Source of the DNA: Gammaproteobacteria bacterium
GTDB lineage: Bacteria; Pseudomonadota; Gammaproteobacteria; SZUA-229
NCBI GenBank assembly: GCA_029882395.1
Contig: JAOUKT010000011.1
Coordinates: 1-64,000, forward strand
DNA length: 64,000 bases
Reading direction: 5' to 3'
In this document: positions 1 through 64,000 of the stretch, piece by piece
Layout: each line of letters begins with the position of its first letter
How positions within the stretch are numbered: the stretch's first letter is position 1
The notes under the pieces: generated by a model
The model's database searches: none
Seen by the model: the letters and a program-made list of their open reading frames with translations, nothing else
What the model was told of the DNA's origin: nothing
Program-made: the position numbers and the translations under genes

Positions 1-136
1 TTATAAGATCATAGTCCAGTCGCTGACCTTTTTTGGTCACTTAATTTCACAGAGTTTATAAAGCAATTAATCGGGGTATCCTGTTCTAACCCTATTTTTT
101 TCATGACTGTTAGTAGTAAAGGCTAACGAGGTTATT

Positions 137-733
137 TTGTCTAAATTAAATCAAATTAATAAACGGCTATTGTTAGTCCGTCTTTATAAGCTTTTTCTGT
201 TGATTAGTTTTCTTGGTTTACTGACGCCTTTTCTTTTAAGTCTTACAGTATTTATAAGCGATTCTGAAAAAGAAGTTGTTAACAAGTGGGTTGTATCTGT
301 TCCTGTTAAAAATTTGTCATCTGGCAAAATACATGCACTGCCGTGGAGCGGTGGGCTTTATTGGGTGTATAAGCGCACAGATAGGGATATAAGTTCTTTA
401 AAAGGAATTAATTCTCAGCCCAGTAGTTCTCAGTTCAGAGATGCTGGCTCAAATGATAGTGATCAGCCAGTTAATATGGCTAATAACTTTAGATCAACGG
501 ATGAACAGTTCTTTGTTTTTGTGCCCCTGGAAAGTAAGCGTGGATGCCAGGTTCGATTATATGGCGGTGAGTCTGCTATTAAATTCATTGAGCCGTGTTT
601 TGGCTCACAATATGATGCAGCTGGTCGGGTGTTTAAAGAGAGTGGTCATAAAGACCAGATGAATTTGTCAGTACCCATGCATAAAATAGAAAATGGCACT
701 TTAAAAATTGCTGTCTGGATAAAAAGCAAGTGA
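137..733 (+). CDS. Membrane-anchored Rieske-like protein lacking cluster ligands
   Basis: 198 residues from a TTG start; a GAGG ribosome site lies 5 bases upstream and no ATG fits better. Residues about 14-40 form one hydrophobic membrane segment, as in the Rieske subunit of cytochrome bc1. The C-terminal part (about 135-195) keeps the Rieske layout: a GCQV stretch where box I would be, EPCFGSQYDAAGRVF at box II, then NLSVPMHKIENGTLKI, which matches the usual end of the fold. The ligands are gone: box II normally reads CPCHGS and here is EPCFGS, and box I has no CTHxGC. It therefore probably binds no [2Fe-2S] cluster. Function unknown; the link to Rieske is my reading of the motif, not a search. 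Confidence 0.6.
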   Translation: MSKLNQINKRLLLVRLYKLFLLISFLGLLTPFLLSLTVFISDSEKEVVNKWVVSVPVKNLSSGKIHALPWSGGLYWVYKRTDRDISSLKGINSQPSSSQFRDAGSNDSDQPVNMANNFRSTDEQFFVFVPLESKRGCQVRLYGGESAIKFIEPCFGSQYDAAGRVFKESGHKDQMNLSVPMHKIENGTLKIAVWIKSK

Positions 734-822
734 ATAATGTAATTAATGTAAAAGGGGGGGCAGAGTAATTATTGCAAATTATGTTAAACTAATTGTTCTC
801 CTGTTATATAAAAATATCGATA

Positions 823-1488
823 ATGAAAAATACTGACGTTTTGAATATGGATTTATCTCAAGTTGCTTGTGTACTGGCGGGTGAGAGTGAGTGGATAAAG
901 AGCCCGGCGGATGGCGTTTCACGACTTCCATTAGAACGCGAAGCGGCTGAATCTGGCCACACCACCAGTTTTGTAAAGTTTGAAGCGGGCTCTTTTTTTC
1001 CTGAACATACTCATTACCAGGGTGAGGAAATATATGTTCTTGAGGGTGTGTTTTCAGATGAGCATGGCGATTACCCTGCCGGTACGTATCTTAGAAATCC
1101 ACCCGGTTCGAAACATAAACCTTTTACAAAAGAAGGTTGTACTATTTTTGTGAAACTTGAGCAGTTTCAAGCGGATGACAATAAACATGTTGTACTCCGG
1201 CCTGAGCAGCAACAATGGCAGCAGGGTATTGGCAACTTAAAAGTATCATCATTACACGTGCATAACACCGAAAGCACCGCACTTGTGCATTGGCCAGCTA
1301 ATGAAGTTTTTCAATCACATACACATTGGGGTGGGGAAGAAATTGTTGTTATTAGCGGCAAGTTTATTGATGAGTTTGGTGAGTACCCCGCAGGTAGTTG
1401 GATACGCAGCCCGCATATGAGTCAACATTTCCCCCGTGTTGATGAAGAAACACTGATTTTAGTTAAGGTCGGTCATTTAAATAATTAA
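823..1488 (+). CDS. Double cupin protein, ChrR-like
   Basis: 221 residues from ATG 823; the frame opens at a TTG at 793, but neither has a clear ribosome site. Two cupin repeats are visible. The first has FPEHTHYQGEEIYVLEGVF and the spaced second motif GTYLRNPPGSKH; the second has FQSHTHWGGEEIVVISGKF and GSWIRSPHMSQH. Both keep the HxH...E...H metal-binding pattern of the ChrR C-terminal (anti-sigma) cupin. The zinc-finger N-terminal part of ChrR is absent and no ECF sigma gene is adjacent, so it is better read as a stand-alone metal-binding cupin, for example a small-molecule sensor or dioxygenase, than as an anti-sigma factor. Confidence 0.75.
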   Translation: MKNTDVLNMDLSQVACVLAGESEWIKSPADGVSRLPLEREAAESGHTTSFVKFEAGSFFPEHTHYQGEEIYVLEGVFSDEHGDYPAGTYLRNPPGSKHKPFTKEGCTIFVKLEQFQADDNKHVVLRPEQQQWQQGIGNLKVSSLHVHNTESTALVHWPANEVFQSHTHWGGEEIVVISGKFIDEFGEYPAGSWIRSPHMSQHFPRVDEETLILVKVGHLNN

Positions 1489-1678
1489 TGAGGGGAAAAA
1501 TTAAACTAACTTAACAGGCATCCATTTTAAGAAAACTGTAAAAAAACAATAAAATCAGAACCTTACCTCAAAAGTAAGTTAACATGGGTGTCAATATAAG
1601 ATCTTTAATATGAAATTTACACGAATCATTTCTCCCTGGTATTGTTAGTCTATAAATATAAAAAATAAGAGGTATAGA

Positions 1679-2011
1679 ATGGCTGCATGGATTCCTTTAA
1701 TTAAAACAGCGCTGCCTTATGTGGTGCAGGTTGTGTCGATTGCTATTCCTGCTTTTACATCGAAAGCAGATGATAATAAAAATAGTGAAATTATTCATAA
1801 ACAAATATCTGAACTTCAGTCTGCGGTTACACAAAATGCAGAGTCGGTAAAAATTTTAGCAGAACAACTAAAAGGAACTATAGAAGGTATTGATACTGCC
1901 GCATTAAAAATTCAACAAGAGGTTGCATTGCTCAAGCGTCTTTGCCTGCTCGCTATTATCATTGCAAGTGTTAGTGTTGTCTTTGCCCTTGCATCTGTTC
2001 TAACTAAATAG
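1679..2011 (+). CDS. Small two-helix membrane protein with coiled coil
   Basis: 110 residues, ATG with AAGAGGT about 6 bases upstream. A hydrophobic N-terminal stretch (about 4-26) and a C-terminal membrane helix (about 87-107, LLAIIIASVSVVFALAS) enclose a polar, heptad-like middle (about 35-85) that could form a coiled coil. No recognised family. It stands alone between the cupin gene and a hairpin repeat. Confidence 0.6.
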   Translation: MAAWIPLIKTALPYVVQVVSIAIPAFTSKADDNKNSEIIHKQISELQSAVTQNAESVKILAEQLKGTIEGIDTAALKIQQEVALLKRLCLLAIIIASVSVVFALASVLTK

Positions 2012-2045
2012 AGTTAGAACGTGTCTCATAGTATATATAAAATAA

Positions 2046-2100
2046 AACGGGTCGGTGACATATGAGAGTCATTAGTATTAGCGTTTGTCACCGATGCCTT
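2046..2100. repeat. Hairpin repeat, copy A (GTCGGTGACA family)
   Basis: GTCGGTGACA at 2051-2060 pairs with TGTCACCGAT at 2086-2095 (ten pairs, the outermost a G-U). The loop region (2062-2085) shares an ATGAGAxTCATT start and a GTTTGTCACCGAT end with the copy at 4357-4530. Looks like a REP or MITE-like intergenic element. Confidence 0.55.
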
Positions 2101-2211
2101 TAAACTGTTATGCCATTATTGGTATGATCCGTTTTAGAGTTGATGTCTTTTACTTAAGTAATAGGTGATAAAGATCAATTGATATAAGTATTGAACTCCC
2201 GGGAATTATAG

Positions 2212-2988
2212 TTGAAAAATAATAAGCATCTTTTGATTTCTGAAAAAACGCCCTGGGGTGAGATCCAGGTATGCCAGGATGATAATTTTCGCTACCTATA
2301 TCTACAAGAACAAAAAGCGGTACAGAGTAAGTTAGATATTGAGAAAAAAGAAGAACTTCAACTGCAACATTGTCGTGCAATGATGAGTTTTTTACTGTTT
2401 CAGTCAGAGCCAAAATCATTATTACTGCTTGGTTTGGGTGGTGGTAATATAATACATTTCTTATCTCACTGGTTTCCTGAAATAAATATTACTGCCGTTG
2501 ATATTAATGAGAAGATGGTGGATATATCAAAAAAATATTTTGCAGTTACAGAAACAAGCCATATTAATATTGAAGTGTCGGATGCTTTTTCATATATGGC
2601 GCATCAAAAGGCTGATCACACTGATGTGATATTAGTTGATATACATGATGGGATACGTATCCCTGATTTTATTGAAAATAATGAATTTATGAGCCATTGC
2701 TATCATACTTTGTCGGAAAAAGGGGTGTTAATCATTAATGTTATTGCTGCTGATGATGAACACTTTTTAAATATAATGAGAACATTACGTAAGTCTTTTA
2801 CAGGCGTCAGCTTATGTATCTCATTAAAGGATAATAAAAATATATTAGTGTGCGCAGTTAAGTCTTTAAGTACATTAGATATGAACCGGCTTCATAATAA
2901 AGCAGATAAGCTTCAGCAGAAATATGGTATTGAATTTAGTCAGTTTATTCAGGACTCGGTTAAATTAGATGAAAAACAGTCTTACTAA
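2212..2988 (+). CDS. Spermidine-synthase-like methyltransferase-fold protein
   Basis: 258 residues from TTG 2212, with a weak GGGA upstream. The Rossmann core of the polyamine aminopropyltransferase family is visible: motif I LLLLGLGGGN (about 70-79), the acidic residue after strand 2 in TAVDINEKMVD, then VSDAFSYM and DVILVDIHDG. The C-terminal 40 residues are predicted helical and unlike SpeE. The gatekeeper loop of true spermidine synthases is not clear, so the substrate is open. A second family member, fused to a membrane domain, lies at the right edge (62570-64000). Neighbours give no hint. Confidence 0.7.
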   Translation: MKNNKHLLISEKTPWGEIQVCQDDNFRYLYLQEQKAVQSKLDIEKKEELQLQHCRAMMSFLLFQSEPKSLLLLGLGGGNIIHFLSHWFPEINITAVDINEKMVDISKKYFAVTETSHINIEVSDAFSYMAHQKADHTDVILVDIHDGIRIPDFIENNEFMSHCYHTLSEKGVLIINVIAADDEHFLNIMRTLRKSFTGVSLCISLKDNKNILVCAVKSLSTLDMNRLHNKADKLQQKYGIEFSQFIQDSVKLDEKQSY

Positions 2989-3217
2989 GAACATTGGTTT
3001 GGGAATATCTGGCGCCAGATGAAAAACTAATCCAGTTAATGCTTTAGCTTAAAGAGTAAACATACCGGAGGGATTAAAAAACGATCAGATTGTTGATGTT
3101 CTGACACCACTTAATTTCTACTTGTTTTTGGGGTATAATTAGCCGCCATTTTATATTTGAGTTATCGTCATCAATTCCATAGATAAAAAAGAATTAAATC
3201 AGATACCTGCACCTGTA

Positions 3218-4333
3218 ATGTCATCAAGTTCTGTTGAATCAGTATCGGTAGCAAATACACAGCTTAAAATTGCTACTTTGAATTTATTCAACTACCTTGA
3301 GCCACCCAATGCTTACTATGATTTTGATCGTATTTATAGTGCCGAGCAATGGCAGAAAAAACAACGCTGGGTGTCTGAATACTTACGTCAATATCAGCCT
3401 GACATTATTGGGTTTCAAGAGGTTTTTAGTGCTGAGTCATTAAAAGCGTTAGTTGCCTTGCAAGGTTATGGTTATTTTGAAGTGGTTGATCAACCTGAAG
3501 TGATTGATGATTTCATTTATAAGCAGCCTGTTGTCGCCATTGCGTCTCGTTTTCCTATCGTTGATATTAATTCGGTCAAAGCAAACACTGAACTCGTACA
3601 ATCATTAGGCTTGACTGATGACTTCTCTTTTAGTCGAAAAGTATTAAGGGCAACGATTGACGTTCCGCATTTGGGTAACTGCGATTGTTATGTTGTGCAC
3701 TTTAAATCGAAACGTCCAATGATTGAAATTGATGAGCAAGATACAAATCGATCAGCAGAGAAAACGATTATTGAAAGCTTAAAAGCAGATGTGGCGGGTG
3801 GCTGGGGCTCAACCATACGGCGGGGCAGTGAAGCCACGTTGTTAATGATTGATATGATTGAGCGGCGTGAGATGACGGGATACCCGATGGTATTAATGGG
3901 TGATTTTAATAATACCCTGGCTGATGGTGTGTTAAGCCATTTACTGACAAGCCGCTTACGTTTTGTGTCTGAAATTGACAGCGAGGCTTATCTTGCTAAG
4001 TATTGTTTAAACGATGTATGGGATTTGTTTCAACTGACTCAATCTCATGAGACCAATGAAAGATATGACCCAAATGAAGTTGATGACAGAGATTTAGAAA
4101 TAAATCAAAATAATAAAGTAGTGCGTAGCCCAACACATTATTTTGGTGGCAAAGGCTCGGTACTCGATTACATTTTATTGTCATGTGAATTTGATGCCAG
4201 TTATCACGACAGTCTTTTTGAGGTCAGTGCTTATCATACATACAATCGGCATTTAATTAATCCTATTTTCGATCGTGATGGCGAAAGTACAGATCATGGC
4301 ATTGTGTTAGCTACATTAACCTTAAGGTCATGA
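3218..4333 (+). CDS. Endonuclease/exonuclease/phosphatase (EEP) family hydrolase
   Basis: 371 residues. The EEP fold motifs occur in order: ATLNLFNY near residue 19, DIIGFQEVF near 64 (metal-binding Glu), GDFNNT near 228, SVLDYILLS near 313 and STDHGIVLATL at the end (catalytic Asp-His). No signal peptide, so probably cytoplasmic. Members cut phosphodiester bonds in nucleic acids, inositol phosphates or sphingomyelin; the substrate cannot be told here. The open frame reaches about 19 codons upstream of ATG 3218 without another start codon. Confidence 0.8.
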   Translation: MSSSSVESVSVANTQLKIATLNLFNYLEPPNAYYDFDRIYSAEQWQKKQRWVSEYLRQYQPDIIGFQEVFSAESLKALVALQGYGYFEVVDQPEVIDDFIYKQPVVAIASRFPIVDINSVKANTELVQSLGLTDDFSFSRKVLRATIDVPHLGNCDCYVVHFKSKRPMIEIDEQDTNRSAEKTIIESLKADVAGGWGSTIRRGSEATLLMIDMIERREMTGYPMVLMGDFNNTLADGVLSHLLTSRLRFVSEIDSEAYLAKYCLNDVWDLFQLTQSHETNERYDPNEVDDRDLEINQNNKVVRSPTHYFGGKGSVLDYILLSCEFDASYHDSLFEVSAYHTYNRHLINPIFDRDGESTDHGIVLATLTLRS

Positions 4334-4356
4334 CGGCAAATTATTCAGAATAAATG

Positions 4357-4530
4357 GGATCGGTGAAGCTACCGCTCCTCGAAAACGGCTCCTCGACTTT
4401 ATCTCCTGAGTCGTTCTACCTTCTGCATCCTTGCAGTCGTGCGTTATTCTAACTTCCACCGTCCATGGTGGTCGCATGCAGGCAACAAATGAGAATCATT
4501 GGTGTTTGTATTAGTGTTTGTCACCGATCA
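4357..4530. repeat. Hairpin repeat, copy B with long interior
   Basis: GATCGGTGA at 4359-4367 is the exact reverse complement of TCACCGATC at 4521-4529. The right arm and about 30 bases before it match copy A (2046-2100). The interior, about 150 bases, is a GC-richer segment (4370-4488) with its own small inverted repeats (CCACCGTCCATGGTGG near 4457). Likely a MITE-like element or a repeat that received an insertion. Confidence 0.5.
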
Positions 4531-4535
4531 TTATA

Positions 4536-5141
4536 TTATTTAATCAGTCTTATTCTTTTATGCAAGCCTAATCCAGCCAGACCAATTACCATTAAAAATA
4601 AACTTGCAGGTTCCGGAACTGAAGAAATATTACCGTCGTGTACAGCCCATGCTGCATATTCATTACCCATGTCCTGAGAATCCCAGCATGCACATTCCAT
4701 ATCAATCCTCCAGGCATTTGTGGGCTCATTCACATCAACTTGGCCGGTCCAGTACCAGTGAGCATTATTATCAACCAGATTAACAAACGGTAAAAGTTCA
4801 TCAGTGGATAAAGTATCACCACCGCTCAATTCATTCCAGAGAGAACCAATTTCATTAGTAGAGGTAGAAGTAGTAGGGCGGGGGTTAGTGTTGTCATAAG
4901 TTGGCAAACGCCAGTTGTCGTAACCTGCATAGGAGAGATCTGCAGCCCAGTTGGAGGCTGTGCCCCAGCTCATATTACCATCTGCATCGAATCCTGATGT
5001 CATGGCGTAATTTGCATCCTGGAGCCATGTGACGTCGAGATCGCTGTCATAAATCAAACCGGAGCCGTTATCGATTAAAAGTGCATTTGCATTTGGGATT
5101 ACTAAAATGAATGCGAGTAATATTCTGATATTGATGTTCAT
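4536..5141 (-). CDS. PEP-CTERM secreted protein with DUF1566-like domain
   Basis: 201 residues with AAGGAGATG just before the ATG. A signal peptide (about 1-20) leads a DUF1566/Lcl-like body: DVTWLQDANYAM, NWAADLSYAGYDNWRLPT and an ENEIGSLWxEL-like segment. The C-terminus is a standard PEP-CTERM sorting signal: VPEPAS, a hydrophobic stretch, then KRIRLIK. Such proteins are processed by an exosortase (EpsH) and exported to the surface with exopolysaccharide. No exosortase gene is in this window, so it must be elsewhere. Confidence 0.85.
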   Translation of the reverse strand: MNINIRILLAFILVIPNANALLIDNGSGLIYDSDLDVTWLQDANYAMTSGFDADGNMSWGTASNWAADLSYAGYDNWRLPTYDNTNPRPTTSTSTNEIGSLWNELSGGDTLSTDELLPFVNLVDNNAHWYWTGQVDVNEPTNAWRIDMECACWDSQDMGNEYAAWAVHDGNISSVPEPASLFLMVIGLAGLGLHKRIRLIK

Positions 5142-5314
5142 TTTTCATCTCCTTATTAATCTTCATCATTATTTCCATACAGAAAGTATCCAGCATAATT
5201 TGTACCATTTTTGTAACTTATTGATATTTATAAAATAGTATTCCACGACTATCAGTTAAATTTGAAAATCGTAAAATATAGTTACACTTTATTACTTTAT
5301 TAAAAGAGGGAGGT

Positions 5315-5830
5315 TTAAAAGAACTTATAACCTATTCTCAGCCCGTATAAATTTATATCTTGATGATCTGACGTCCAGAATCTTTCTGAAAACCTATAAT
5401 AAATAGATAAATTAACCGCTTCAGTTAGATTAGTTAGAAACAATGGTTCAACATATGTAAACATATATCTATCTACTGTATAATCAGTATCGTATTGTGC
5501 ATATTGCAATCCCATATACAGAAATAATTTCTCATTGGATCTAATCCTTATACCAATAGATGCATCTAGGAATCCAAGTGATAAATCATTTTCTGTAATC
5601 ATCCTTGAAACACCTAGTCTCCAACGATAAAGAATATCATTCTGATTAGTTTCTATAATGCCCTGTGAATTATCTAGCAGTTTATGTAAAAATACTTCCT
5701 CTACAACTTTGTCACCAGTAGGATTCGAGTGATAACCAACCTCTACAGTGTATTGTTTTTCATTTTCTGCCTGTAGAAGATTAGGAACGAAAAGTAATAT
5801 GGTTAAATATTTAATTGTTATATTTTTCAA
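5315..5830 (-). CDS. Small outer-membrane beta-barrel-like protein
   Basis: 171 residues. A signal peptide ends near LLQA-EN (about 1-21). The mature part is made of alternating polar and aromatic stretches typical of transmembrane beta strands (for example LFLYMGLQYAQY, NLSIYYRFSERFW, GLRIGYKFF), and the last residue is Phe, the usual BAM recognition end. Small 8-strand barrel by length. No family recognised. The upstream region to 6328 is very AT-rich. Confidence 0.6.
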   Translation of the reverse strand: MKNITIKYLTILLFVPNLLQAENEKQYTVEVGYHSNPTGDKVVEEVFLHKLLDNSQGIIETNQNDILYRWRLGVSRMITENDLSLGFLDASIGIRIRSNEKLFLYMGLQYAQYDTDYTVDRYMFTYVEPLFLTNLTEAVNLSIYYRFSERFWTSDHQDINLYGLRIGYKFF

Positions 5831-6170
5831 CGTTCATCCAGAATATTGTTTTTATTTTTAATTTACCCTTGACTTAATATCACATGCTGACTTTTAAAAT
5901 AATAGCGCTTTTTTTCTGATACTCACGTAAGAAAACCCCTACATGGATACCCTTCATAAATAGCCAATAACGACAAATAATTTAACAACATATATGCCAA
6001 ATATTCTTAATATATTTCTCTATTAATACCCTTCATGATATAACCATACTTGTATAATATTAAAGTCAAAACAATCATATTGATTTTTATTTAAATTAAC
6101 TTTTTGATTGTTAATTCGCCCATGGTCTAATGGAAAAGCTACCGGAGGGATTGAAATTTATTCAATCGCG
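5831..6170. other. AT-rich intergenic region
   Basis: No convincing gene. Very AT-rich up to about 6110. At 6140-6168 lies an ACCGGAGGGATTGAAATTTATT stretch in two parts that resembles segments near 3065 and 9715 and the terminator arm at 6992 (see findings). Confidence 0.5.
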
Positions 6171-6248
6171 TACGGGCTCGCACCGAGCTAAATCATTAAT
6201 CACTGTAAGTGGTTCGAATTATCAGCTTGATATCAGTCTTATCGTGTT
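6171..6248 (+). repeat. Dispersed intergenic repeat, copy R1
   Basis: Begins TACGGGCTCGCA and contains AATTATCAGCTTGATATCAG and TCTTATCGTG. The same order of blocks recurs at 8101, 9552 and 13859. Degenerate but clearly related. Confidence 0.6.
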
Positions 6249-6327
6249 TTTTTTGAAGGTGATATTTGATGTTAAACTTGCCCCTGGTCTTCGTTTTGTA
6301 TTTTAACTATCGATAGGCATCATTGTT

Positions 6328-6963
6328 ATGAAACTAAAATATAGCTTCCTGCTTGGCTTTTTTTTGCTTGGCGTTATACCGTCGATGGTTTTTGCTGCTG
6401 AGCAAAGTGTTTCGACGGGGGCCAGGGTAGAGCGGGTTTTGGTAGCGCCTCAGATGGGGCGCTGGCAGGTGATCGGTATTCCGCAACAGTGGCTTTTAAA
6501 GCACTGGGAGGAATCGACATTCCAGTCTTTATATATTGCGCTTCGCGGCCCGCATGCAGATGATTTGGGGAACTATGCGCCCTGTCACGCGCCATCAAGA
6601 TTGGTCGTTGGCTTAGAAGATCAGGATGACAATCGCAAAGAGTATCTGCTGGCCTGTTTGTATAGCTGTTCAGCGAACGATAGTGTAAAGAAAGTGTATC
6701 GTGACCTGTGGGCGCGCAATACACACCTTGAGGGTATAACGGCCCAGCTTTTAGTCGACGGTAAAATCGAAATAGTTGAACACTATGTAGAAAACCTTGG
6801 CCTGGAAAGAAAACACTTACAAGATATTGCCGTTGTAGAAAAGAACCGCTATGGCAAAGAAAAGAGATTGCGCGTGCATCAATTCTCGGTTTCTGATCTT
6901 AAAAAAGCCGTGAAACAAAAAGCCAATCGAGGGTGTCTTAATGGGGACAAGCCACGTCGCTAG
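6328..6963 (+). CDS. Secreted protein of unknown function
   Basis: 211 residues. A clear signal peptide (about 1-24, cleavage after VFAA) and a globular, charged mature part of about 187 residues. Four cysteines in the middle and near the C-terminus (APCHAPS, LLACLYSCS, RGCLNG) could form disulfides, which fits a periplasmic location. No family recognised. It ends against a strong bidirectional terminator shared with the convergent cytochrome gene. Confidence 0.65.
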   Translation: MKLKYSFLLGFFLLGVIPSMVFAAEQSVSTGARVERVLVAPQMGRWQVIGIPQQWLLKHWEESTFQSLYIALRGPHADDLGNYAPCHAPSRLVVGLEDQDDNRKEYLLACLYSCSANDSVKKVYRDLWARNTHLEGITAQLLVDGKIEIVEHYVENLGLERKHLQDIAVVEKNRYGKEKRLRVHQFSVSDLKKAVKQKANRGCLNGDKPRR

Positions 6964-6983
6964 AATCGACCATGGGTTGTGAA

Positions 6984-7026
6984 AAAGCTGACGGAGGGAA
7001 TAAAGTTTAATCGCTCCGTCAGCTTT
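6984..7026. terminator. Bidirectional intrinsic terminator
   Basis: A perfect 13-bp stem: AAAGCTGACGGAG (6984-6996) with CTCCGTCAGCTTT (7014-7026). A-rich sequence precedes it and T-rich follows, so it can act on both strands, ending 6328-6963 and 7045-7878. Confidence 0.85.
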
Positions 7027-7044
7027 ATTGCTCACCGTTAGGGC

Positions 7045-7878
7045 TTACTTCGCAGGCAATGTCTGCATATATGTCAGTAAATGCTTAATGCCTTCACTGC
7101 TTAGCTTAAAGCGCATACTGGGCATGGGTTCATTGGAACGAATCAATCCTATTTTATAGCGCTCGCGAATATTACTGTTGTGCATGGTCATGTGGTGCAT
7201 GCTTGACCCAGGGTGACCGTTGTAAATTTTATGCAGTGCTTCCCACGGATTCTTGCTGGCGACGGTGCCTATATATTCCGGGTTTTTGCTGTCTTTAAAG
7301 TTAATGTCTGTGCCATCGGTGCCGTGACAACGCACACATTTGTCAGCGAAAACATGCTGGCCAATTCTAATGTCGCCTTTTGCTTTAGCGGTTTTATCAT
7401 CGATGAATTGTGTTGTATCGACCTGGCCATTTGCTACGAAACGTGCGAGCAGGTTCAGGGCGCGGTCTCGCATAACGGTGTTGTACTGGTGATTGTCGTC
7501 TTTGAGTATGCGCATGATCTCATTGGGGGAGGTGTTAACGTACTCACGAATGCCTTTTATGCCAGTGAAGTGGCTGCCTTTGTTATAGGTGCCCTCTTTT
7601 CCCCGGTAATCCCAGCCATGGCACTCTTTACAGCGCCAGGTGCTGGCGCCTTTATTCACGCCTTTTGATGGGTAGGCGGGATGTGTCTGCGCTGGTTTTT
7701 TTAAACCATACTCCTGCCACCATTTGTCATACAGCCTGCCGCCTTCAGACAGCCTGTTGTCCATGTGACCGCGCATATGTTTTCCACCCATGTGCATGCC
7801 GCGCTGCTCAGAGATTGCTTGAGGGGTAAATAACAGTGTGCTGATAGTTGCGAGTATGCTTAGCCGTCTTACTAACAT
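7045..7878 (-). CDS. Diheme c-type cytochrome
   Basis: 277 residues. Signal peptide about 1-23. A His/Met-rich segment follows (MHMGGKHMRGHM). Two heme c sites: CKECH (83-87) and CVRCH (181-185). EPMPSMRFKLS near the C-terminus could give a Met axial ligand to the second heme. Periplasmic electron carrier; partner unknown. SD AGGAGC lies before the ATG. A TTACGTATT sequence is about 25 bases upstream of the start. Confidence 0.85.
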   Translation of the reverse strand: MLVRRLSILATISTLLFTPQAISEQRGMHMGGKHMRGHMDNRLSEGGRLYDKWWQEYGLKKPAQTHPAYPSKGVNKGASTWRCKECHGWDYRGKEGTYNKGSHFTGIKGIREYVNTSPNEIMRILKDDNHQYNTVMRDRALNLLARFVANGQVDTTQFIDDKTAKAKGDIRIGQHVFADKCVRCHGTDGTDINFKDSKNPEYIGTVASKNPWEALHKIYNGHPGSSMHHMTMHNSNIRERYKIGLIRSNEPMPSMRFKLSSEGIKHLLTYMQTLPAK

Positions 7879-8100
7879 AATAAGCTCCTTGTGATCGATT
7901 ACGTATTGACCAGAAATAGCGGCTTCTATTATTGGTATAGCGGAATGGATTTAACCAATTAATTTTTGTGATGCAGGTGATAATGAGTTCTTATAAATAG
8001 TCTGGAGTCAACAGGGGCCTGAGAGCGTTTTTTTAATATTGCTCACTTCAAATATCAAATTATTATTATTCAGTTTAAGTAACACCGCGCCAATGGCATT
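7879..8100. other. Intergenic region between divergent genes
   Basis: Contains the cytochrome promoter region (minus strand) and no gene. With the repeat at 8101-8216 and the operator at 8286-8352, the whole 517-base gap up to the fic start is non-coding. Confidence 0.5.
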
Positions 8101-8216
8101 ACCGCACGGGCTCGCAGCTGGCTAACTCATTAAATTACGATTAGTCATTCGCAATTATCAGCTAGATATCAGTTTATGGTGCTGTGTTTGCCAGCTTGCG
8201 TTTTGCTTTAAGCTGC
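8101..8216 (+). repeat. Dispersed intergenic repeat, copy R2
   Basis: Blocks in order: ACCGCACGGGCTCGCAGCT, GGCTAAC, CAATTATCAGCTAGATATC, GTGCTGTGTT and CGTTTTGCTTTAAGCTGC (8199-8216). The last block is identical in R3 at 9650-9667. R2 lies before and R3 after the fic gene. Confidence 0.65.
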
Positions 8217-8285
8217 TAGGGGTAGGGTGGTCAGGTGCTATAGGTGTTCAGTCTTCAGGTGCCAGGCAGGCTTTAAAACTTGCTC

Positions 8286-8352
8286 TTGAGCCGAATAAGG
8301 ACTACTATTTGGCTCATTATATGAGCCGAATAGCGGCGTTTAATCGGCTCAA
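8286..8352 (+). promoter_or_regulatory. Operator cluster upstream of fic
   Basis: Four copies of a TGAGCCGAATA-type site within 67 bases: direct at 8286-8298, inverted at 8306-8317, direct at 8321-8332 and inverted at 8339-8352. The middle two form a near-perfect palindrome with 12-base arms (TATTTGGCTCAT and ATGAGCCGAATA) around TAT. Probably bound by the winged-helix C-terminus of the Fic protein itself (inference). Confidence 0.65.
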
Positions 8353-8395
8353 ACATCACTGCCGCATCGTTAACAAGGTGGAACGCAAACAGACA

Positions 8396-9538
8396 ATGTA
8401 TATCTGGCAAAGCCAACAGTGGCCACATTTCAGCTATCAACAGGCGCTTATTCAGCCCAGGTTAGAGCAGGTGCAGGCCTTACAGCATCAGCTTACTGGC
8501 AAAGCCAACGACTTGCCAGCCGATCTTGATCGTCAGGCAGAAATGGACGCACTTATCCAAAATGCCATCCAAACCTCAGAAATCGAAGGTGAAAAGCTCA
8601 ATGTCGGTTCGGTGCGTTCCTCGGTTGCCAGGCAATTGGGCTTAGATCAGGCTGGCATGCCGCATGTTAATTTCGCCAACAGCACGCGGCAAACAGAAAG
8701 CCTCGTGGCAATGCTTTGTGACGCCACAACTGATTTAGAGCAAAGCATTCATCAACAACGTTTGTGTGAGATGCAAGCCGCGCTGTTCCCAGAGCCGCCG
8801 CTGAGCCGCCATATTAACGTCGGTGAACTGCGTGCTGATGCGCCCATGCAAGTGGTATCACAACAAGGCCGGCGCGAAGTTGTGCATTTTGAAGCACCGC
8901 CCAGACAGCAGTTAGAACAGGAACTGGCAGCATTTATAGACTGGTTTAACAAAAGCGCATTAGAAGCAAACGTGCTGCGCGCTGCGATAGCGCATTTGTG
9001 GTTAATAACGCTGCACCCATTTGACGATGGCAATGGCCGTGTCGCACGTGCGCTCACAGACCGTGCACTGGCACAAGCAGAAGACACAAGCGTTCGCTTC
9101 TATTCATTAAGCGCAGCCATAGAAGCTAATCGAAATGACTATTACAACATATTAGAAAACACACAAAGCCTAAAAACAGCAAGCCAGGCAAAGTCTGAAA
9201 CCGATATCACAGACTGGCTGATGTGGTTTTTAGAGGTGTTGTCACAGGCTATGCAGCAGGGCATCCATCGCATCGATCGGGTCGTGGCAAAAGCACGCTT
9301 TTGGCAAATACACAGCCAGACAGTGTTAACCGAACGCCAGGTTAAAGTATTAAACCGTTTGTTAGACAGCACCGGTGAAGAATTTACAGCTGGTATCAAT
9401 GCTAGCAAATACAAAAGTCTGGCCGATGTCAGTAAAGCAACCGCCACGCGTGATCTTGCCGAACTGGTTAATAAAGCTTGTTTAAAACAATTACCCGGTG
9501 GCGGTCGCAGCACCCGCTATGCCATTGCCACCGTGTAA
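8396..9538 (+). CDS. fic: Fic family protein, DUF4172 N-terminus, wHTH C-terminus
   Basis: 380 residues from ATG 8396 (the frame is open from a TTG at 8309, but that lies inside the operator). The N-terminal 80 residues (MYIWQSQQWPHF) are DUF4172. The inhibitory helix motif TSEIEG (60-65) fits class II Fic. The catalytic loop HPFDDGNGRVAR (207-218) is intact, so AMP transfer to a hydroxyl side chain is expected once inhibition is relieved. The last about 70 residues (SKYKSLADVSKATATRDL, then GGGRSTRYAI) form a winged helix. Target unknown. Such proteins may regulate themselves or modify DNA gyrase-like targets; only autoregulation has support here, from the upstream sites. Confidence 0.9.
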   Translation: MYIWQSQQWPHFSYQQALIQPRLEQVQALQHQLTGKANDLPADLDRQAEMDALIQNAIQTSEIEGEKLNVGSVRSSVARQLGLDQAGMPHVNFANSTRQTESLVAMLCDATTDLEQSIHQQRLCEMQAALFPEPPLSRHINVGELRADAPMQVVSQQGRREVVHFEAPPRQQLEQELAAFIDWFNKSALEANVLRAAIAHLWLITLHPFDDGNGRVARALTDRALAQAEDTSVRFYSLSAAIEANRNDYYNILENTQSLKTASQAKSETDITDWLMWFLEVLSQAMQQGIHRIDRVVAKARFWQIHSQTVLTERQVKVLNRLLDSTGEEFTAGINASKYKSLADVSKATATRDLAELVNKACLKQLPGGGRSTRYAIATV

Positions 9539-9551
9539 CTGACAGCCCTGC

Positions 9552-9667
9552 ACCGCACGGCGTCACACTTAGCTAACGCGTTGAGTTAATGTTAGCAATT
9601 CTCAATTATCAGCTTGATATCAGCTTATAGTGCTGTGTTGGGCCGGTTACGTTTTGCTTTAAGCTGC
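9552..9667 (+). repeat. Dispersed intergenic repeat, copy R3
   Basis: Blocks: CACCGCACGG, GCTAAC and GTTAGC as a short inverted repeat, CAATTATCAGCTTGATATC, GTGCTGTGTT and CGTTTTGCTTTAAGCTGC. Begins 14 bases after the fic stop codon. Confidence 0.65.
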
Positions 9668-9903
9668 AAGGCTAAAGGGCATAATGTGGTTTTAGATGTT
9701 CTAGTTAAAGTGGCAGAGGGATTAAACTTTATTCAATGGATATTTCTTATCACTAGAAATGCCTATAAATAAAAATCATCAAATTTATAAATAAAAAATA
9801 TTGGTCTTTTTGGTGGTTAGGCTTCATCTTGGAAGGGTGCAATACCAGATAAATAAATCAGGATGGATTTAATTTATTTTGCAGCCATGACAAGGAGAAG
9901 GAT
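9668..9903. other. Intergenic region before the YtfJ-like gene
   Basis: No gene seen. A GCAGAGGGATTAAACTTTAT segment at about 9713 is related to the stretch at 6150. The ribosome site AAGGAGAAGGA for the next gene is at about 9891. Confidence 0.4.
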
Positions 9904-10245
9904 ATGAAAAACGTCGAAAACCTTTTTGATAAAACCATTAGTGAAATCGATAGTATGCTTAAAACCAAAACGGTGGTTGGTGAGCCTATTACAATAGAAG
10001 GCAATACGTTGATTCCGTTAATTAGTGTTGGCTTTGGCTTTGGTGCCGGAGGTGGTGAAGGTACAGACCCAAAACACAGCGCTGGTACCGGTGGTGGCAC
10101 TGGCGGTGGTGGCGGTGTTAAGCCGGTCGCGCTTGTTATCATCAATAAAGATGGGGTGAGAGTAGAGCCGGTTAAAAGTGGCGCTGCTTCGGCGATGGAG
10201 AAAATAGCAGAGACCGTCAGTAAGGCTGCTACTGCCAAATCATAG
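9904..10245 (+). CDS. GerW/YtfJ family protein
   Basis: 113 residues with a very strong ribosome site (AAGGAGAAGGA). The layout matches the Spore_YtfJ/GerW family: an N-terminal helix (MKNVENLFDKTISEIDSML), TVVGEPITIEGNTLIPL, GFGFGAGGGEG, a long Gly-rich loop and PVALVIINKDGVRVEPV. In Bacillus, YtfJ is needed for proper spore germination; the molecular role is unknown. The organism is very unlikely to sporulate, so this is the family's other, unexplained niche. First gene of a three-gene operon (17 and 2 bases spacing). Confidence 0.85.
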   Translation: MKNVENLFDKTISEIDSMLKTKTVVGEPITIEGNTLIPLISVGFGFGAGGGEGTDPKHSAGTGGGTGGGGGVKPVALVIINKDGVRVEPVKSGAASAMEKIAETVSKAATAKS

Positions 10246-10262
10246 CGCAGCCTGGCCGGGTA

Positions 10263-10895
10263 ATGGCAACCTCATTATTGCTGAGCATTGTGTGCTTGCT
10301 GGTTCTGTTGATCGTTTTGCTGGCTGTGCCCGTTTCATTGAGTTTTTGCTTCAGCAGCGAACAGCAGAAGCAGGGCTTTATTCATTTTAAATGGCTGTTT
10401 GGGCTGGTGAACTTTAAAACAAATTTTCCAGATGAGACAGAATCAGTCAGTGATAATACACAAGCGCAAACACAAAAAGAAAAACCCGTTAAAACCAAAC
10501 CGGCCAAAACAAAAGCGGCTAAAGCAACTCATGATACGCGAGGTTTTGTTACTTTGTTAAAACAGTCGAGCTTTCGCCGGCACATTATGCGTTTTATAAA
10601 ACAGTTGTTGCGAGCAAGCCATGCCAGGGATCTCTATCTGCGGTTGCGCATTGGCCTGGGTGAGCCTGCAGACACGGGCATGTTGTGGGCTGTTATGGGG
10701 CCTGTGTCCAGCCTGTTGAGAAACCTGCAGGGGGCAAGCATCGAGCTTGAAGCCGATTTTATTGATGCGGTGTTAGAGATCGAAGGGCAAGGTCAGTTTC
10801 ATCTGATACCACTGCAGTTTATCGCCCTGGTGATAATGTTTATATTATCGCCAACAACAATACGTGCATGGAATACTGTGCGACAAGCGAGATAA
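10263..10895 (+). CDS. DUF2953 (YtfI-like) membrane protein
   Basis: 210 residues. An N-terminal membrane helix (about 4-28), a segment WLFGLVNFKTNF matching the start of DUF2953, a Lys/Ala-rich linker (about 65-92, repeated KTKPAKTKA), then the DUF2953 body with LYLRLRIGLGEPADTGMLW, VMGPVSSLL and IELEADF, and a last membrane helix (about 180-200). In Bacillus ytfI and ytfJ are adjacent, so the pair here keeps the same partners in the opposite order. Function unknown; perhaps a membrane platform for the YtfJ-like protein. Confidence 0.8.
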   Translation: MATSLLLSIVCLLVLLIVLLAVPVSLSFCFSSEQQKQGFIHFKWLFGLVNFKTNFPDETESVSDNTQAQTQKEKPVKTKPAKTKAAKATHDTRGFVTLLKQSSFRRHIMRFIKQLLRASHARDLYLRLRIGLGEPADTGMLWAVMGPVSSLLRNLQGASIELEADFIDAVLEIEGQGQFHLIPLQFIALVIMFILSPTTIRAWNTVRQAR

Positions 10896-10897
10896 CG

Positions 10898-11164
10898 ATG
10901 GAGACTATTACAACAGAATCGGCAGTTAGCGTTCAAGGTACAATACTGATCGCCGTTGTGCGCACTTTTTTTAAATCTGAAGATAAGCCATTTGCTCGCT
11001 GGTTAGCAGCCAGCAAACAACCACTGGCAATCATTGTTTGTAATAAAAACGGCGTACATGCTTTTGATATGCAGTCTGCAGAAATTTCAATGGATTCTCT
11101 ACGGGAGATAATGCCAGGTCTGAATAAAACATTAGAGCCTTACCTGAGTCAGCAGAACCGTTAA
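10898..11164 (+). CDS. Small conserved-looking protein in the YtfJ/YtfI operon
   Basis: 88 residues from ATG 10898, two bases after the preceding stop (the frame is open from 10868, overlapping that gene). Compact, mixed alpha/beta, no signal or membrane segment: VQGTILIAVVRTFF, QPLAIIVCNKNGVHAFDM and an amphipathic C-terminal helix. No family recognised. Tight spacing suggests it works with the two genes before it. Confidence 0.6.
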   Translation: METITTESAVSVQGTILIAVVRTFFKSEDKPFARWLAASKQPLAIIVCNKNGVHAFDMQSAEISMDSLREIMPGLNKTLEPYLSQQNR

Positions 11165-11221
11165 TATCTCAAGGGGCGAGCGCCTCTGAGGCAAACGGGT
11201 GGCCACGAGGACGCGCGAGCT

Positions 11222-11279
11222 AGGACAACCGCTGCTGATCAAGTTAAAAGGAAGCGTTGAAGCCTTTTATAGTTAAGTG
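11222..11279 (+). pseudogene. Duplicated 3' end of the DUF3297 gene
   Basis: 58 bases identical to 14388-14445, which covers the last 18 codons and stop of the DUF3297 gene (14194-14442) plus three bases. The rest of that gene is absent here. It has no start and cannot encode the domain. It indicates a duplication or transfer event about 3.2 kb apart in direct orientation. Confidence 0.85.
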
Positions 11280-11375
11280 TTTTGTTGCGTGGCTGGAGAT
11301 TTTTAGAGGCAGAGTAAAAATACATTGCTGTTAAGCGTGAACGTTTTACTTAGATCTCGATTATTATAGCCTGGC

Positions 11376-11756
11376 TTATTTATATTTTTCGCTCAGGGTT
11401 TTGAATTGCTCCATGAGATCATCGCAGCTCTGTTTGGCTGCTTCGCACTTACTTACGGTCAGGGTTTGTTTTGTGTTTTTATCCTTAAGATGAATGGTTT
11501 TTTTGAATAATGCCGGTGAGACTTTATTCACATCCGGTGCAACGAACCAGTACACGCGGTTACCATTTTTCATCCGGGTTACAACCGTCCAGCCGCCATC
11601 ATGGGTAATGCTTGCGTCAGGCGTTTTTGTCGCTTCTTCAAACGCACCATAGGTCATTGTGGGATCAACCGAGATGGTCGCTTCCTGAGGTTCGGAGCAA
11701 GCTGTCAGGAAGTAGATGGTGATCAGGGAAATAATGCTTAGGAAATATCTCATCAT
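11376..11756 (-). CDS. Small lipoprotein of unknown function
   Basis: 126 residues. Lipoprotein signal with lipobox LTAC (Cys 20). The mature part is charged, with a GGWTVVTRMKNGNRVYWFVAP segment and a C-terminal pair of cysteines (SKCEAAKQSC) that may form a disulfide. No family recognised. Two adjacent ATGs could start it. Confidence 0.6.
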   Translation of the reverse strand: MMRYFLSIISLITIYFLTACSEPQEATISVDPTMTYGAFEEATKTPDASITHDGGWTVVTRMKNGNRVYWFVAPDVNKVSPALFKKTIHLKDKNTKQTLTVSKCEAAKQSCDDLMEQFKTLSEKYK

Positions 11757-12054
11757 CGTTTTGTCATCGCAGATTTATCAGGAATAATCATATTTATAGA
11801 GCATACACTTTATTTTTAAAGGCGGCGAATAAAACCTGGCGGCAGGTTGCCGGTTTTTCTAACATCAGCAAAACATTGTGATCTGGTCCTGGATTTTGCT
11901 ATGGAAACCATCAAATGTTAAGGGTCTCTCTCGCTTTATTGTGTGATATGTTACCTGGCAGATGTTTTAACACTGGTTTTCCGAATCAAGTTATTCCGAG
12001 CCCATTTATCCCGATCTGAAATCTCGATCTAATTTAGCCGGATTCAATTTATCT

Positions 12055-13773
12055 ATGAAAAATAAACTCTCCCAGGAAACGGCTGCAGCCGTATTGACGC
12101 TAGAGGATCTCGCACAATGTGCAGACTACTCGTTGATGGCGTCGCTCAATTGCGACCCTGAGGCGAAAGAAAACGGTGTTGATCACGCACCGCGACAGGT
12201 TTTGTCGGGGCACTATGTTCCTGTCAATCCCACGCCTATCGATGGCCCTGAGTATGTCGCGCATAGTCAAAACTTTTTCCGTGAGCTGGGCCTTGCTGAT
12301 AGCCTGGCAACGTCAGCCGATTTTATGCGGGTGTTTAGTGGTGATCTCTCGCAGGTGCCGGAACCGATGCACAAGGTGGGCTGGGCCACGGGTTACGCGC
12401 TTTCTATTTTCGGTACCGAGTACACTCAACAGTGCCCGTTTCAAACCGGTAATGGCTATGGTGACGGTCGGGCGGTTTCTGTGCTGGAAGCGGTGATCAA
12501 TGATCGCCGCTGGGAAATGCAGCTGAAAGGGGGCGGTCGTACACCTTACTGCCGTGGCGCGGACGGTCGCGCCGTGCTGCGTTCGAGTGTGCGGGAGTTT
12601 CTGGCGCAGGAGCACATGCAGGCGCTGGGTGTGCCGACGTCACGATCACTGAGTTTGTACGTTTCGAAAACGGAGACCGTGCAGCGACCCTGGTATTCGG
12701 AAGGCTCACGATCGGTGGACCCTGACCGCATGGTATCGGAGCCGGTGGCGATCTCGACGCGCGTCGCGCCGTCGTTTCTTCGGGTTGGTCAAATCGAGCT
12801 CTTCGGTCGCCGTGCGCGAAAGAACGAACACGCCAATGCGATGGTCGAGCTCGAAAAGATTGTGCTGCATCTGATCGATCGTGAGTACGCGCATGCTATC
12901 GACAACACGCTTAACATCAGCGAGAAAGTGGTGTTGCTCGCGCGGGAATTTTGCAGCCGTCTTACCTCGCTGGTGGCGAACTGGATTCGTGTCGGATATT
13001 GCCAGGGTAACTTCAACAGCGATAACTGTGCCGCCGGTGGTTTCACACTGGACTTCGGTCCGTTTGGTTTCTGTGAGCTTTTTGATCCCTACTATCAGCC
13101 ATGGACGGGGGGAGGGACACACTTCGCGTTTTTCAATCAGCCCGTGGCCGCGGAACGTAACTTCGAAATGTTTTGTACTGCGTTGATGCCGTTACTGCAA
13201 TCAAACCCTGATGCCATGCCCGGTGCGCTAGACGAACTCGACGAGATTCGAAGTGGCTTTGCCAGCGTGATGCAAAATGAAATGCAAAAAATGTTTGCGG
13301 CTAAGCTGGGGCTGACCAGTCTTGACGGTGCCTTGTACAGTGAGCTTACAAAGCTGATGATGCAAACGTCAGTTGATTACACGATTTTCTTTCGCGAGCT
13401 CTCATCGATACCGGATGACATGGGCTCACTTAAAAAAAGCTTTTACAGTGACTTGAATGAAGAGCTGGAGCAGCGTTGGTCTGACTGGCTGACAAAATGG
13501 AAATCGCTTGTTAGCAACACGACGGGCACGCTTGCAGATATTTCGGAGCAGATGAAACGGGTCAACCCAAAATACAGTTTGCGAGAGTGGTTGCTTGCCC
13601 CTGCTTACCAGCAAGCGGCCATGGGGAATTATGATCTGATTAGTGAGCTGCAAGAAGTCATGACGCAACCTTACGCCGAGCAGTCGAAAGAGGTGGAGGA
13701 AAAATACTATAAGCTTAAGCCGGCTGAGTTTACTGAGCTAGGCGGGTTGTCGCACATGAGCTGCTCTTCATAA
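12055..13773 (+). CDS. selO: Protein adenylyltransferase SelO (YdiU/UPF0061)
   Basis: 572 residues, longer than the E. coli protein (about 480). Pseudokinase-fold SelO features are clear: [19 protein letters not shown] (Gly-rich and RGDG-like segment), [26 protein letters not shown], then [20 protein letters not shown] (metal-binding Asn and the DFG-like Asp). The end is SCSS; Cys 570 sits where eukaryotic SelO has selenocysteine, as in other Cys-type bacterial SelO. The family transfers AMP to Ser/Thr/Tyr of redox proteins. The gene is visibly richer in GC than its surroundings and is a single transcription unit, so recent transfer is possible. Confidence 0.9.
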
Positions 13774-13788
13774 TAAATAGGCTCACGA

Positions 13789-13850
13789 AATTAATTGGGA
13801 TCAGAGTGCCATTGTTTCTTAAATTCTCAGCGCGTATTGCTCTCTGGCTC
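13789..13850 (+). repeat. REP-like fragment (AATTAATTGGGA...TCAGAG)
   Basis: AATTAATTGGGA directly followed by TCAGAGTGCC. A second, gapped copy lies at 15309-15331. From memory this resembles repeats linked to REP-associated tyrosine transposases (RAYT) in Gammaproteobacteria; no such transposase gene is in the window. Confidence 0.45.
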
Positions 13851-13858
13851 TGATTTTC

Positions 13859-13960
13859 CGAACGGGCTCGCAGCTGCCTAATGCATTGAATCAATGTTAG
13901 ACATTCACAATTATCAGCCAGATATAAGTCTTATCGCGCCTTGCCTGCGTCCTGATAACG
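13859..13960 (+). repeat. Dispersed intergenic repeat, copy R4
   Basis: Blocks: CGAACGGGCTCGCAGCT, CAATGTTAG, CAATTATCAGCCAGATAT, TCTTATCGCG. Related to R1-R3. The rest of the gap to 14193 holds no convincing gene. Confidence 0.6.
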
Positions 13961-14193
13961 GCTTCTGCTTTAGACTAACTGCCAGCGTCTATGGCGCTCG
14001 CATCTGGGCTACAAATGGCATCCCAGGCATTACTGTCTGTGACGATAAAAGGCGCGCGCCGGGCTTGATCAGTCTCTTATTAATTAAGCTATTCAGTCAC
14101 TGAATAACGCCTTTTAACTCTGCTGCGGTTCTTGAGCGCCAGGTTTATATTGTCTACAATGGCGCACTTTATATTTAATTCAGGTCTTTAATT

Positions 14194-14442
14194 ATGAACG
14201 ATACTAAATCGCTTCCCGCTTTACCGGATCACCTTTCGTCTAATCCCGGCAGTCCTCATCATGTGGCCGAAGTGTTCGAGCACAATATTGGTATACGGCT
14301 GAACGGCAAAGAGCGTACCGATGTGGAGGAATATTGCATTAGTGAAGGCTGGATAAAAGTGGCTTCTCCTAAAGCCCTTGACCGTCGAGGACAACCGCTG
14401 CTGATCAAGTTAAAAGGAAGCGTTGAAGCCTTTTATAGTTAA
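14194..14442 (+). CDS. DUF3297 family protein
   Basis: 82 residues. Matches DUF3297 along its length: LPALPDHLSSNPGSPHHV, NIGIRLNGKERTDVEEY and GWIKVASPKALDRRGQPLL. Small cytoplasmic protein, function unknown, common in Proteobacteria as a glutathione-peroxidase-unrelated orphan. Its last 58 bases, including the stop, recur at 11222-11279. Confidence 0.9.
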   Translation: MNDTKSLPALPDHLSSNPGSPHHVAEVFEHNIGIRLNGKERTDVEEYCISEGWIKVASPKALDRRGQPLLIKLKGSVEAFYS

Positions 14443-14536
14443 GTGGTGTTGGCACTGCTGATTTTCGAATTAACGGCACTGTGCTTGCCCTGATAAAACG
14501 GGTTAACCAGGTGCAGCGCGCAATTATCACAATGTA

Positions 14537-14866
14537 TTATTGATTCTTCCACATCTCATAGGGGCGCTCTATGGTCTGTGCTAACTGTTTAATGCTGAAA
14601 GCGCGCACTTCTTCGGCTATTTTCATTGTTTCGATATACACGCTTACAACCGGCAGGCTAAATACACTGTGCTGAGCACAGATATCGGCTGAGGTTTCAC
14701 AATCCACATAAACGCCCTGCATCTGCGGAAACTGTTGTGCGAGCATTGTCGTCAGTTTTGGGCGAATGCTCTGGCAGACTGCGCACTGCCGGGCGCCAAA
14801 AAGAATCAATACCGCAGTGTTTGATTTGAGATCGTTGAGCTGCTTGATGTCGGTGATGTATTGCAT
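14537..14866 (-). CDS. Thioredoxin-fold protein, CAVC active site
   Basis: 109 residues without signal peptide. Thioredoxin fold with VLILFGARQCAVCQSIRPKL; the redox motif is CxxC = CAVC, unlike the CGPC of housekeeping thioredoxin. The cis-Pro is seen in FSLPVVSVYI. Two extra cysteines (VDCETSADIC). Probably a cytoplasmic disulfide oxidoreductase for a specific partner. Follows the 112-residue gene by 27 bases, so likely co-transcribed. Confidence 0.8.
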   Translation of the reverse strand: MQYITDIKQLNDLKSNTAVLILFGARQCAVCQSIRPKLTTMLAQQFPQMQGVYVDCETSADICAQHSVFSLPVVSVYIETMKIAEEVRAFSIKQLAQTIERPYEMWKNQ

Positions 14867-14893
14867 CGCTTTATGCGTTAATCGCCAGCTGAT

Positions 14894-15232
14894 TTAAGCC
14901 GAAGCTTCAATGAACTCGATTTCGATCGGGCCCTGACTGTTGCTGGCGCGTATTTCTATGAGCTCGGGTTTGTTGTGGCTGAGGTAGGCGCAAGATGCAC
15001 TGATAATGGCGTTGTTTTCCTGTTGCAGCGCGCGGATCAAGTTTAACACCACAAATCTGGCTCGCTGGTCGCTATTTGGGCTATCGATGGCCTGGCCCTG
15101 AATTTTTATGCCCCGGCGCATATCGGCATCCATTTTATCCAGAAACAGCTGACGTTCGTCATCGATGCTGCTAGTGCCATCGTAATCAAAAATGGCTTCG
15201 TCATTGATAAAAATGGTTAAGTACTGACCCAT
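14894..15232 (-). CDS. Hypothetical cytoplasmic protein upstream of the thioredoxin
   Basis: 112 residues; GAGG lies 6 bases before the ATG. No signal or membrane segment. Segments: MGQYLTIFINDEAIFDYDGT, DERQLFLDKMDADMRRGIKI, and a C-terminal acidic end PIEIEFIEASA. Not recognised. Likely an operon partner of the CAVC thioredoxin gene. Confidence 0.6.
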   Translation of the reverse strand: MGQYLTIFINDEAIFDYDGTSSIDDERQLFLDKMDADMRRGIKIQGQAIDSPNSDQRARFVVLNLIRALQQENNAIISASCAYLSHNKPELIEIRASNSQGPIEIEFIEASA

Positions 15233-15308
15233 GGCTGCCTCGGTAGATGGTTCTGGTCTGGTTTGACTTTATACCAGAAAAACCGAATAAAAGGTGAAGG
15301 ATGAACAG

Positions 15309-15331
15309 AATTAATTGGGAGACGATCAGAG
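15309..15331 (+). repeat. Second REP-like fragment
   Basis: AATTAATTGGGA at 15309-15320 and TCAGAGCCC from 15326, related to 13789-13810 with five extra bases between. Remnant only. Confidence 0.4.
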
Positions 15332-15474
15332 CCCTTATATTTAGCGCTTTTCGGCGATGAATTTGCGTTTTAATGCGTTTGGCTGAAGCCTGATAAAGGC
15401 ACCTAGGCATTATCTATTGATGTGTGTTGTCATTATCTGTAAGCCGGCTTGAGTCTTATCAACGCGCTGTTTAT

Positions 15475-15879
15475 TTAATCCGGGTGAGGAGCGTTGTGCC
15501 TGCTGTTATTGGCACGGAAATGATTTAAATAAATGACATTAGCTCGCGGCCGCTTTGTGTGTTTAACGGGCTCTGTGCTCGTTGCCGCTGGATGTGTACA
15601 GTAAACCAGCTCATTTAAATGCTGTGACAAGCCTCCGGGGCCACAAAAACTATGCCACATCTGACTGTAGATTTTTAAGCATGCCAGCATCGGCGAGGAA
15701 GCGAGTTTTCTCTCGGCATCAATTCGCCACTGGATTTTGAGTAACCGCTGGCGATATCGTTCAGGTATTTGCTCAAGATAACGATGGATGTATTCAATGC
15801 GTTTAAGTTCAAAGGCACGAATGTCAGATTGTGCCAGTTTAGCCCAGTCATCAAAGATGAATTCATCTCTTCTTTCCAT
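15475..15879 (-). CDS. DUF3135 domain protein
   Basis: 134 residues. The DUF3135 pattern is visible: FDDWAKLAQSDIRAFELKRI, IPERYRQRLLKIQWRIDAE and SSPMLACLKIYSQMW. About 40 low-complexity residues follow. Function unknown in the family; small cytoplasmic protein. Weak ribosome site. Confidence 0.8.
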   Translation of the reverse strand: MERRDEFIFDDWAKLAQSDIRAFELKRIEYIHRYLEQIPERYRQRLLKIQWRIDAERKLASSPMLACLKIYSQMWHSFCGPGGLSQHLNELVYCTHPAATSTEPVKHTKRPRANVIYLNHFRANNSRHNAPHPD

Positions 15880-16237
15880 GGTGGCACCGAATTAAGCCAT
15901 TGACTTGAAGTTTAGTGTATCTGTAAACAGCCATGATTAAAGCTAGTAATAATACTTAGATCGTAAAGCTCATAAAAACGCCAATAGCGCAGCGTTTATA
16001 ACAGACTGTAAAAAGCAAAAAAACTTACTCAAATGCTGCGGAATCACAACGGGCTGGTGCGTCGCTTGCCGATATGGGGCTCAGGCCTGGTGATGTTTTT
16101 TTTCATAACCGCTAATTCAAGTGGTGGCTGTGGCTTTTAATTTGATTTATGGTGATAGGCAGTTTTGCATTTGAGACAAATTTCTTTAATTGTTGCGAAA
16201 GCTTGTTGCATTTGACGTTTATTAACCGGGGTTCGAT
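15880..16237. other. Intergenic region between divergent genes
   Basis: 358 bases with no convincing gene, repeat or terminator. Must carry promoters for the DUF3135 gene (minus) and the lipoprotein gene (plus), but no clear -35/-10 pair stands out. Confidence 0.4.
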
Positions 16238-16849
16238 ATGACAAAAATAATAATTGCTGCCGTCTTTTTTGTGCTTTTGTCTGCTTGTGCAGATGATGCT
16301 AATAATCCGTCAGTGAATAATATATCACTGGCAACCGTTTCAGGTAGCAGTGCGATTTTAAACGGGGTGTACCAGTCGGCCTGCTATTTCGATGCTAATT
16401 TTAATAACTACAGTACCGTTACAATCACCGTCAGCGGCAGTAGTGCCGATTTTTATAAAACACTTCATAGTGCGGCGGATTGTAGCCTGAGCAGCCGGAT
16501 TTTCGAGGGCAATATCACCGGTAATGTGGTTGCTGAGCCGGTAATTGCTATTGATGGCTGGGTGACATCGGCAGGCACTGCAACAGCAGCGCCAGCTGCC
16601 AGTGATGGTTCGGGGGCGTTATCAGGCGTTGAAACAGTGACCCCGGTGACGTCGACGGTGACACAGGTTAGCCAGAGTTACACGAATTTTAACCCGGCAC
16701 TTGTTGCCGGTGTAACGCATCGCTTTTTCTTTGTGATCGATGATACCGGACCAGCGATTAAACTCTATAGCGATTATGATTATCACGGTTATTTTGTTGC
16801 CAATGGTAGTTTGTCAGCGGTATCCGATTACGCCATTATTGAGCAGTAA
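16238..16849 (+). CDS. Lipoprotein of unknown function
   Basis: 203 residues; lipobox LSAC (Cys 17). The mature part is Ser/Thr/Ala-rich and predicted mostly beta, with two cysteines near SACYF and ADCSLSS. An Ala/Thr-rich linker lies at about 110-150. No recognised domain. Envelope-anchored. Confidence 0.65.
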   Translation: MTKIIIAAVFFVLLSACADDANNPSVNNISLATVSGSSAILNGVYQSACYFDANFNNYSTVTITVSGSSADFYKTLHSAADCSLSSRIFEGNITGNVVAEPVIAIDGWVTSAGTATAAPAASDGSGALSGVETVTPVTSTVTQVSQSYTNFNPALVAGVTHRFFFVIDDTGPAIKLYSDYDYHGYFVANGSLSAVSDYAIIEQ

Positions 16850-16978
16850 ACGCCCGCAGCGTTTCTAACGCACCGGCTTTTGTCAGCACACGGCTGTTCT
16901 GACATTGGCTTGCTGTGAAATAAATGGTTCAGTAAATGTAAGCCGGGCGCAGTCAGTCTGAGTCGGTTGTTGTTTTAT

Positions 16979-17902
16979 TTATTCGCTGTATTGAAAAACG
17001 CTTTTGACATGCGCGACGAAATCTTTTTCTTTGGCATGATATTCTCCATCGCTATAGCCTAAACCGATCAGTGACTCGATTAGCAGTTCTACGCTGTCAG
17101 AAGGTATGATCGGTTTGATTTCTTTCAGTGTTTCGTTGATGTCTTCAATTAGGGGGGCATCATGCAATAGTTTATCTGAATATTCTTGTGAGCATTTAAA
17201 ATTATTTTTCATAATATGCCGGTAAACATCAGTTTCTTTTTGCATTTTGATACCATCTGCATAAATCATATACTTTAGTAAAATAACGAAAGCTGATCGA
17301 ACGGTCAGTTTGTCCGATTCTAATGGCTTAGCTTCGGTTGAAATCAGTTCCATTTCTTCAAGAAGACTGTTTACAATAAGAAAAGCAGAATCAATATCAA
17401 TACTTCTGTTATCGACACCCTGTAATATGGACGTGACTTCCTCTTGAGAAATGAAGTCGCTCTCAAGTAAAAGAGCAAATGCACCGGACAATTGGCCTAT
17501 TCGTTCATTAGAACCGGTTTTAGCGGCAGTTAGTTCATAGGCAGCAATCTTTTCTTTAATGTTTTTTATTGATTGATGCTTACGCTCATCACTAATACCG
17601 CCGCCTTTTACTATTTTTGAAATACCATAAGCTACTGCAGCGCCTGCAGCTGCTGTACCAAAAACCCAGCCAGCGGGATTAGAGACAACAAAAACACCAG
17701 CACCGATACTGGCGAGTGTCGAGGAACCCAGCAAAGTCGTAAGTCCAAACGCAGATGCTAATGTACCTGCTGCTAATCCACCGGCAACGGCACCCGTTGT
17801 AACAACACCAATTTCTCCCAGTACACCTATTCTGTCATTTGGGCTTTTTTCAAGTTTTATAAGTGCATTAATATAGTCTTGCTTACTAAGCGTATTATTC
17901 AA
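16979..17902 (-). CDS. Glycine-zipper membrane protein with C-terminal TerB-like domain
   Basis: 307 residues. Residues about 28-95 are Gly/Ala-rich and hydrophobic (GAVAGGLAAGTLASAFG, then TAAAGAAVAYGISKIV), enough for two or three glycine-zipper helices. The C-terminal about 110 residues resemble the TerB/DjlA-like helical fold: LLKYMIYADGIKMQKETD (with the acidic residues after the first helices) and LIGLGYSDGEYHAKEKDF. TerB folds bind divalent metal and sit at the inner membrane in tellurite and phage-response systems. Overlaps the stop of the upstream gene by 8 bases, so translation is coupled. Role unknown. Confidence 0.7.
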   Translation of the reverse strand: MNNTLSKQDYINALIKLEKSPNDRIGVLGEIGVVTTGAVAGGLAAGTLASAFGLTTLLGSSTLASIGAGVFVVSNPAGWVFGTAAAGAAVAYGISKIVKGGGISDERKHQSIKNIKEKIAAYELTAAKTGSNERIGQLSGAFALLLESDFISQEEVTSILQGVDNRSIDIDSAFLIVNSLLEEMELISTEAKPLESDKLTVRSAFVILLKYMIYADGIKMQKETDVYRHIMKNNFKCSQEYSDKLLHDAPLIEDINETLKEIKPIIPSDSVELLIESLIGLGYSDGEYHAKEKDFVAHVKSVFQYSE

Positions 17903-18407
17903 CTATCTTAACCTCATCCTGAAAGTGCTGCCTGAGGGCTTTAAAAATCTCCACAATACCAAGCCAGAACGCTTTTGCTGCCGTAACCAAATCGGCAAAA
18001 ATATTGCTGTTATTAAAACTATCAAGTTCACCTTTTGCAATTTTGTCTAGCCTATGGCCAGCAACGGCGCCAAAAAAACTGCCTATCGCCATTGTTAATG
18101 GTGCAAGCATTGGCCCTATCCATGGAATAGCATGAGTTAAGGAGCCTACTGCCGCTCCAATAACGGCTCCAATTGCCATTTGTGGATTAGCGACAATGAA
18201 TTCGATAATCTTCATAACAAGAATTTTTCCAACTTCATAAACTTGATTGCCTATAACTTTGGTTGTACCCCAAAGCTCTTCTAATCTTGTGATCACCTCA
18301 ACCGGCACATTATTATTTGTAAAATTAACTACTGCATCTGTCCAGCACAAACTGGCTGTATTAGCATGTAAAGCCATAAGTTTTGCTTGAGCTATTGTAG
18401 GGTTCAT
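17895..18407 (-). CDS. Small glycine-zipper membrane protein, first gene of a coupled pair
   Basis: 170 residues. An N-terminal soluble part (1-60), an amphipathic helix (VGKILVMKIIEFIVANPQM), a membrane hairpin of Gly/Ala-rich segments (about 76-118: AIGAVIGAAVGSLTHAIPW, MLAPLTMAIGSFFGAVAGH), and a C-terminal amphipathic part. Resembles the membrane-inserting region of colicin-like or glycine-zipper proteins in composition only. Its stop overlaps the start of the TerB-like gene. No family recognised. Confidence 0.65.
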   Translation of the reverse strand: MNPTIAQAKLMALHANTASLCWTDAVVNFTNNNVPVEVITRLEELWGTTKVIGNQVYEVGKILVMKIIEFIVANPQMAIGAVIGAAVGSLTHAIPWIGPMLAPLTMAIGSFFGAVAGHRLDKIAKGELDSFNNSNIFADLVTAAKAFWLGIVEIFKALRQHFQDEVKIVE

Positions 18408-18708
18408 TTTTTTCTCTTCATTACGTTAATATTGTTGATTATTTTCGCCAATATTACTTAGAGCACAGCTAATAGCAAGACAATTATCCAGTCCTTATTT
18501 TCTTAGTGCGACGTGTCATGAGAGCCTTCCTGTTTACTATGAATGAGCAGATACACCTAGGGCGGCAGCTTTTTTATTGGACTCGGCTATGAATAAAAGA
18601 CGTTAAATCATTTTATGTTTTTTTTCATCTGCTTTTGTGCAGGGCTTTAAAATCAGGCGAAACAGGATTAAACTCAATGCACTCAGGGAAAGATACAGGC
18701 GAGCAGTC

Positions 18709-19227
18709 ATGCAGATGAAAGAATTTGAAATTATGGAAAAAGAGATCGGCCCGGTAGTTGAAATCGAAGAGAGTGTTCACGTCTGGCAAATGCCAAAAAC
18801 GTTTGGCCGCGATTATGAAATGATAAACAACTACCTTGTTTCAAACGCTGCCGAATGCACGGGCATGCCCTATGCGCGCTATGTTGATATGCAATGGCAA
18901 AAGGAAGTCAATCGAGGTTTGCTGGCTAATATTTTTGCCGTACTGTTTAAAAAATGGCATTTCTTTGCGGGCCTGCCCGGCTCGAAAGTAGTGCAAAGCA
19001 GTGGTCCGCTGCTGTCTCGTCAAATCAATTCACAGAAATATGTCAGAGCACTGCATAAAGGCCCCTACAAAGATGTTGGCCCAACATATAAAGCTTTATA
19101 TGAATGGTCTCTTGCACAAGGCCTGGCATTAAAAAATGAAGCCATCGAGTGTTATCTGAATGACCCGGCGAAAGTTAAGCCCGCTGATATTGAAACAGAA
19201 ATATTGATTCCAATAAGCGCAGTATAA
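18709..19227 (+). CDS. GyrI-like/AraC effector-binding-domain protein
   Basis: 172 residues from ATG 18709; the frame extends up to a GTG at 18637, but the added Arg-rich residues do not fit the family. After an N-terminal helix the protein has a GyrI-like (SHS2 duplicated) small-molecule-binding layout: PYARYVDMQWQK, KVVQSSGPLLSRQINSQKY, ALHKGPYKDVGPTYKALYEW and a C-terminal TEILIPISAV. Such stand-alone domains bind drugs or other small molecules or inhibit gyrase. No DNA-binding domain is present. Substrate unknown. Confidence 0.75.
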   Translation: MQMKEFEIMEKEIGPVVEIEESVHVWQMPKTFGRDYEMINNYLVSNAAECTGMPYARYVDMQWQKEVNRGLLANIFAVLFKKWHFFAGLPGSKVVQSSGPLLSRQINSQKYVRALHKGPYKDVGPTYKALYEWSLAQGLALKNEAIECYLNDPAKVKPADIETEILIPISAV

Positions 19228-19263
19228 TCTAAGCGGCGGGCTTTAGTGTTCCCGCTTTATTAT

Positions 19264-20241
19264 CTAAAGGTTTTGCTTCGATGTTGTCGCTTTGTTTTTG
19301 AAATGTTGTTTAATTTGTTCGCACATGTCTTTGCGTTTGACTTGTGGTGTGAACCAGACAATATCAAACGGCAGGCTTTCTGTATTCCAGACTTTTGCAT
19401 AGGCGGCGGGCTCGTTAATGTGCTGTTCTACCTCGATAAAACCAACGGACATTATTTTGTCGCTGTCAATATACACGGGTACCGCCAGGTCATTACGCGC
19501 GTGACCTAAACCTGCAATTAAAACGCTGACCGCTGACTGGCTTTTTAGCAGGCTGTGCGCCATGGTTGCATCGCGCAGGCGTTGTCCCAGCAGCATTGAT
19601 TTGCTGCTGTTGTCGTCCAGCAGATTACAGTGTGACTGATTGATTTCATATTGCAGCTTATTTTCCTGTGTTTTAGAAAAGGCCGCCTGATTTAACATGC
19701 GCTGATACGCCGGCGGGAGTTTGTTTTCATTATGCATCACCATGTGCATCAGTTGCTGGCGGCTTATATTAGCGGCATTGATTTGATAACCTGCCGCGAT
19801 AACTTCGCCGAACAATGCCTGATAACGGCGTTCGTATTGCCAGTTGGTTTTTGTATTGTTCAGTGTCCTGATCATCTGCCCGGCAGAGCTGATTGATTGC
19901 TGTGCCAGCTGCTTAGCCTGAACGTTATCAATCATCTCGAAGGCAACACTGGCCTCTTGCTGGTTGTTTTTTAATTGCCGGATAAACCAGGCCTGGTGCT
20001 GGTGATGTACCGGGTTGTCATGGCGCTCGCCCAGTAGCAGGTAGTTTGTTTTTTGCAGCTTTTTAATCACAGCGGCTCGGTTGATAAAGGCCTGTTGTTT
20101 TACATCCCAGATTTTCCCAACCAGTTTATGCTGCTGTAGTGTCAGCTGGGGCTGGTTAGTTACCGTGGCGCAGCCCGCTAAAAGGCTTAATGTGCTGACT
20201 ATGAGTAAAAGTGGTATCAGGGCAGGGCTTAATGTTTTCAA
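19264..20241 (-). CDS. ChaN-family heme-binding lipoprotein
   Basis: 325 residues from a TTG at 20241 with AGAGAG 9 bases upstream; this makes a textbook lipoprotein signal (KTLSPALIPLLL..., lipobox LAGC). An ATG at 20298 would add 19 polar residues. The ChaN (Tiki/TraB-like) fold is seen in NYLLLGERHDNPVHHQHQAW and VAFEMIDN, and in the late VLIAGLGHARNDLAVPVY. ChaN proteins bind heme pairs in the outer membrane; some relatives are peptidases. No iron genes are adjacent, so its role in heme uptake is only suggested by family. Confidence 0.8.
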   Translation of the reverse strand: MKTLSPALIPLLLIVSTLSLLAGCATVTNQPQLTLQQHKLVGKIWDVKQQAFINRAAVIKKLQKTNYLLLGERHDNPVHHQHQAWFIRQLKNNQQEASVAFEMIDNVQAKQLAQQSISSAGQMIRTLNNTKTNWQYERRYQALFGEVIAAGYQINAANISRQQLMHMVMHNENKLPPAYQRMLNQAAFSKTQENKLQYEINQSHCNLLDDNSSKSMLLGQRLRDATMAHSLLKSQSAVSVLIAGLGHARNDLAVPVYIDSDKIMSVGFIEVEQHINEPAAYAKVWNTESLPFDIVWFTPQVKRKDMCEQIKQHFKNKATTSKQNL

Positions 20242-20435
20242 CTGAGGCTCTCTCTGCAGTCTGTTTCTGAAACAATCACCGATGGCAGCTGGCGGCAATA
20301 AAAATTGACCAGTCGGCCGAAATATAATATACCGACCACTATCGGCTTAGTAAAGAACTTACGGGCCATGCAAACAAACACCGGGAGCGTGCTCTCTTAT
20401 TTAACAGGCTTGACTCAACAGGACATCATACGGAT

Positions 20436-21080
20436 ATGTTTTTTAAAAAATCACCTGAGAAATTCTGGGACCTGATCTCATCAAAATACGCGGCATCACC
20501 GATAGTTGATCAGACGGCGTACCAGAAAAAAATAAATAAACTAAAATCCTGGCTGCCAGCAGAGAGCGTGGTGCTCGATATTGGCTGTGGTACGGGTACA
20601 CAATGTCTTGATCTTGCAGCGCATATAAAGCAGGCAACCGGCATTGATATCTCAAAAAAGTTACTGGCCATTGCCGAGCAGCGAAAAGCAGAACGCAAGC
20701 TGAGCAATGTTGAGTTTCTAAACACGTCACTGTTTGATGAGCGCTTTCAGCCGGCCAGTTTTGATGTGGTGATGGCATTTTATGTATTGCATTTTTTTAA
20801 GGATATCGATGCTGTATTTAATCGGGTGCATGCGTTATTAAAACCCGGTGGCCTGTTTATTTTTGAAACGGCCTGTCTGGGCGAACAAAATAAATTGCTG
20901 GCCGGACTGTTGCGCCTGTTATGCTGGATCGGTTTCTTGCCATTCATTAACATGCTGAACTACCGACAGCTGCAGCAGGCACTCGATAAAGCCGGCTTTA
21001 GTCTTATAGAAAAAACCAGGTTCAGTGATGCTATTCCTGAATATACGCTGATTGCCAGGAAAAACTCAGAGCCTGATTAA
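20436..21080 (+). CDS. Class I SAM-dependent methyltransferase
   Basis: 214 residues. Motif I VVLDIGCGTGTQC, motif II acidic ATGIDISKKLL, then FDVVMAFYVLHFF and LLKPGGLFIFET: a complete SAM-binding Rossmann core of the UbiE/Methyltransf_11 type. The region LLRLLCWIGFLPFINML is hydrophobic, so it may touch the membrane or a lipid substrate. Divergent from chaN. Substrate unknown. Confidence 0.85.
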   Translation: MFFKKSPEKFWDLISSKYAASPIVDQTAYQKKINKLKSWLPAESVVLDIGCGTGTQCLDLAAHIKQATGIDISKKLLAIAEQRKAERKLSNVEFLNTSLFDERFQPASFDVVMAFYVLHFFKDIDAVFNRVHALLKPGGLFIFETACLGEQNKLLAGLLRLLCWIGFLPFINMLNYRQLQQALDKAGFSLIEKTRFSDAIPEYTLIARKNSEPD

Positions 21081-21528
21081 AACGAATTACCCCGGGCTAA
21101 ATTGCCTTGCCAATAACGGCAAACGCCGGCAGGTTTTCAGTGCCCCGGGGTGTTTGAAATTCAGCTGCTGCCGTTTGCTCAAGCTTTGCAGACCTGAACA
21201 TAATCACGCATTAACTCAAGCCATTGATTTGATTGATGGAGATCAACGGCTGAGCCTGCCAGAAAGCGTTTAATAATAAATAGAGTCAATCTGCAGCAGG
21301 CCTTTAATCCTGGCGTGCTGTCGCCATGTTAATAGTATAGGAGGGGTGAAATAGTACAGCTCAGCTTGCAAATATTTTTACAGCGCGCGGCTAAATATTA
21401 GATTTAGATTGAGGTCAGTGCCGCTTGAGTAACACGGGCGCGGCAGATGGATGGCCGCAGCATGCTGCGCTGTGTTTCAGCGCTAAACACAATATCGATG
21501 CTGAGTTAAAATTAAAGGAGTAAGTGCC
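21081..21528. other. Long leader region of the CBS gene
   Basis: 448 bases without a convincing gene. Contains the FNR-type promoter described separately, leaving an untranslated leader of about 245 bases. A CCCCGGG pair of segments near 21091 and 21143 can form a weak hairpin after the methyltransferase gene. Confidence 0.5.
21233..21276 (+). promoter_or_regulatory. FNR/ANR-type promoter
   Basis: TTGATGGAGATCAA at 21233-21246 matches the FNR consensus TTGAT-N4-ATCAA exactly. A TAATAA hexamer at 21271-21276 would put the start at about 21282, so the box centre is about 42 bases upstream: class II activation geometry. First gene downstream is the CBS protein at 21529. Confidence 0.6.
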
Positions 21529-21975
21529 ATGACCGCAGGTGAATATTGCAATAGAGAAGTGATTGTTACCGAGCAGGATGCTTCTGTTACTGAAGCCGCC
21601 GAGTTAATGCGCCGTCATCATGTGGGGGATCTTGTTGTTGTCAAAAAAGTGGGGGAATACAGTCTTCCTCTTGGCATTATAACTGACCGCGATATCGTCA
21701 TAGAGGTGGTCGCTCAGGGTGTTGACCCGGCCTTATTAGCTATCAAAGATATCATGAGTACCAGGCTGGTAACGGTTGATGAAAAAGTGACGCTGTTAGA
21801 TGCACTGGAGCAGATGCAAAGCCGGGGTGTTCGCCGGCTCATTGTGCTTGAACAGGGCCATTTGCAGGGCTTGCTGAGCGCCGATGATGCGATAGAGCTA
21901 ATTGCCGAAGCCATGAACAAATTAACCAGGCTTGTGAAGCGAGAAATTAATCATGAAGTCAATGAGTACCCGTAA
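21529..21975 (+). CDS. Two-CBS-domain protein
   Basis: 148 residues; AGGAG 8 bases before the ATG. Two CBS domains: residues about 5-65 (ASVTEAAELMRRHHVGDLVV, PLGIITDRDI) and about 75-135 (TLLDALEQMQSRGVRRLIV, LQGLLSADDAIELI). The pair forms a Bateman module that binds adenosine nucleotides or SAM. No effector domain, so it acts through a partner. Close paralogue of 50941-51405 (both begin with TGEYC, and share LMR-HHVGD and GI-TDRDIVI). Probably induced by low oxygen through the upstream FNR box. Confidence 0.9.
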   Translation: MTAGEYCNREVIVTEQDASVTEAAELMRRHHVGDLVVVKKVGEYSLPLGIITDRDIVIEVVAQGVDPALLAIKDIMSTRLVTVDEKVTLLDALEQMQSRGVRRLIVLEQGHLQGLLSADDAIELIAEAMNKLTRLVKREINHEVNEYP

Positions 21976-22131
21976 CCTGGACTTAACGCTGGCCGTTTGC
22001 TTTGGCAAATGATCTTGCGCCATTACAAAGCGGGGGCTGATTAAAGCAATCAACATCACGCTATCCTGATTGTGATGTCTGCTAACAGCCATCAAGCATC
22101 ACGCTGTTGTTCTAAACATGAGAGAGCTGGC

Positions 22132-23055
22132 ATGAATGACAACATCACAGCACCCGGATTACCGGCGGACAGAAGCCTCAACCATGAAGTGGCGGAGAAG
22201 TTACGCGAAATTTCTTTTCTACTGCAAAAACAAAACGCCAACCCGTTTCGTTTTCGTGCCTATTTAAATGCCGCCTCTACGCTTGATAATTTAAAGACAG
22301 ATATTAAAGACATTGTGGAAAAACAAGGTATCGAAGGCCTGGTGGCTCTGCCTGCCATTGGCAGCGGCATCGCGCGTTCTATTTATGAATACGTTGCCAT
22401 GGGCCGCATGACCCGCTTAATGAACCTGAAGGGTGAGTCTGACCCGGTGAGTTTGTTTAAATCTATTCCGGGCGTGGGGCCTGAACTGGCACGCAGGATT
22501 TATGCACAGACACATGCCGACAGTCTTGAAGCACTGGAAATGGCCATACGCAATGGTGTGTTGCAGACTATTGCGGGCCTTGGTGAAAAGCGGCTAAAAG
22601 GCATTCATGCCTGGTTAATAAAATCGCTGGGCGAACAGAAAACAAGACCGAATTTCAAACCGGCTGCTGACCATGTGCCCTCGATAGAGCTGCTGCTAAA
22701 AGTTGACAGTGAATTCAGAGAAAAAGCCAAATCAGGGCAGTTGCCAAAGATTGCACCAAAGCGCTTTAACCCTGAGGGCAAAGCCTGGCTGCCTATTCTT
22801 CATACTACGCGCCAGGGCTGGCATTTTACGGTCGTATTTTCAAATACCTCACTGGCGCATGAGCTCAAACGAACCGATGACTGGGTGGTGTTATATTTTT
22901 ATGATGAGCATCATCAGGAAGGTCAGCATACCGTGGTAACGGAAACACGCGGGCCGTTGATCGGTCAGCGTGTTGTAAGAGGGCGAGAGCCTGAATGTGG
23001 CGAGTTTTATATGCCTGTGAAAGCAGTGGAAGGTCAAAAAAATGTTAGATCTTAA
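22132..23055 (+). CDS. Helix-hairpin-helix protein related to Pol X N-terminus
   Basis: 307 residues from ATG 22132 with AGAGAG just upstream. The first 170 residues follow the DNA polymerase X N-terminal layout: EVAEKLREISFLLQKQN with NPFRFRAY (8-kDa-like HHH domain), IPGVGPELARRIY and IAGLGEKRLKGIHAW (two HhH hairpins for DNA backbone). The polymerase palm and PHP domains are missing. Instead comes about 110 residues with WLPILHTTRQGWHFTVVFSN and DDWVVLYFYDE, unrecognised. Likely binds damaged or gapped DNA without making it. Its end overlaps the DUF3775 gene by 14 bases. Confidence 0.8.
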   Translation: MNDNITAPGLPADRSLNHEVAEKLREISFLLQKQNANPFRFRAYLNAASTLDNLKTDIKDIVEKQGIEGLVALPAIGSGIARSIYEYVAMGRMTRLMNLKGESDPVSLFKSIPGVGPELARRIYAQTHADSLEALEMAIRNGVLQTIAGLGEKRLKGIHAWLIKSLGEQKTRPNFKPAADHVPSIELLLKVDSEFREKAKSGQLPKIAPKRFNPEGKAWLPILHTTRQGWHFTVVFSNTSLAHELKRTDDWVVLYFYDEHHQEGQHTVVTETRGPLIGQRVVRGREPECGEFYMPVKAVEGQKNVRS

Positions 23056-23425
23056 TGCAGAAAATGTTTGTTACCTTATCGACAAGGCACGTCAGTTTCA
23101 TGTCAAAGAAGCCGTAACCATTACCGAGGCGCCAACAAGTCCGTCAGATGACTGGGCAAGGCAGGTGCTGGCTGATCATCAGGATGACTTCAGCTATCAG
23201 GAACTGGTTGCCGCTATCAATGACCTCGACCCCGGGCAGCAGGTCCAGTTGGTGGCATTGATGTGGCTCGGCAGGGGAGACTTTGAAAAGAGCGAGTGGC
23301 ATGAAGCCGTAAAAGTAGCCGCTGATTCATGGACTGACAGAACCGCCGATTATTTAATTGCGACGCCACTAGTGGCCGATTATTTAAGCGAAGGATTGTA
23401 TTTATTTGGACGCTCGTGTGATTAA
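23042..23425 (+). CDS. DUF3775 family protein
   Basis: 127 residues. Matches DUF3775: NVCYLIDKARQFHVKE, FSYQELVAAINDLDPGQQVQ, LVALMWLGRGD and TADYLIATPLVADYLSEGL. Soluble, helical, function unknown. Starts inside the end of the HHH gene, so the two are translationally coupled and may form one DNA-related unit. Confidence 0.85.
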   Translation: MLDLNAENVCYLIDKARQFHVKEAVTITEAPTSPSDDWARQVLADHQDDFSYQELVAAINDLDPGQQVQLVALMWLGRGDFEKSEWHEAVKVAADSWTDRTADYLIATPLVADYLSEGLYLFGRSCD

Positions 23426-23587
23426 CCGGCGCCATGCCGGGGCGCACTGAGCTGTCGGAGTGCCAATAAGCCAGGCTCATCTGCTTACAGAGCCGTGCCA
23501 AAAAAGCCTGATGCATCAGCGATATTACCCCCCCCGTTTTGCCTGTCACCGCATTAAAGCCCCGTTTTTTCACAGCTGTTGTTCTCA

Positions 23588-23612
23588 TGGACTAGTCATG
23601 GACTAGTCCATA
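23588..23612. repeat. Short tandem/palindromic repeat
   Basis: ATGGACTAGTC occurs twice in a row and is followed by CAT, so GACTAGTC palindromes overlap. May be an operator for the next gene; nothing more can be said. Confidence 0.4.
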
Positions 23613-23693
23613 TGAGTGATTTAAACAGCCATTGACGGTGATATAGTCGCTGTCAATTCGCACAAACTAGCGTTTCACCTGAAGGATAAAGCC

Positions 23694-25385
23694 ATGAGAA
23701 GAATTCAGAACATGAAAAACATATATCACATCGTCGTATTGTTACTGGTTCTGAGCCTGATGGCTTGCGACAGTGATAGCCCTGCCCCATCTGACCCCGC
23801 TACCTCGGCCCCGGTGATATCAGACCCGGTCACATCAGGTCCCGTCACATCAGACCCTGTCACATCAGACCCTGCTACCTTTATTGTTAGCGGTAACATC
23901 ACTGGTCTGAGCCGGCCGCTGAACCTGAGCCTGGGCGCTGAGACCCTCACGCTGGAGGCCGATGGCCCCTTTGCCTTTAGCACAGACTATGCAGACGGCA
24001 GCAGTATCGATATTCTCTTCAATGCCAGCATGTTCCAGACTTGTGGAGTGAGCGGCAGTGCTGTGGTGAATGGTCAGGATGTCAGCGACATCGCGGTGCA
24101 ATGCCGCGCCATTCATTACTTCCAGGCGGCTGAAGGCGCAAATGGCTATGAGCTGTGGCGCACTGACGGCACCGAGGCCGGCACCGTGATGCTAAAAGAC
24201 ATCAACGCGGGTATTGCCAGCAGTTATGTCAGTAATCCTACCGCCGTCGGCGAGACGCTGTATTTCAGAGCCGATGACGGCATAAACGGCTATGAGCTGT
24301 GGAAAAGCGACGGCACCGAGGCCGGCACCGTGATGCTAAAAGACATCACCGCGGGTATTGCCAGCAGTTATATCAGTAATCTTACCGCCGTCGGCGAGAC
24401 GCTGTATTTCAGTGCCGATGACGGCATAAACGGCTATGAGCTGTGGAAAAGCGACGGCACCGAGGCCGGCACCGTGATGCTAAAAGACATCAGCGCGGGT
24501 ATTGCCAGCAGCCATGTCAGTAATCTTACCGCCGTCGGCGAGACGCTGTATTTCAGTGCCGATGACGGCATAAACGGCCGTGAGCTGTGGAAAAGCGACG
24601 GCACCGAGGCCGGCACCGTGTTGGTGAAAGACATCTACGCGGCTACGTTCAGCAGCCATGTCAGTTATCTTACCGCCGTCGGCGAGACGCTGTATTTCAG
24701 AGCCGATGACGGCATAAACGGCTATGAGCTGTGGAAAAGCGACGGCACCGAGGCTGGCACCGTGATGGTGAAAGACATCAACGCGGCTACGATCAGCTAT
24801 GTCAATAATCTTACCGCCGTCGGCGAGACGCTGTATTTCAGTGCCAGTGACGGCATAAACGGCCATGAGCTGTGGAAAAGCGACGGCACCGAGGCCGGCA
24901 CCGTGATGCTAAAAGACATTAACCTCAGTGGTAACGGCGGCCCCTACAATCTTACCGCCGTCGGCGAGACGCTGTATTTCACAGCCAGTGACGGCATAAA
25001 CGGCTATGAGCTGTGGAAAAGCGACGGCACCGAGGCCGGCACCGTGATGCTTAAAGACATTAACCTCAGTGGTAACGGCGCCCCCTCAGATCTTACCGCC
25101 AGCGGTGAGACGCTGTATTTCACAGCCAATGACGGCATACACGGCTATGAGCTGTGGAAAAGCGACGGCACCGGTGCCGGCACCGTGATGGTGAAAGATA
25201 TCAGCCTCGGTGGTGACAGCTATCCTGTGGGTTTTAACTGGGGGGCGATGAACTGGGGCGGTGGTAATAGCGTTTACTTTCTGGCCGATACGAATGCTTC
25301 AGCTTTCTATCAAGTGTACGTCAGTGATGGGACCGCGGAAGGCACCCTGGCCATCAAGCCTGATACGTTATATATTGAGGATTGA
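23694..25385 (+). CDS. ELWxxDGT-repeat lipoprotein
   Basis: 563 residues; AAGGA 8 bases before the ATG (a second ATG at 23712 is possible). Lipobox LMAC followed by Asp, which in enteric rules favours inner-membrane retention. A Pro/Ser/Thr spacer with repeated SDPVTS follows, then about 60 residues of a beta domain. From residue about 153 come eight copies of a 44-47-residue unit ending in GYELWKSDGTEAGTVMLKDI, and a degenerate ninth. This is the ELWxxDGT beta-propeller-like repeat of unknown function. The repeats are nearly identical in DNA, which indicates recent expansion or gene conversion. Confidence 0.85.
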   Translation: MRRIQNMKNIYHIVVLLLVLSLMACDSDSPAPSDPATSAPVISDPVTSGPVTSDPVTSDPATFIVSGNITGLSRPLNLSLGAETLTLEADGPFAFSTDYADGSSIDILFNASMFQTCGVSGSAVVNGQDVSDIAVQCRAIHYFQAAEGANGYELWRTDGTEAGTVMLKDINAGIASSYVSNPTAVGETLYFRADDGINGYELWKSDGTEAGTVMLKDITAGIASSYISNLTAVGETLYFSADDGINGYELWKSDGTEAGTVMLKDISAGIASSHVSNLTAVGETLYFSADDGINGRELWKSDGTEAGTVLVKDIYAATFSSHVSYLTAVGETLYFRADDGINGYELWKSDGTEAGTVMVKDINAATISYVNNLTAVGETLYFSASDGINGHELWKSDGTEAGTVMLKDINLSGNGGPYNLTAVGETLYFTASDGINGYELWKSDGTEAGTVMLKDINLSGNGAPSDLTASGETLYFTANDGIHGYELWKSDGTGAGTVMVKDISLGGDSYPVGFNWGAMNWGGGNSVYFLADTNASAFYQVYVSDGTAEGTLAIKPDTLYIED

Positions 25386-25400
25386 GTAGCGCTTAGATTT

Positions 25401-25427
25401 TTAGTCCGGTTAAAAAAACCGGGCTAA
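25401..25427 (+). terminator. Hairpin after the ELWxxDGT gene
   Basis: TTAGTCCGGTT (25401-25411) pairs with AACCGGGCTAA (25417-25427), eleven pairs with one G-U. No U-run follows on the plus strand, so termination may be weak. Confidence 0.4.
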
Positions 25428-25927
25428 TCAAAAGCATGATGACAGTATCGCTACTGTAACATTAGATTATTCTCATCTGCACCTCTGTCTGTTTGCCACG
25501 AGCCGCTGTTCACTGTTGATCTTATCGGTTGCCTGCATGGCTTCGGCAAAGTAGTGATACCCGCAGCGCTCGCATCAGCGATTGTTTTATGCTCTGGCCT
25601 GAGTTAATAGTAAAGCTTGCCGTTATACCTGCCACCTTTGTTCTTTCACTTGGTCATCTGCTGGCACAATTCTGTCAAAATTGTGCTGAATCTTGCGTTG
25701 TTTTTTTAATTTAGCCAGGCGTTATATGCACGCGCCAGCGTTTATTGTTTGAGATCAATACCTTTACTCAGGCTTCGTGTCTTAACTGTTAAGAGACCGG
25801 CAAAAAGATTGATATAATGATTACCCTGTCGGGCCGCCTTTATCGCCGAAATGCAGAGCCGGCTCGGTTGAGTTTTATCAGAGGGCTAAGTCATAGCCAT
25901 TGGCTCTGGTTGTTAAGGAGAGCGCCA
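25428..25927. other. Intergenic region
   Basis: 500 bases with no convincing gene. TTGTT-TGAG-ATCAA at 25745-25758 is an FNR-like site with two mismatches. TATAAT lies at 25813-25818, and the ribosome site AAGGAG is at about 25915. Confidence 0.4.
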
Positions 25928-26566
25928 ATGAAAAGGAGAAAGATCATGCCTGCATACGTTTTATTGTTGCTTATTTTACCGAACGTGATGATGTTTAACA
26001 GCTGTGCAGTGGTTGAGCAGTACCAAAAGAATATTCAGGAATCCAGGGTGAGTTACCCGCATCTCAAAGACTTGCATTGTGAGAAAGGTAAAGGCCTGTT
26101 GTTAGTGGATGCCATCACCTCCAGACCCGGTAACACCCTGTCGCTCAATGGAGCGGCGATAATTAACATTGCCGCGCCTGAAAAAATAATTTTATCCGGT
26201 AGTTTCAACACGGCAGGTTTCTTAAGCCCGTTAAGCGGCGTCGTGGTTTTTCCGCGTCTTGATGCTGCAACATACAGGGTGCTTAAAATAAACATGTGGA
26301 ATGTGAATATGTGGGAAACACTTTATATGCCGCCAACAGAGGAGTTTGAGATAACAGTCGAGGCGGATAAAGCGTATTACCTTGGTCTGATTTCAGCGCG
26401 GCAGACACCGGGGGGGGCCATGAACAGAAAGATTGAGATCAGATTAATGCCAGACAGGGAGCTCGACTCATGGCAAAAGCTGATCAACAAGTTTCCCGAT
26501 TCGAATTGTCTGGCGGTGGTACGCCGGCATATCGCGACGCAGCGTTTTAATAAAAGCAGGTTCTAA
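25928..26566 (+). CDS. Envelope protein of unknown function
   Basis: 212 residues from ATG 25928, preceded by AAGGAG; the frame is open further upstream but without support. N-terminal hydrophobic segment with a weak lipobox (FNSC, about Cys 26), then a mostly beta domain (ILSGSFNTAGFLSPLSG, YYLGLISARQTPGG). Two cysteines in the mature part (LHC, DSNC). No family recognised. Confidence 0.6.
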   Translation: MKRRKIMPAYVLLLLILPNVMMFNSCAVVEQYQKNIQESRVSYPHLKDLHCEKGKGLLLVDAITSRPGNTLSLNGAAIINIAAPEKIILSGSFNTAGFLSPLSGVVVFPRLDAATYRVLKINMWNVNMWETLYMPPTEEFEITVEADKAYYLGLISARQTPGGAMNRKIEIRLMPDRELDSWQKLINKFPDSNCLAVVRRHIATQRFNKSRF

Positions 26567-26713
26567 GGCTCTGCTGCTTTTGCTTTAGCGGCCAGGGTTT
26601 GTTTTTATCTGTCCGGCTCGATAATATTAACGTCAGGGCTGAATAAAGTCAGGCTTGTCTGCCCGAAGAATTGCCCGCATTTAACCATTAAAATAAAAAA
26701 GGAGACATCATGT

Positions 26714-27253
26714 ATGGGCACGAATGAAACGGAAATGAAGCTGTTATTAAAGGCCCTGGCTTTTGCTGCCCATAAACACAAAGACCAGCGCCGAAAAGAC
26801 GTTGATGCATCACCTTATATCAATCACCCCATTTCGCTGGCGAATATTTTATGCAATGAAGCACATATCGTTGATATAGAGACAATATGCGGTGCGCTTT
26901 TGCATGATACGGTTGAGGATACAGATACCACCCAGGGTGAATTAGAAAACGAGTTTGGCATTATTATCAGTGATATTGTTATGGAGGTGACGGACGATAA
27001 ATTACTGGCCAAGGCTGAGAGAAAATTGCAACAGATAGAACATGCGGCACAGGCCTCGGACAAAGCAAAACTGGTTAAGCTGGCGGACAAAATATCAAAC
27101 CTTCGTGACATAGTCATTAACCCGCCGCCGAGCTGGAGCCTGGAAAGAAAGCAGCAGTATTTTGACTGGGCAAAACAAGTCATAGACCGTGTCAGGGGCG
27201 TGCACCCCGGGCTGGAAGCGATTTTTGATGAAACCTATGCGCTGCGTCCCTGA
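26714..27253 (+). CDS. HD-domain protein, small ppGpp hydrolase-like
   Basis: 179 residues. The overlapping ATG at 26710 runs into a stop at once, so 26714 is the start; AAGGAG precedes. HD-family metal residues are in place: AHKHKDQRRK, PYINHPISLA, ALLHDTVEDTD (the HD pair and ED of SpoT/MESH1) and KLVKLADKISNLRDI. Length and order fit stand-alone alarmone hydrolases that remove the 3' diphosphate of (p)ppGpp. No synthetase domain. Fits a stress/dormancy neighbourhood. Confidence 0.85.
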   Translation: MGTNETEMKLLLKALAFAAHKHKDQRRKDVDASPYINHPISLANILCNEAHIVDIETICGALLHDTVEDTDTTQGELENEFGIIISDIVMEVTDDKLLAKAERKLQQIEHAAQASDKAKLVKLADKISNLRDIVINPPPSWSLERKQQYFDWAKQVIDRVRGVHPGLEAIFDETYALRP

Positions 27254-27343
27254 ATGCATTGCCAGTACTGTCTTGCTACAGGCCAGTACCCCGGCCAAAA
27301 AAATCATAGCCGTTATCGCTGTGCGGATTAATGCAACACTGAT

Positions 27344-27508
27344 ATGAATAGAAAAAAGAAAATTGATGCGCTGTTTAAAAAATGTATCAAGCCTGCACGA
27401 GCGAAGCTGGGCGCGCGTTCTAAAGCTGAGCCTTATATCAAAAAGGCGGACAGAGCAAAGGCTGCAGCACAAAGTGCTGCAGAAAACACGGTGATGAGGC
27501 CGCTGTGA
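27344..27508 (+). CDS. Small basic DUF2986-like protein
   Basis: 54 residues, starting MNRKKKIDALFKKC and continuing with SKAEPYIKKADRAKAAAQ. This is the layout of DUF2986 proteins (MNRRKKI... SKAERAK). Highly Lys/Ala-rich, no membrane segment; may bind RNA or ribosomes (inference from charge only). No clear ribosome site. Confidence 0.55.
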   Translation: MNRKKKIDALFKKCIKPARAKLGARSKAEPYIKKADRAKAAAQSAAENTVMRPL

Positions 27509-27666
27509 AAAAAAGAACTAAACAGTAATGGCGTATCAGGCTTTGACTGCTGTATCACTTGGCGCCGATGCTGAGGCTTCTGCCGCTGGCACAGCATGCG
27601 GCAATCGTCTGAAATTTGTCTATATATCATCTATGCTTTTCAGATAGATTCCTGAGAAATACCCAT

Positions 27667-29298
27667 ATGAAAAAAGCACCATTACCGGTTAATGAAGAAC
27701 AGCGTTTATCTGTGCTTGAAAATTACGATATTCTCGATACCTTGCCGGAACAAGATTTTGATGATTTGACGCTGATCGCTTCGCAGATTTGTAATACACC
27801 GATTGCGCTGATTTCTCTGCTCGATGACCACCGCCAGTGGTTCAAGTCTAAGACCGGGCTTGATGTGTCTGAAACATCGAAAGATATTGCTTTTTGTGCG
27901 CACGCCATCCTTCAGGATGAGGTGTTTATTATTAACGATGCGTTTAAGGATGAGCGTTTTCACGACAATCCGCTGGCCACCGCAGCGCCACATGTACGCT
28001 TTTACGCGGGTGCGCCGTTGATTGCACCCGGCGGAGAGAAAATAGGCACGCTTTGTGTTATTGACGACCATGCACGTGAGATCACGGTTGAGCAGCAACA
28101 CGCTTTAGTGGCTCTGTCGCGACAGGTCATGAGCCAGCTGGAGCTAAGAGCAGCAAATAAAAAAGCCCTGAAGGCGGTAAAAGAAAAATCACTTTTTCTG
28201 GCAAACATGAGCCATGAAATTCGCACGCCCATGAATGCTGTTATTTCATGCACACAGTTATTGCTGGATAATATTAAAGATAAAAAGAATATGCAGCTGT
28301 TAAAAATGATAGACAATGCGGGTGAAACATTGCTGACACTGATTAACGATATACTCGATTTTTCAAAAATCGAATCAGGAAAGATAATCCTTGAACAGCG
28401 AGCCTTCGATTTGCATGAGTGCACATCATCTTTAGTCAGTTTGCTTTCAAATCGTTCGCTTGACAGAGAGCTGGAACTCTCACTGACAATTGATGACACT
28501 GTTCCGGTGTGGGTTAGCGGAGATATCACCCGTTATAGACAGATTGTGATCAACATCATCGGCAATGCTATTAAATTTACAAAAGACCAGGTGCTGGTTT
28601 CATTATCGACTAAACAGCAAGCGGGTCAGGAAATGGTGTTAGTTAAAATCGAAGACAACGGTATCGGCATATCCGCTCATGACCAGCAAAATATATTTAA
28701 AAAGTTTGGTCAGCTTGATGCCAGCACCACAAGAAAGTACGGCGGTACCGGGCTTGGTTTATCAATCTGCTGTGGTTTGACCACTGCCATGAAGGGTCAA
28801 ATATGGGTTGAAAGTGAAACAGGAAAAGGCGCAGCGTTTTTTGTATTGCTGCCGCTGAGCTCAGCTGCGCCGGCAGACAAAAATGAAAAGATCAGGCTTT
28901 CTGAGATTGACCCGCTGATGGGCCAGCAGCACCCGTTGTCTATTTTACTGGCCGAGGATGATGAGGTTAATCAGATTATTATTAACCAGCTGTTTGAAAA
29001 GTTACACTACAACATAGACCTTGTCGCTAACGGCCAGCAGGCCGTTGAAGCGGCAGCAAAAAACGATTACGACTTTATCTTCATGGACATGCAAATGCCT
29101 GTGCTTGATGGCATCAGTGCCACCATGAAAATTCGCAAGTTAGAGATTAAGCAGCCTGTGATTATCGCGTTAACGGCCAATGCATTTGCTGAAGATAAAG
29201 AGGCCTGTCTCCAGGCGGGAATGAATAGCTTTCTGACCAAACCGATACAACTGACACAAGTAGCCAGTGAAATAAGTCACTTTATCCGGTATAAATAA
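27667..29298 (+). CDS. Cytoplasmic hybrid histidine kinase, GAF-HK-REC
   Basis: 543 residues from ATG 27667 (the frame opens at 27616). No membrane segments. GAF domain about 22-162 (PIALISLLDDHRQWFKS, FYAGAPLIAPGG). HisKA with ANMSHEIRTPMNA (His 183). HATPase with N box INIIGNAIKF (about 296), G1 IEDNGIGI and G2 YGGTGLGLS. Receiver from about 424 with EDDEVNQ, phospho-acceptor Asp 474 in FMDMQMPVLDG and Lys 525. All catalytic residues are present. The GAF type is the free-Met-sulfoxide/phytochrome-like class without chromophore Cys evidence. Output partner not adjacent. Confidence 0.92.
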   Translation: MKKAPLPVNEEQRLSVLENYDILDTLPEQDFDDLTLIASQICNTPIALISLLDDHRQWFKSKTGLDVSETSKDIAFCAHAILQDEVFIINDAFKDERFHDNPLATAAPHVRFYAGAPLIAPGGEKIGTLCVIDDHAREITVEQQHALVALSRQVMSQLELRAANKKALKAVKEKSLFLANMSHEIRTPMNAVISCTQLLLDNIKDKKNMQLLKMIDNAGETLLTLINDILDFSKIESGKIILEQRAFDLHECTSSLVSLLSNRSLDRELELSLTIDDTVPVWVSGDITRYRQIVINIIGNAIKFTKDQVLVSLSTKQQAGQEMVLVKIEDNGIGISAHDQQNIFKKFGQLDASTTRKYGGTGLGLSICCGLTTAMKGQIWVESETGKGAAFFVLLPLSSAAPADKNEKIRLSEIDPLMGQQHPLSILLAEDDEVNQIIINQLFEKLHYNIDLVANGQQAVEAAAKNDYDFIFMDMQMPVLDGISATMKIRKLEIKQPVIIALTANAFAEDKEACLQAGMNSFLTKPIQLTQVASEISHFIRYK

Positions 29299-29482
29299 TA
29301 TAATCAGGAAAAAACCGGGCCTTGTTACCGTATAAAATCCGCATCTGAGGTCATACCTGAAAGAAGACAATAGCCAGGTTGTGGAGTAAAACGGAACGGG
29401 CAGTTAAAGTTTGAACTTGTGTCTGCAATCTCGTCGGTTTTTAAATATATATCTTTTCAATCATTACAGGAATGGCATCAGA

Positions 29483-29893
29483 ATGGTTAATACAAAAAAC
29501 ACTTTTAACAGGCCGATGAATCTGGTTATTATTTTAGCGGTCTGTCTGATATTGACTGTTGCGTTTATGGCATTGCCTAAAGGCTTTAGTGATGATCTGT
29601 CTAAAATATCACAGGGCTCTGTGGTTGTGGTGCTAACGCATGATAAAAATAATGCCGGTGGTATGTTGGCGATGGATCTGCTCAATAAGCTGCGTGCTGA
29701 CTATGAAGCCAGGGTCGAGTTTTTAGCCGTTGATGTTAATACGGCAAAAGCGCAGGCTTTTATGCGCGGGCAGGGTGTAGGCGCTGTTGTGCTTGTTGTG
29801 TTTGATGCGGCTGGCTCAAGACAAGCTGTGCTCAGCGCGGCAGTCAGTGAAAAGCAACTACGATCAGTTTTAGACGGCATTTTATCGCCCTGA
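29483..29893 (+). CDS. Membrane-anchored thioredoxin-like protein without CxxC
   Basis: 136 residues from ATG 29483 (AGG upstream). One N-terminal membrane helix (about 12-33), then a small alpha/beta domain: GSVVVVLTHDKNNAGGM, ARVEFLAVDVNTAKAQAF, GVGAVVLVVFDAAGSR. The order suggests a thioredoxin fold with the active-site cysteines lost. Periplasmic side by topology. Function unknown. Confidence 0.55.
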   Translation: MVNTKNTFNRPMNLVIILAVCLILTVAFMALPKGFSDDLSKISQGSVVVVLTHDKNNAGGMLAMDLLNKLRADYEARVEFLAVDVNTAKAQAFMRGQGVGAVVLVVFDAAGSRQAVLSAAVSEKQLRSVLDGILSP

Positions 29894-30103
29894 GTGGCAA
29901 ACGAGCTGGAGTCACTCAGGCGTATTCTGCCGGTTCAGAGCTTTGCATTTTATGCCGGCCTGGTTTACGATTTTGCATAACACCAGCGCAAATCTGCGTA
30001 ATAAGGTGATTGGTCTTGCGCCACTATAGCTCGATAGCGGTTTTAGTCAGCTGGCACACAGAGAAGCATTCGCTAATCTCATTTTATGACGGGGTAACTA
30101 GCC

Positions 30104-30388
30104 ATGAATACCAGGATCATTATCAACGGTAAGGAAATCACCAGCCCTTTTGTCAAAGCTTTATTGATAACCGGTGCCATTATTATTGCGGCGCTGGTAC
30201 TGGCCATCGTTATATTCGTACTGTTGCCCGTGATAGGTGTTGCGGTGACGCTGACAGCAGGCTTTGTTGTGATCTTTGTGCTGGCGACAATAGTCAGTGT
30301 GGCGACAATGGCTTTTATTACCGTGCTTATTTCCTGGCTTTTTGGTGCGGCAGAGTTCCGTGTTGAAAGGTTTCACAAAAGAAAATAA
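30104..30388 (+). CDS. Small membrane protein
   Basis: 94 residues. N-terminal MNTRIIINGKEITSPF looks like a short soluble beta segment; two or three hydrophobic helices follow (about 17-46, 48-84), with many beta-branched residues; basic C-terminus. Similar short IINGKEI-starting membrane proteins occur in other Gammaproteobacteria, but I recognise no function. Confidence 0.6.
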   Translation: MNTRIIINGKEITSPFVKALLITGAIIIAALVLAIVIFVLLPVIGVAVTLTAGFVVIFVLATIVSVATMAFITVLISWLFGAAEFRVERFHKRK

Positions 30389-30539
30389 CATTACCGGGCG
30401 TCATCAGGCATTCAACTTATGCGCTTATATAGCGCCCCGGTCGTGATGGCTGAAAAAGCCAAACAATCAGCTGCCGAAAATGCATTCTGTGAATTCAAAG
30501 ACAAGTCTTGCCGGCATTAGCAGACAGGCTGCTTGCCTG

Positions 30540-30812
30540 TTACTTTTCAATTTTTTCTACCAGTGCTTCCAGTTTCTGGGCAACAATGTCCCACACGGCC
30601 ATCGGCCCTGATTGTTCTATGGCTTGTTCCTGCCAGTTGTCGAAATCTTTGGCTTTTATCTCATCAATCTGCGTGGTCAGCTCTTTAAGTTCTTTTTCGT
30701 GCGCGGCTTCACTGATTTGTTTCTGACGGGCACGTTCGAGCAGTTCATCAAGGTGATTCAGGCGGGCTTTGTAACGGGCTATCTGTTCAGATCGTAGGTT
30801 TAAATTATTCAT
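30540..30812 (-). CDS. Small coiled-coil protein
   Basis: 90 residues; GGAGAG before the ATG. Strongly charged, with long helical heptads (LNHLDELLERARQKQ, HEKELKELTTQIDEIKAK) and a C-terminal helix around a conserved-looking GPMAVWDIVAQKLE. Cytoplasmic. No family recognised. Confidence 0.65.
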   Translation of the reverse strand: MNNLNLRSEQIARYKARLNHLDELLERARQKQISEAAHEKELKELTTQIDEIKAKDFDNWQEQAIEQSGPMAVWDIVAQKLEALVEKIEK

Positions 30813-31159
30813 AAGTCTCTCCGGTGTACTTATAAAAGTGAGTTGTCAAACTAATTATTTACGATTGATACGGTTTCAGTATAGCTAACCGGGTAAATGC
30901 AGTGCAATAGTTATTGTGCGGCTATGACATCAGCCGCTTATAAAATAATGTTTTATTGTGATGTGGCTCACCGGCTGCTTTCAGGGATAAAATTTTTCTG
31001 CATTGTTTTTAAAAGTGCAGGCAGATAAAGGCAAATTTATTGTGCGCCAATGTGGCCAAACTAAAGACGATTTGATTTGTGTCAGTACACGGTAACTTGA
31101 CTGGGCGTAAGTTTATAAAAGATGGAATGTGTTGTAACGGCTGATAAAGGAGGTTTATT
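30813..31159. other. Intergenic region between divergent genes
   Basis: 347 bases. No gene or clear repeat. Ends with AAAGGAGG, a strong ribosome site for the YbaK-like gene. Confidence 0.4.
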
Positions 31160-31633
31160 ATGTCCATATCAAATACTGTTTATACCTACCTCAGCGATCA
31201 CAATATTCACTATGATTTGCTGTCACATAAAAAAACCAATTCAAGCCTTGAGACGGCCAGGCGTGCCTATGTCGATGAGCGCCATATCGCAAAAGCAGTT
31301 GTTGTTGAAGATTCAAAAGGTTATGCGATGGTGGTGCTGCCGGCCGGCGAATGGTTAAAACTGATTTCACTTCGAAAAACACTCAACCGTGATTTTAAGC
31401 TGGTGGCTGAATCCGTGCTCAAACAACTGTTTAGTGACTGTCAGGCCGGTGCTATTCCGCCGCTTGGTCAGGCTTATCATCTTGATACTTATCTTGATGG
31501 TCGCCTGAATTATCTGACCGATGTTTATCTGGAGGCCGGTGATCACAGGCATCTGTTACATATTGATCGCCAACAGTTCCATCACCTTTTTAAAGGTGTG
31601 CGGCACTGTCATTTTTGTCATTTATGCCATTAA
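31160..31633 (+). CDS. YbaK/ProX-type aminoacyl-tRNA deacylase-like protein
   Basis: 157 residues with GGAGG 10 bases before the ATG. YbaK/ProRS-editing fold: VYTYLSDHNIHYDLLSH, the Lys in HIAKAVVVEDSKGYAMVVLPAG, and GAIPPLGQAYHLDTYLD (GxxPP motif of the family). Such proteins hydrolyse mischarged tRNA. Unusual: the last residues are HCHFCHLCH, a dense His/Cys tail able to bind metal. First gene of the apparent operon 31160-34481 (gaps of 33, -1 and 23 bases). Confidence 0.85.
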   Translation: MSISNTVYTYLSDHNIHYDLLSHKKTNSSLETARRAYVDERHIAKAVVVEDSKGYAMVVLPAGEWLKLISLRKTLNRDFKLVAESVLKQLFSDCQAGAIPPLGQAYHLDTYLDGRLNYLTDVYLEAGDHRHLLHIDRQQFHHLFKGVRHCHFCHLCH

Positions 31634-31666
31634 TACCATTAATACTTACTGCCCTGTGATCATCTA

Positions 31667-32290
31667 ATGACGAATGCTGAAATACATGCCGTGCTGTTTG
31701 ACTACGGTGGGGTGATTGCCGAAGAAGGTTTTTATCACGGCCTTATTAGTCTGGCTGAAGAGCAGGCGCTTGATGCTAAAACGATGCCGCAACAAGGCAT
31801 GGATGCGGTATATGATTCCGGTTTTGTACTGGGCCGGGGAAATGTCAACGATTTCTGGAGCTTGCTGCGCCAGCGCACCGGTCTTGAGGGTGATGATGAG
31901 TTGCTGACTGAGCGCGTGTTAGAGGGTTTCCAGATCAGGATATGGGTGATCGAACTGGTCAGAAAACTGCGGGCCAAAGGTTATCTTGCTGGCATATTAA
32001 GTGACCAGACCCCGTGGCTGGATGAGCTGGATAAAGTCGATCATTTTTATCAGGAGTTCGATCACGTCTTTAACAGTTATTACCGCGGTAAAGGCAAGCG
32101 TGACGCCAGCCTGTTTACCGATGTGGTTACGGAGCTGGGCCTTGAGCCGGCGCAAGTACTGCTGGTCGATGATAATGAAGACAATGTGCAGCGAGCAAAA
32201 CAAATGGGTTTAAATGCTATCCATTATACCAGCCACAGTGATTTTATCCTGGCGCTTGAACGTGTACTCGCTGAAGAATTTAGCCACTGA
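31667..32290 (+). CDS. HAD-IA family phosphatase-like protein
   Basis: 207 residues. HAD motifs: nucleophile in VLFDYGGVI (Asp 11; the usual second Asp is Gly, as in the epoxide-hydrolase-N-terminal-like subset), GILSDQT for motif II, KRDASLFTDVV with Lys for motif III and LLVDDNEDNVQRA for motif IV. The lost acid/base Asp may lower phosphatase activity. Its stop overlaps the next ATG by one base. In this operon it may act on a nucleotide or RNA end, but that is only context. Confidence 0.82.
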   Translation: MTNAEIHAVLFDYGGVIAEEGFYHGLISLAEEQALDAKTMPQQGMDAVYDSGFVLGRGNVNDFWSLLRQRTGLEGDDELLTERVLEGFQIRIWVIELVRKLRAKGYLAGILSDQTPWLDELDKVDHFYQEFDHVFNSYYRGKGKRDASLFTDVVTELGLEPAQVLLVDDNEDNVQRAKQMGLNAIHYTSHSDFILALERVLAEEFSH

Positions 32291-33024
32291 TGGTAATGCA
32301 CATGGTTAAAGAAAAAATAGCCTCGTCACGAAACTGGTCATCAAAGGTGACTCGTGAAAGCGATGCGCTTGATTTAGAGCCGGGTGTTTTTACCTGGAAA
32401 GACCCCGTTAAAATTGCCCTGTCATTAAAAAAATCTGCCGATAGCAGTAGCCGTCGCAAGTCAGCGCCATTTCGCTCTGCGATGTCGATGCTGGTTTTTT
32501 ATATTAACCGTGCGGGCACGCATCTTGCGCCGGAGCAAAAAATTATTTTGCAGCAGGCCAAGCATGAACTGCGGAAGTTATATGGAAAAAATGAGCCTTC
32601 TGAAAAGACAGTCAGCTGGCAACACTTTCAGCACGATGCGGATATTGGCATCAGGGGCTATGGCTGTTCATTGCAAGAGGCTTTTACCGAGGCAGCTCGC
32701 GCCATGATGGCGGTGATAACGGAGCCGCATTTAATCAAGGCCGAAACGTGTTTTGATATGGAATGTAAGGCAGCCGATATTGAATACCTGTTTGTCGACT
32801 GGCTCAATGCACTGGTTTACGAAATGGCGGTTCGGCAAATGTTATTCAGTCAGTTTGATGTGCAGATTAACCACGGCCATTTAAAAGCCACGGTATGCGG
32901 TGAAGCAATCGACACTGCAAAGCATCAGCCTGCAGTTGAGATTAAAGGCGTGACATTAACCGGGCTACGGGTACAGCAAGATAACAAGGGTAACTGGCTA
33001 GCGCAAACGGTGGTTGATGTGTGA
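32290..33024 (+). CDS. DUF3175-archease fusion protein
   Basis: 244 residues. Residues about 14-100 are DUF3175: WSSKVTRESDALDLEPGVF, IALSLKKSADSSSRRKSAP and AMSMLVFYINRAG. Residues about 107-244 are archease: WQHFQHDADIGIRGYG (metal-binding Asp pair), EAFTEAARAMMAVITEP, IEYLFVDWLNALVYE and the closing VVDV. Archease activates RtcB for many ligation cycles. DUF3175 has no known function; joining it to archease suggests RNA binding or targeting. All expected metal-ligand positions are kept. Followed after 23 bases by rtcB. Confidence 0.9.
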   Translation: MVMHMVKEKIASSRNWSSKVTRESDALDLEPGVFTWKDPVKIALSLKKSADSSSRRKSAPFRSAMSMLVFYINRAGTHLAPEQKIILQQAKHELRKLYGKNEPSEKTVSWQHFQHDADIGIRGYGCSLQEAFTEAARAMMAVITEPHLIKAETCFDMECKAADIEYLFVDWLNALVYEMAVRQMLFSQFDVQINHGHLKATVCGEAIDTAKHQPAVEIKGVTLTGLRVQQDNKGNWLAQTVVDV

Positions 33025-33047
33025 TGGAGGGATAAAGGGAGACGCTC

Positions 33048-34481
33048 ATCGATATCAATATATTTAATAAAATAAACGATTACAGCTGGCGCATAGAAGC
33101 AAATGGAAAAATGCGGGTGCCTGCCATCATCTATGCCGATGAAAGCTTAATCAAAGCGATGGACGATAAAGTGCGCGAACAGCTTTGCAACGTGGCGATG
33201 TTACCGGGCATTGTGGCTGCAGCGTATGCAATGCCGGATGCCCACTGGGGTTATGGTTTTCCGATTGGCGGGGTGGCGGCATTTGATGCCGATGACGGCG
33301 GCGTCATTTCAGCCGGTGGTGTGGGTTTTGATATTTCCTGTGGTGTGCGCTGCCTGCATACGGGTTTAATGATTAATGAAGTAACGCCTTATAAAAAGAA
33401 ACTGGCCGATCAGCTGTTTCGTGATATCCCGGCGGGTCTGGGCAGTACCGGCCCTGTTCATTTAAGTCAGAAAGAAATGAACGCCATGCTCAAAGGCGGT
33501 GCCCGCTGGGCCATCGATCGCGGCTTTGGTGATGAGGCCGACCTGCAACGAACTGAAGAGCGGGGCTGCATGAAAGGCGCTGAACCGGGCCATGTTTCTG
33601 AGCAGGCGAAAAAGCGACAGCAAAATGAAATGGGTACGCTGGGTTCTGGTAATCATTACCTTGAAGTGCAGCAGGTCACAGATATTTATGACGAGCAGAT
33701 CGCGCAACGTTTCGGCTTGAAACAAGGTGACGTCGTGGTGAGTATACATTGTGGCTCGAGGGGCCTGGGCCATCAGATCGGCAGCGAATTTTTAAAGGCC
33801 ATGGCGTTAAAGGCCGCCGGGTTTGGCATTGAGTTAGCCGACAGGGAACTGGCATGTGCGCCGGTGAAATCAGATTTAGGTCAGGCTTATCTGGGGGCGA
33901 TGCGTGCCGCTATTAATTGCGCCTTTGCCAATCGCCAGATTCTAAGCCATTTAACGCGCAACGCTTTTAAAGCGGTATTGCCAGCCGCTGATTTAGCTTT
34001 GCTTTACGATGTTTCGCACAACACCTGTAAGCTCGAAGAGCATGAAATCAATGGCCGGAAACGCCCGCTTTATGTACACCGCAAAGGTGCCACCCGTGCG
34101 TATGGTCCGGGCCACCGCGATATTGCGTCAGCATTAAGAGATGTGGGGCAGCCGGTTATTATTGGCGGTTCGATGGGCACCAGTTCATATATTCTTGCCG
34201 GCACAAATCAAAGCGAAGAACTGGCTTATAGTTCTGCATGCCACGGTGCAGGTCGTGCCATGAGCCGTCATCAGGCCACCAAACTCTGGCACGGCAGGCA
34301 GCTGATTGAACAGTTGGCAGAACAAAAAGGCATATTGATTCGCAGTGCATCGATGCGGGGTGTAGCAGAAGAAGCGCCCGGTTCTTATAAAGATGTATCG
34401 GCGGTGGTGGATTCAGCAGACCTGGCCGGGCTGGCAAAGAAAGTGGCACGCTTAGAACCGCTGGTGTGTATAAAAGGCTGA
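33048..34481 (+). CDS. rtcB: RNA-splicing ligase RtcB
   Basis: 477 residues if translation begins at ATC 33048, which lies 6 bases after AAGGGAG; the first ATG is 33111. Family similarity continues upstream of that ATG (NIFNKINDYSWRIEANGKM), so a start at or near the ATC is likely. Active-site landmarks: GVGFDISCGVR (metal Cys), GTLGSGNHYLEV, SIHCGSRGLGHQI, YDVSHNTCK, VHRKGATRAYGPGH and SACHGAGRAMSRH (guanylylated His). RtcB joins 2',3'-cyclic phosphate or 3'-phosphate ends to 5'-OH RNA, here probably for repair of tRNA or rRNA cut under stress. Confidence 0.92.
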   Translation: MDINIFNKINDYSWRIEANGKMRVPAIIYADESLIKAMDDKVREQLCNVAMLPGIVAAAYAMPDAHWGYGFPIGGVAAFDADDGGVISAGGVGFDISCGVRCLHTGLMINEVTPYKKKLADQLFRDIPAGLGSTGPVHLSQKEMNAMLKGGARWAIDRGFGDEADLQRTEERGCMKGAEPGHVSEQAKKRQQNEMGTLGSGNHYLEVQQVTDIYDEQIAQRFGLKQGDVVVSIHCGSRGLGHQIGSEFLKAMALKAAGFGIELADRELACAPVKSDLGQAYLGAMRAAINCAFANRQILSHLTRNAFKAVLPAADLALLYDVSHNTCKLEEHEINGRKRPLYVHRKGATRAYGPGHRDIASALRDVGQPVIIGGSMGTSSYILAGTNQSEELAYSSACHGAGRAMSRHQATKLWHGRQLIEQLAEQKGILIRSASMRGVAEEAPGSYKDVSAVVDSADLAGLAKKVARLEPLVCIKG

Positions 34482-34518
34482 GTCAGTCAGGCCGGTTGTG
34501 TCAGCGTTTAATCTGTGA

Positions 34519-35721
34519 TTAATAAACACGAAGACGGCCGGCGATTAACTGATCGCGGATGTTTGCAATGCTGCAGAGTTTCTGTGTTACCACATCGCTT
34601 ACACGTTTGCTGATGGCATCAGTGATTTTTCCATGCGCCAGGTAAAGTTGTACATCGACTACCTGGGGCTGACTGATAGGGCTGCCAATCCGGCTGACTA
34701 AATAACAGCGGGCTTCACGGATCTCGTCGAGCTCATCGACGAGTGATTCGGCTATTTGTTGTGCAACAAAGTTATACAGCTTGCCGACATGGGTGACCGG
34801 GTTTTTACCCGCAGCGGCTTCCATGTTCATCGGCCGGTAGGGTGTGATCAGGCCATTGACACGGTTGCCGCGGCCAACCTCACCGTCATCACCCGATTCA
34901 GCCGAGGTACCGGTTACGGTTAAATAGAAGCTGCCATTTTCCACCTCATCTGCGGCATTAACGGTGATGAATATGTGCCGCTCTGATTCTTTTTTAGCCA
35001 CGTCTGCTGCCAGTGTGGTGAGATCTGATTTTTTGCTGAGGTAATCGTTTTTGTCGGTGATAAATTTGTCGATGAATGCACAGGCAATAGTCAGGTCAAT
35101 GCTGTTGTGTTTGCGCACGCCCATGACTTTTATGTCTTCACCTATTTCCGGGTGTGCCAGTTTAATGGCTGCTGAATTTAAGTGCTTTTCAATTTGTAAT
35201 ACCATGCGTTCGAGTTCACTTAACGGTGCGTAGCCGACGCCGCATGAGGTGTCATTAGCCAGCGCAATGCCGGTTTTTTGCTGGCGCAGATAGAGCTCAA
35301 CCAGGTCTGCAGAACCGGGCCGGATCAGGCTGTGAATTTTTACCTCTGTTTCGGCATCAAGCACATGGAAATTGTGCTGTAACCAGCGCCTGCTGCTTTG
35401 CATTATCATTTCCTGCAGTGGCACCTTGATGTTTTTATATTCCCCGGTCGCCCGCCCGGCGATAAATATTTCCATTGGCTCAATGATTTTTCCGCCGCCG
35501 AAGCGGGGCTGTGAACGGCCACCCCATAACAAGGCTTTATCAACATTATGGTGCATCACAAAACCGAAATGCTGGAGATAAAACTGGCTCAATGCCCGGC
35601 TTAACTCTTCGGCCAGCGCATCGCAGATGGTATCCGGGTGCCCCGTGCCTTTACGCTCAACGATCTCTACTGGCAGTGCAGCGTATTCTGATGTCAGCGC
35701 CGTGATGCTCAGGTTGTGCAT
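34519..35721 (-). CDS. Archaeal-type S-adenosylmethionine synthetase
   Basis: 400 residues. Matches the archaeal MAT family, not bacterial MetK: LPVEIVERKGTGHPDTICDALAE split as VEIVERKGTGHPDTICD, HHNVDKALLWGG, EIFIAGRATGEY, TGTSAESGDDGEVGRGNRVNG in two parts, and SRIGSPISQPQVVDV. Makes SAM from Met and ATP. A normal metK is expected elsewhere, so this is probably an additional, perhaps stress-linked enzyme acquired by transfer. The upstream membrane-protein gene ends 4 bases away, and a pcm remnant follows that; SAM supply for protein repair may have been the original theme. Confidence 0.9.
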   Translation of the reverse strand: MHNLSITALTSEYAALPVEIVERKGTGHPDTICDALAEELSRALSQFYLQHFGFVMHHNVDKALLWGGRSQPRFGGGKIIEPMEIFIAGRATGEYKNIKVPLQEMIMQSSRRWLQHNFHVLDAETEVKIHSLIRPGSADLVELYLRQQKTGIALANDTSCGVGYAPLSELERMVLQIEKHLNSAAIKLAHPEIGEDIKVMGVRKHNSIDLTIACAFIDKFITDKNDYLSKKSDLTTLAADVAKKESERHIFITVNAADEVENGSFYLTVTGTSAESGDDGEVGRGNRVNGLITPYRPMNMEAAAGKNPVTHVGKLYNFVAQQIAESLVDELDEIREARCYLVSRIGSPISQPQVVDVQLYLAHGKITDAISKRVSDVVTQKLCSIANIRDQLIAGRLRVY

Positions 35722-35724
35722 ACA

Positions 35725-36087
35725 TTATCCTTTATCGAGCAGTGCAAACAGTTCAGTGGGTGGCGCCAGCCAGTCAAGTAATACCAGGGCGCTGACTGTA
35801 ACTGAATACAGTAATGAAATAACCAGGCTTCGCCTGAGGCTGATAACAGGGCGGGTTTTGCTGATCAGGTTTTCGCCGCCGCGGTGTAGCATTAATAAAC
35901 CCAGCAGGTTGCTGACCCAGTAGCCGAAAAGAAGCATCGGTAAAAACAACTGCTCATTAATCAGGGAAAAGGGCAAGGAAAAGACATAGGCCAGTGGTAA
36001 ATTTATGAACGCATCGTTCCACCAGCTTAGCGGAGAAAGCAGAAAGCCAATGGTTGCCAGTAAGGCATCTTTGAGCTGGCGTGTCAT
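35725..36087 (-). CDS. Small integral membrane protein
   Basis: 120 residues from ATG 36087 (the frame is open to 36141). Starts MTRQLKDALLATIGFLLSP, then SWWNDAFINLPLAY, and holds three to four membrane helices. Reads as a conserved companion of the archaeal-type MAT in such loci, but this is from memory and function is unknown. Ends four bases from the MAT start, so translation is coupled. Confidence 0.65.
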   Translation of the reverse strand: MTRQLKDALLATIGFLLSPLSWWNDAFINLPLAYVFSLPFSLINEQLFLPMLLFGYWVSNLLGLLMLHRGGENLISKTRPVISLRRSLVISLLYSVTVSALVLLDWLAPPTELFALLDKG

Positions 36088-36157
36088 GGTGACATTTGTG
36101 AGCTCAAAATGTGCGATAAATAATAACGTGTGTCTGTGCATGTCTCATAATTTTCTG

Positions 36158-36520
36158 TTAGTTAACAGCCTCCACAGGTGCATACAAGGTGTTATTCAGC
36201 AGTGGCAAAAACTGTACATAAAAAATTGAATCAATGCTCAGTTTGTTCTTTTTATCTTTTTTAACCAGCAGCAATTCCTGTTTCATGACAGCGAGTCCAA
36301 GCGCCAGCACAAGTTTGCCGCCGGGCTTGAGTTGTGTCAGCAATGATGGCGGTATCTGTGTGACCGAGGCGCTGATGATAATGTCGTTTACGTTTTTATC
36401 CATAACCATTATGTCTGTAGCCTTAGCCGTTAAATAATAGCGCCAGGTAAATCTAACGTTTTTCCAGTGCATCATCTGAGCAATACAGAGCAATTGTAAC
36501 TTGCTATTACGATCAGGCAG
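36158..36520 (-). pseudogene. pcm remnant (protein-L-isoaspartate methyltransferase, C-terminal part)
   Basis: An open frame of about 120 codons after a stop at 36523. From NVRF onward it follows the C-terminal part of E. coli Pcm: VNDIIISASVTQIPPSLL, QLKPGGKLVLALG, MKQELLLVKKD and IFYVQFLPLL. The N-terminal half with the SAM-binding GTGSGYQ motif and the substrate-binding part is missing, and the segment before NDIIIS is diverged. No start codon with a ribosome site. Decayed gene, probably once in an operon with the SAM synthetase. Confidence 0.8.
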
Positions 36521-36825
36521 TTAAAGCAATTCATGATGGCTGTGACTAATCTTTAGCAAGTCATTAAAGCTTAACACAGGCGAGGCAGGTCACGGACTAG
36601 GTATAAATACGTATTTTATAAGGCAGGACTTTAATTTAATTTATAAATAGTATGGGTTTGTTGATAGCTTATATTTTCAAAGACATTATGACTGTCTGCC
36701 TTATCGTTCAGTTTGATAAGCCAAAAACTAAACAGCTGTCAGATGCAGTCAGTTTTGCAGGCAGCGAAGATAAAAGCGAATTTATTATATTGACACGTGT
36801 CTGTGTTCAACAGGGAAATGAACGG
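36521..36825. other. Intergenic region upstream of the glycosyltransferase gene
   Basis: 305 bases, no gene. AAATACGTATTT (36605-36616), a perfect 12-base palindrome, recurs at 50766-50777 downstream of the FixJ-type regulator gene. AT-rich DNA after it could hold a -10 element. Confidence 0.45.
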
Positions 36826-37884
36826 ATGAAAATTGCTCAGGTAGCGCCGATTGAAGAAAGCGTACCGCCAAAATATTATGGTGGTACCGAACGGGTCGTG
36901 TCTTATCTTACAGAAGAGCTGGTTAACCTGGGTCATGATGTCACCCTGTTTGCCAGTGGTGATTCCAGCACATCGGCACAGCTGGTATCAGTTAATGATT
37001 ATTCACTGCGTCTGGGCCAGTCCACAGACTCTTTTGCTTATTATATGCTGTTAATAAGCGAGGTAATGAAACGGGCAGAAGAATTTGATGTGATACATTT
37101 TCATATTGATTATTTGCATTTTCCGTTATCGCGTCAGTTAAAACTGCCGCAGTTAACAACCTTGCATGGCCGTCTGGATATTCCTGTGCTGCAGAAAATT
37201 TATCGGGAATTTTATGACATGCCGGTGATATCGATTTCCAATAACCAGCGCATGCCATTGCCCAGCGCTAACTGGTTATCGACAGTGTATAACGGTGTGC
37301 CGGAGCACATTTATACGTTTCAATCCGTTGCGGGAAAGTACCTTGCATTTTTAGGCCGTATCTCTCCCGAGAAAGGCATAGAAAGTGCAATCAACATCGC
37401 CATACGCGCTGGCATGCCGTTAAAAATTGCAGCCAAAGTCGATAAGGTGGATCAGCAATATTTCAATGACGTAATCAAACCTTTGCTGAGGCACCCATTG
37501 ATTGAGTATATTGGTGAAATTAATGAACTGGAAAAAAACCTGTTTCTGGGTAACGCCTATGCCATGCTTTTCCCGATAGACTGGCCCGAACCCTTTGGTC
37601 TGGTGATGATAGAAGCCATGGCTTGCGGCACGCCGACAATTGCCTATCAGTGCGGATCAGTGCCTGAAGTGATCAGTCATGGTGAAACCGGACTGATCGT
37701 TAAAAATGTTGAGCAGGCACTGAAGTCGGTTGAAAAAATTGAGGCAATCGACCGGCATAAGTGCCGGCAGATTTTTGAGACACGTTTTTCTGCAAGGCGT
37801 ATGGCCAATGACTATGCCAATGCGTACAGCGCGTTGATAGCACAAAAATACATAACGTCTGGCGGCTATGTAGCTAATGGATGA
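36826..37884 (+). CDS. GT4-family glycosyltransferase
   Basis: 352 residues from ATG 36826 with AGGGA upstream; the frame opens at 36652, but MKIAQVAPIEESVPPKYYGG is the true family start. GT-B fold: GGTERVVSYLTEELV (N-terminal donor-site Gly-rich loop), DVIHFHIDY, FLGRISPEKGI, and PEPFGLVMIEAMACGTPTIA (EX7E motif). Of the type next to glycogen/trehalose genes. Overlaps the debranching-enzyme gene by 8 bases, so probably adds glucose or another sugar to a storage or compatible-solute glycan. Confidence 0.9.
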   Translation: MKIAQVAPIEESVPPKYYGGTERVVSYLTEELVNLGHDVTLFASGDSSTSAQLVSVNDYSLRLGQSTDSFAYYMLLISEVMKRAEEFDVIHFHIDYLHFPLSRQLKLPQLTTLHGRLDIPVLQKIYREFYDMPVISISNNQRMPLPSANWLSTVYNGVPEHIYTFQSVAGKYLAFLGRISPEKGIESAINIAIRAGMPLKIAAKVDKVDQQYFNDVIKPLLRHPLIEYIGEINELEKNLFLGNAYAMLFPIDWPEPFGLVMIEAMACGTPTIAYQCGSVPEVISHGETGLIVKNVEQALKSVEKIEAIDRHKCRQIFETRFSARRMANDYANAYSALIAQKYITSGGYVANG

Positions 37885-40042
37885 TGCGATTCTCATCAAA
37901 AAGAAATGGTATGTGCTGGCTACCTCGTCACGTGCTGATGATCGCACCCGGGTTTTAAAGCAAGGCGACACATTCGGCTTGTTTGACCGTCATGGTGATG
38001 TCCAGCATATCGGCATCGGCGATCAGGGTTTGTACCACAAGGGCACACGGTTTTTGTCACGTTTTGAACTGACGATTAATCAGAACCGGCCGATGTTATT
38101 AAACTCCACTGTAAAAAAAGACAATAGCCTGATGACAGTTGATATGACAACGCCAGATCTGTATTCCTCGGGCAAAAGTGATATACACAAAGGCACGCTG
38201 CATATTTTCCGCTGTAAGCTTTTAACAGAAGGTGTGCAGCATGAGCATATCAGGCTGCAAAATTTTAATGGCAAAGAAATTCATTTTAATATGGAATTTG
38301 AAATTGCCGCTGACTATAACGATATTTTCCAGGTTCGTGGTTTGTCGCGGAAAAAATCCGGAAGCTTGTTGCCGGTAACCTGTAAGGATAACGTGATCAG
38401 TCTTGGTTATCGCGGCCTGGATAATATAAGCCGGCATACAAATATACACTTCAATATTGCACCTGAATATTGTGAGGGGCACATGGCAAAATTCCCGGTC
38501 AGCCTGCAGCCACATCAGAAACTTGATCTGTATATTAATATCAGCTGTGAAGCGGGAGAAGAGAAACCGGAAATCTTGTCTTATTTTGAGGCGATGCAGA
38601 AAACCGATAACTTCATAGAAAAATACGATGCGCTGAGCGCGGATATCTTTTCATCAAATGAACAGTTCAATGACTGGGTAAACCGCTCGGCAGCTGACTT
38701 GCGCATGTTAACCACGCTTACCGAACTCGGTGCCTATCCGTTTGCCGGCGTGCCCTGGTTCAGTACCGCGTTTGGCCGCGACGGCATCATCACCGCGTTG
38801 CAATATCTCTGGCTCTACCCGGAAATTGCAAAAGGCGTTTTAAATTTTCTTGCACAAAATCAGGCAACAGAACACAAACCAGAGGCCGATGCAGAGCCGG
38901 GAAAAATCCTGCACGAAACCCGCGAGGGTGAAATGGCTGAACTCGGTGAAATTCCGTTTAAGCTTTATTACGGCAGCATCGATTCGACACCGTTGTTTAT
39001 TATTCTGGCGGGCGAATATTATGACCGAACCGGTGACCGGGTTTTTATAGAAAGCATCTGGACAAATATTCAGCAGGCATTGATGTGGATTGATACCTAT
39101 GGTGATCGCGATGGTGATGGCTTTGTTAAATATGCCCGTGAATCCAGTGACGGTTTATTGCAACAGGGCTGGAAAGACTCAGATGACAGCATCATGCATC
39201 AGGACGGTTCCTTAGCAAAGGGCCCTGTTGCCCTGTGTGAAGTGCAGGCTTATGTTTATCTGGCAAAACTGACGATGGCAAAATTTAGCCGCCTGTTTGG
39301 TGAAGAAGAACGCGCCGGCGTATTATTACAACAGGCACAATCACTTAAACAAAAATTCAATGACATGTTCTGGTGCGAAGAGCTGTCTACCTTTGCGATG
39401 GCACTGGATGGCGAGATGAAAGCCTGCAAAGTTAAATCCTCGAATGCGGGCCATCTGCTCTATACCGGCATCGTCGATCAAGAATTTGCACAGCGCACGG
39501 CAAAAACACTGCTATCTGATAGCTCTTTTTCTGGCTGGGGGGTACGCACGCTGGATGAGTCGGAAATCAACTATAACCCCATGTCATACCATAATGGCTC
39601 AATCTGGCCTCATGATAACGCGATGATCGCGATGGGACTGGCACGCTACGGTTTCAGTTACGAGGCGATGCAAATTCTCACCGGTTTGTTCGATGCCAGT
39701 ATTGTTCTTGACCTCAACAGGTTGCCTGAGCTGTTCTGCGGTTTTGAACGGCGGGAAGGGCAGGGCCCGACCCTGTACCCGGTTGCCTGTTCACCACAGG
39801 CCTGGGCAAGTGGTGCGGTTTTTCAATTATTACAGGCCTGTCTTGGCATGAGTTTTTCTGTCGAAAAACCGCAAATACGCTTTAAAAATCCTCAGCTGCC
39901 ATCCTTTATCCATCGCTTGCAAATTACCAATCTGCGTTTTGGTGAGAGCGTTATCGATCTGGCATTTCGCCAGCACCCCAATGATGTCGGCATCAATGTT
40001 TTGCGTAAAGTTGGTGATATAGATGTGGCCGTGTTTATGTGA
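37877..40042 (+). CDS. Glycogen debranching enzyme-like protein (amylo-alpha-1,6-glucosidase)
   Basis: 721 residues. N-terminal GDE_N_bis domain (about 1-245: GDTFGLFDRHGDVQH, YHKGTRFLSRFELTIN). A GH15-like (alpha/alpha)6 barrel follows: PWFSTAFGRDGIITALQYLW, ETREGEMAELGEIPF, YGSIDSTPLFI, QGWKDSDDSI (candidate catalytic acid) and YHNGSIWPHDNAMIA. Hydrolyses alpha-1,6 branches. Translationally coupled to the GT4 gene upstream. The pair fits use of glycogen during energy stress. Confidence 0.9.
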   Translation: MDDAILIKKKWYVLATSSRADDRTRVLKQGDTFGLFDRHGDVQHIGIGDQGLYHKGTRFLSRFELTINQNRPMLLNSTVKKDNSLMTVDMTTPDLYSSGKSDIHKGTLHIFRCKLLTEGVQHEHIRLQNFNGKEIHFNMEFEIAADYNDIFQVRGLSRKKSGSLLPVTCKDNVISLGYRGLDNISRHTNIHFNIAPEYCEGHMAKFPVSLQPHQKLDLYINISCEAGEEKPEILSYFEAMQKTDNFIEKYDALSADIFSSNEQFNDWVNRSAADLRMLTTLTELGAYPFAGVPWFSTAFGRDGIITALQYLWLYPEIAKGVLNFLAQNQATEHKPEADAEPGKILHETREGEMAELGEIPFKLYYGSIDSTPLFIILAGEYYDRTGDRVFIESIWTNIQQALMWIDTYGDRDGDGFVKYARESSDGLLQQGWKDSDDSIMHQDGSLAKGPVALCEVQAYVYLAKLTMAKFSRLFGEEERAGVLLQQAQSLKQKFNDMFWCEELSTFAMALDGEMKACKVKSSNAGHLLYTGIVDQEFAQRTAKTLLSDSSFSGWGVRTLDESEINYNPMSYHNGSIWPHDNAMIAMGLARYGFSYEAMQILTGLFDASIVLDLNRLPELFCGFERREGQGPTLYPVACSPQAWASGAVFQLLQACLGMSFSVEKPQIRFKNPQLPSFIHRLQITNLRFGESVIDLAFRQHPNDVGINVLRKVGDIDVAVFM

Positions 40043-40339
40043 AATCACGGCTCTCGATAAAACAATACAGCCTCGGCTCATGCATACGGATCAAACGATC
40101 TCTTCCGGTTATTCTCTTTGCTTTGAAAAATCATTCATTCAAGCAGTGATATTTGTCCTCTCAGATGAAATTCACGAAACAGCAGGCTGTGGCCTGTGAG
40201 CTTGTCATTAGTTTATGAGCAACGGTAAAAGCCTGATCACAGCAGCGATTGCGCAAGTGTTTAAATAGGCTAATGTAAGCCGGTTTTGTTGTATAATGCC
40301 GGCTTTAATAGCAGCCTGATCAGATCACAGAAGTCGCTT

Positions 40340-42115
40340 ATGAGTAACTCCGCTATCAACAATACCTCCGCTGAGAAGACCTTTATCAAGGGTAAAGACC
40401 GGGACCTTGAATCCAGCATCGAAACCATGCAGGACAAGCTGAATGCACTGGGTATCGAGATTGAGCAGGCTTCCTGGTTAAACCCTGTGCCGAATGTTTA
40501 TTCTGTTCATATCCGTGATAAAGACTGTGAACTGATGTTTACCAATGGCAAGGGGGCGACCGAAAAAGCCTGCCTGGCGAGCGCTCTGGGTGAATACTTT
40601 GAGCGTTTGAGCTGCAATTACTTTTTTGCTGACTTTTATCTGGGTGAGCAATTCGGCCAGGGCGGGTTTGTACATTACCCGGATGAACGCTGGTTTGACG
40701 TGGTTGATGAGACCATACCGGCTGGTTTGCTGGATGACGATTTATGGCATTACTACGACCCTGAACAGCAGCTTGACGCGAGTCATTTGTTTGATATTAA
40801 TTCCGGTGCGTCTGAACGCGGTATTTGTGCCTTACCGTATAGCCGGCTGCGTGATAGTGAAAAAATATGGTTTCCGGTGAATCTCATCGGCAATATTTAT
40901 GTCAGCAATGGCATGTCGGCCGGTAATACAAAAAACGAGGCGCGTGTTCAGAGTTTATCTGAAATTTTTGAGCGCTATGTTAAAAACAAAATTATTGCTG
41001 AAGGTGTCTGTTTGCCTGTGGTGCCGCAGGATGTGTTAAACCGGTTCCCGACAATAGTCGAAGCGATAAATAAACTCGAAGAGAATGACTACCATATCCG
41101 TGTCGCGGATGCCTCACTGGGTGGCAAGTACCCGGTAATGAGCGTGACCTTGATGAATTCACGTGATGCCACGGTGTTTGCATCGTTTGGTGCACACCCG
41201 AGTTTTGAAGTGGCACTGGAGCGGACGGTGACGGAATTATTGCAGGGCCGTGGCCTGCACGAGCTGGATGGCTTTTCTATGCCGAGCATGGATCTCGACG
41301 AAGTCGGCGATCACCATAACCTGGAAACACATTTCATCGATTCCAGTGGTTTGCTGGCCTATGACTTTTTTAAAGACAAAGCCGATTACGATTTTTATGA
41401 CTGGGACCATGATGGCAATACCGATGATGAGTTTGAATATTTAAGCGGCATTATTCATGAGATGGGCCATGATATTTATATCGCCGATTACCAGCACCTC
41501 AATGTTTACAGCTGCCGTATTATTGTGCCCGGCATGTCGGATATTTACCCGGTGGATGATCTGGTCTGGAGTAACAGCAACGAGGGGGCTTTATTTCGCG
41601 AAGAAATCCTGTCATTAAAACATCTGGACAAGCCGCAATGGCAACGTATTTTTGAACGCCTGGAAGAAGGTGGCTATAACGACATGCAGCGTGTCGCCGA
41701 GTTTATCGGTGTTGCACCCGACCGCGGCACGGTATGGGCGGGGCTTCGTATCGGTGAGCTTAAAGCCATGCTGAATCTGGCAACAGGTGATATCGAGCAG
41801 GCAGCGAACTGGGTTGACTGGTGTCTGGGTATGGACCAGCTCACAGTATGCCGTTTGCATTTATATAACTGCCTGAAAGTGTTAATTGATATAGCGCTGG
41901 ATGATGCGCGGCAGGTTGAAGATTTTACCGATGGCCTGAACAAACTGTATGGCAAAGAATACGTATCAATCAGTAGCAAGGTGCTGGACGGTAGCGAAAC
42001 TTTCCACGGTTTACATAGCCCCGGGCTATCACTGGACGGCTTTCATCTGCATAAAGCATTATTAAAAGGTTATGCAAAGCTGCATCAGTTCAAACAGACT
42101 AACTGGACTAAATAA
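40340..42115 (+). CDS. ycaO: YcaO, cyclodehydratase-fold protein linked to ribosomal protein S12 modification
   Basis: 591 residues from ATG 40340 (frame open from 40286). Aligns along its length with E. coli YcaO (586): TFIKGKDRDLESSIETMQDK, ASWLNPVPNVYSVHIRDK, TNGKGATEKACLASALGEYF, YVSNGMSAGNTKNEARVQ, SLSEIFERYVKN, TVTELLQGRGL and IIVPGMSDIYP. ATP-binding Glu residues of the YcaO fold are in place. In E. coli it assists RimO in beta-methylthiolation of S12. No peptide precursor or azoline gene nearby, so it is not a natural-product cluster. Single gene unit. Confidence 0.95.
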   Translation: MSNSAINNTSAEKTFIKGKDRDLESSIETMQDKLNALGIEIEQASWLNPVPNVYSVHIRDKDCELMFTNGKGATEKACLASALGEYFERLSCNYFFADFYLGEQFGQGGFVHYPDERWFDVVDETIPAGLLDDDLWHYYDPEQQLDASHLFDINSGASERGICALPYSRLRDSEKIWFPVNLIGNIYVSNGMSAGNTKNEARVQSLSEIFERYVKNKIIAEGVCLPVVPQDVLNRFPTIVEAINKLEENDYHIRVADASLGGKYPVMSVTLMNSRDATVFASFGAHPSFEVALERTVTELLQGRGLHELDGFSMPSMDLDEVGDHHNLETHFIDSSGLLAYDFFKDKADYDFYDWDHDGNTDDEFEYLSGIIHEMGHDIYIADYQHLNVYSCRIIVPGMSDIYPVDDLVWSNSNEGALFREEILSLKHLDKPQWQRIFERLEEGGYNDMQRVAEFIGVAPDRGTVWAGLRIGELKAMLNLATGDIEQAANWVDWCLGMDQLTVCRLHLYNCLKVLIDIALDDARQVEDFTDGLNKLYGKEYVSISSKVLDGSETFHGLHSPGLSLDGFHLHKALLKGYAKLHQFKQTNWTK

Positions 42116-42159
42116 AAGCCGTCAGTTATCAGCTCAGGCAGCTTTCACGTTGATGTGAC

Positions 42160-42408
42160 CTATTGCGATTTTGATTTCCAGAAAGGTTTTGTGAAGACAC
42201 AGCCAAACCAGACGGTAGCCATATATAACAGGCTGCCAATCATTATGTAATTGTAAGCCCGGTCTGCTTGCTGTCTTTCGGCAAGCGTGCTGTATTCGCC
42301 GGTCATCATCAAGAAAAACGCGGTCATTAAAACAATTAAGCCGAGTAAAATGTTAAAGCGCAGGATTCGGGTTCTGAGCATTGTCGCTTTTTCACTGAGT
42401 ATTTTCAT
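42160..42408 (-). CDS. Small two-helix membrane protein
   Basis: 82 residues. Two membrane helices (about 17-38 and 52-72) separated by an acidic/polar loop, with a basic C-terminus. Not recognised. An FNR-like box (TTGAT-CTAT-ATCAT, 42472-42485) lies about 70 bases upstream of the start. Confidence 0.6.
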   Translation of the reverse strand: MKILSEKATMLRTRILRFNILLGLIVLMTAFFLMMTGEYSTLAERQQADRAYNYIMIGSLLYMATVWFGCVFTKPFWKSKSQ

Positions 42409-43096
42409 AATGTCATCGTATCACTATAATTTTTCAATGGATTAAATATAGACGCAAATGGAGAATGTTTTTTGATCTATATCATAATATCAGTATTTAG
42501 TGTAAGGCTAACATAATGGGCCGCGCCGCTATGTTAATGGGATAAAAGCGGATTAGGCGAATAGCTTATGAAAAACATGCTTTCTGACATTGGCCAGGCC
42601 CTGGCGTGTACTGATATCAGAACCAATAAGTCCTGATTTTTTTGAGCCTTCTCAGTGATTGTTAATCCGGCCCAATGATGAGCCCGATACCATGGAAAAA
42701 CATGATGCCATTTCAGGTGCTGCATCACGGCATGTTTTTTTTTTGCGGAAATTGTCAGTGCTTATATGGGCTAGCGTTGCCTTGGCAAACAATGCAACAA
42801 TGCAACAATGCTGTTTGTATTAGGTGAAAAAAATATGACGCAGTGATTTTTTTAAAATTTATGCCGCTTTTAAAAACTGTCATCGAGCGAAAAAACGGGC
42901 TCATAACAGTCGCAGATATCAGATAAAAAATGCTGTGATAGCGCTGCATTATTGTTATCAAATGTTGACAAATAAGTATTATTACGTAGATACGAAATGA
43001 AAAAGTAAGCGTAATATATTCTTTACTGATCCACTGAGCTGTTGGTTTTATTACGTGTTATATCAGTGTACATTTTGATAACAGGAGTGATTTAAA
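42409..43096. other. Intergenic region between divergent genes
   Basis: 688 bases without a convincing gene. Holds an FNR-like box at 42472-42485, three tandem CAACAATG units at about 42788-42812 and TTACGTAG at 42982-42989, 108 bases before hsp20. AGGAG is 10 bases before the hsp20 ATG. Confidence 0.5.
42472..42485 (-). promoter_or_regulatory. FNR-like box
   Basis: TTGAT-CTAT-ATCAT, one mismatch from TTGAT-N4-ATCAA. With an ATTATAG-type -10 near 42424-42430 (minus strand) it would sit about 60 bases upstream of the start, a class I position. Confidence 0.35.
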
Positions 43097-43597
43097 ATGA
43101 GTGATTTAAAAACACAAAATAGTGAGACTAAGATTGTCAAATCACCTTCCAGACATTTTCCATACCCATTTGAAGATATGGAACGCTTATTTGAAAATTT
43201 CTCTACAAGAGGCTGGCTGAGACCCTTTCACTGGGATATGCCTGCCATGGATGAGCTGATTACTACTGCTGAGAAAAAAATACCCTGTGTGGATGTGATT
43301 GACCGTGATGCTGAAATTCTGGTGAAGGCAGAATTGCCCGGTGTTGATAAAAAAGACCTTGATATCACGGTGACTAATAATTCAGTTACCATCAGGGGTA
43401 AAACCAGCCATGAAGAAAAAGAGGAAAAAGGCAATTACTACCGTTGTGAAATATCCAGAGGTGCTTATGTGCGTAGTGTTACATTGCCGGCGGATGTTGA
43501 TGAAAGCAAATCAAAAGCCAAATTCAAAGACGGTATGCTGGAGATTACCTTACCTAAGATGGAAAAGACTAAGCACCATACTATCAAGGTTGAATAG
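43097..43597 (+). CDS. Hsp20/alpha-crystallin small heat shock protein
   Basis: 166 residues. N-terminal FPYPFEDMERLFENF with hydrophobic/aromatic residues for substrate contact; alpha-crystallin domain about 55-155: VDVIDRDAEILVKAELPGV, SVTIRGKTSHEEKEEKG, DGMLEITLPKMEK; C-terminal IKV tail similar to the IxI oligomer motif. ATP-independent holdase. AGGAG site upstream. A TTACGTAG sequence 108 bases upstream may link it to the FixJ-type regulator (inference). Confidence 0.93.
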   Translation: MSDLKTQNSETKIVKSPSRHFPYPFEDMERLFENFSTRGWLRPFHWDMPAMDELITTAEKKIPCVDVIDRDAEILVKAELPGVDKKDLDITVTNNSVTIRGKTSHEEKEEKGNYYRCEISRGAYVRSVTLPADVDESKSKAKFKDGMLEITLPKMEKTKHHTIKVE

Positions 43598-43683
43598 CCA
43601 GCCATGATAGCGAGAGGAACTGAACGTTTGACAGGCATGTCACAGGTGTTTGGCAAAGGAAAAAAACAGGGATAGAGTGGCGG

Positions 43684-43787
43684 CTTGAGTCAAATCAAGC
43701 CAGTCGCAAGTTAGCTTCACTTAGCATTTATTCTAGCCACTTGAATGCTAAGTAATTATTAACGACCAGCCTCTGGTCGTTTTTTTT
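43684..43787 (+). ncRNA. Candidate small RNA or untranslated leader with three hairpins
   Basis: CTTGA...TCAAG (43684-43699), a 10-bp stem ACTTAGCATT/AATGCTAAGT (43719-43753), then a strong terminator (43762-43787). The first inverted repeat is also an FNR-like box, TTGAG-TCAA-ATCAA. If it is a promoter, a short RNA of about 50 bases would end at the terminator. May instead be the 3' end of hsp20 mRNA. Confidence 0.35.
43762..43787 (+). terminator. Strong intrinsic terminator
   Basis: ACGACCAG (43762-43769), loop CCT, CTGGTCGT (43773-43780), followed by seven more T residues. Ends hsp20 or the candidate small RNA. Confidence 0.9.
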
Positions 43788-43904
43788 GCATATCACTCTT
43801 TCTATTTCAAAATGATGAAGTAACTAGGTGTTATTGCGTATAACGGCCGCTTTCTTTTTGCTTTAGTATCATTGGGCCATTGACACTGCGGAGCGGGTTT
43901 TCTA

Positions 43905-45242
43905 ATGGAAACAGGGTTGGTAAAGATATTAATCAGCGATTGCAACCCGGGTGCGCTGCATGCGCTAAAGAGCACGTTGCTGAAATTCGGTTACGCGGTG
44001 TTTACGGCAAGTGATGCTTTGAAACTGTCGTTTTTGATAAAGAATAATCGTTTTGATCTGGTGTTGCTGGACCTCACGATGCCGACACTGGATGCGCTGA
44101 AAACCCTTGAGCAGATACACAGTAACAGCACGAGTACCGCAATTATTAGTGTAGGTGATAGCGCACATGATGATCTTGCGATTGAGACAGTTCGGCGCGG
44201 GGCTTATGATTTGATGATTAAACCCTATGATACACAGGCCATGATTCCTCTCATTCGCCGCGCGATCTATCATTCCATACAAACTTCATATGATGATGCG
44301 CTGTCAAATGAAGTTGAATTTTCAGGTGATGTTTATCAGTTTATGGTTGAGCAATCGCACGATATTCAGTTTCTAATCGATAATGCTGGCAATTTTACTT
44401 TCATTAACAAAAGAGTTGAAACACTGCTTGGTTATCACCGCTCTGAGCTGATTGGAAAACATTTTACGGACATTGTATGTGATGATGATCTGGACAAGTT
44501 AGATTCCCGGCTTAATGTTAAAAATCATCATCATTTTTTTTCAAGAAATATTGAAGTACGGCTTAAATGCCGGAATAAAAACAGAGACATGCATTATTTT
44601 GATATTACCTTCAGTCCGCTGCCACAGCCGGTGATTATGCCGCACTCCATGGATGTTATTAAAGCGGGTAATTCGCCGGGCTTAGCACAGATTTTTGCTG
44701 TTGCGCATGATGTGACTGCGCGGAAAAAAGTTGAAAAAGTGGTGAACAATAAAGCCAGCTATGACCAGTTAACGGGGCTGCCAAATAAGGTCTTGTTTAA
44801 TGACCGCCTGCACCTTGAATTAGCCCAGGCAAAACGCGATGCCAGTATTTTTGCTGTCATGTATCTCGATCTGGACGGTTTCAAAACCATCAACGATACT
44901 TACGGTCACAGTATTGGCGATAAGGTTTTAATGGCGATCAGTACGCGTCTGCGTGCCTGCCTGCGTGAAGGTGATACGCTGGCAAGAATGGGTGGTGATG
45001 AGTTTGCGTTGCTGTTGCCGCAGGTTAAAAACAGACAAGAAGCCGCTAAGGTGGCAAAAAAAATCACCTTTGAAGTTAACCGGTCTTTTATCATTGAAGG
45101 CAATAATCACCATTTAAGTGTCAGTGTCGGCATTTCCTTGTTTCCTGATGACGGTGAAACAGAAAGGCTGCTTATTGATGGGGCTGATCATGCCATGTAT
45201 AAAATAAAACACGGACAGAAAAATGGTTACCAGTTCCATTAG
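43905..45242 (+). CDS. REC-PAS-GGDEF diguanylate cyclase
   Basis: 445 residues. Receiver domain about 6-120 (ILISDCNPGALHAL, Asp 56 in LVLLDLTMP, Lys in MIKPYD). PAS about 148-275 (HDIQFLIDNAGNFTFINK, LLGYHRSELIGKHF). GGDEF domain about 285-445: DQLTGLPNKVLFNDRL, LDLDGFKTINDTYGHSIGD, and ARMGGDEFALLLP. The active site is intact and an inhibitory I-site REGD lies five residues before GGDEF. Makes cyclic di-GMP under control of a phosphorelay; product may act on the small PilZ-like proteins at 51613-52417. No membrane segment. Confidence 0.93.
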   Translation: METGLVKILISDCNPGALHALKSTLLKFGYAVFTASDALKLSFLIKNNRFDLVLLDLTMPTLDALKTLEQIHSNSTSTAIISVGDSAHDDLAIETVRRGAYDLMIKPYDTQAMIPLIRRAIYHSIQTSYDDALSNEVEFSGDVYQFMVEQSHDIQFLIDNAGNFTFINKRVETLLGYHRSELIGKHFTDIVCDDDLDKLDSRLNVKNHHHFFSRNIEVRLKCRNKNRDMHYFDITFSPLPQPVIMPHSMDVIKAGNSPGLAQIFAVAHDVTARKKVEKVVNNKASYDQLTGLPNKVLFNDRLHLELAQAKRDASIFAVMYLDLDGFKTINDTYGHSIGDKVLMAISTRLRACLREGDTLARMGGDEFALLLPQVKNRQEAAKVAKKITFEVNRSFIIEGNNHHLSVSVGISLFPDDGETERLLIDGADHAMYKIKHGQKNGYQFH

Positions 45243-45439
45243 CCGTATAGAAGAGTGACATCGCCCGTGTTTTATTATTTAATATAATAACAGTATTAGT
45301 TTGTACTAATTTTGACGCAGCGAATTTTTAAGTCAGCTATGGCATATCTTGATCCGTAACTCATTTAGTATGAGCGGTAACTATGATATTGTAGTTTTAC
45401 TTTATCGACACAACTGGCGCAGGCTATAAGGTAAAAACT

Positions 45440-48439
45440 ATTAATACCAAATCATCCAAATCAAGCGGTAAACAGATTAAGGGTAAAACAGACAAGCAGC
45501 AGAGTGAGCCGGCTGAATCGTGCATAAACTTCCCGGTGGTTGGCATTGGCGCTTCTGCTGGTGGTCTCGAAGCGGTTTCTGAGCTTATTAAACACATGCC
45601 GGTCGATATCGGTATGGCTTTTGTGCTGGTTCAGCATCTGGCACCCAAACATGAAAGCATGCTGTCTGAGCTACTGGCAAGAGAGACGGCTATGCCGGTG
45701 CAAGAAATTAAAGACGGTATGGCTATCGAAAGGAACCGGATTTATGTGATTCCGCCGAATACTAACCTCGGTATATTACACGGCATGTTGCATCTTATGC
45801 CGCGCTCTGAATCGCCGGGGCAGTATCTGCCGATTGATTTCTTTTTGCGCTCACTGGCAAGAGAAATGTCAAACCGTTCTATCGGCATTATTTTGTCGGG
45901 CAGTGCATCTGATGGTGTGCTCGGCTTAATGGAGATTAAAGCCGCCGGCGGCATTACCTTTGCACAGGATGAAGCCAGCGCGGCATATGCCAGCATGCCA
46001 CACAGTGCTATCGCAGCCGGGTGTGTGGACTTTGTGCTGCCACCTAAAAAAATAGCCAGTGAACTGGCTCGTATCGGACAACACCCTTACCTGGTACACA
46101 ACACGGCTAAAGCCATTGAAAGCTTGCCTGCAGAAGAAGATAATCTGCGTAAAATATACCTGTTGTTGCGCCAGCACTCAGGCAATGATTTTACCTATTA
46201 CAAACAGAGTACGATCTTGCGCCGCATTAAACGGCGAATCCTGTTACACAAGCTGGAAAGGCTGGAAGATTATCTGCGGCTGTTACAAAATTCACCGACT
46301 GAAGTTGAAGCCCTGTTCCGGGATTTACTGATCAATGTCACCGGCTTTTTTCGTGATCCGGAAGTCTTTGATGAGTTAATAAAAACGGCTTTTCCTGCAA
46401 TCATGAAAAACCGGCCGGTTGATGCGCCAATCCGCATCTGGATTCCAGGCTGTTCGACAGGTGAGGAAGTTTATTCTATCGCTATCAGTTTGTTTGAATT
46501 CCTCGGTGATATGGCAGCCAATACCGCTATCCAGTTTTTTGCCACAGACCTTGATGAGCAGGCTGTCGACAGGGCGCGAAACGGCATTTACCCGGCAACA
46601 ATATCAGAGGTTGTTTCAGCCAATCGCCTGCAACGGTTTTTTACCAAAAAAGATGAAGGCTATCAGATATCCAAGCATATCCGTGATGTCTGCATCTTTG
46701 CACAGCAAAACGTGCTCAAGGACCCGCCGTTCTCACGACTGGATTTGATCAGCTGTCGTAACCTTTTAATTTATTTAAGCCCGGTATTGCAGAAAAAAAT
46801 TATTCCTATTTTTCATTATGCACTGAATGACCGCGGCTACCTGCTGCTGGGTACATCTGAAACTATAGGCCGACATGCCGACTTATTCAGAATGGCGGAT
46901 AAAAAGCACAAACTTTATGAAAAAAAATCAGTCGCCGGACCACTGGCAGTCGATTTCACGGATATCACCATGAGCAGAACATTACCCGGTGAATTACACC
47001 GCTATACATCAAAGGTGAGCCCGCAAAATAGCTGGACTAACCTCGATATTCAGCGTGAAGCTGACCGCATCATATTAAAAAAATATTCGCCGCCAGGTGT
47101 GGTGGTGAATGAAGATCTGGATGTGTTGCAGTTCAGGGGGCATACCGGTGCATTCCTTGAACCCGCTGCAGGTGAGGCCAGCCTGAATTTACTGAAGATG
47201 GCGCGTAATGGCCTGCAGCTGGAGTTACGCAATGCGGTTAACAAAGTCATTGATAAAAACACCAGCGTCAGAAAAGATAACCTGCGCCTGCAGACGGACA
47301 GCGGCATCAGCAACATCAGCATTGAAGTAGACCCTATTTCAGGCCCAACTGAACATAACTGTTGTTATCTGATTTCGTTTCTGGAGGCTGACAAAATACA
47401 GCCAGAGACTGCACAGAAAACGGCGGATGATGCGGCATTGAAAGAAACCGGCGGAGCCGAAGAAGAGTCGGAAAGACAGCGCATGCAACAGGAGCTGGCG
47501 GCTACCCGCGAGTACCTGCATTCTGTCATCGAGCAGCAGGAAGTCACCAATGAAGAACTGACATCGGCTAATGAAGAAATTCAGGCCAGTAATGAAGAGC
47601 TGCAAAGTACTAACGAAGAGCTGGAAACCGCAAAGGAAGAACTGCAGTCTTCAAATGAAGAGTTATCGACCGTTAATGATGAGCTGGGCAGCCGGAACAT
47701 TGAACTGGAACAGCTCAGTAACGACCTGACAAACCTGATATCGGGTTTGTCGATTCCCATCGTAATGGTGAATGAAGAGTTGTGTATACGCCGCTTCAGT
47801 ACTTCAGCAGAAAAAATGCTGAACCTGATTCCATCCGATCTGGGGCGACCTATCACGCATATCAAAGCCAATGTCACGGTGCCGCATCTTGAGAAAGTGT
47901 TGCTGGATGTTATCGATACGGTCAGCAGTGAAGAGCTTGAAGTGCAGGACAATCAGGGCCACTGGTATTCAGTACACATACGTCCCTATAAAACACTGGA
48001 TAATAAAATCAGCGGGGCTGTGATTGCATTTCTTGATATCAACGAAATGAAACAGAGTCTGGTAGTGGCTGAGCGCGCCCAGTATTTTGCAGAAGCGGTG
48101 GTGGCGGCTGTACGTTACCCGATGCTGGTGCTGGACAAACACTTGCGTGTTGTATCGGCCAGCGAGGTTTATTATTCGGTATTCCAGGTGTTAGAAAAAG
48201 AAACCATCGGCAACCTGTTATACCACCTTGGCAACGGCCAGTGGGGCATACCACAGTTACGCCAAAAGCTGGAAACGACGATTGAACAGCAGCAGGGTTT
48301 TGATGACTATCTGGTCGAGCATGAATTTGAAAGCATCGGTAAAAAACAGATGCGCATCAGTGGCCGGCCCGTTTCGCCTGGCATGGATGACGAGCCGATG
48401 GTGCTGATGCAAATTGTAGAAATAACCGGCGGCTCATAA
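45440..48439 (+). CDS. CheB-CheR-PAS fusion protein
   Basis: About 999 residues if begun at ATT 45440, which has AAGG 9 bases upstream; a GTG at 45536 is the first conventional start, but it would remove the first strand of CheB (FPVVGIGASAGG). CheB methylesterase triad: Ser in GASAGG, His in VQHLAPKH, Asp in SGSASDGVLG. CheR: LLINVTGFFRDPEVF, WIPGCSTGEEVYSIA (SAM site), FATDLDEQAVDRAR and SCRNLLIYL. A long coiled coil with repeated NEELQSTNEELETAKEELQ-type heptads and two PAS regions follow. No kinase domain; the separate kinase gene begins 45 bases later. No chemotaxis genes are present, so it is a sensory module of the non-chemotactic kind. Confidence 0.93.
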   Translation: MNTKSSKSSGKQIKGKTDKQQSEPAESCINFPVVGIGASAGGLEAVSELIKHMPVDIGMAFVLVQHLAPKHESMLSELLARETAMPVQEIKDGMAIERNRIYVIPPNTNLGILHGMLHLMPRSESPGQYLPIDFFLRSLAREMSNRSIGIILSGSASDGVLGLMEIKAAGGITFAQDEASAAYASMPHSAIAAGCVDFVLPPKKIASELARIGQHPYLVHNTAKAIESLPAEEDNLRKIYLLLRQHSGNDFTYYKQSTILRRIKRRILLHKLERLEDYLRLLQNSPTEVEALFRDLLINVTGFFRDPEVFDELIKTAFPAIMKNRPVDAPIRIWIPGCSTGEEVYSIAISLFEFLGDMAANTAIQFFATDLDEQAVDRARNGIYPATISEVVSANRLQRFFTKKDEGYQISKHIRDVCIFAQQNVLKDPPFSRLDLISCRNLLIYLSPVLQKKIIPIFHYALNDRGYLLLGTSETIGRHADLFRMADKKHKLYEKKSVAGPLAVDFTDITMSRTLPGELHRYTSKVSPQNSWTNLDIQREADRIILKKYSPPGVVVNEDLDVLQFRGHTGAFLEPAAGEASLNLLKMARNGLQLELRNAVNKVIDKNTSVRKDNLRLQTDSGISNISIEVDPISGPTEHNCCYLISFLEADKIQPETAQKTADDAALKETGGAEEESERQRMQQELAATREYLHSVIEQQEVTNEELTSANEEIQASNEELQSTNEELETAKEELQSSNEELSTVNDELGSRNIELEQLSNDLTNLISGLSIPIVMVNEELCIRRFSTSAEKMLNLIPSDLGRPITHIKANVTVPHLEKVLLDVIDTVSSEELEVQDNQGHWYSVHIRPYKTLDNKISGAVIAFLDINEMKQSLVVAERAQYFAEAVVAAVRYPMLVLDKHLRVVSASEVYYSVFQVLEKETIGNLLYHLGNGQWGIPQLRQKLETTIEQQQGFDDYLVEHEFESIGKKQMRISGRPVSPGMDDEPMVLMQIVEITGGS

Positions 48440-48484
48440 AAAATACGAAAGTATGCAATAAACGACGGGTGTTAGGGAATCTTC

Positions 48485-50149
48485 ATGGGATCGGATCTTG
48501 ACAAGCTGAACAAGCCGCAGCTGATTGAAAAGATTAAAACCTTGCAGGCAAGGGATAAAAGCCTGACCGACAGCGATGTGCTGCTGCACGAGCTTCAGGT
48601 GCATCAGCTTGAGCTTGAAATGCAAAACCAGGAGTTACGCGAGTCCCAGCAGTTACTGGAGGAAACACGCGACCGCTATGCGGATCTCTATGATTTTGCA
48701 CCGGTTTTTTATATCAACCTGAATGACACCGGCATTATTTTAAATATCAACCTTACTGGTGCCGCCATTTTAGACCAGGTGAGAGCGCGAATCATTGGTC
48801 AGCCACTTACTAAATGGATATTGAGATCTGATGTAAGGCTTTTCTTCAATCATTTACAGAGGACGCTGAATGCTGACCAGAAAGTGACTGATGAAATCAG
48901 GTTATTAAACAATGCCGGCAACGAAATTGATGCGCGTATCGAAAGTATACGGGGCTGGTCGGCCGAGATGAGTGCCTACGTTTGTCAGAGTGTCATTCTT
49001 GACGTCACAGAAGAAAATAAATCAAAGAAAGAAATATCATTAAAAGCACGGCAACTGCGAATTATCACCGATGCCTTGCCTGTTCTGGTTGCCTATATCA
49101 ATGATAAAGGAGAGTACCAGTTTGTGAACCGGTCTTATTCGGACTGGTTTGGTATTTCAGCAAAAGAGATTAAGGGTAAAAAAATTGCTGAGGTATGGGA
49201 GCAGGATACTTACCAAAAACTGTATAGAAAGTACAGGATTGCACTGGCCGGAAGACTGCTTAGTTTTGATATGCAGCTGGATTTTCCCGGAGCTAAAAAA
49301 AGATACATCAACGCCACGTTTATTCCGGATGCTGATTTCGATGGACAGGTTTACGGCGTTATCATCATGATAGGCGATATAACCGACCGTCTGCTGATTG
49401 AGGCCATCGACAGAAAACGTCTGCTGGAGTCGGCCCATTATTCGCGTTTAAGTGCAATGGGAGAAATGGCCAGCGAAATAGCACACGAATTAAACCAGCC
49501 ACTGGCAGCCATTTCAATTTACAGCGATGCCTGCCGCCGCCTGCTTAAATCAGATAAAGCAGAGCCGGATAAAATCATGCAGGCACTGGGCGATATTAAT
49601 GAGCAGGCTACGCGTGCCGGTAACGTTATCCGCCGGGTCAGGGAATTTGCCAGCAAAAAAGAGCTGCTGATAGTCAGTACCAGTATCAATGATATTGTGC
49701 AGGAGGCAATGTCATTAATTGCCGTTGAGCTTCGCTCACACAATGTGAAACTGGTTTTAAAGCTGGCTGATGACTTGCCCCTGCTATCGATCGACAGGAT
49801 ATTGATCGAACAAGTCATGCTTAACCTCAGTCGCAATGCAATTGAAGCAATGGATGAGATTGCCGAGTCAGAACGGCTGTTACATATCAGCACGGTTGGC
49901 GTTAAACCGGCTGAAATTGAAGTCTGTATAGAAGACCAGGGGCCGGGTATGACGATCGAGCAAATCAAAAACATATTTGAACCGTTTCATACTACGAAAG
50001 CAGAAGGCATGGGTATGGGGCTGACAATCAGTCAATCAATTATCAAATCACACCATGGTCGTTTGTGGGCAATTCAGAATGATTGTGGCGGTACAACGTT
50101 TTGTTTTACACTACCTTTAGATCATGAGGAACTTCGTAATGGAAGATGA
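48485..50149 (+). CDS. Cytoplasmic PAS-PAS histidine kinase
   Basis: 554 residues, AGGGA 8 bases before the ATG. N-terminal coiled coil (about 5-65, ELQVHQLELEMQNQELRES), PAS 1 about 66-175, PAS 2 about 190-302 (ALPVLVAYINDKGEYQFVN). HisKA with EIAHELNQPLAAIS (His 334), N box LNLSRNAIEAM (about 455), G1 IEDQGPGM and G2 GMGLTIS. FixL/ThkA-like subclass by H box. No membrane helices or heme-binding FixL His motif evident, so it senses an internal signal. Overlaps the FixJ-type regulator gene by 11 bases: a clear two-component pair. Confidence 0.93.
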   Translation: MGSDLDKLNKPQLIEKIKTLQARDKSLTDSDVLLHELQVHQLELEMQNQELRESQQLLEETRDRYADLYDFAPVFYINLNDTGIILNINLTGAAILDQVRARIIGQPLTKWILRSDVRLFFNHLQRTLNADQKVTDEIRLLNNAGNEIDARIESIRGWSAEMSAYVCQSVILDVTEENKSKKEISLKARQLRIITDALPVLVAYINDKGEYQFVNRSYSDWFGISAKEIKGKKIAEVWEQDTYQKLYRKYRIALAGRLLSFDMQLDFPGAKKRYINATFIPDADFDGQVYGVIIMIGDITDRLLIEAIDRKRLLESAHYSRLSAMGEMASEIAHELNQPLAAISIYSDACRRLLKSDKAEPDKIMQALGDINEQATRAGNVIRRVREFASKKELLIVSTSINDIVQEAMSLIAVELRSHNVKLVLKLADDLPLLSIDRILIEQVMLNLSRNAIEAMDEIAESERLLHISTVGVKPAEIEVCIEDQGPGMTIEQIKNIFEPFHTTKAEGMGMGLTISQSIIKSHHGRLWAIQNDCGGTTFCFTLPLDHEELRNGR

Positions 50150-50753
50150 ACGGTACGTACATATTGTCGATGATGATGATGCTGTGCGACAGGCATTGCT
50201 TTTATTGATGGCGTCGGAAGAGCTTGCGGCCAGAGCTTATGCCTCTGCCGAAGAGTTCCTGCAACAATACACAGCAACAGAGCCGGGTTGCCTGTTATTA
50301 GACGTGCGTATGCCTGGCATGAATGGTCTGCAGCTGCTTGAACTAATGAAAAAAAAGCATGTTAGCATTCCTGTTATTTTTATTACCGGTCACGGTGATG
50401 TTGTCATGGCGGTTGAGGCGATGAAACTCGGTGCAAATGACTTCATTGAAAAACCCTTCGATAATGAAAGCCTGTTACGAAGTGTGCGTAACTGTCTGCA
50501 AGAGTGTGTTGAGTTCAGTTCTACGCAGGAACTGGAGCGCAATATGCAAAGCAGAATTGCCAGCCTGACTAAACGTGAGCGAGAAGTGATGCAGTTGCTG
50601 GTTGAGGGAAAGCAGAATAAAGTCATTGCTCATGAATTGGGCATCAGTCCCCGAACGGTTGAGCTGCATCGTGCAAAAGTAATGGAAAAGCTCAAGGCGC
50701 ACTCGCTGTCAGATGTTGTACGCATCGCACTGCTATCAGCCCAGTACAGTTAA
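50139..50753 (+). CDS. FixJ-family response regulator
   Basis: 204 residues from ATG 50139, preceded by GAGGA at 8 bases (the frame opens at 50124). Receiver: VHIVDDDDAVRQAL, Asp 55 in LLLDVRMPGMNG, Thr in FITGHGDV, Lys in FIEKPF. LuxR-type helix-turn-helix about 138-200: LTKREREVMQLLVEGKQNK and LGISPRTVELHRAKVMEKL. Family members activate transcription when phosphorylated by PAS kinases of the FixL type. TACGTA-containing sites directly after the gene and before neighbouring genes could be its targets. Confidence 0.95.
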   Translation: MEDERYVHIVDDDDAVRQALLLLMASEELAARAYASAEEFLQQYTATEPGCLLLDVRMPGMNGLQLLELMKKKHVSIPVIFITGHGDVVMAVEAMKLGANDFIEKPFDNESLLRSVRNCLQECVEFSSTQELERNMQSRIASLTKREREVMQLLVEGKQNKVIAHELGISPRTVELHRAKVMEKLKAHSLSDVVRIALLSAQYS

Positions 50754-50756
50754 TCT

Positions 50757-50779
50757 AATACGTAGAAATACGTATTTTA
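50757..50779 (+). promoter_or_regulatory. Candidate FixJ-type binding region
   Basis: Two TACGTA cores ten bases apart, one turn of the helix: TACGTAG at 50759-50765 and TACGTA at 50769-50774, the latter within palindrome AAATACGTATTT. Rhizobial FixJ prefers GTAMGTAG; the first core matches seven of eight bases. Lies 160-180 bases before the CBS gene at 50941. Confidence 0.4.
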
Positions 50780-50940
50780 TCTTATCCACACGTCCTATAT
50801 AAATATAAGAGAATTGCTGACTGCCTGTCGTAGCCGGAATTGCTAACATTTATATGAAATGCTGTGAAACTCCCCCTCAGTGTTGGTCTGAAAAGGCCTG
50901 TTGAAATGTGCAGAAATTTGCATAGCAAAAGAGAATCGTT

Positions 50941-51405
50941 ATGTTGACTGGTGAATATTGCAAGCGGGAAGTCACTATTATAGGCAGGGGTGATTCAATC
51001 ACTAAAGCGGCCAAACTGATGCGTGAACACCATGTCGGTGATGTTCTGGTGGTTGATTGCAAGAACGGGGAACGCACCCCTGTTGGCATACTGACAGACC
51101 GTGACATTGTGATTAAAGTGCTTGCTGAAGATCTTGATCTGCATTTAATCACATCAGAAGATATTATGAGTTTTAAATTAGTAACCGTTAAGGAAGATGA
51201 TGACCTGATGGCGACGATTAAACGCATGAGATTGTATGGCATACGCCGTATGCCTGTGGTTAATAGCCGGGGAGGGCTGGTAGGTGTGCTCGCTGTTGAT
51301 GATATCCTGGATATTATTACCGAACAGTTAATTGATATAGATCAGCTGATTGCAAATGAACAGAACAAAGAGAAAAAACTACGGCCATTAACCAGTGGTA
51401 TATAA
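50941..51405 (+). CDS. Two-CBS-domain protein
   Basis: 154 residues. Two CBS domains: about 8-70 (DSITKAAKLMREHHVGDVLV, PVGILTDRDIVIKVL) and about 80-142 (DLMATIKRMRLYGIRRMPVV, LVGVLAVDDILDII). Clear paralogue of 21529-21975. The Bateman fold senses adenosine nucleotides. Short charged C-terminus. Follows the FixJ-type regulator; the TACGTA pair upstream suggests control by it. Confidence 0.92.
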   Translation: MLTGEYCKREVTIIGRGDSITKAAKLMREHHVGDVLVVDCKNGERTPVGILTDRDIVIKVLAEDLDLHLITSEDIMSFKLVTVKEDDDLMATIKRMRLYGIRRMPVVNSRGGLVGVLAVDDILDIITEQLIDIDQLIANEQNKEKKLRPLTSGI

Positions 51406-51612
51406 AAAACGGCAGTGTATTTTTTTATAACGCAGGTGGCTAAAACAGTCGCCTGATTGATATCACAAAGCCTGTATTGGTTCTGTTGTCCAGTGAAGCT
51501 ATTCAAGGTCATCATAACGTAATAAATCATAAGTAAAATTACGTATGTTAAAAGCTTTTATGTGATTTTATACTTTTTAGCCAATGAACACAAAACATGG
51601 AGATAGGTCTTT

Positions 51613-51960
51613 ATGAAAAAGCAAAACTTACCTGATATTGATCTTGTGTTGTATCACGACGATGTGCCTGTTGGTATTTTCAAACCGGATTATATGGGCA
51701 TGTTAGGCCTGCAGATAAAAAACTGTTCGCAGCTATTTGAAAATGGCACGCCGCTGGAAATAGAAGTGCTGGGTCCGGAAAAAACATGTGTTGATGATAA
51801 CCGTATTTCTGTATCCGTGACATCAATATCAGATGATGGTTTAGGTTTAAGGCTTGAACATCACTCTGCTGAACACATTGAAAGATGGAGTTCAATTCTA
51901 AGTGATATTTTTTCATTTTCTAAAAATGATAAATATTATTTAGAGGCTGATGCGGCCTGA
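51613..51960 (+). CDS. Small PilZ-like protein
   Basis: 115 residues, GGAG about 14 bases upstream. LVLYHDDVPVGIFKPDYMGMLGLQI and the SVTSISDDGLGLRLEH segment resemble the later part of a PilZ barrel (xSxxGLxLR), although the RxxxR signature that binds cyclic di-GMP at the start is absent. So it may be a PilZ relative that does not bind the nucleotide, or an unrelated beta protein. Tandem paralogue of the next gene. Confidence 0.5.
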   Translation: MKKQNLPDIDLVLYHDDVPVGIFKPDYMGMLGLQIKNCSQLFENGTPLEIEVLGPEKTCVDDNRISVSVTSISDDGLGLRLEHHSAEHIERWSSILSDIFSFSKNDKYYLEADAA

Positions 51961-52042
51961 TCAGGCCGCCCTCATTAATACTGTAATCAAAATGAAACAC
52001 CATGTCAGTTTAAGCGATGGAGTTAAAGGGCCTGGTAAAATA

Positions 52043-52417
52043 ATGGGAAGAATAAAATTGGATAATCTCAGTCTTGTTTTGTATCAAAATAATAAACGAT
52101 TAACAGAATGTAAACCCTATTATATCGGCATTCTTGGTATTTTTATCAAAGACTGTGATATTCCATGTGCTGTTAATACCCGGCTTGAAATTGAAATTAT
52201 GGATACTGATAATAAAAGCGTAAGCAATTATCGTTTCCCTGTTGTCATTTCATCGATCAGTGGTCAGGGTGTCAGTTTAAGGCCTGATCATTTTGAGCCT
52301 TTCCATAATGTAAGGTGGAAAACAGTACTTAATAATGTCGCATCTTTAAAAAATAACCTTGAAGATGTTACCAGGATTAACAATAAAGTAGCGACAATAA
52401 CTCAGCTGCAGCGCTAA
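52043..52417 (+). CDS. Small PilZ-like protein, tandem paralogue
   Basis: 124 residues from ATG 52043; the frame is open from 51950, but the start at 52043 aligns with the start of the preceding paralogue (14 residues before LVLY in both). Shared pattern: LVLYQNNKRLTECKPYYIGI, LGIFIKDC, LEIEIMD, ISSISGQGVSLRPDH. A C-terminal extension of about 25 residues is helical. Arose by tandem duplication. Confidence 0.5.
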   Translation: MGRIKLDNLSLVLYQNNKRLTECKPYYIGILGIFIKDCDIPCAVNTRLEIEIMDTDNKSVSNYRFPVVISSISGQGVSLRPDHFEPFHNVRWKTVLNNVASLKNNLEDVTRINNKVATITQLQR

Positions 52418-53165
52418 GCAAAGTTGTCTGTTTCTGTCAGCAGATAATACAGCCCAGTGATTGAGCCTGATCATATCAGGGGAGGATAATGCTGTTTGAT
52501 TATAGAGTGTGAAGCATTGCTTCAAAGGTGACGCTGTCGAAGCTATGGTGTTTATACAATAAATCGTTTGACTGTATTTATACTTTATAACTTAACAACT
52601 AGTGCAGAAGCCGTCTTAATAAGACTGACCTGGCTGAAGTTTGCGTTACCGGTCGCGATTTATGCCGTTGTCAAAAGCATGGAATGTGTACTGATGCCAG
52701 CTTTGAGCTGAAAAGACAGGACAACGATGGGCTGTCGAGTTTGTTTAACCCTTCGGCTCATATGCATGAAACAGAACAGGCAGAAGAAATAAAGCGGGTG
52801 TGTGGTTCAGCTTGTAACAACACAAAAGAGAGATTGTTTAATCTGGGTGTTTAAGAACCAGGACTTAACTGTAACCAACAATGAGAGGGTATCGTATTTA
52901 TAGATTTTTTTAGTGTAGATATTAATGACAGAGTTGCTTTATTCAGCGGCCTTTCAATATTAATGTGAATAAACAGCGTTAATCCCTTGAAATGCATGAT
53001 TTTGGCCACATATTGGTTGCATGTGAATTAGAACAGGTTATACTGGCACTATCACATAACGATACATTTCAACCTGGTTTTTGTCAGTAGCAAATAATGC
53101 TTTCTCCTGTTAATTATCTCGCACGATTTGTAGCACTTTTTTTATAATTTAATGAGGTAATTCTT
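52418..53165. other. Long intergenic region with a possible gene remnant
   Basis: 748 bases. CCTGAT-CAT-ATCAGG at about 52468-52482 is a perfect short palindrome. A stop-free frame of 83 codons (52603-52854) has no ATG in its first 30 codons and encodes an odd Cys-rich start (LCRCQKHGMC); possibly a decayed gene. The last about 150 bases form the leader of the cold shock gene, AT-rich with a T7 run at about 53138. Confidence 0.5.
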
Positions 53166-53369
53166 ATGTCAACAGGAACTGTTAAATGGTTTAACGATGC
53201 AAAAGGCTTTGGCTTTATCACTCCAGACGATGGTAGTGCTGATGTGTTTGCACACTTTTCTGCTATTGTGAGTGAAGGTGGTTTTCGCACACTGGCAGAA
53301 GGTCAACAAGTAACATACGATACTGAAGCTGGCCCAAAAGGCCCACAGGCAACAAACATTAAGATCTGA
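53166..53369 (+). CDS. Cold shock protein, CspA family
   Basis: 67 residues, a single OB-fold cold shock domain: [16 protein letters not shown] (RNP-1 KGFGFI) and DVFAHFSAI (RNP-2). Ends GPQATNIKI as usual. Binds single-stranded RNA/DNA as an RNA chaperone. GAGG about 9 bases before the ATG; a long AT-rich leader, as is common for cold-inducible members. Followed by a strong terminator. Confidence 0.96.
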
Positions 53370-53392
53370 TCTTTTTTAGTTTGCGTTTCACT

Positions 53393-53423
53393 AAAACCCT
53401 GCAACCTGTTGCGGGGTTTTTTG
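53393..53423 (+). terminator. Intrinsic terminator of the cold shock gene
   Basis: AAAACCCTGCAA pairs with TTGCGGGGTTTT (one G-U) around CCTG, followed by further T residues. Confidence 0.9.
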
Positions 53424-53589
53424 TTTTCGGCCCTGGTAAATAACCGAAAGCGGCTGGGCGAGGCTCTAAGCTTTTGATGTATACATTAATCCGTGATTAA
53501 AGCCTCTGCTAGAAAATAGACACCAGAGGTCTGGCTTAATACGTAAGGGCCTGGTGTTGTGTAAAATACAAACACAGCTTGTGGCCTGA

Positions 53590-53810
53590 TACCTGCTACT
53601 GTTAGCCCCTTATCTTTCGCACGACAGGCTCCGGCCTGTGTCGGCCTTCGCTTTCAGCGCTTATGCTCGGCCAGCTCAAAAATAAACCCACTAGCTGCTG
53701 GATTGATAGAAGATCTCCGTTTGCCAGGCTGACTGTGTTTGTTGTTCTCTGAAATGCTTTTTCATGGCCGCTAGAAAAAAATAAATGGCGGGCATACAAC
53801 GGCTAAAAAT
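53590..53810. repeat. MITE-like intergenic repeat remnant
   Basis: About 200 bases containing CACGACAGGCTCCGGCCTGT (short inverted repeat) and, on the minus strand, a frame starting MYARHLFFSSGHEKAFQ. The translated pattern is one I remember from spurious annotations over repeats in other Gammaproteobacteria. The minus-strand frame (53602-53799) is therefore not called a gene. Other sequence from 53424 to 53939 shows nothing clear except TACGTA at 53540. Confidence 0.4.
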
Positions 53811-53939
53811 AAAGTATCAATGACCGGCTTTTTTTCAGGCTATTTTATTTTTATCTAAGTGTTTTCCACTACATAGTTACCCTTAGTTTATGTAAATTTG
53901 TTTAGACGCATATACGGCTTTTTGATAGTATTCTGCGTC

Positions 53940-54224
53940 ATGAAATTATGTCGTCACTTTTTCTTTTATCTGCTTGCGCTGACGCTGTTCGGCCAGCTGG
54001 CTGCTGCATCAGCTGTCGATAGTGACATGCTGCTTGCTGACGATCTTTATGATGCAAGGCTTCTGATTGAAGACTTTAGTGACGATACGGATGAGCTGGG
54101 TGCTGACATCAGTGTCCAGTTTGATCGACAGCCAGATGACTTTGCTTTAGCTACAAACAAGTACGATTTCCTGCTGCAGATTGCCCTGCTCGCGGATGCC
54201 CGCGCCCCGCCACTGGTTCTATAA
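53940..54224 (+). CDS. Small acidic secreted protein
   Basis: 94 residues from ATG 53940. Signal peptide about 1-24 (FFFYLLALTLFGQLAAASA), mature part rich in Asp (DSDMLLADDLYDARLLIEDF, DDTDELGAD). No cysteines in the mature part. No family recognised. Precedes the carbonic anhydrase gene by 157 bases in the same direction. Confidence 0.55.
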   Translation: MKLCRHFFFYLLALTLFGQLAAASAVDSDMLLADDLYDARLLIEDFSDDTDELGADISVQFDRQPDDFALATNKYDFLLQIALLADARAPPLVL

Positions 54225-54381
54225 CAACGGTTTTTACTGTTAAAACCGAGTTCGACTCCAAAATTCGTTTAGCTGTGCCAGTAGCCTGAGTCTCTGCTAT
54301 GGCTAATGAAATCATAGCGGGGCTGAGTTCCTGCTTTACATCGTTAAATATAAAATCAAATTACATTAAAAGGATGCTTTA

Positions 54382-55239
54382 ATGAAAAAAAATCAAGTTC
54401 TGTTACTGCTAACAGCCGTGCTCATGCCTGTTGCCGTTGTGGCGAAGAGTAGTTCACATACTTCTGTCGCAGACAGTGTTATCAGCAGTCAGCGAGAAAG
54501 CCTTGAAAACAATACCAAGGATAAAGGCTTTGGACCGCAATCGCCTCGCGATATTGATTCTGCTGCGGGTAAAAACAAACGTCTGTTTAGTCAGGCACCT
54601 GCTTATAATAAAATGAATCTGTGTAATATTCATTTTCACAAGAACGCTGAACACAAGGGCGGTGAGTTTTCGCAATACGCAGGCAATGGTGACGGCCATG
54701 GTTTCCAGAGTGGCTACCGGTTCTCTGGCACGTTAAATAAAAAGGATCTGATGCCTGTTGGTGCGGATGTTTGCCCAGCTAAGCATGGTGGCCTTTTCTC
54801 CGGTGATACCATTGAAGTTCACTACGTGCATTCGACTGCAAAAATTAAACCGGGCCCCACGCTGGGCGCCTGCCTGAGTGATTCGATCAAGAATCCACAA
54901 TTGCGTGTTGAAACCCAGGTCTATGTACTGGTGAATGATAAACAGGCACTCGATTTTGGCAAGTTAACAACACATGGCAAGCAAAACGGTTATTATCAGG
55001 CGCTGAATATTCCCTCGAATACGGGTACGCCTGTTGAATACAGCGGCTCAACAACTGGCCCGGCTTATAATGAAAAGGCATCGCCTTTCCAGGTTAGCTG
55101 GAGCGTGCGCCCGAAGGTTGCTAAAGTTAATATTCATTCGGTTAAGCAGTGGTGCAAAGGCAATGTCTTTAATGAAGATCATGCGCACGGAGTAAGAAAC
55201 CTGGTTAAGAACCCGGATCTTTTATCTGAAATAAAATAA
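54382..55239 (+). CDS. Delta-class (CA-like) periplasmic carbonic anhydrase
   Basis: 285 residues; AAAGGA about 8 bases before the ATG. Signal peptide about 1-21. Resembles the delta carbonic anhydrase family: FGPQSPRDI, MNLCNIHFHKNAEHKGGEF (HxH zinc site and following His), VCPAKHGGLFSGDTIEVHYV, LRVETQVYVLVND and late SPFQVSWSVRPKV. Catalyses CO2 hydration outside the inner membrane. The class was first described in diatoms and is uncommon in bacteria. Cysteines in NLCN, VCPA, GACL and QWCK may form disulfides. Confidence 0.85.
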   Translation: MKKNQVLLLLTAVLMPVAVVAKSSSHTSVADSVISSQRESLENNTKDKGFGPQSPRDIDSAAGKNKRLFSQAPAYNKMNLCNIHFHKNAEHKGGEFSQYAGNGDGHGFQSGYRFSGTLNKKDLMPVGADVCPAKHGGLFSGDTIEVHYVHSTAKIKPGPTLGACLSDSIKNPQLRVETQVYVLVNDKQALDFGKLTTHGKQNGYYQALNIPSNTGTPVEYSGSTTGPAYNEKASPFQVSWSVRPKVAKVNIHSVKQWCKGNVFNEDHAHGVRNLVKNPDLLSEIK

Positions 55240-55667
55240 CGATAAAAAATAACAGCCTAAGTTGGCAGCGCCTTTGGCGATAGTGAATATATTATCGCTG
55301 AAGGCGTGATCAACGGCCTTAAGCATAATGGCAACAGCGCTGCAGTCCTGCTGCAGGCTGACTATTGATTTAAACTTCAAATAACTAGATTTCACAAGCC
55401 AGTCAGAAATATCATGCAAGCCGTGCTTCAATTATTTTTCAGTACTTACATTCCGGCCGCTTTACTGTGAAGCTCACAGGCTCGATATGCGTTGCGGGCA
55501 GGCTGTCGTTAAAATACTGGCTTACTGTCTGCTGTAGCCGCCATAGAAAAAAGTTAATAACAACTAAAAGTATATCTAATTGGGATAACGATCACGATGA
55601 GACTAGAATAATAAATCTGGTGAAAACCACCCTTTTTTGCAGCATATAATAAACAGGAGATATGGAC
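55240..55667. other. Intergenic region with a large hairpin
   Basis: CGCCTT-TG-GCGATA (55269-55282) pairs with TATCGC-TG-AAGGCG (55293-55306): 12 pairs and one two-base internal loop. Could terminate the carbonic anhydrase transcript, but no U-run follows. No gene seen. Confidence 0.45.
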
Positions 55668-56117
55668 ATGAATGTCAATGAAATCATGGTTACGGATGCA
55701 AAATCTTGTTCCAGTGATACAACCCTCGATCAAGTTGCGATGCTCATGTGGGAGGGCAACTGTGGTTCTATACCGGTGGTTGATAGCGAAAATAAACCGA
55801 TTGGCATCATCACCGACAGGGATATTGCCATGTGTTGCGCCATTAACCACAAAGCGCCGTGGGAGTTGTCGGCATCGACTATTATGGCTGACCGCGCTTT
55901 GTTCACTTGCTCAACGGACGAAAGCCTTGAAACCGCTTTGGCAACAATGAAAAGGCAGAAGGTACGCCGCTTGCCTGTGACCGATAGTTACGGTTATTTT
56001 ACTGGCATGTTGTCGATTGATGACGTGGTTGCCTGTTCTGCTAAAGGCAAGACTGCGAAAAACATGTCATATGATACGACCATGAATACACTTAAGGCGG
56101 TTGCCATTCATCATTAG
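55668..56117 (+). CDS. Two-CBS-domain protein
   Basis: 149 residues from ATG 55668; AGGAG is 8 bases upstream, whereas the first ATG (55662) is almost on top of it. Two CBS domains: about 5-65 (MVTDAKSCSSDTTLDQVAM, PVVDSENKPIGIITDRDIAM) and about 75-135 (SLETALATMKRQKVRRLPV, GYFTGMLSIDDVVACS). Third CBS protein of the window and more distant from the other two. Followed by a terminator. Confidence 0.9.
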   Translation: MNVNEIMVTDAKSCSSDTTLDQVAMLMWEGNCGSIPVVDSENKPIGIITDRDIAMCCAINHKAPWELSASTIMADRALFTCSTDESLETALATMKRQKVRRLPVTDSYGYFTGMLSIDDVVACSAKGKTAKNMSYDTTMNTLKAVAIHH

Positions 56118-56154
56118 ACTTTGACAGGGTTCGGCTGGTTTGCATACTAGCCAT

Positions 56155-56181
56155 GCCTGCCTGGTGATATAACAGGCAGGC
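56155..56181 (+). terminator. Likely terminator of the CBS gene
   Basis: GCCTGCCTG (56155-56163) pairs perfectly with CAGGCAGGC (56173-56181), nine pairs, followed by TTGAGTTT. From 56182 to 56482 no gene is seen. Confidence 0.6.
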
Positions 56182-56482
56182 TTGAGTTTCATCGCATCCA
56201 GGCAAAGAACAAGGCCAGCCGCTGGACGATAAACTGCTTTGCCTCAGGCTACAAAAGCGAACGGTTTTCTTGCATAACCGTCGCTCATGCCTTTTATCCA
56301 TGACCGATAAGTCATGCGTGTCATGCACTGGCTTTTTAAACTCCCTCAATCAACGCCTATTGTTATGACTGCGACGGATTGTCGCGCGTCAATCTGTCAC
56401 TTCTTTCCTTCTGAGTATTACCCTAGAATTTATCCAGACTTTTCTTATTGTCATTTGAAATATATTTTATGGGGAGCTTGCG

Positions 56483-58798
56483 TTGCGAAAAAAAAATACG
56501 GACAGGCAAAACAGGTTAACCGTGACGCTGTCATGGGCACTTTTTTCATCGATGACGGTTTCTGTCGCGGCCGAAACAGAAACCGGTGCTGATATTTCTG
56601 CCGTCCCGCCGCCAATGCAAGAGCTGGTTGTCTGGGGCGAGCAAAAAGAAAGTGCACAGGCCGGTTATACCAGCCCGGTAAGTACTTTAAAGCAGGAGGA
56701 TTTAAAGAGCATCAATATGGCGACGACGGAAGACGCGGTAAAATATGAACCCAGTATTGTCATTCGCCGGCGTTTTATTGGTGATTCGAACGGCACCCTG
56801 GGCTTGCGTGGCTCCAATATGTTTCAGACTTCACGCTCGATGGTTTTTGCCGACGGCGTACCATTGCATTATTTACTGCAGTCACGCTGGAATGGTGCAC
56901 CGCGCTGGACCATGGTTTCATCCAGTGAAATCGCGCAGGTGGATGTAGTCTACGGCCCGTTCTCTGCAGAATATGGCGGTAATGCCATGGGTGGCGTGGT
57001 GTTGATTGAAACCAAAATTCCGCAGCAGCAGCAGTTTCATTTCGATGGCATGTTGTTCTCACAAAGTTTTCAAGACTATGGTTTTGATGACAGCGTCAAT
57101 GGCTATAAAGGTTTTATGTCTTATGGCAATAAGATAGGCGAGCTGAGCCTGTATATGTCGTTTAACCACCTTGATAATGAATCGCAACCACAGATCTTCA
57201 GAGACAGCGCGATTGACCCTGTCGGCACATCCACAACATCGGTTACGGGCGGCATTGCGGGCAATAATTCAACCGGTAATGCAAGAATATTTTATGGCGA
57301 CACGGGTGTGGTCGATACCATCACCGATAACTACAAAATAAAATTAGGTTACGATTTTAATAACTGGTCAGCATTGCTGAATCTGGCTTATGAAGACCGT
57401 AACGCCAGCAATATCGGCAACTCCTATGTACAGGACAGTCTGGGCAATACGGTATGGAGTGGCGCCGTCGACCAGGCTGGCACTGTTTATACCATCAATG
57501 GCAGCCGGATCGGTGCGACGGAAAGTGAACGCAACAGTTTGAATGTTGGGCTGCGCCTTAAAGCTGAGCTTGCAGACACCATCCAGATGGAAATCAACCT
57601 GAGTGCCTTTGATGTCTCAAAGGATGAAACACGCTCGTCGTTACTCAATCCAAACGATACGTTATCGACCGGTGCTGGAAAAATCACGGACTTTGGTGAT
57701 ACAGGCTGGCAAACCGCAGAAGCCAAATGGATGTTCGATGATCTCGGTATTGATGGCCTGAGCATGATCGCTGGCCTGCGACAGGAGAGCTATAAACTCA
57801 ATATTAATGTCTACGATTCGGCTAACTATGCAGCAGGCACTAAGGATACATTAAGAGATAGCAGTGGTGGCGAAACGAGTCTTGCTGCGGTCTTTAGTCA
57901 GTTTAACTGGGAACTGAATGAGCTTTGGGATACCTCGTTTGGCCTGCGTTATGAGTCGTGGAACAGCGATAACGGCTACTACGATCAGGACGGCAGTGCG
58001 GTAACCGATTTGGTATACACGCCATCGCGTTCGGAAGAGCAGGTATCACCCAAATTCTCGCTGGGTCATAAACCGGCAGAAGACTGGATCGTGCGTTACT
58101 CTCTGGCAAAGGCTTATCGCTTCCCAATTGTTGAAGAACTGTATAGTCAGTACGAAGCCTACGCCTCACAGAGCCTGGCCAACCCTGATCTTAAATCGGA
58201 AAATGGTTTACACCACAACATAATGGTTGAGCATGGTCTTAAAGATGGTTATCTGCGCGTTAATCTGTATAGCGAAAACATCGAAGATGTGATCGAGTCA
58301 CAGACCGACACCAGTGGCCCTGTTGATGTCAGAACCTTTGTGCCGGTAGATGAAGTAAAAACCACCGGTCTTGAGTTTATTGCCAATCTCAGAAAAGTGA
58401 TGACTGATGAGCTGGATATTCGTTTTAATCTGGCCTACACCGATTCAAAAATTGTCCGCAATGCCGCCGACCCCGCTATTGTCGGTAACCGTTTTCCACG
58501 CATGCCAGAATGGCGCGGTAACCTGCTGGCGACCTGGCATATTTCAACGGTTTGGGATCTGAGTGGTAGCCTGCAATATGCCAGTAACAGTTATGCACGA
58601 CTCGATAATACAGACGAAGAAGATAATGTCTACGGCGCGCAGGACAGTTACACACGTCTGGGCATGAAAACCACCTATCGCTTAAATACTAAATCCAGTT
58701 TTTCTTTTGGCATCGATAACCTCAGCGATGAGGTGGCTTACGTCGCACATCCCTGGCCAGGCCGTACCATTTATGCGACCGCTTCTTTTGATATCTAA
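56483..58798 (+). CDS. TonB-dependent outer membrane receptor
   Basis: 771 residues from a TTG with GGGGAG about 6 bases upstream. Signal peptide about 1-30. TonB box candidate in MQELVVWGEQ. Plug domain about 45-165 (GTLGLRGSNMFQTSRSMVFAD, VDVVYGPFSAEYGGNAMGG). The 22-strand barrel follows and ends FDI after GRTIYATASF. SPKFSLGHKPAEDWIVRYS and KAYRFPIVEELY are typical barrel motifs. Substrate not deducible. First gene of an operon with its own TonB-ExbB-ExbD, a beta-propeller and a thioredoxin, which suggests metal or metal-chelate uptake (inference). Confidence 0.93.
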   Translation: MRKKNTDRQNRLTVTLSWALFSSMTVSVAAETETGADISAVPPPMQELVVWGEQKESAQAGYTSPVSTLKQEDLKSINMATTEDAVKYEPSIVIRRRFIGDSNGTLGLRGSNMFQTSRSMVFADGVPLHYLLQSRWNGAPRWTMVSSSEIAQVDVVYGPFSAEYGGNAMGGVVLIETKIPQQQQFHFDGMLFSQSFQDYGFDDSVNGYKGFMSYGNKIGELSLYMSFNHLDNESQPQIFRDSAIDPVGTSTTSVTGGIAGNNSTGNARIFYGDTGVVDTITDNYKIKLGYDFNNWSALLNLAYEDRNASNIGNSYVQDSLGNTVWSGAVDQAGTVYTINGSRIGATESERNSLNVGLRLKAELADTIQMEINLSAFDVSKDETRSSLLNPNDTLSTGAGKITDFGDTGWQTAEAKWMFDDLGIDGLSMIAGLRQESYKLNINVYDSANYAAGTKDTLRDSSGGETSLAAVFSQFNWELNELWDTSFGLRYESWNSDNGYYDQDGSAVTDLVYTPSRSEEQVSPKFSLGHKPAEDWIVRYSLAKAYRFPIVEELYSQYEAYASQSLANPDLKSENGLHHNIMVEHGLKDGYLRVNLYSENIEDVIESQTDTSGPVDVRTFVPVDEVKTTGLEFIANLRKVMTDELDIRFNLAYTDSKIVRNAADPAIVGNRFPRMPEWRGNLLATWHISTVWDLSGSLQYASNSYARLDNTDEEDNVYGAQDSYTRLGMKTTYRLNTKSSFSFGIDNLSDEVAYVAHPWPGRTIYATASFDI

Positions 58799-58863
58799 AT
58801 CAACGTGAGCGCAAAAATAAAAGCTGCGCGTCTGCTATCAGCCAGCTGCAGCGTGCGCTGCTG

Positions 58864-59469
58864 ATGAAACCCTCGGCAGGAATGGTTTTGGGGTTAGTGA
58901 TCTGTTTTCATGCAGGCCTGTTGTTTTTGGTTTTGCCTTCAAAGCCGGTGCAGCCGGATATAATAACAAGTCCTGCGATTGCCGGTGTGCTGGTTCAAAT
59001 GCCATCGGCTGAAGAGCCGAAAGCGGCGCAGAAAAAACTAGCGCCGGTGCCGGAACCCAAACCTGTAGTGGCGGCAAAAAAAGTAAAAATACCAGCACCG
59101 CCTGAAAAGCCTGCTGTGTCTGAGGCTGAGGAAATGGCCGTTGCAGTTGAGCACAGTGCCGATGCCCGGCAGCAGATCTCACCGATTGTGGCACCCCGGG
59201 TGGATGCGACACGGCGCAGCAACCCGGCACCGGTGTATCCGCGCAGTGCGTTGCGCCGCCAGCAGCAAGGAAAGGTTATCCTGGAAGTGCTGATTCAGAC
59301 TGACGGCGCAGTGGCCGAGGTGCGCCTGAAACAAAGCAGTGGTTTTAAGCGGCTGGATCGCTCTGCAATCAAAGCCGTTAAACGCTGGCGTTATATAGCC
59401 GCGCAACAGTCCGGCAAAGCGATTGAATACTGGTATCAACAAGCCATTGTTTTCTCATTACGGCAATGA
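58864..59469 (+). CDS. tonB: TonB energy transducer
   Basis: 201 residues. N-terminal membrane anchor (about 7-26), a Pro/Lys-rich spacer (about 45-85: PEPKPVVAAKKVKIPAPPEK) and the C-terminal TonB fold about 120-201 (YPRSALRRQQQGKVILEVLI, GFKRLDRSAIKAVKRWRY). Couples proton-motive force from ExbB-ExbD to the receptor. Spaced 65 bases after the receptor gene. Confidence 0.92.
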   Translation: MKPSAGMVLGLVICFHAGLLFLVLPSKPVQPDIITSPAIAGVLVQMPSAEEPKAAQKKLAPVPEPKPVVAAKKVKIPAPPEKPAVSEAEEMAVAVEHSADARQQISPIVAPRVDATRRSNPAPVYPRSALRRQQQGKVILEVLIQTDGAVAEVRLKQSSGFKRLDRSAIKAVKRWRYIAAQQSGKAIEYWYQQAIVFSLRQ

Positions 59470-59501
59470 CTATCGAGTCACTGAATCTAAGGAATACAAC
59501 T

Positions 59502-60239
59502 ATGCAAGATAACCCCTATGGTATTGAGGCCCTGTGGCTACAGGGTGATCTGGTAATAAAAACTGTCGCCATGATATTACTGCTGATGTCGATAGTGTCA
59601 TGGACAATTATTTTGCTGCGGGCGTGGCGTTTGTGGCATTTACGACAGTGCCGGCAAAAGCTGGCAGCGTTCTGGCAGACAGAGGATTTTACACAAGCCC
59701 AGCAACAGCTTTATGCCAATGATGCGGCGAATCCGTTTCGCCGGCTGGCAGCAGAAGGCAAGTCAGCGATCGCACATCATCAGCAGCATCAGCACAGCTT
59801 AGAAGACAGCTTTCCGCTGGCGGAGTGGCTGCATTCAAGCCTGCGCGAAGCAATTGATGTCGGCACTGACAATCTGCAACGCGGTTTATCAGTGCTGGCA
59901 TCGGTTGGTGCAACGGCTCCCTTCGTTGGTCTGTTTGGAACCGTATGGGGCATCTATCATGCGCTGGTGAATATTGGTGTTTCCGGTCAGGCCAGTATCG
60001 ATAAAGTGGCCGGTCCGGTCGGTGAGGCACTGATCATGACAGCACTGGGACTGGCGGTGGCGATTCCCGCCGTGCTCGGTTATAACGCACTGGTGCGTGG
60101 CAATAAACGCATCATCAGAAAATTAACGGGTTTTGCCCAGCAATTGCACGTTTATTTGCTCACCGGTGCGCCGCCTGTGCAGGCGTGCGACAGTCTTCAT
60201 GCGAGAAATGAAAACAAGAGGGCCGGTCATGGGCTTTAA
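59502..60239 (+). CDS. exbB: ExbB/TolQ proton channel component
   Basis: 245 residues from ATG 59502 with AAGGA 9 bases upstream; the frame runs to an ATG at 59466 that overlaps tonB. Three membrane segments: about 19-38, 135-158 (LSVLASVGATAPFVGLFGTVWG, MotA/ExbB signature in parts) and 182-205 (EALIMTALGLAVAIPAVLGYN). Works with ExbD as the motor of TonB. Overlaps exbD by 11 bases. Confidence 0.93.
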   Translation: MQDNPYGIEALWLQGDLVIKTVAMILLLMSIVSWTIILLRAWRLWHLRQCRQKLAAFWQTEDFTQAQQQLYANDAANPFRRLAAEGKSAIAHHQQHQHSLEDSFPLAEWLHSSLREAIDVGTDNLQRGLSVLASVGATAPFVGLFGTVWGIYHALVNIGVSGQASIDKVAGPVGEALIMTALGLAVAIPAVLGYNALVRGNKRIIRKLTGFAQQLHVYLLTGAPPVQACDSLHARNENKRAGHGL

Positions 60240-60654
60240 TAACGAGCTGGACAATAACGATGAGGTAATGAGTGAAATTAACATGACGCCGCTGGTCGAT
60301 GTGATGCTGGTGTTGTTAATTATTTTTATCATCGCCATGCCGTTATTAAATCAGGCAATCAAGATTGATTTACCCAAAGCAGACAATCAAACCACAAGCA
60401 TTAGCCCCGAGACCATAACCTTAAGCGTCAATGAAAGTGGCAAACTATACTGGAATAAACAAGCCATTTCGCAGGCCGTATTGCAACAAAAACTGCAGGC
60501 TGTGGCACAGCAACAGCCGCAGCCAGAAATCCATTTGCGCGGTGACCGCCATGTTGAATACGCATACATAGTCAGGGTGATGACAGCTGTTCGTCATGCC
60601 GGCATTGAGAAGCTGGGCTTTATCACTGAGCCCATGGCCAACAATAAAAAATGA
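60229..60654 (+). CDS. exbD: ExbD/TolR component
   Basis: 141 residues from ATG 60229 with AGAGGG upstream (the frame is open further up inside exbB). SEINMTPLVDVMLVLLIIF: the Asp in PLVDVMLVLL is the conserved proton-carrying residue; one membrane helix about 22-42. Periplasmic domain about 55-141 (LRGDRHVEYAYIVRVM). Overlaps the next gene by four bases. Confidence 0.93.
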   Translation: MGFNNELDNNDEVMSEINMTPLVDVMLVLLIIFIIAMPLLNQAIKIDLPKADNQTTSISPETITLSVNESGKLYWNKQAISQAVLQQKLQAVAQQQPQPEIHLRGDRHVEYAYIVRVMTAVRHAGIEKLGFITEPMANNKK

Positions 60655-61925
60655 AAAAGCAGATCATTATGGGAAAACAAAAAACATTATCGCAGCGACT
60701 CGGTGTCATCATTGCCAGCCTCGTGCTCATCACCCCGCTGCTAACACACAGTGCCGAGCATAAGCCGCGCAAACAGCCGCCAGCAAGCCCGGCGCTGTGC
60801 AGCAATGCCGATAGTCTGGCGTCATTAAAATGCAGCCGCGGAGCAAGTTCAGTCTTTGATAATAATGGCCGATTATGGCTGGCCTGGGCATTTGGCGGCC
60901 ATGTCTATGTTAATTTTTCCGATAACAAAGGTAAAAGCTATAGCTCGCCCAGCGTGGTAAATAAAATACCCGAGGCCATCGCCGCCAAGGCAGAAAGCCC
61001 GGTCAGGATTGTTGTCGATAACAAAGGCCGGCTGTTTGTCACCTGGACCCTGAAGTTAGCCAAACGCTTCAGTGGTCACATTCGTTTTAGCCGCTCGACA
61101 GATGGCGGTAAACACTTTTCTGCTCCGTTAACCGTTAATGATCACCTTGAGCTAACCAGTCACCGTTTCCAGTCCATGGCTGTTAACGATCGCGGTGATA
61201 TTTTCATTGCCTGGCTGGATAAACGTGATCTGCTGGCCGCTAAAAAGGCAGGCAAACCCTATACTGGAGCGGCGGTTTATTACACTTACTCTGATAATCA
61301 GGGGCTATCATTTCATCCCAATATCAAAATCAGCGATAGCAGTTGCGAGTGTTGTCGCACTGCGATGACGATGGATAAAGATGGTCTGCCCGTTATTTTA
61401 TGGCGACATATCTTTGGCAAAAACAGCCGCGACCACGCACTGGTAAAACTGATGAATAAAGATCGCGTCGGCAATGTCAGGCGTGCGAGTTTTGATAACT
61501 GGCAGGTGGATGGTTGCCCGCATCATGGGCCGGCTATTTCAAGCAGTGATGAAGGCATCTATCACTTAACATGGTTTAATAATGCGCCTGAACGTCATGG
61601 CCTGTTTTATGCCAGCAGCAAGGATCAGGGCAAAACAGTGTCAAGCCCGCTCAGTTATGGTAACTACCAGTCCGGGGCCAGTCACCCGCAGGTATTGAGT
61701 AGCGGAGAAAATATTTATTTATTATGGAAAGAGTTTGATGGCAAACAATCCAGCCTGATGACAATGAGCTCCAGTGATAAAGGTAATATCTGGTCAGTAC
61801 CCAAAGTACTTTTACAAAGCTCAAGTGCAAATGAGCATCCATTGTTAATCCATGATGGTCAGCAAGTCTATGCAGCCTGGCATCGTCGTGGTGAAGACTA
61901 CCGACTACTGGCGCTGAAGAAATAA
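60651..61925 (+). CDS. Periplasmic beta-propeller (sialidase-like) with CxCC and CPHH motifs
   Basis: 424 residues. Signal peptide about 1-35. Asp boxes of the BNR/sialidase repeat: SDNKGKSYSSP, STDGGKHFSAP, SDNQGLSFHP, SKDQGKTVSSP and SSDKGNIWSVP, so a six-bladed propeller. Sialidase catalytic Arg triad and Tyr are not evident, thus probably not a sialidase. Marked motifs: SCECCRT (Cys 232, 234, 235) and DGCPHHGP (Cys 289, His 291, His 292), plus two N-terminal Cys (ALCSN, LKCSRG). These could bind a metal. Translation is coupled to exbD, and the thioredoxin gene follows by 3 bases, so the propeller may be a metal-binding partner of the TonB receptor. Confidence 0.8.
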   Translation: MKKQIIMGKQKTLSQRLGVIIASLVLITPLLTHSAEHKPRKQPPASPALCSNADSLASLKCSRGASSVFDNNGRLWLAWAFGGHVYVNFSDNKGKSYSSPSVVNKIPEAIAAKAESPVRIVVDNKGRLFVTWTLKLAKRFSGHIRFSRSTDGGKHFSAPLTVNDHLELTSHRFQSMAVNDRGDIFIAWLDKRDLLAAKKAGKPYTGAAVYYTYSDNQGLSFHPNIKISDSSCECCRTAMTMDKDGLPVILWRHIFGKNSRDHALVKLMNKDRVGNVRRASFDNWQVDGCPHHGPAISSSDEGIYHLTWFNNAPERHGLFYASSKDQGKTVSSPLSYGNYQSGASHPQVLSSGENIYLLWKEFDGKQSSLMTMSSSDKGNIWSVPKVLLQSSSANEHPLLIHDGQQVYAAWHRRGEDYRLLALKK

Positions 61926-61928
61926 AGT

Positions 61929-62381
61929 ATGAAATCTTTCTTATTGTTTAATCTGTTCTGGTTACTATCTATCGATGCCGTCGCAGAACAACAGATCAAA
62001 AATTTCACCGATGGCAGCTATGAGCAGATTGCTAAACAGTATCGGAACCAGTCGTTTGTTATGGTGTTGTGGTCGCTAGACTGTCCACCCTGTTACAAAG
62101 AGCTGGAACTACTGGCCAGTGAACGAAAACGAGATGATTTTAATCTTGTGCTGATCTCAACCGATGGTGCTGATGCCCGTACTGAAGTTGCCAGCGTGTT
62201 AAAAAAATATAAATTAAATGATGTCGATAACTGGCTGTTTGAAGACGCTTTTGCACACACCCTGCGTTATGAAATCGACCCGCTCTGGTATGGCGAGCTG
62301 CCGCGCAGTTATCTGTTTAATAAAAAACACCAGCGGCAAGCCGTCTCGGGTGTGCTCAGCGCAGCCCAGCTGGTACGCTAA
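61929..62381 (+). CDS. Periplasmic TlpA-like thioredoxin
   Basis: 150 residues. Signal peptide about 1-19 (ends DAVA-EQ). Thioredoxin fold with VMVLWSLDCPPCYKELELL; active site CPPC at 52-55 (TlpA/ResA type). cis-Pro in LPRSYLF. As the last gene of the TonB operon it probably keeps cysteines of the propeller (CxCC) reduced or correctly paired for metal loading (inference). Other TlpA proteins serve cytochrome or copper-site maturation. Confidence 0.85.
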   Translation: MKSFLLFNLFWLLSIDAVAEQQIKNFTDGSYEQIAKQYRNQSFVMVLWSLDCPPCYKELELLASERKRDDFNLVLISTDGADARTEVASVLKKYKLNDVDNWLFEDAFAHTLRYEIDPLWYGELPRSYLFNKKHQRQAVSGVLSAAQLVR

Positions 62382-62569
62382 GTGTGTGCTAGTCAGTGCA
62401 GGGCATAAAGCGGCACCGACAGCTAAGCCTAATAGCTAAAACAGCATCAGTTGTCGGCGCTGGGTTGTTAGTGTTAGCGACAGGCATTGTTCGGCGGAGT
62501 CAGTAGTGTATGTAATGCGTTAAGATATATCACGAGCGTGCCTGATATCATCTGCGCTTTAGGCCGTCA

Positions 62570-64000
62570 TCACAGTTTAAAGCCAGTGGAAAAACAAAAT
62601 AAAGAAAAGCCATAAAATAGCAGTGCCAGCATGATCACGAACATAAAACCGAAATGTACGGCCAGTAAAGTAGCCAGTACCGCACTGAGAACCGAGGCGC
62701 AGCCATTAACTGCCCAAACCCAGGGCAGCAGCTGTGAATTGATTTCTGCCAGCCGGGAAAGTCCAAGAGGAAATGGCATTCCCATGAAAAAAGCCAGCGG
62801 TGCAATCAGTAGTGCAGAGATAATTATTTTTAGCAGTGTCGGCAAACCGGTTAATAATGAGAACAGCGGGCCTAACAGCAGGCTGTAACTGCTGGCTATC
62901 ACTATAATCAGGATAAGCGAGCAGCTGATGGCGTTTTGATAGTGTGATTTAGAAATATATCGTTTTGACCACAGGCTACCGGCACCGGCAAAAATTAGAA
63001 AGGCGGCGAGCACGACTGAAATAGAAAAAACAGGGTGATGCAGAAACAGAATGAATTTCTGTATAAAAGCAATTTCGATAAATAAAAAAGCAAGCCCGAG
63101 TGCAAGAAAATAAAAAAAGGCATAGTAGTGAATGCGATAAACTGATCCCGCCTGCCTTATGCTGCGGCACAAAAACAGCGGCAATAGAATCAGCACGATA
63201 CTGGCCAGCAAGGCCTGTATCAATGTGGCAACAAGTATCAGGTATCCCCATTCGAATAACGGCATTCCGCCTTTCCCAGCCAGTGACATAATTTCAGAAA
63301 ACACTCCCCATTTAAAAAACTGGAAGAAGAATGGCCGGTCATCTGTTGCTGGCTGCAGATTAAATTTATAACGTTTAATGAAGTCATCGCTGTCATTGCC
63401 CAGCAGCGCCGTAGCACCCTGGTAAAAATACGGTTTGGCTAATACATTATATTGGTTGGTTTCGCTTTGGGATATGCCCGGGTAATAAGCAAGATCAAAC
63501 AACTGCTGATGGCTGAATTTTTTAAGTGACTGTATGGCCGATGAGCTGATAGCAGAATTACTGATCAGTAATGTTGTTGTTTGCAGCCCGCGAATTAATA
63601 TAAGCTGTTGCCCAGGACTGCGGTGACCATTATGCCTTAGCGCTTCAATCGCCGTGGCAAAAAGTTTTAAGCTGTCTCTCGGGGGTAATTTCATCCAGCG
63701 GGTAATCGAAAGATAAGCGCCGGGTTTGAGTTTATTCAGATACTGCTGTAAGGCCTCAACGGTATACAAATAACTTTCACTCAGGGCATAGAGCCCGGCA
63801 GAGGATGCGCTAAATGAATCGATCAGTGACAGCTGGATCAAATCATATTTTTTATCGTTACCGGTGACATAGCCACGCGCCTCTTTATTGATTATGTTTA
63901 CATTCTTCGCATCATATAAATTGCCGGAAAAATCCTCGTATTCATGCTGAACTAAATTGATAAGCTGCCGGTTCAGCTCGACGACGCTGATCTGCTTTAC
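62570..64000 (-). CDS. Spermidine-synthase-like protein with membrane domain (partial)
   Basis: The frame runs off the right edge; 477 codons are visible. The first visible part belongs to the aminopropyltransferase-like domain: ISVVELNRQLINLVQHEYED, YDLIQLSLIDSFSASSAG, LKPGAYLSITRWMKLPPRD. Then comes a block of about six membrane helices (from codon 265: YLILVATLIQALLASIVLI onward) ending near SLFCFSTGFKL. Such proteins normally have membrane helices on both sides, so the N-terminal ones are probably outside the window. Function unknown; some are annotated as fused spermidine synthase/transporter. Convergent with the TonB operon. Confidence 0.8.
   Translation of the reverse strand, partial: VKQISVVELNRQLINLVQHEYEDFSGNLYDAKNVNIINKEARGYVTGNDKKYDLIQLSLIDSFSASSAGLYALSESYLYTVEALQQYLNKLKPGAYLSITRWMKLPPRDSLKLFATAIEALRHNGHRSPGQQLILIRGLQTTTLLISNSAISSSAIQSLKKFSHQQLFDLAYYPGISQSETNQYNVLAKPYFYQGATALLGNDSDDFIKRYKFNLQPATDDRPFFFQFFKWGVFSEIMSLAGKGGMPLFEWGYLILVATLIQALLASIVLILLPLFLCRSIRQAGSVYRIHYYAFFYFLALGLAFLFIEIAFIQKFILFLHHPVFSISVVLAAFLIFAGAGSLWSKRYISKSHYQNAISCSLILIIVIASSYSLLLGPLFSLLTGLPTLLKIIISALLIAPLAFFMGMPFPLGLSRLAEINSQLLPWVWAVNGCASVLSAVLATLLAVHFGFMFVIMLALLFYGFSLFCFSTGFKL

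Follow-up and report, generated by a model that had tools for sequence, protein, structure and literature searches.

What would a locus be for that joins a TonB-dependent receptor to a cysteine-rich propeller and a thioredoxin? The locus in question occupies positions 56483–62381 (+ strand) of the window, the 64-kb stretch of DNA that was analysed here, in which the genes for a TonB-dependent receptor (TBDR), TonB, ExbB, ExbD, a BNR propeller and a TlpA/ResA-like thioredoxin are contiguous (Table 1). The sequence-only reading of six contiguous plus-strand genes with overlaps or gaps of 3–65 nt is borne out by the ORF coordinates and Pfam matches. The receptor gene starts with TTG, preceded by GGGGAG, and is separated from the TonB gene by 65 nt; the overlaps are 4 nt between TonB and ExbB (at the annotated ExbB start, 59466), 11 nt between ExbB and ExbD and 4 nt between ExbD and the propeller, and a gap of 3 nt precedes the thioredoxin. 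Because ExbB relatives begin at MQDNPYG, the sequence suggests that the true ExbB start is the ATG at 59502. With a plug and barrel receptor and TonB, ExbB and ExbD all recognised by Pfam, the machinery of a TonB-dependent uptake system is present.

Table 1. Features of the locus, in positions of the window.
Feature	Position	Strand	Evidence
Palindrome GCGACGGATTGTCGC (GCGAC-N5-GTCGC), putative RegA/PrrA-like response regulator site	56371..56385	.	box recurrence
Second, imperfect box GCGTCAATCTGTCAC, adjoining the first, in tandem at 15-bp pitch	56386..56400	.	genus conservation
TonB-dependent receptor, 771 aa, type I, without cysteines	56483..58798	+	Pfam TonB_dep_Rec (PF00593) 1.4e-43, Plug (PF07715) 7e-15
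TonB, 201 aa	58864..59469	+	Pfam TonB_C (PF03544) 2.7e-23
ExbB/TolQ family proton channel, probable start 59502	59466..60239	+	Pfam MotA_ExbB (PF01618) 2.6e-32
ExbD/TolR family	60229..60654	+	Pfam ExbD (PF02472) 4e-34
Seven-bladed BNR propeller, 424 aa, signal-peptide-like N terminus, C232-x-C234-C235 and C289-P-H-H	60651..61925	+	BNR_2, AlphaFold2
TlpA/ResA-like thioredoxin, signal-peptide-like N terminus, WSLDCPPC	61929..62381	+	model, invariant residues, fusions

The propeller matches the Pfam family BNR_2 (2e-7) with 31.1 bits, slightly below the cut-off of 31.4, and its AlphaFold2 model has a predicted seven-bladed fold (pLDDT 90.6, pTM 0.86). The folds nearest to this model are CylK and the PLL lectins (Z 28–31), and others nearby include ulvan and rhamnose-glucuronate lyases. 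Five Asp boxes are present, three with the canonical Asp. Relatives of the protein carry the database label "sialidase." The GH33 active-site set (Arg triad, Tyr/Glu nucleophile and catalytic Asp) is not conserved among 76 propeller relatives, in which a single Arg and neither a Tyr nor a Glu is invariant; column 115 (Glu in 86%) and column 117 (Arg in 82%, Pro in the window protein) are both variable. In contrast, C232, C234, C235, C289 and P290 are invariant in 76–80 aligned relatives, the last two opening the CPHH motif (C289–H292); plasmid-derived sequences were left out of the alignment behind the structure model. The sequence-only description of a propeller with Asp boxes and with CxCC and CPHH clusters in place of a sialidase active site thus holds in the protein and across its aligned relatives. 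In the sequence register the CxCC and CP motifs fall in the same loop (D-A) of the neighboring blades 4 and 5, and the four cysteines therefore probably make up one joint metal site drawn from two blades. R252, R260 and D261 are also conserved and are close to the cysteines in sequence.

The thioredoxin matches Redoxin in Pfam (2e-4), and its model (pLDDT 90.4) has ResA, DsbF and CcmG among its nearest structures (Z ~13). It has the features expected of a TlpA/ResA-like protein, namely the thioredoxin fold, a signal-peptide-like N terminus, a CxxC motif and a cis-Pro position, and C52, C55, E58 and P125 are invariant in 19 relatives. Natural propeller-thioredoxin fusions are found in other genomes, which strengthens the case for a functional link between the two proteins; propeller loci of methanotrophs lack the thioredoxin, and the methanotroph Methylomonas sp. 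LW13 has receptor and propeller (L135).

One species-level genome scan yielded at least 579 relatives of the propeller, and a receptor gene lies in the same-strand neighborhood of 81 of the 93 close ones, so that the gene set has not come together by chance. The six-gene order is identical in L067 (75% identity) but is not a conserved unit: TonB, ExbB and ExbD vary in position, and the conserved core is the receptor and propeller, with or without the thioredoxin. Distant relatives align with the propeller family (hhalign 100%, 6e-46, 349 columns) and carry CxCC and, bar one truncated protein, CP too. The module occurs in methanotrophs, in nitrite oxidisers and in bacteria that have an N2O reductase; methanotrophs, which have a high copper demand, are prominent among the close relatives, and many of the hosts are methylotrophs, among the matches listed. 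The propeller loci use two unrelated receptor types. The window receptor is 81–82% identical to those of L067 and L068 and ~30–45% identical to propeller-adjoining receptors in methanotrophs and other proteobacteria, and phmmer gave no PDB match for it at 1e-10. In receptors of this type no Cys is conserved, and His and Met are conserved only in part, so the ligand is not readable from their sequence. The solved structure nearest to the type II receptor is PqqU/YncD.

Gene neighborhoods bear on the likely cargo. L095 and L103 each have a gene for a Csp1-type copper-storage protein (PDB Csp1, 1.5e-20) just before the receptor gene, and in L067 the thioredoxin is followed by a truncated Csp1-like ORF. 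In L085, nosD (4e-8), two 4Fe-4S genes, nosF, nosL (1e-9), nosY and a cytochrome c gene are followed on the same strand by receptor, propeller and thioredoxin. PepSY_TM, the customary partner of CrtA copper transporters (PMC12914433), is encoded in L106 and L051, and L104 and L107 are the only loci in which Pfam finds upstream DUF2946/CruR-family genes; a Bordetella member of this family turns off a TBDT operon in the presence of copper (PMC9426467). All 12 plasmid loci of distant relatives that were inspected contain copper genes (copper oxidase, plastocyanin, CopC/CopD, multicopper oxidase or DUF326). Of the 93 close loci, only about a dozen have identified copper markers, and no copper gene adjoins the operon in the 64-kb window. 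NosZ (1118 bits) and two copies of heme-copper oxidase subunit I are encoded in the genome from which the window comes, in which Csp1 was not found. NosZ is encoded by 10 of 21 genomes with the propeller versus 46 of 348 others (p 3e-4), a comparison confounded by kinship. Sites resembling those of Fur, Zur, CueR and CopR are in no excess over shuffled controls upstream of 76 receptors. From this genomic context, copper is most likely the cargo metal. The earlier proposal of uptake of a metal or metal complex, with the propeller as receiver and the thioredoxin as reductant, agrees with everything found and is supported in part; the neighborhoods narrow the metal to likely copper.

The palindrome upstream of the receptor, which is undescribed, occurs once in the window (0.03 expected), and the whole genome of 3.29 Mb has a single TGCGACN5GTCGC. 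The exact box lies near core-gene starts in 18 loci against 1.5 expected (p 1e-18); the second box is conserved in three aligned members of the genus, and tandem pairs recur in L042, L069 and L073. Several operons with the box carry RegB/RegA-like two-component genes. The pair in L035 scores below the NCBIfam cut-offs (NF033792, 238 versus 350 bits; NF033791, 221 versus 250 bits) and is thus related to RegB/RegA (ActS/ActR, PrrB/PrrA) but not a confirmed member. The aligned RegB-like kinases, including the one of the window genome itself, have GGATNPF or GGSTNPF and RCK or RCR, and we take a GGxxNPF motif and a cysteine after the H-box to be RegB features; the L124 kinase in the same alignment is a different kinase that lacks both. 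The box is probably a control site for such a RegB/RegA-like system. A regular-expression search across the loci found no CruR-type RAPP leaders upstream of receptors. The gene that follows the window ORF at 53898 encodes a carbonic anhydrase, not the receptor.

In Escherichia coli, too, the gene for the receptor YncD (PqqU) adjoins that of a seven-bladed propeller in the periplasm, YncE, which is of the YVTN type (Z 25 to our model); YncD and YncE are iron-regulated, with PQQ as cargo. The CrtA (BfrG)/PepSY_TM operons of Bordetella and Pseudomonas likewise encode a TBDT, sometimes with its own TonB/ExbBD and a DUF2946/CruR leader, and are copper-regulated and tied to respiratory oxidases (PMC12914433, PMC9426467). 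The partner of CrtA is the PepSY_TM membrane protein, and PMC12914433 mentions neither a propeller nor a thioredoxin; here, in a comparison by gene order, the receptor is followed by TonB or the propeller and not by PepSY_TM. NosA/OprC (TIGR01778) imports copper across the outer membrane for NosZ (PMC7558416), and L085 places the module core directly after nosDFLY genes. OprC binds copper through CxxxM-HxM, whereas both of our reference receptors lack cysteines, and PMC7558416 describes no propeller with OprC/NosA. TIGR01778 is absent from the 16 NCBIfam matches of the window receptor and the best 25 of the type II receptor. Methanobactin uptake by MbnT-MbnE similarly pairs a TBDT with a periplasmic receiver of a copper complex, but MbnE is an OppA-type binding protein (PMC7558416); no methanobactin genes were noticed at the module loci. 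The open-access papers searched contain no description of propeller-based copper uptake, in keeping with the earlier remark that the system was not recognised as described.

These observations make it reasonably likely that the operon is a TonB-energised copper-acquisition system with the propeller as receiver and the thioredoxin as its reductase. The receptor would import a copper complex across the outer membrane, energised by the dedicated TonB-ExbB-ExbD, and the periplasmic propeller would accept copper at a composite site of four cysteines (plus histidine) to which blades 4 and 5 contribute through their D-A loops. The thioredoxin would hold these cysteines reduced and so permit copper binding, a role proposed by analogy with TlpA, which, according to work cited in PMC7558416, reduces the copper-ligand cysteines of ScoI and CoxB in the periplasm; here the proposed substrate is the propeller. 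From there copper would go into the assembly of cuproenzymes in the periplasm, the likely clients being N2O reductase or heme-copper oxidases, and a RegB/RegA-like system would set transcription through the box.

A sialidase or sugar-binding (SusCD-like) uptake locus, to which the BNR/Asp-box repeats and the sialidases that top the Foldseek list by E-value might point, is scarcely credible and was rejected: structural Z scores are best with PLL lectins and CylK rather than sialidases, the neighborhoods examined contain no glycan genes, and neither of the two findings named beforehand as speaking against a metal system, homologues in sugar-utilisation loci and conserved sialidase residues on alignment, was seen. 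Another metal or cofactor (Fe, Zn, Ni, a lanthanide or PQQ) is a quite improbable cargo. The rank of PqqU/YncD as the solved structure nearest to the type II receptors and the methylotroph hosts among the matches listed speak for it, as do CobW-like, DUF2796-like and ABC genes, recognised by eye only, further upstream in L104, which would suggest zinc. Yet Fur- and Zur-like boxes do not exceed the shuffled controls, and the metal markers that recur are those of copper. Uptake of PQQ was rejected because the type II receptors are only weakly similar to PqqU (92 bits against a model cut-off of 1200).

Two further explanations retain copper and change the role of the propeller. Rather unlikely is copper homeostasis or defence, with the propeller buffering copper in the periplasm or rendering it harmless and the receptor bringing in a ligand or metallophore that this requires. 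Relatives in Roseobacter and Bacteroidota do lie in clusters with copper oxidase, RND efflux and P-type ATPase genes, CusA/CzcA-type efflux genes are near the L036 and L041 operons, and the neighborhoods of the distant relatives are of copper resistance, not uptake. TonB-dependent receptors import, however, and the close group goes with a receptor and with nos assembly genes, with CruR-family genes nearby whose Bordetella counterpart shuts a TBDT operon in copper (PMC9426467). Less probable again is a cupric reductase or complex-breaking enzyme, with Cu(II) reduced or the imported chelate split by its cysteines and the thiols recycled by the thioredoxin at every turnover. The thioredoxin fusion, the proximity in sequence of R252, R260 and D261 to the four cysteines and the enzymes among the nearest folds (CylK and the lyases) are consistent with catalysis, but a stoichiometric receiver covers the same facts with fewer assumptions, and the methanotroph loci dispense with the thioredoxin.

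Little is known of the route by which copper passes the outer membrane of Gram-negative bacteria, or of what receives it in the periplasm, and few TonB-dependent copper receptors have been described. If the copper-acquisition operon is correctly read, a single conserved unit would combine the protein that receives copper, the reductase that serves it and a candidate regulatory box, in hosts (methanotrophs, nitrite oxidisers and N2O reductase bacteria) whose greenhouse-gas metabolism is copper-dependent. Somewhat better than even, in our judgment, are the chances that the "sialidase family proteins" with CxCC...CP are a widespread, unrecognised periplasmic copper family with one four-cysteine site built from two blades. 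In proteobacteria this family would receive the copper that TonB-dependent import brings in, and in Roseobacter and Bacteroidota resistance clusters it would handle copper; the import branch would have its own thioredoxin and a two-component switch of the redox type, and the "sialidase" label would then be corrected on many proteins.

The six genes encoding a TonB-dependent receptor, TonB, ExbB, ExbD, a BNR propeller and a TlpA/ResA-like thioredoxin are contiguous and run in one direction with overlaps or gaps of 3–65 nt, as the sequence-only reading had it. The identities of the first four were confirmed with Pfam and NCBIfam; the propeller has only a marginal Pfam match to BNR_2, and the last gene, the thioredoxin, has a weak redoxin match. 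Both AlphaFold2 models are confident (propeller, pLDDT 90.6 and pTM 0.86; thioredoxin, pLDDT 90.4), and the structures nearest to the thioredoxin include ResA, DsbF, and CcmG. Structural alignment places the CylK propeller and PLL lectins closest to the propeller (Z 28–31) with sialidases behind, and a Foldseek ranking by E-value has sialidases on top. The sialidase catalytic set is not conserved among aligned relatives, which upholds the initial view that the propeller has no sialidase active site.

The propeller sequence can be divided into seven homologous segments with a common register, and the C232-E-C234-C235-R motif at the start of blade 4 occupies the same register position as C289-P-H291-H292-G at the start of blade 5. 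Cys232, Cys234, Cys235, Cys289, and Pro290 are invariant across 76–80 sequences; Glu115 (blade 2), His171 (blade 3, 96%), and His345 (blade 6) are positioned close to the same edge. From the blade register, the four cysteines are predicted to meet in space. Distant relatives on plasmids of Roseobacter and Bacteroidota, with kinship confirmed by profile comparison (6e-46 across 349 columns), keep the cysteines and have the histidines swapped (CPVN, CPMD), the sole exception being a truncated protein that ends ahead of the second motif.

A propeller relative occurs in 34 of 369 genomes of a class-wide sample (about 20 of them close) and in 4/4 sampled members of the genus. A species-level scan confirmed at least 579 relatives, the best 80 of which come from uncultured Gammaproteobacteria, Methylobacter, Methylomonas, Methylocaldum, Nitrotoga, Gallionellaceae, Sulfuricella, Thiobacillus, and others. 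Among 93 close loci, some of which stop at a contig edge or lie on contigs counted under two locus ids, a same-strand receptor is in the neighborhood in 81 and directly upstream of the propeller in 66, and the thioredoxin is the next gene downstream in 51. The six-gene order recurs exactly in loci L067, L068, and L086, and L066 and L097 show part of it where their contigs end; elsewhere TonB, ExbB, and ExbD lie before, after, or away from the other genes. Two receptor types, 15–19% identical to each other, are paired with the same propeller, and propeller and thioredoxin are fused in L105, L118, L123, and L136. The unit of selection is therefore the propeller with the receptor, usually including the thioredoxin. 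Methanotroph loci are without the thioredoxin and often have a tandem receptor pair.

Coordinates of features in the window and in loci of propeller relatives
Feature	Location	Positions	Strand
CBS-type ORF, similar by eye	window	at 21529	
108-aa ORF	window	53898-54224	+
Delta-class carbonic anhydrase gene (PF10563, 1e-81)	window	54382-55239	
CBS-domain protein	window	55662-56117	
Conserved GCGACGGATTGTCGC	window	56371-56385	
Six-gene operon	window	56483-62381	
CBS-type ORF, similar by eye	window	at 50941	
ORF, 476 aa to window edge, convergent with operon	window	62570-64000	-
Divergent RegB/RegA-like pair, box, exported protein	L186	3348-6384	
Putative outer-membrane protein	L042	6669-7853	
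Putative outer-membrane protein	L051	425-1492	
Putative outer-membrane protein	L107	4459-5454	

The genome context points to copper. Several close relatives lie among copper genes. In L095 and L103, the gene directly 5' of the receptor is of the exported Csp1 copper-storage type (E 1.5e-20 to Csp1 in the PDB), and a truncated Csp1-like ORF is 3' of the thioredoxin in L067. In L085, nosD, two 4Fe-4S genes, nosF, nosL, nosY, and a cytochrome c gene precede the receptor, propeller, and thioredoxin on the same strand, and in L106 a PepSY_TM gene sits between two receptors. DUF2946/CruR-family genes lie upstream in L104 and L107; in Bordetella, copper causes a CruR-type leader to turn off a TonB-dependent transporter operon (PMC9426467); the transporter, CrtA, was later shown to import chelated copper (PMC12914433). 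Copper genes were present in 12/12 plasmid neighborhoods inspected around distant relatives (multicopper oxidase and RND efflux in Runella, DUF326 in Spirosoma), which are not 12 independent events, several Roseobacter clusters being closely related. In the genome containing the window, NosZ is present (1118 bits), as are two COX1 proteins; NosZ is commoner in genomes with the propeller (10/21 versus 46/348 others; Fisher p 3e-4, with kinship a confounder).

Separately, the surroundings of the operon in L086, L101, L103, L107, and L114 include genes for a 4Fe-4S membrane protein and a DsbD_2 protein, and often for a further receptor too. Seven Methylobacter loci (L110, L111, L113, L115, L125, L129, and L132) have an ABC ATPase gene 3' of the propeller, together with genes for two ABC-2-type permeases (DUF3526 in the one tested); the set resembles a NosFY-type exporter and may be an ABC system for copper maturation in methanotrophs.

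In the window, the 108-aa ORF has no CXXC and no Pfam match and ends in ADARAPPLVL, its C-terminal RAPP being as in arrest-peptide leaders of the CruR type; it is possibly a leader regulating the carbonic anhydrase gene, which begins 158 nt after it. The CBS-domain gene lies between the latter and the operon. The convergent ORF, the first-reported 423 residues of which have no match in Pfam or NCBIfam, looks by eye like a membrane-bound spermidine-synthase-like protein.

The aligned upstream regions of three genus members share a block containing GCGACGGATTGTCGC, abutted on its 3' side by an imperfect second box. Across the scanned loci there are 20 exact copies of the palindrome GCGAC-N5-GTCGC, and 18 lie within 250 bp of core-gene (receptor, propeller, or thioredoxin) starts versus 1.5 expected (p 1e-18); with one mismatch permitted, it is found in 33 of 108 loci. 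The slightly longer TGCGACN5GTCGC occurs once in the whole genome, at this operon; the shorter form has a second site on another contig, with a GC-rich spacer. RegB/RegA-like kinase-regulator pairs adjoin the operon or diverge from it in L035, L042, L068, L069, L073, and L187. The genome containing the window has its own pair away from the operon (contig C74), with a regulator 78% identical to its L068 counterpart, whose gene immediately follows those of the thioredoxin and kinase; the RegB-like kinases of the genus have a loop rich in Met/His. We infer that this pair binds the box, a putative binding site. In L186 (genome G346, same family), the palindromic box, here GCGACAATGTGTCGC, lies between such a divergent pair and a Met/His-rich exported protein of 327 aa, with cytochrome bc1-like genes nearby, a possible further regulon member. 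A putative outer-membrane protein family also adjoins the operon in three loci; the L042 copy matches PF13557, and the box precedes the L042 and L051 members.

As proposed, the receptor would take up a copper complex, powered by TonB-ExbB-ExbD, and pass it to the propeller site, where the thioredoxin would hold the cysteines reduced; the propeller would then deliver to cuproenzyme assembly. In our judgement, which was not computed, the cargo is very probably copper rather than another metal, transport is probably import rather than defence, and the propeller is likely, with slightly less assurance, to be the receiver; the entire route from copper complex to cuproenzyme assembly is favored more modestly. 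The operon would work like OprC/NosA, CrtA, and MbnT, but their defining features were absent where tested, and the combination of receptor, four-cysteine propeller, and thioredoxin is without a description in the open-access literature searched; we therefore class it as a previously undescribed version of TonB-dependent copper uptake. If copper binding is demonstrated, the propeller family would itself represent a new type of copper protein.
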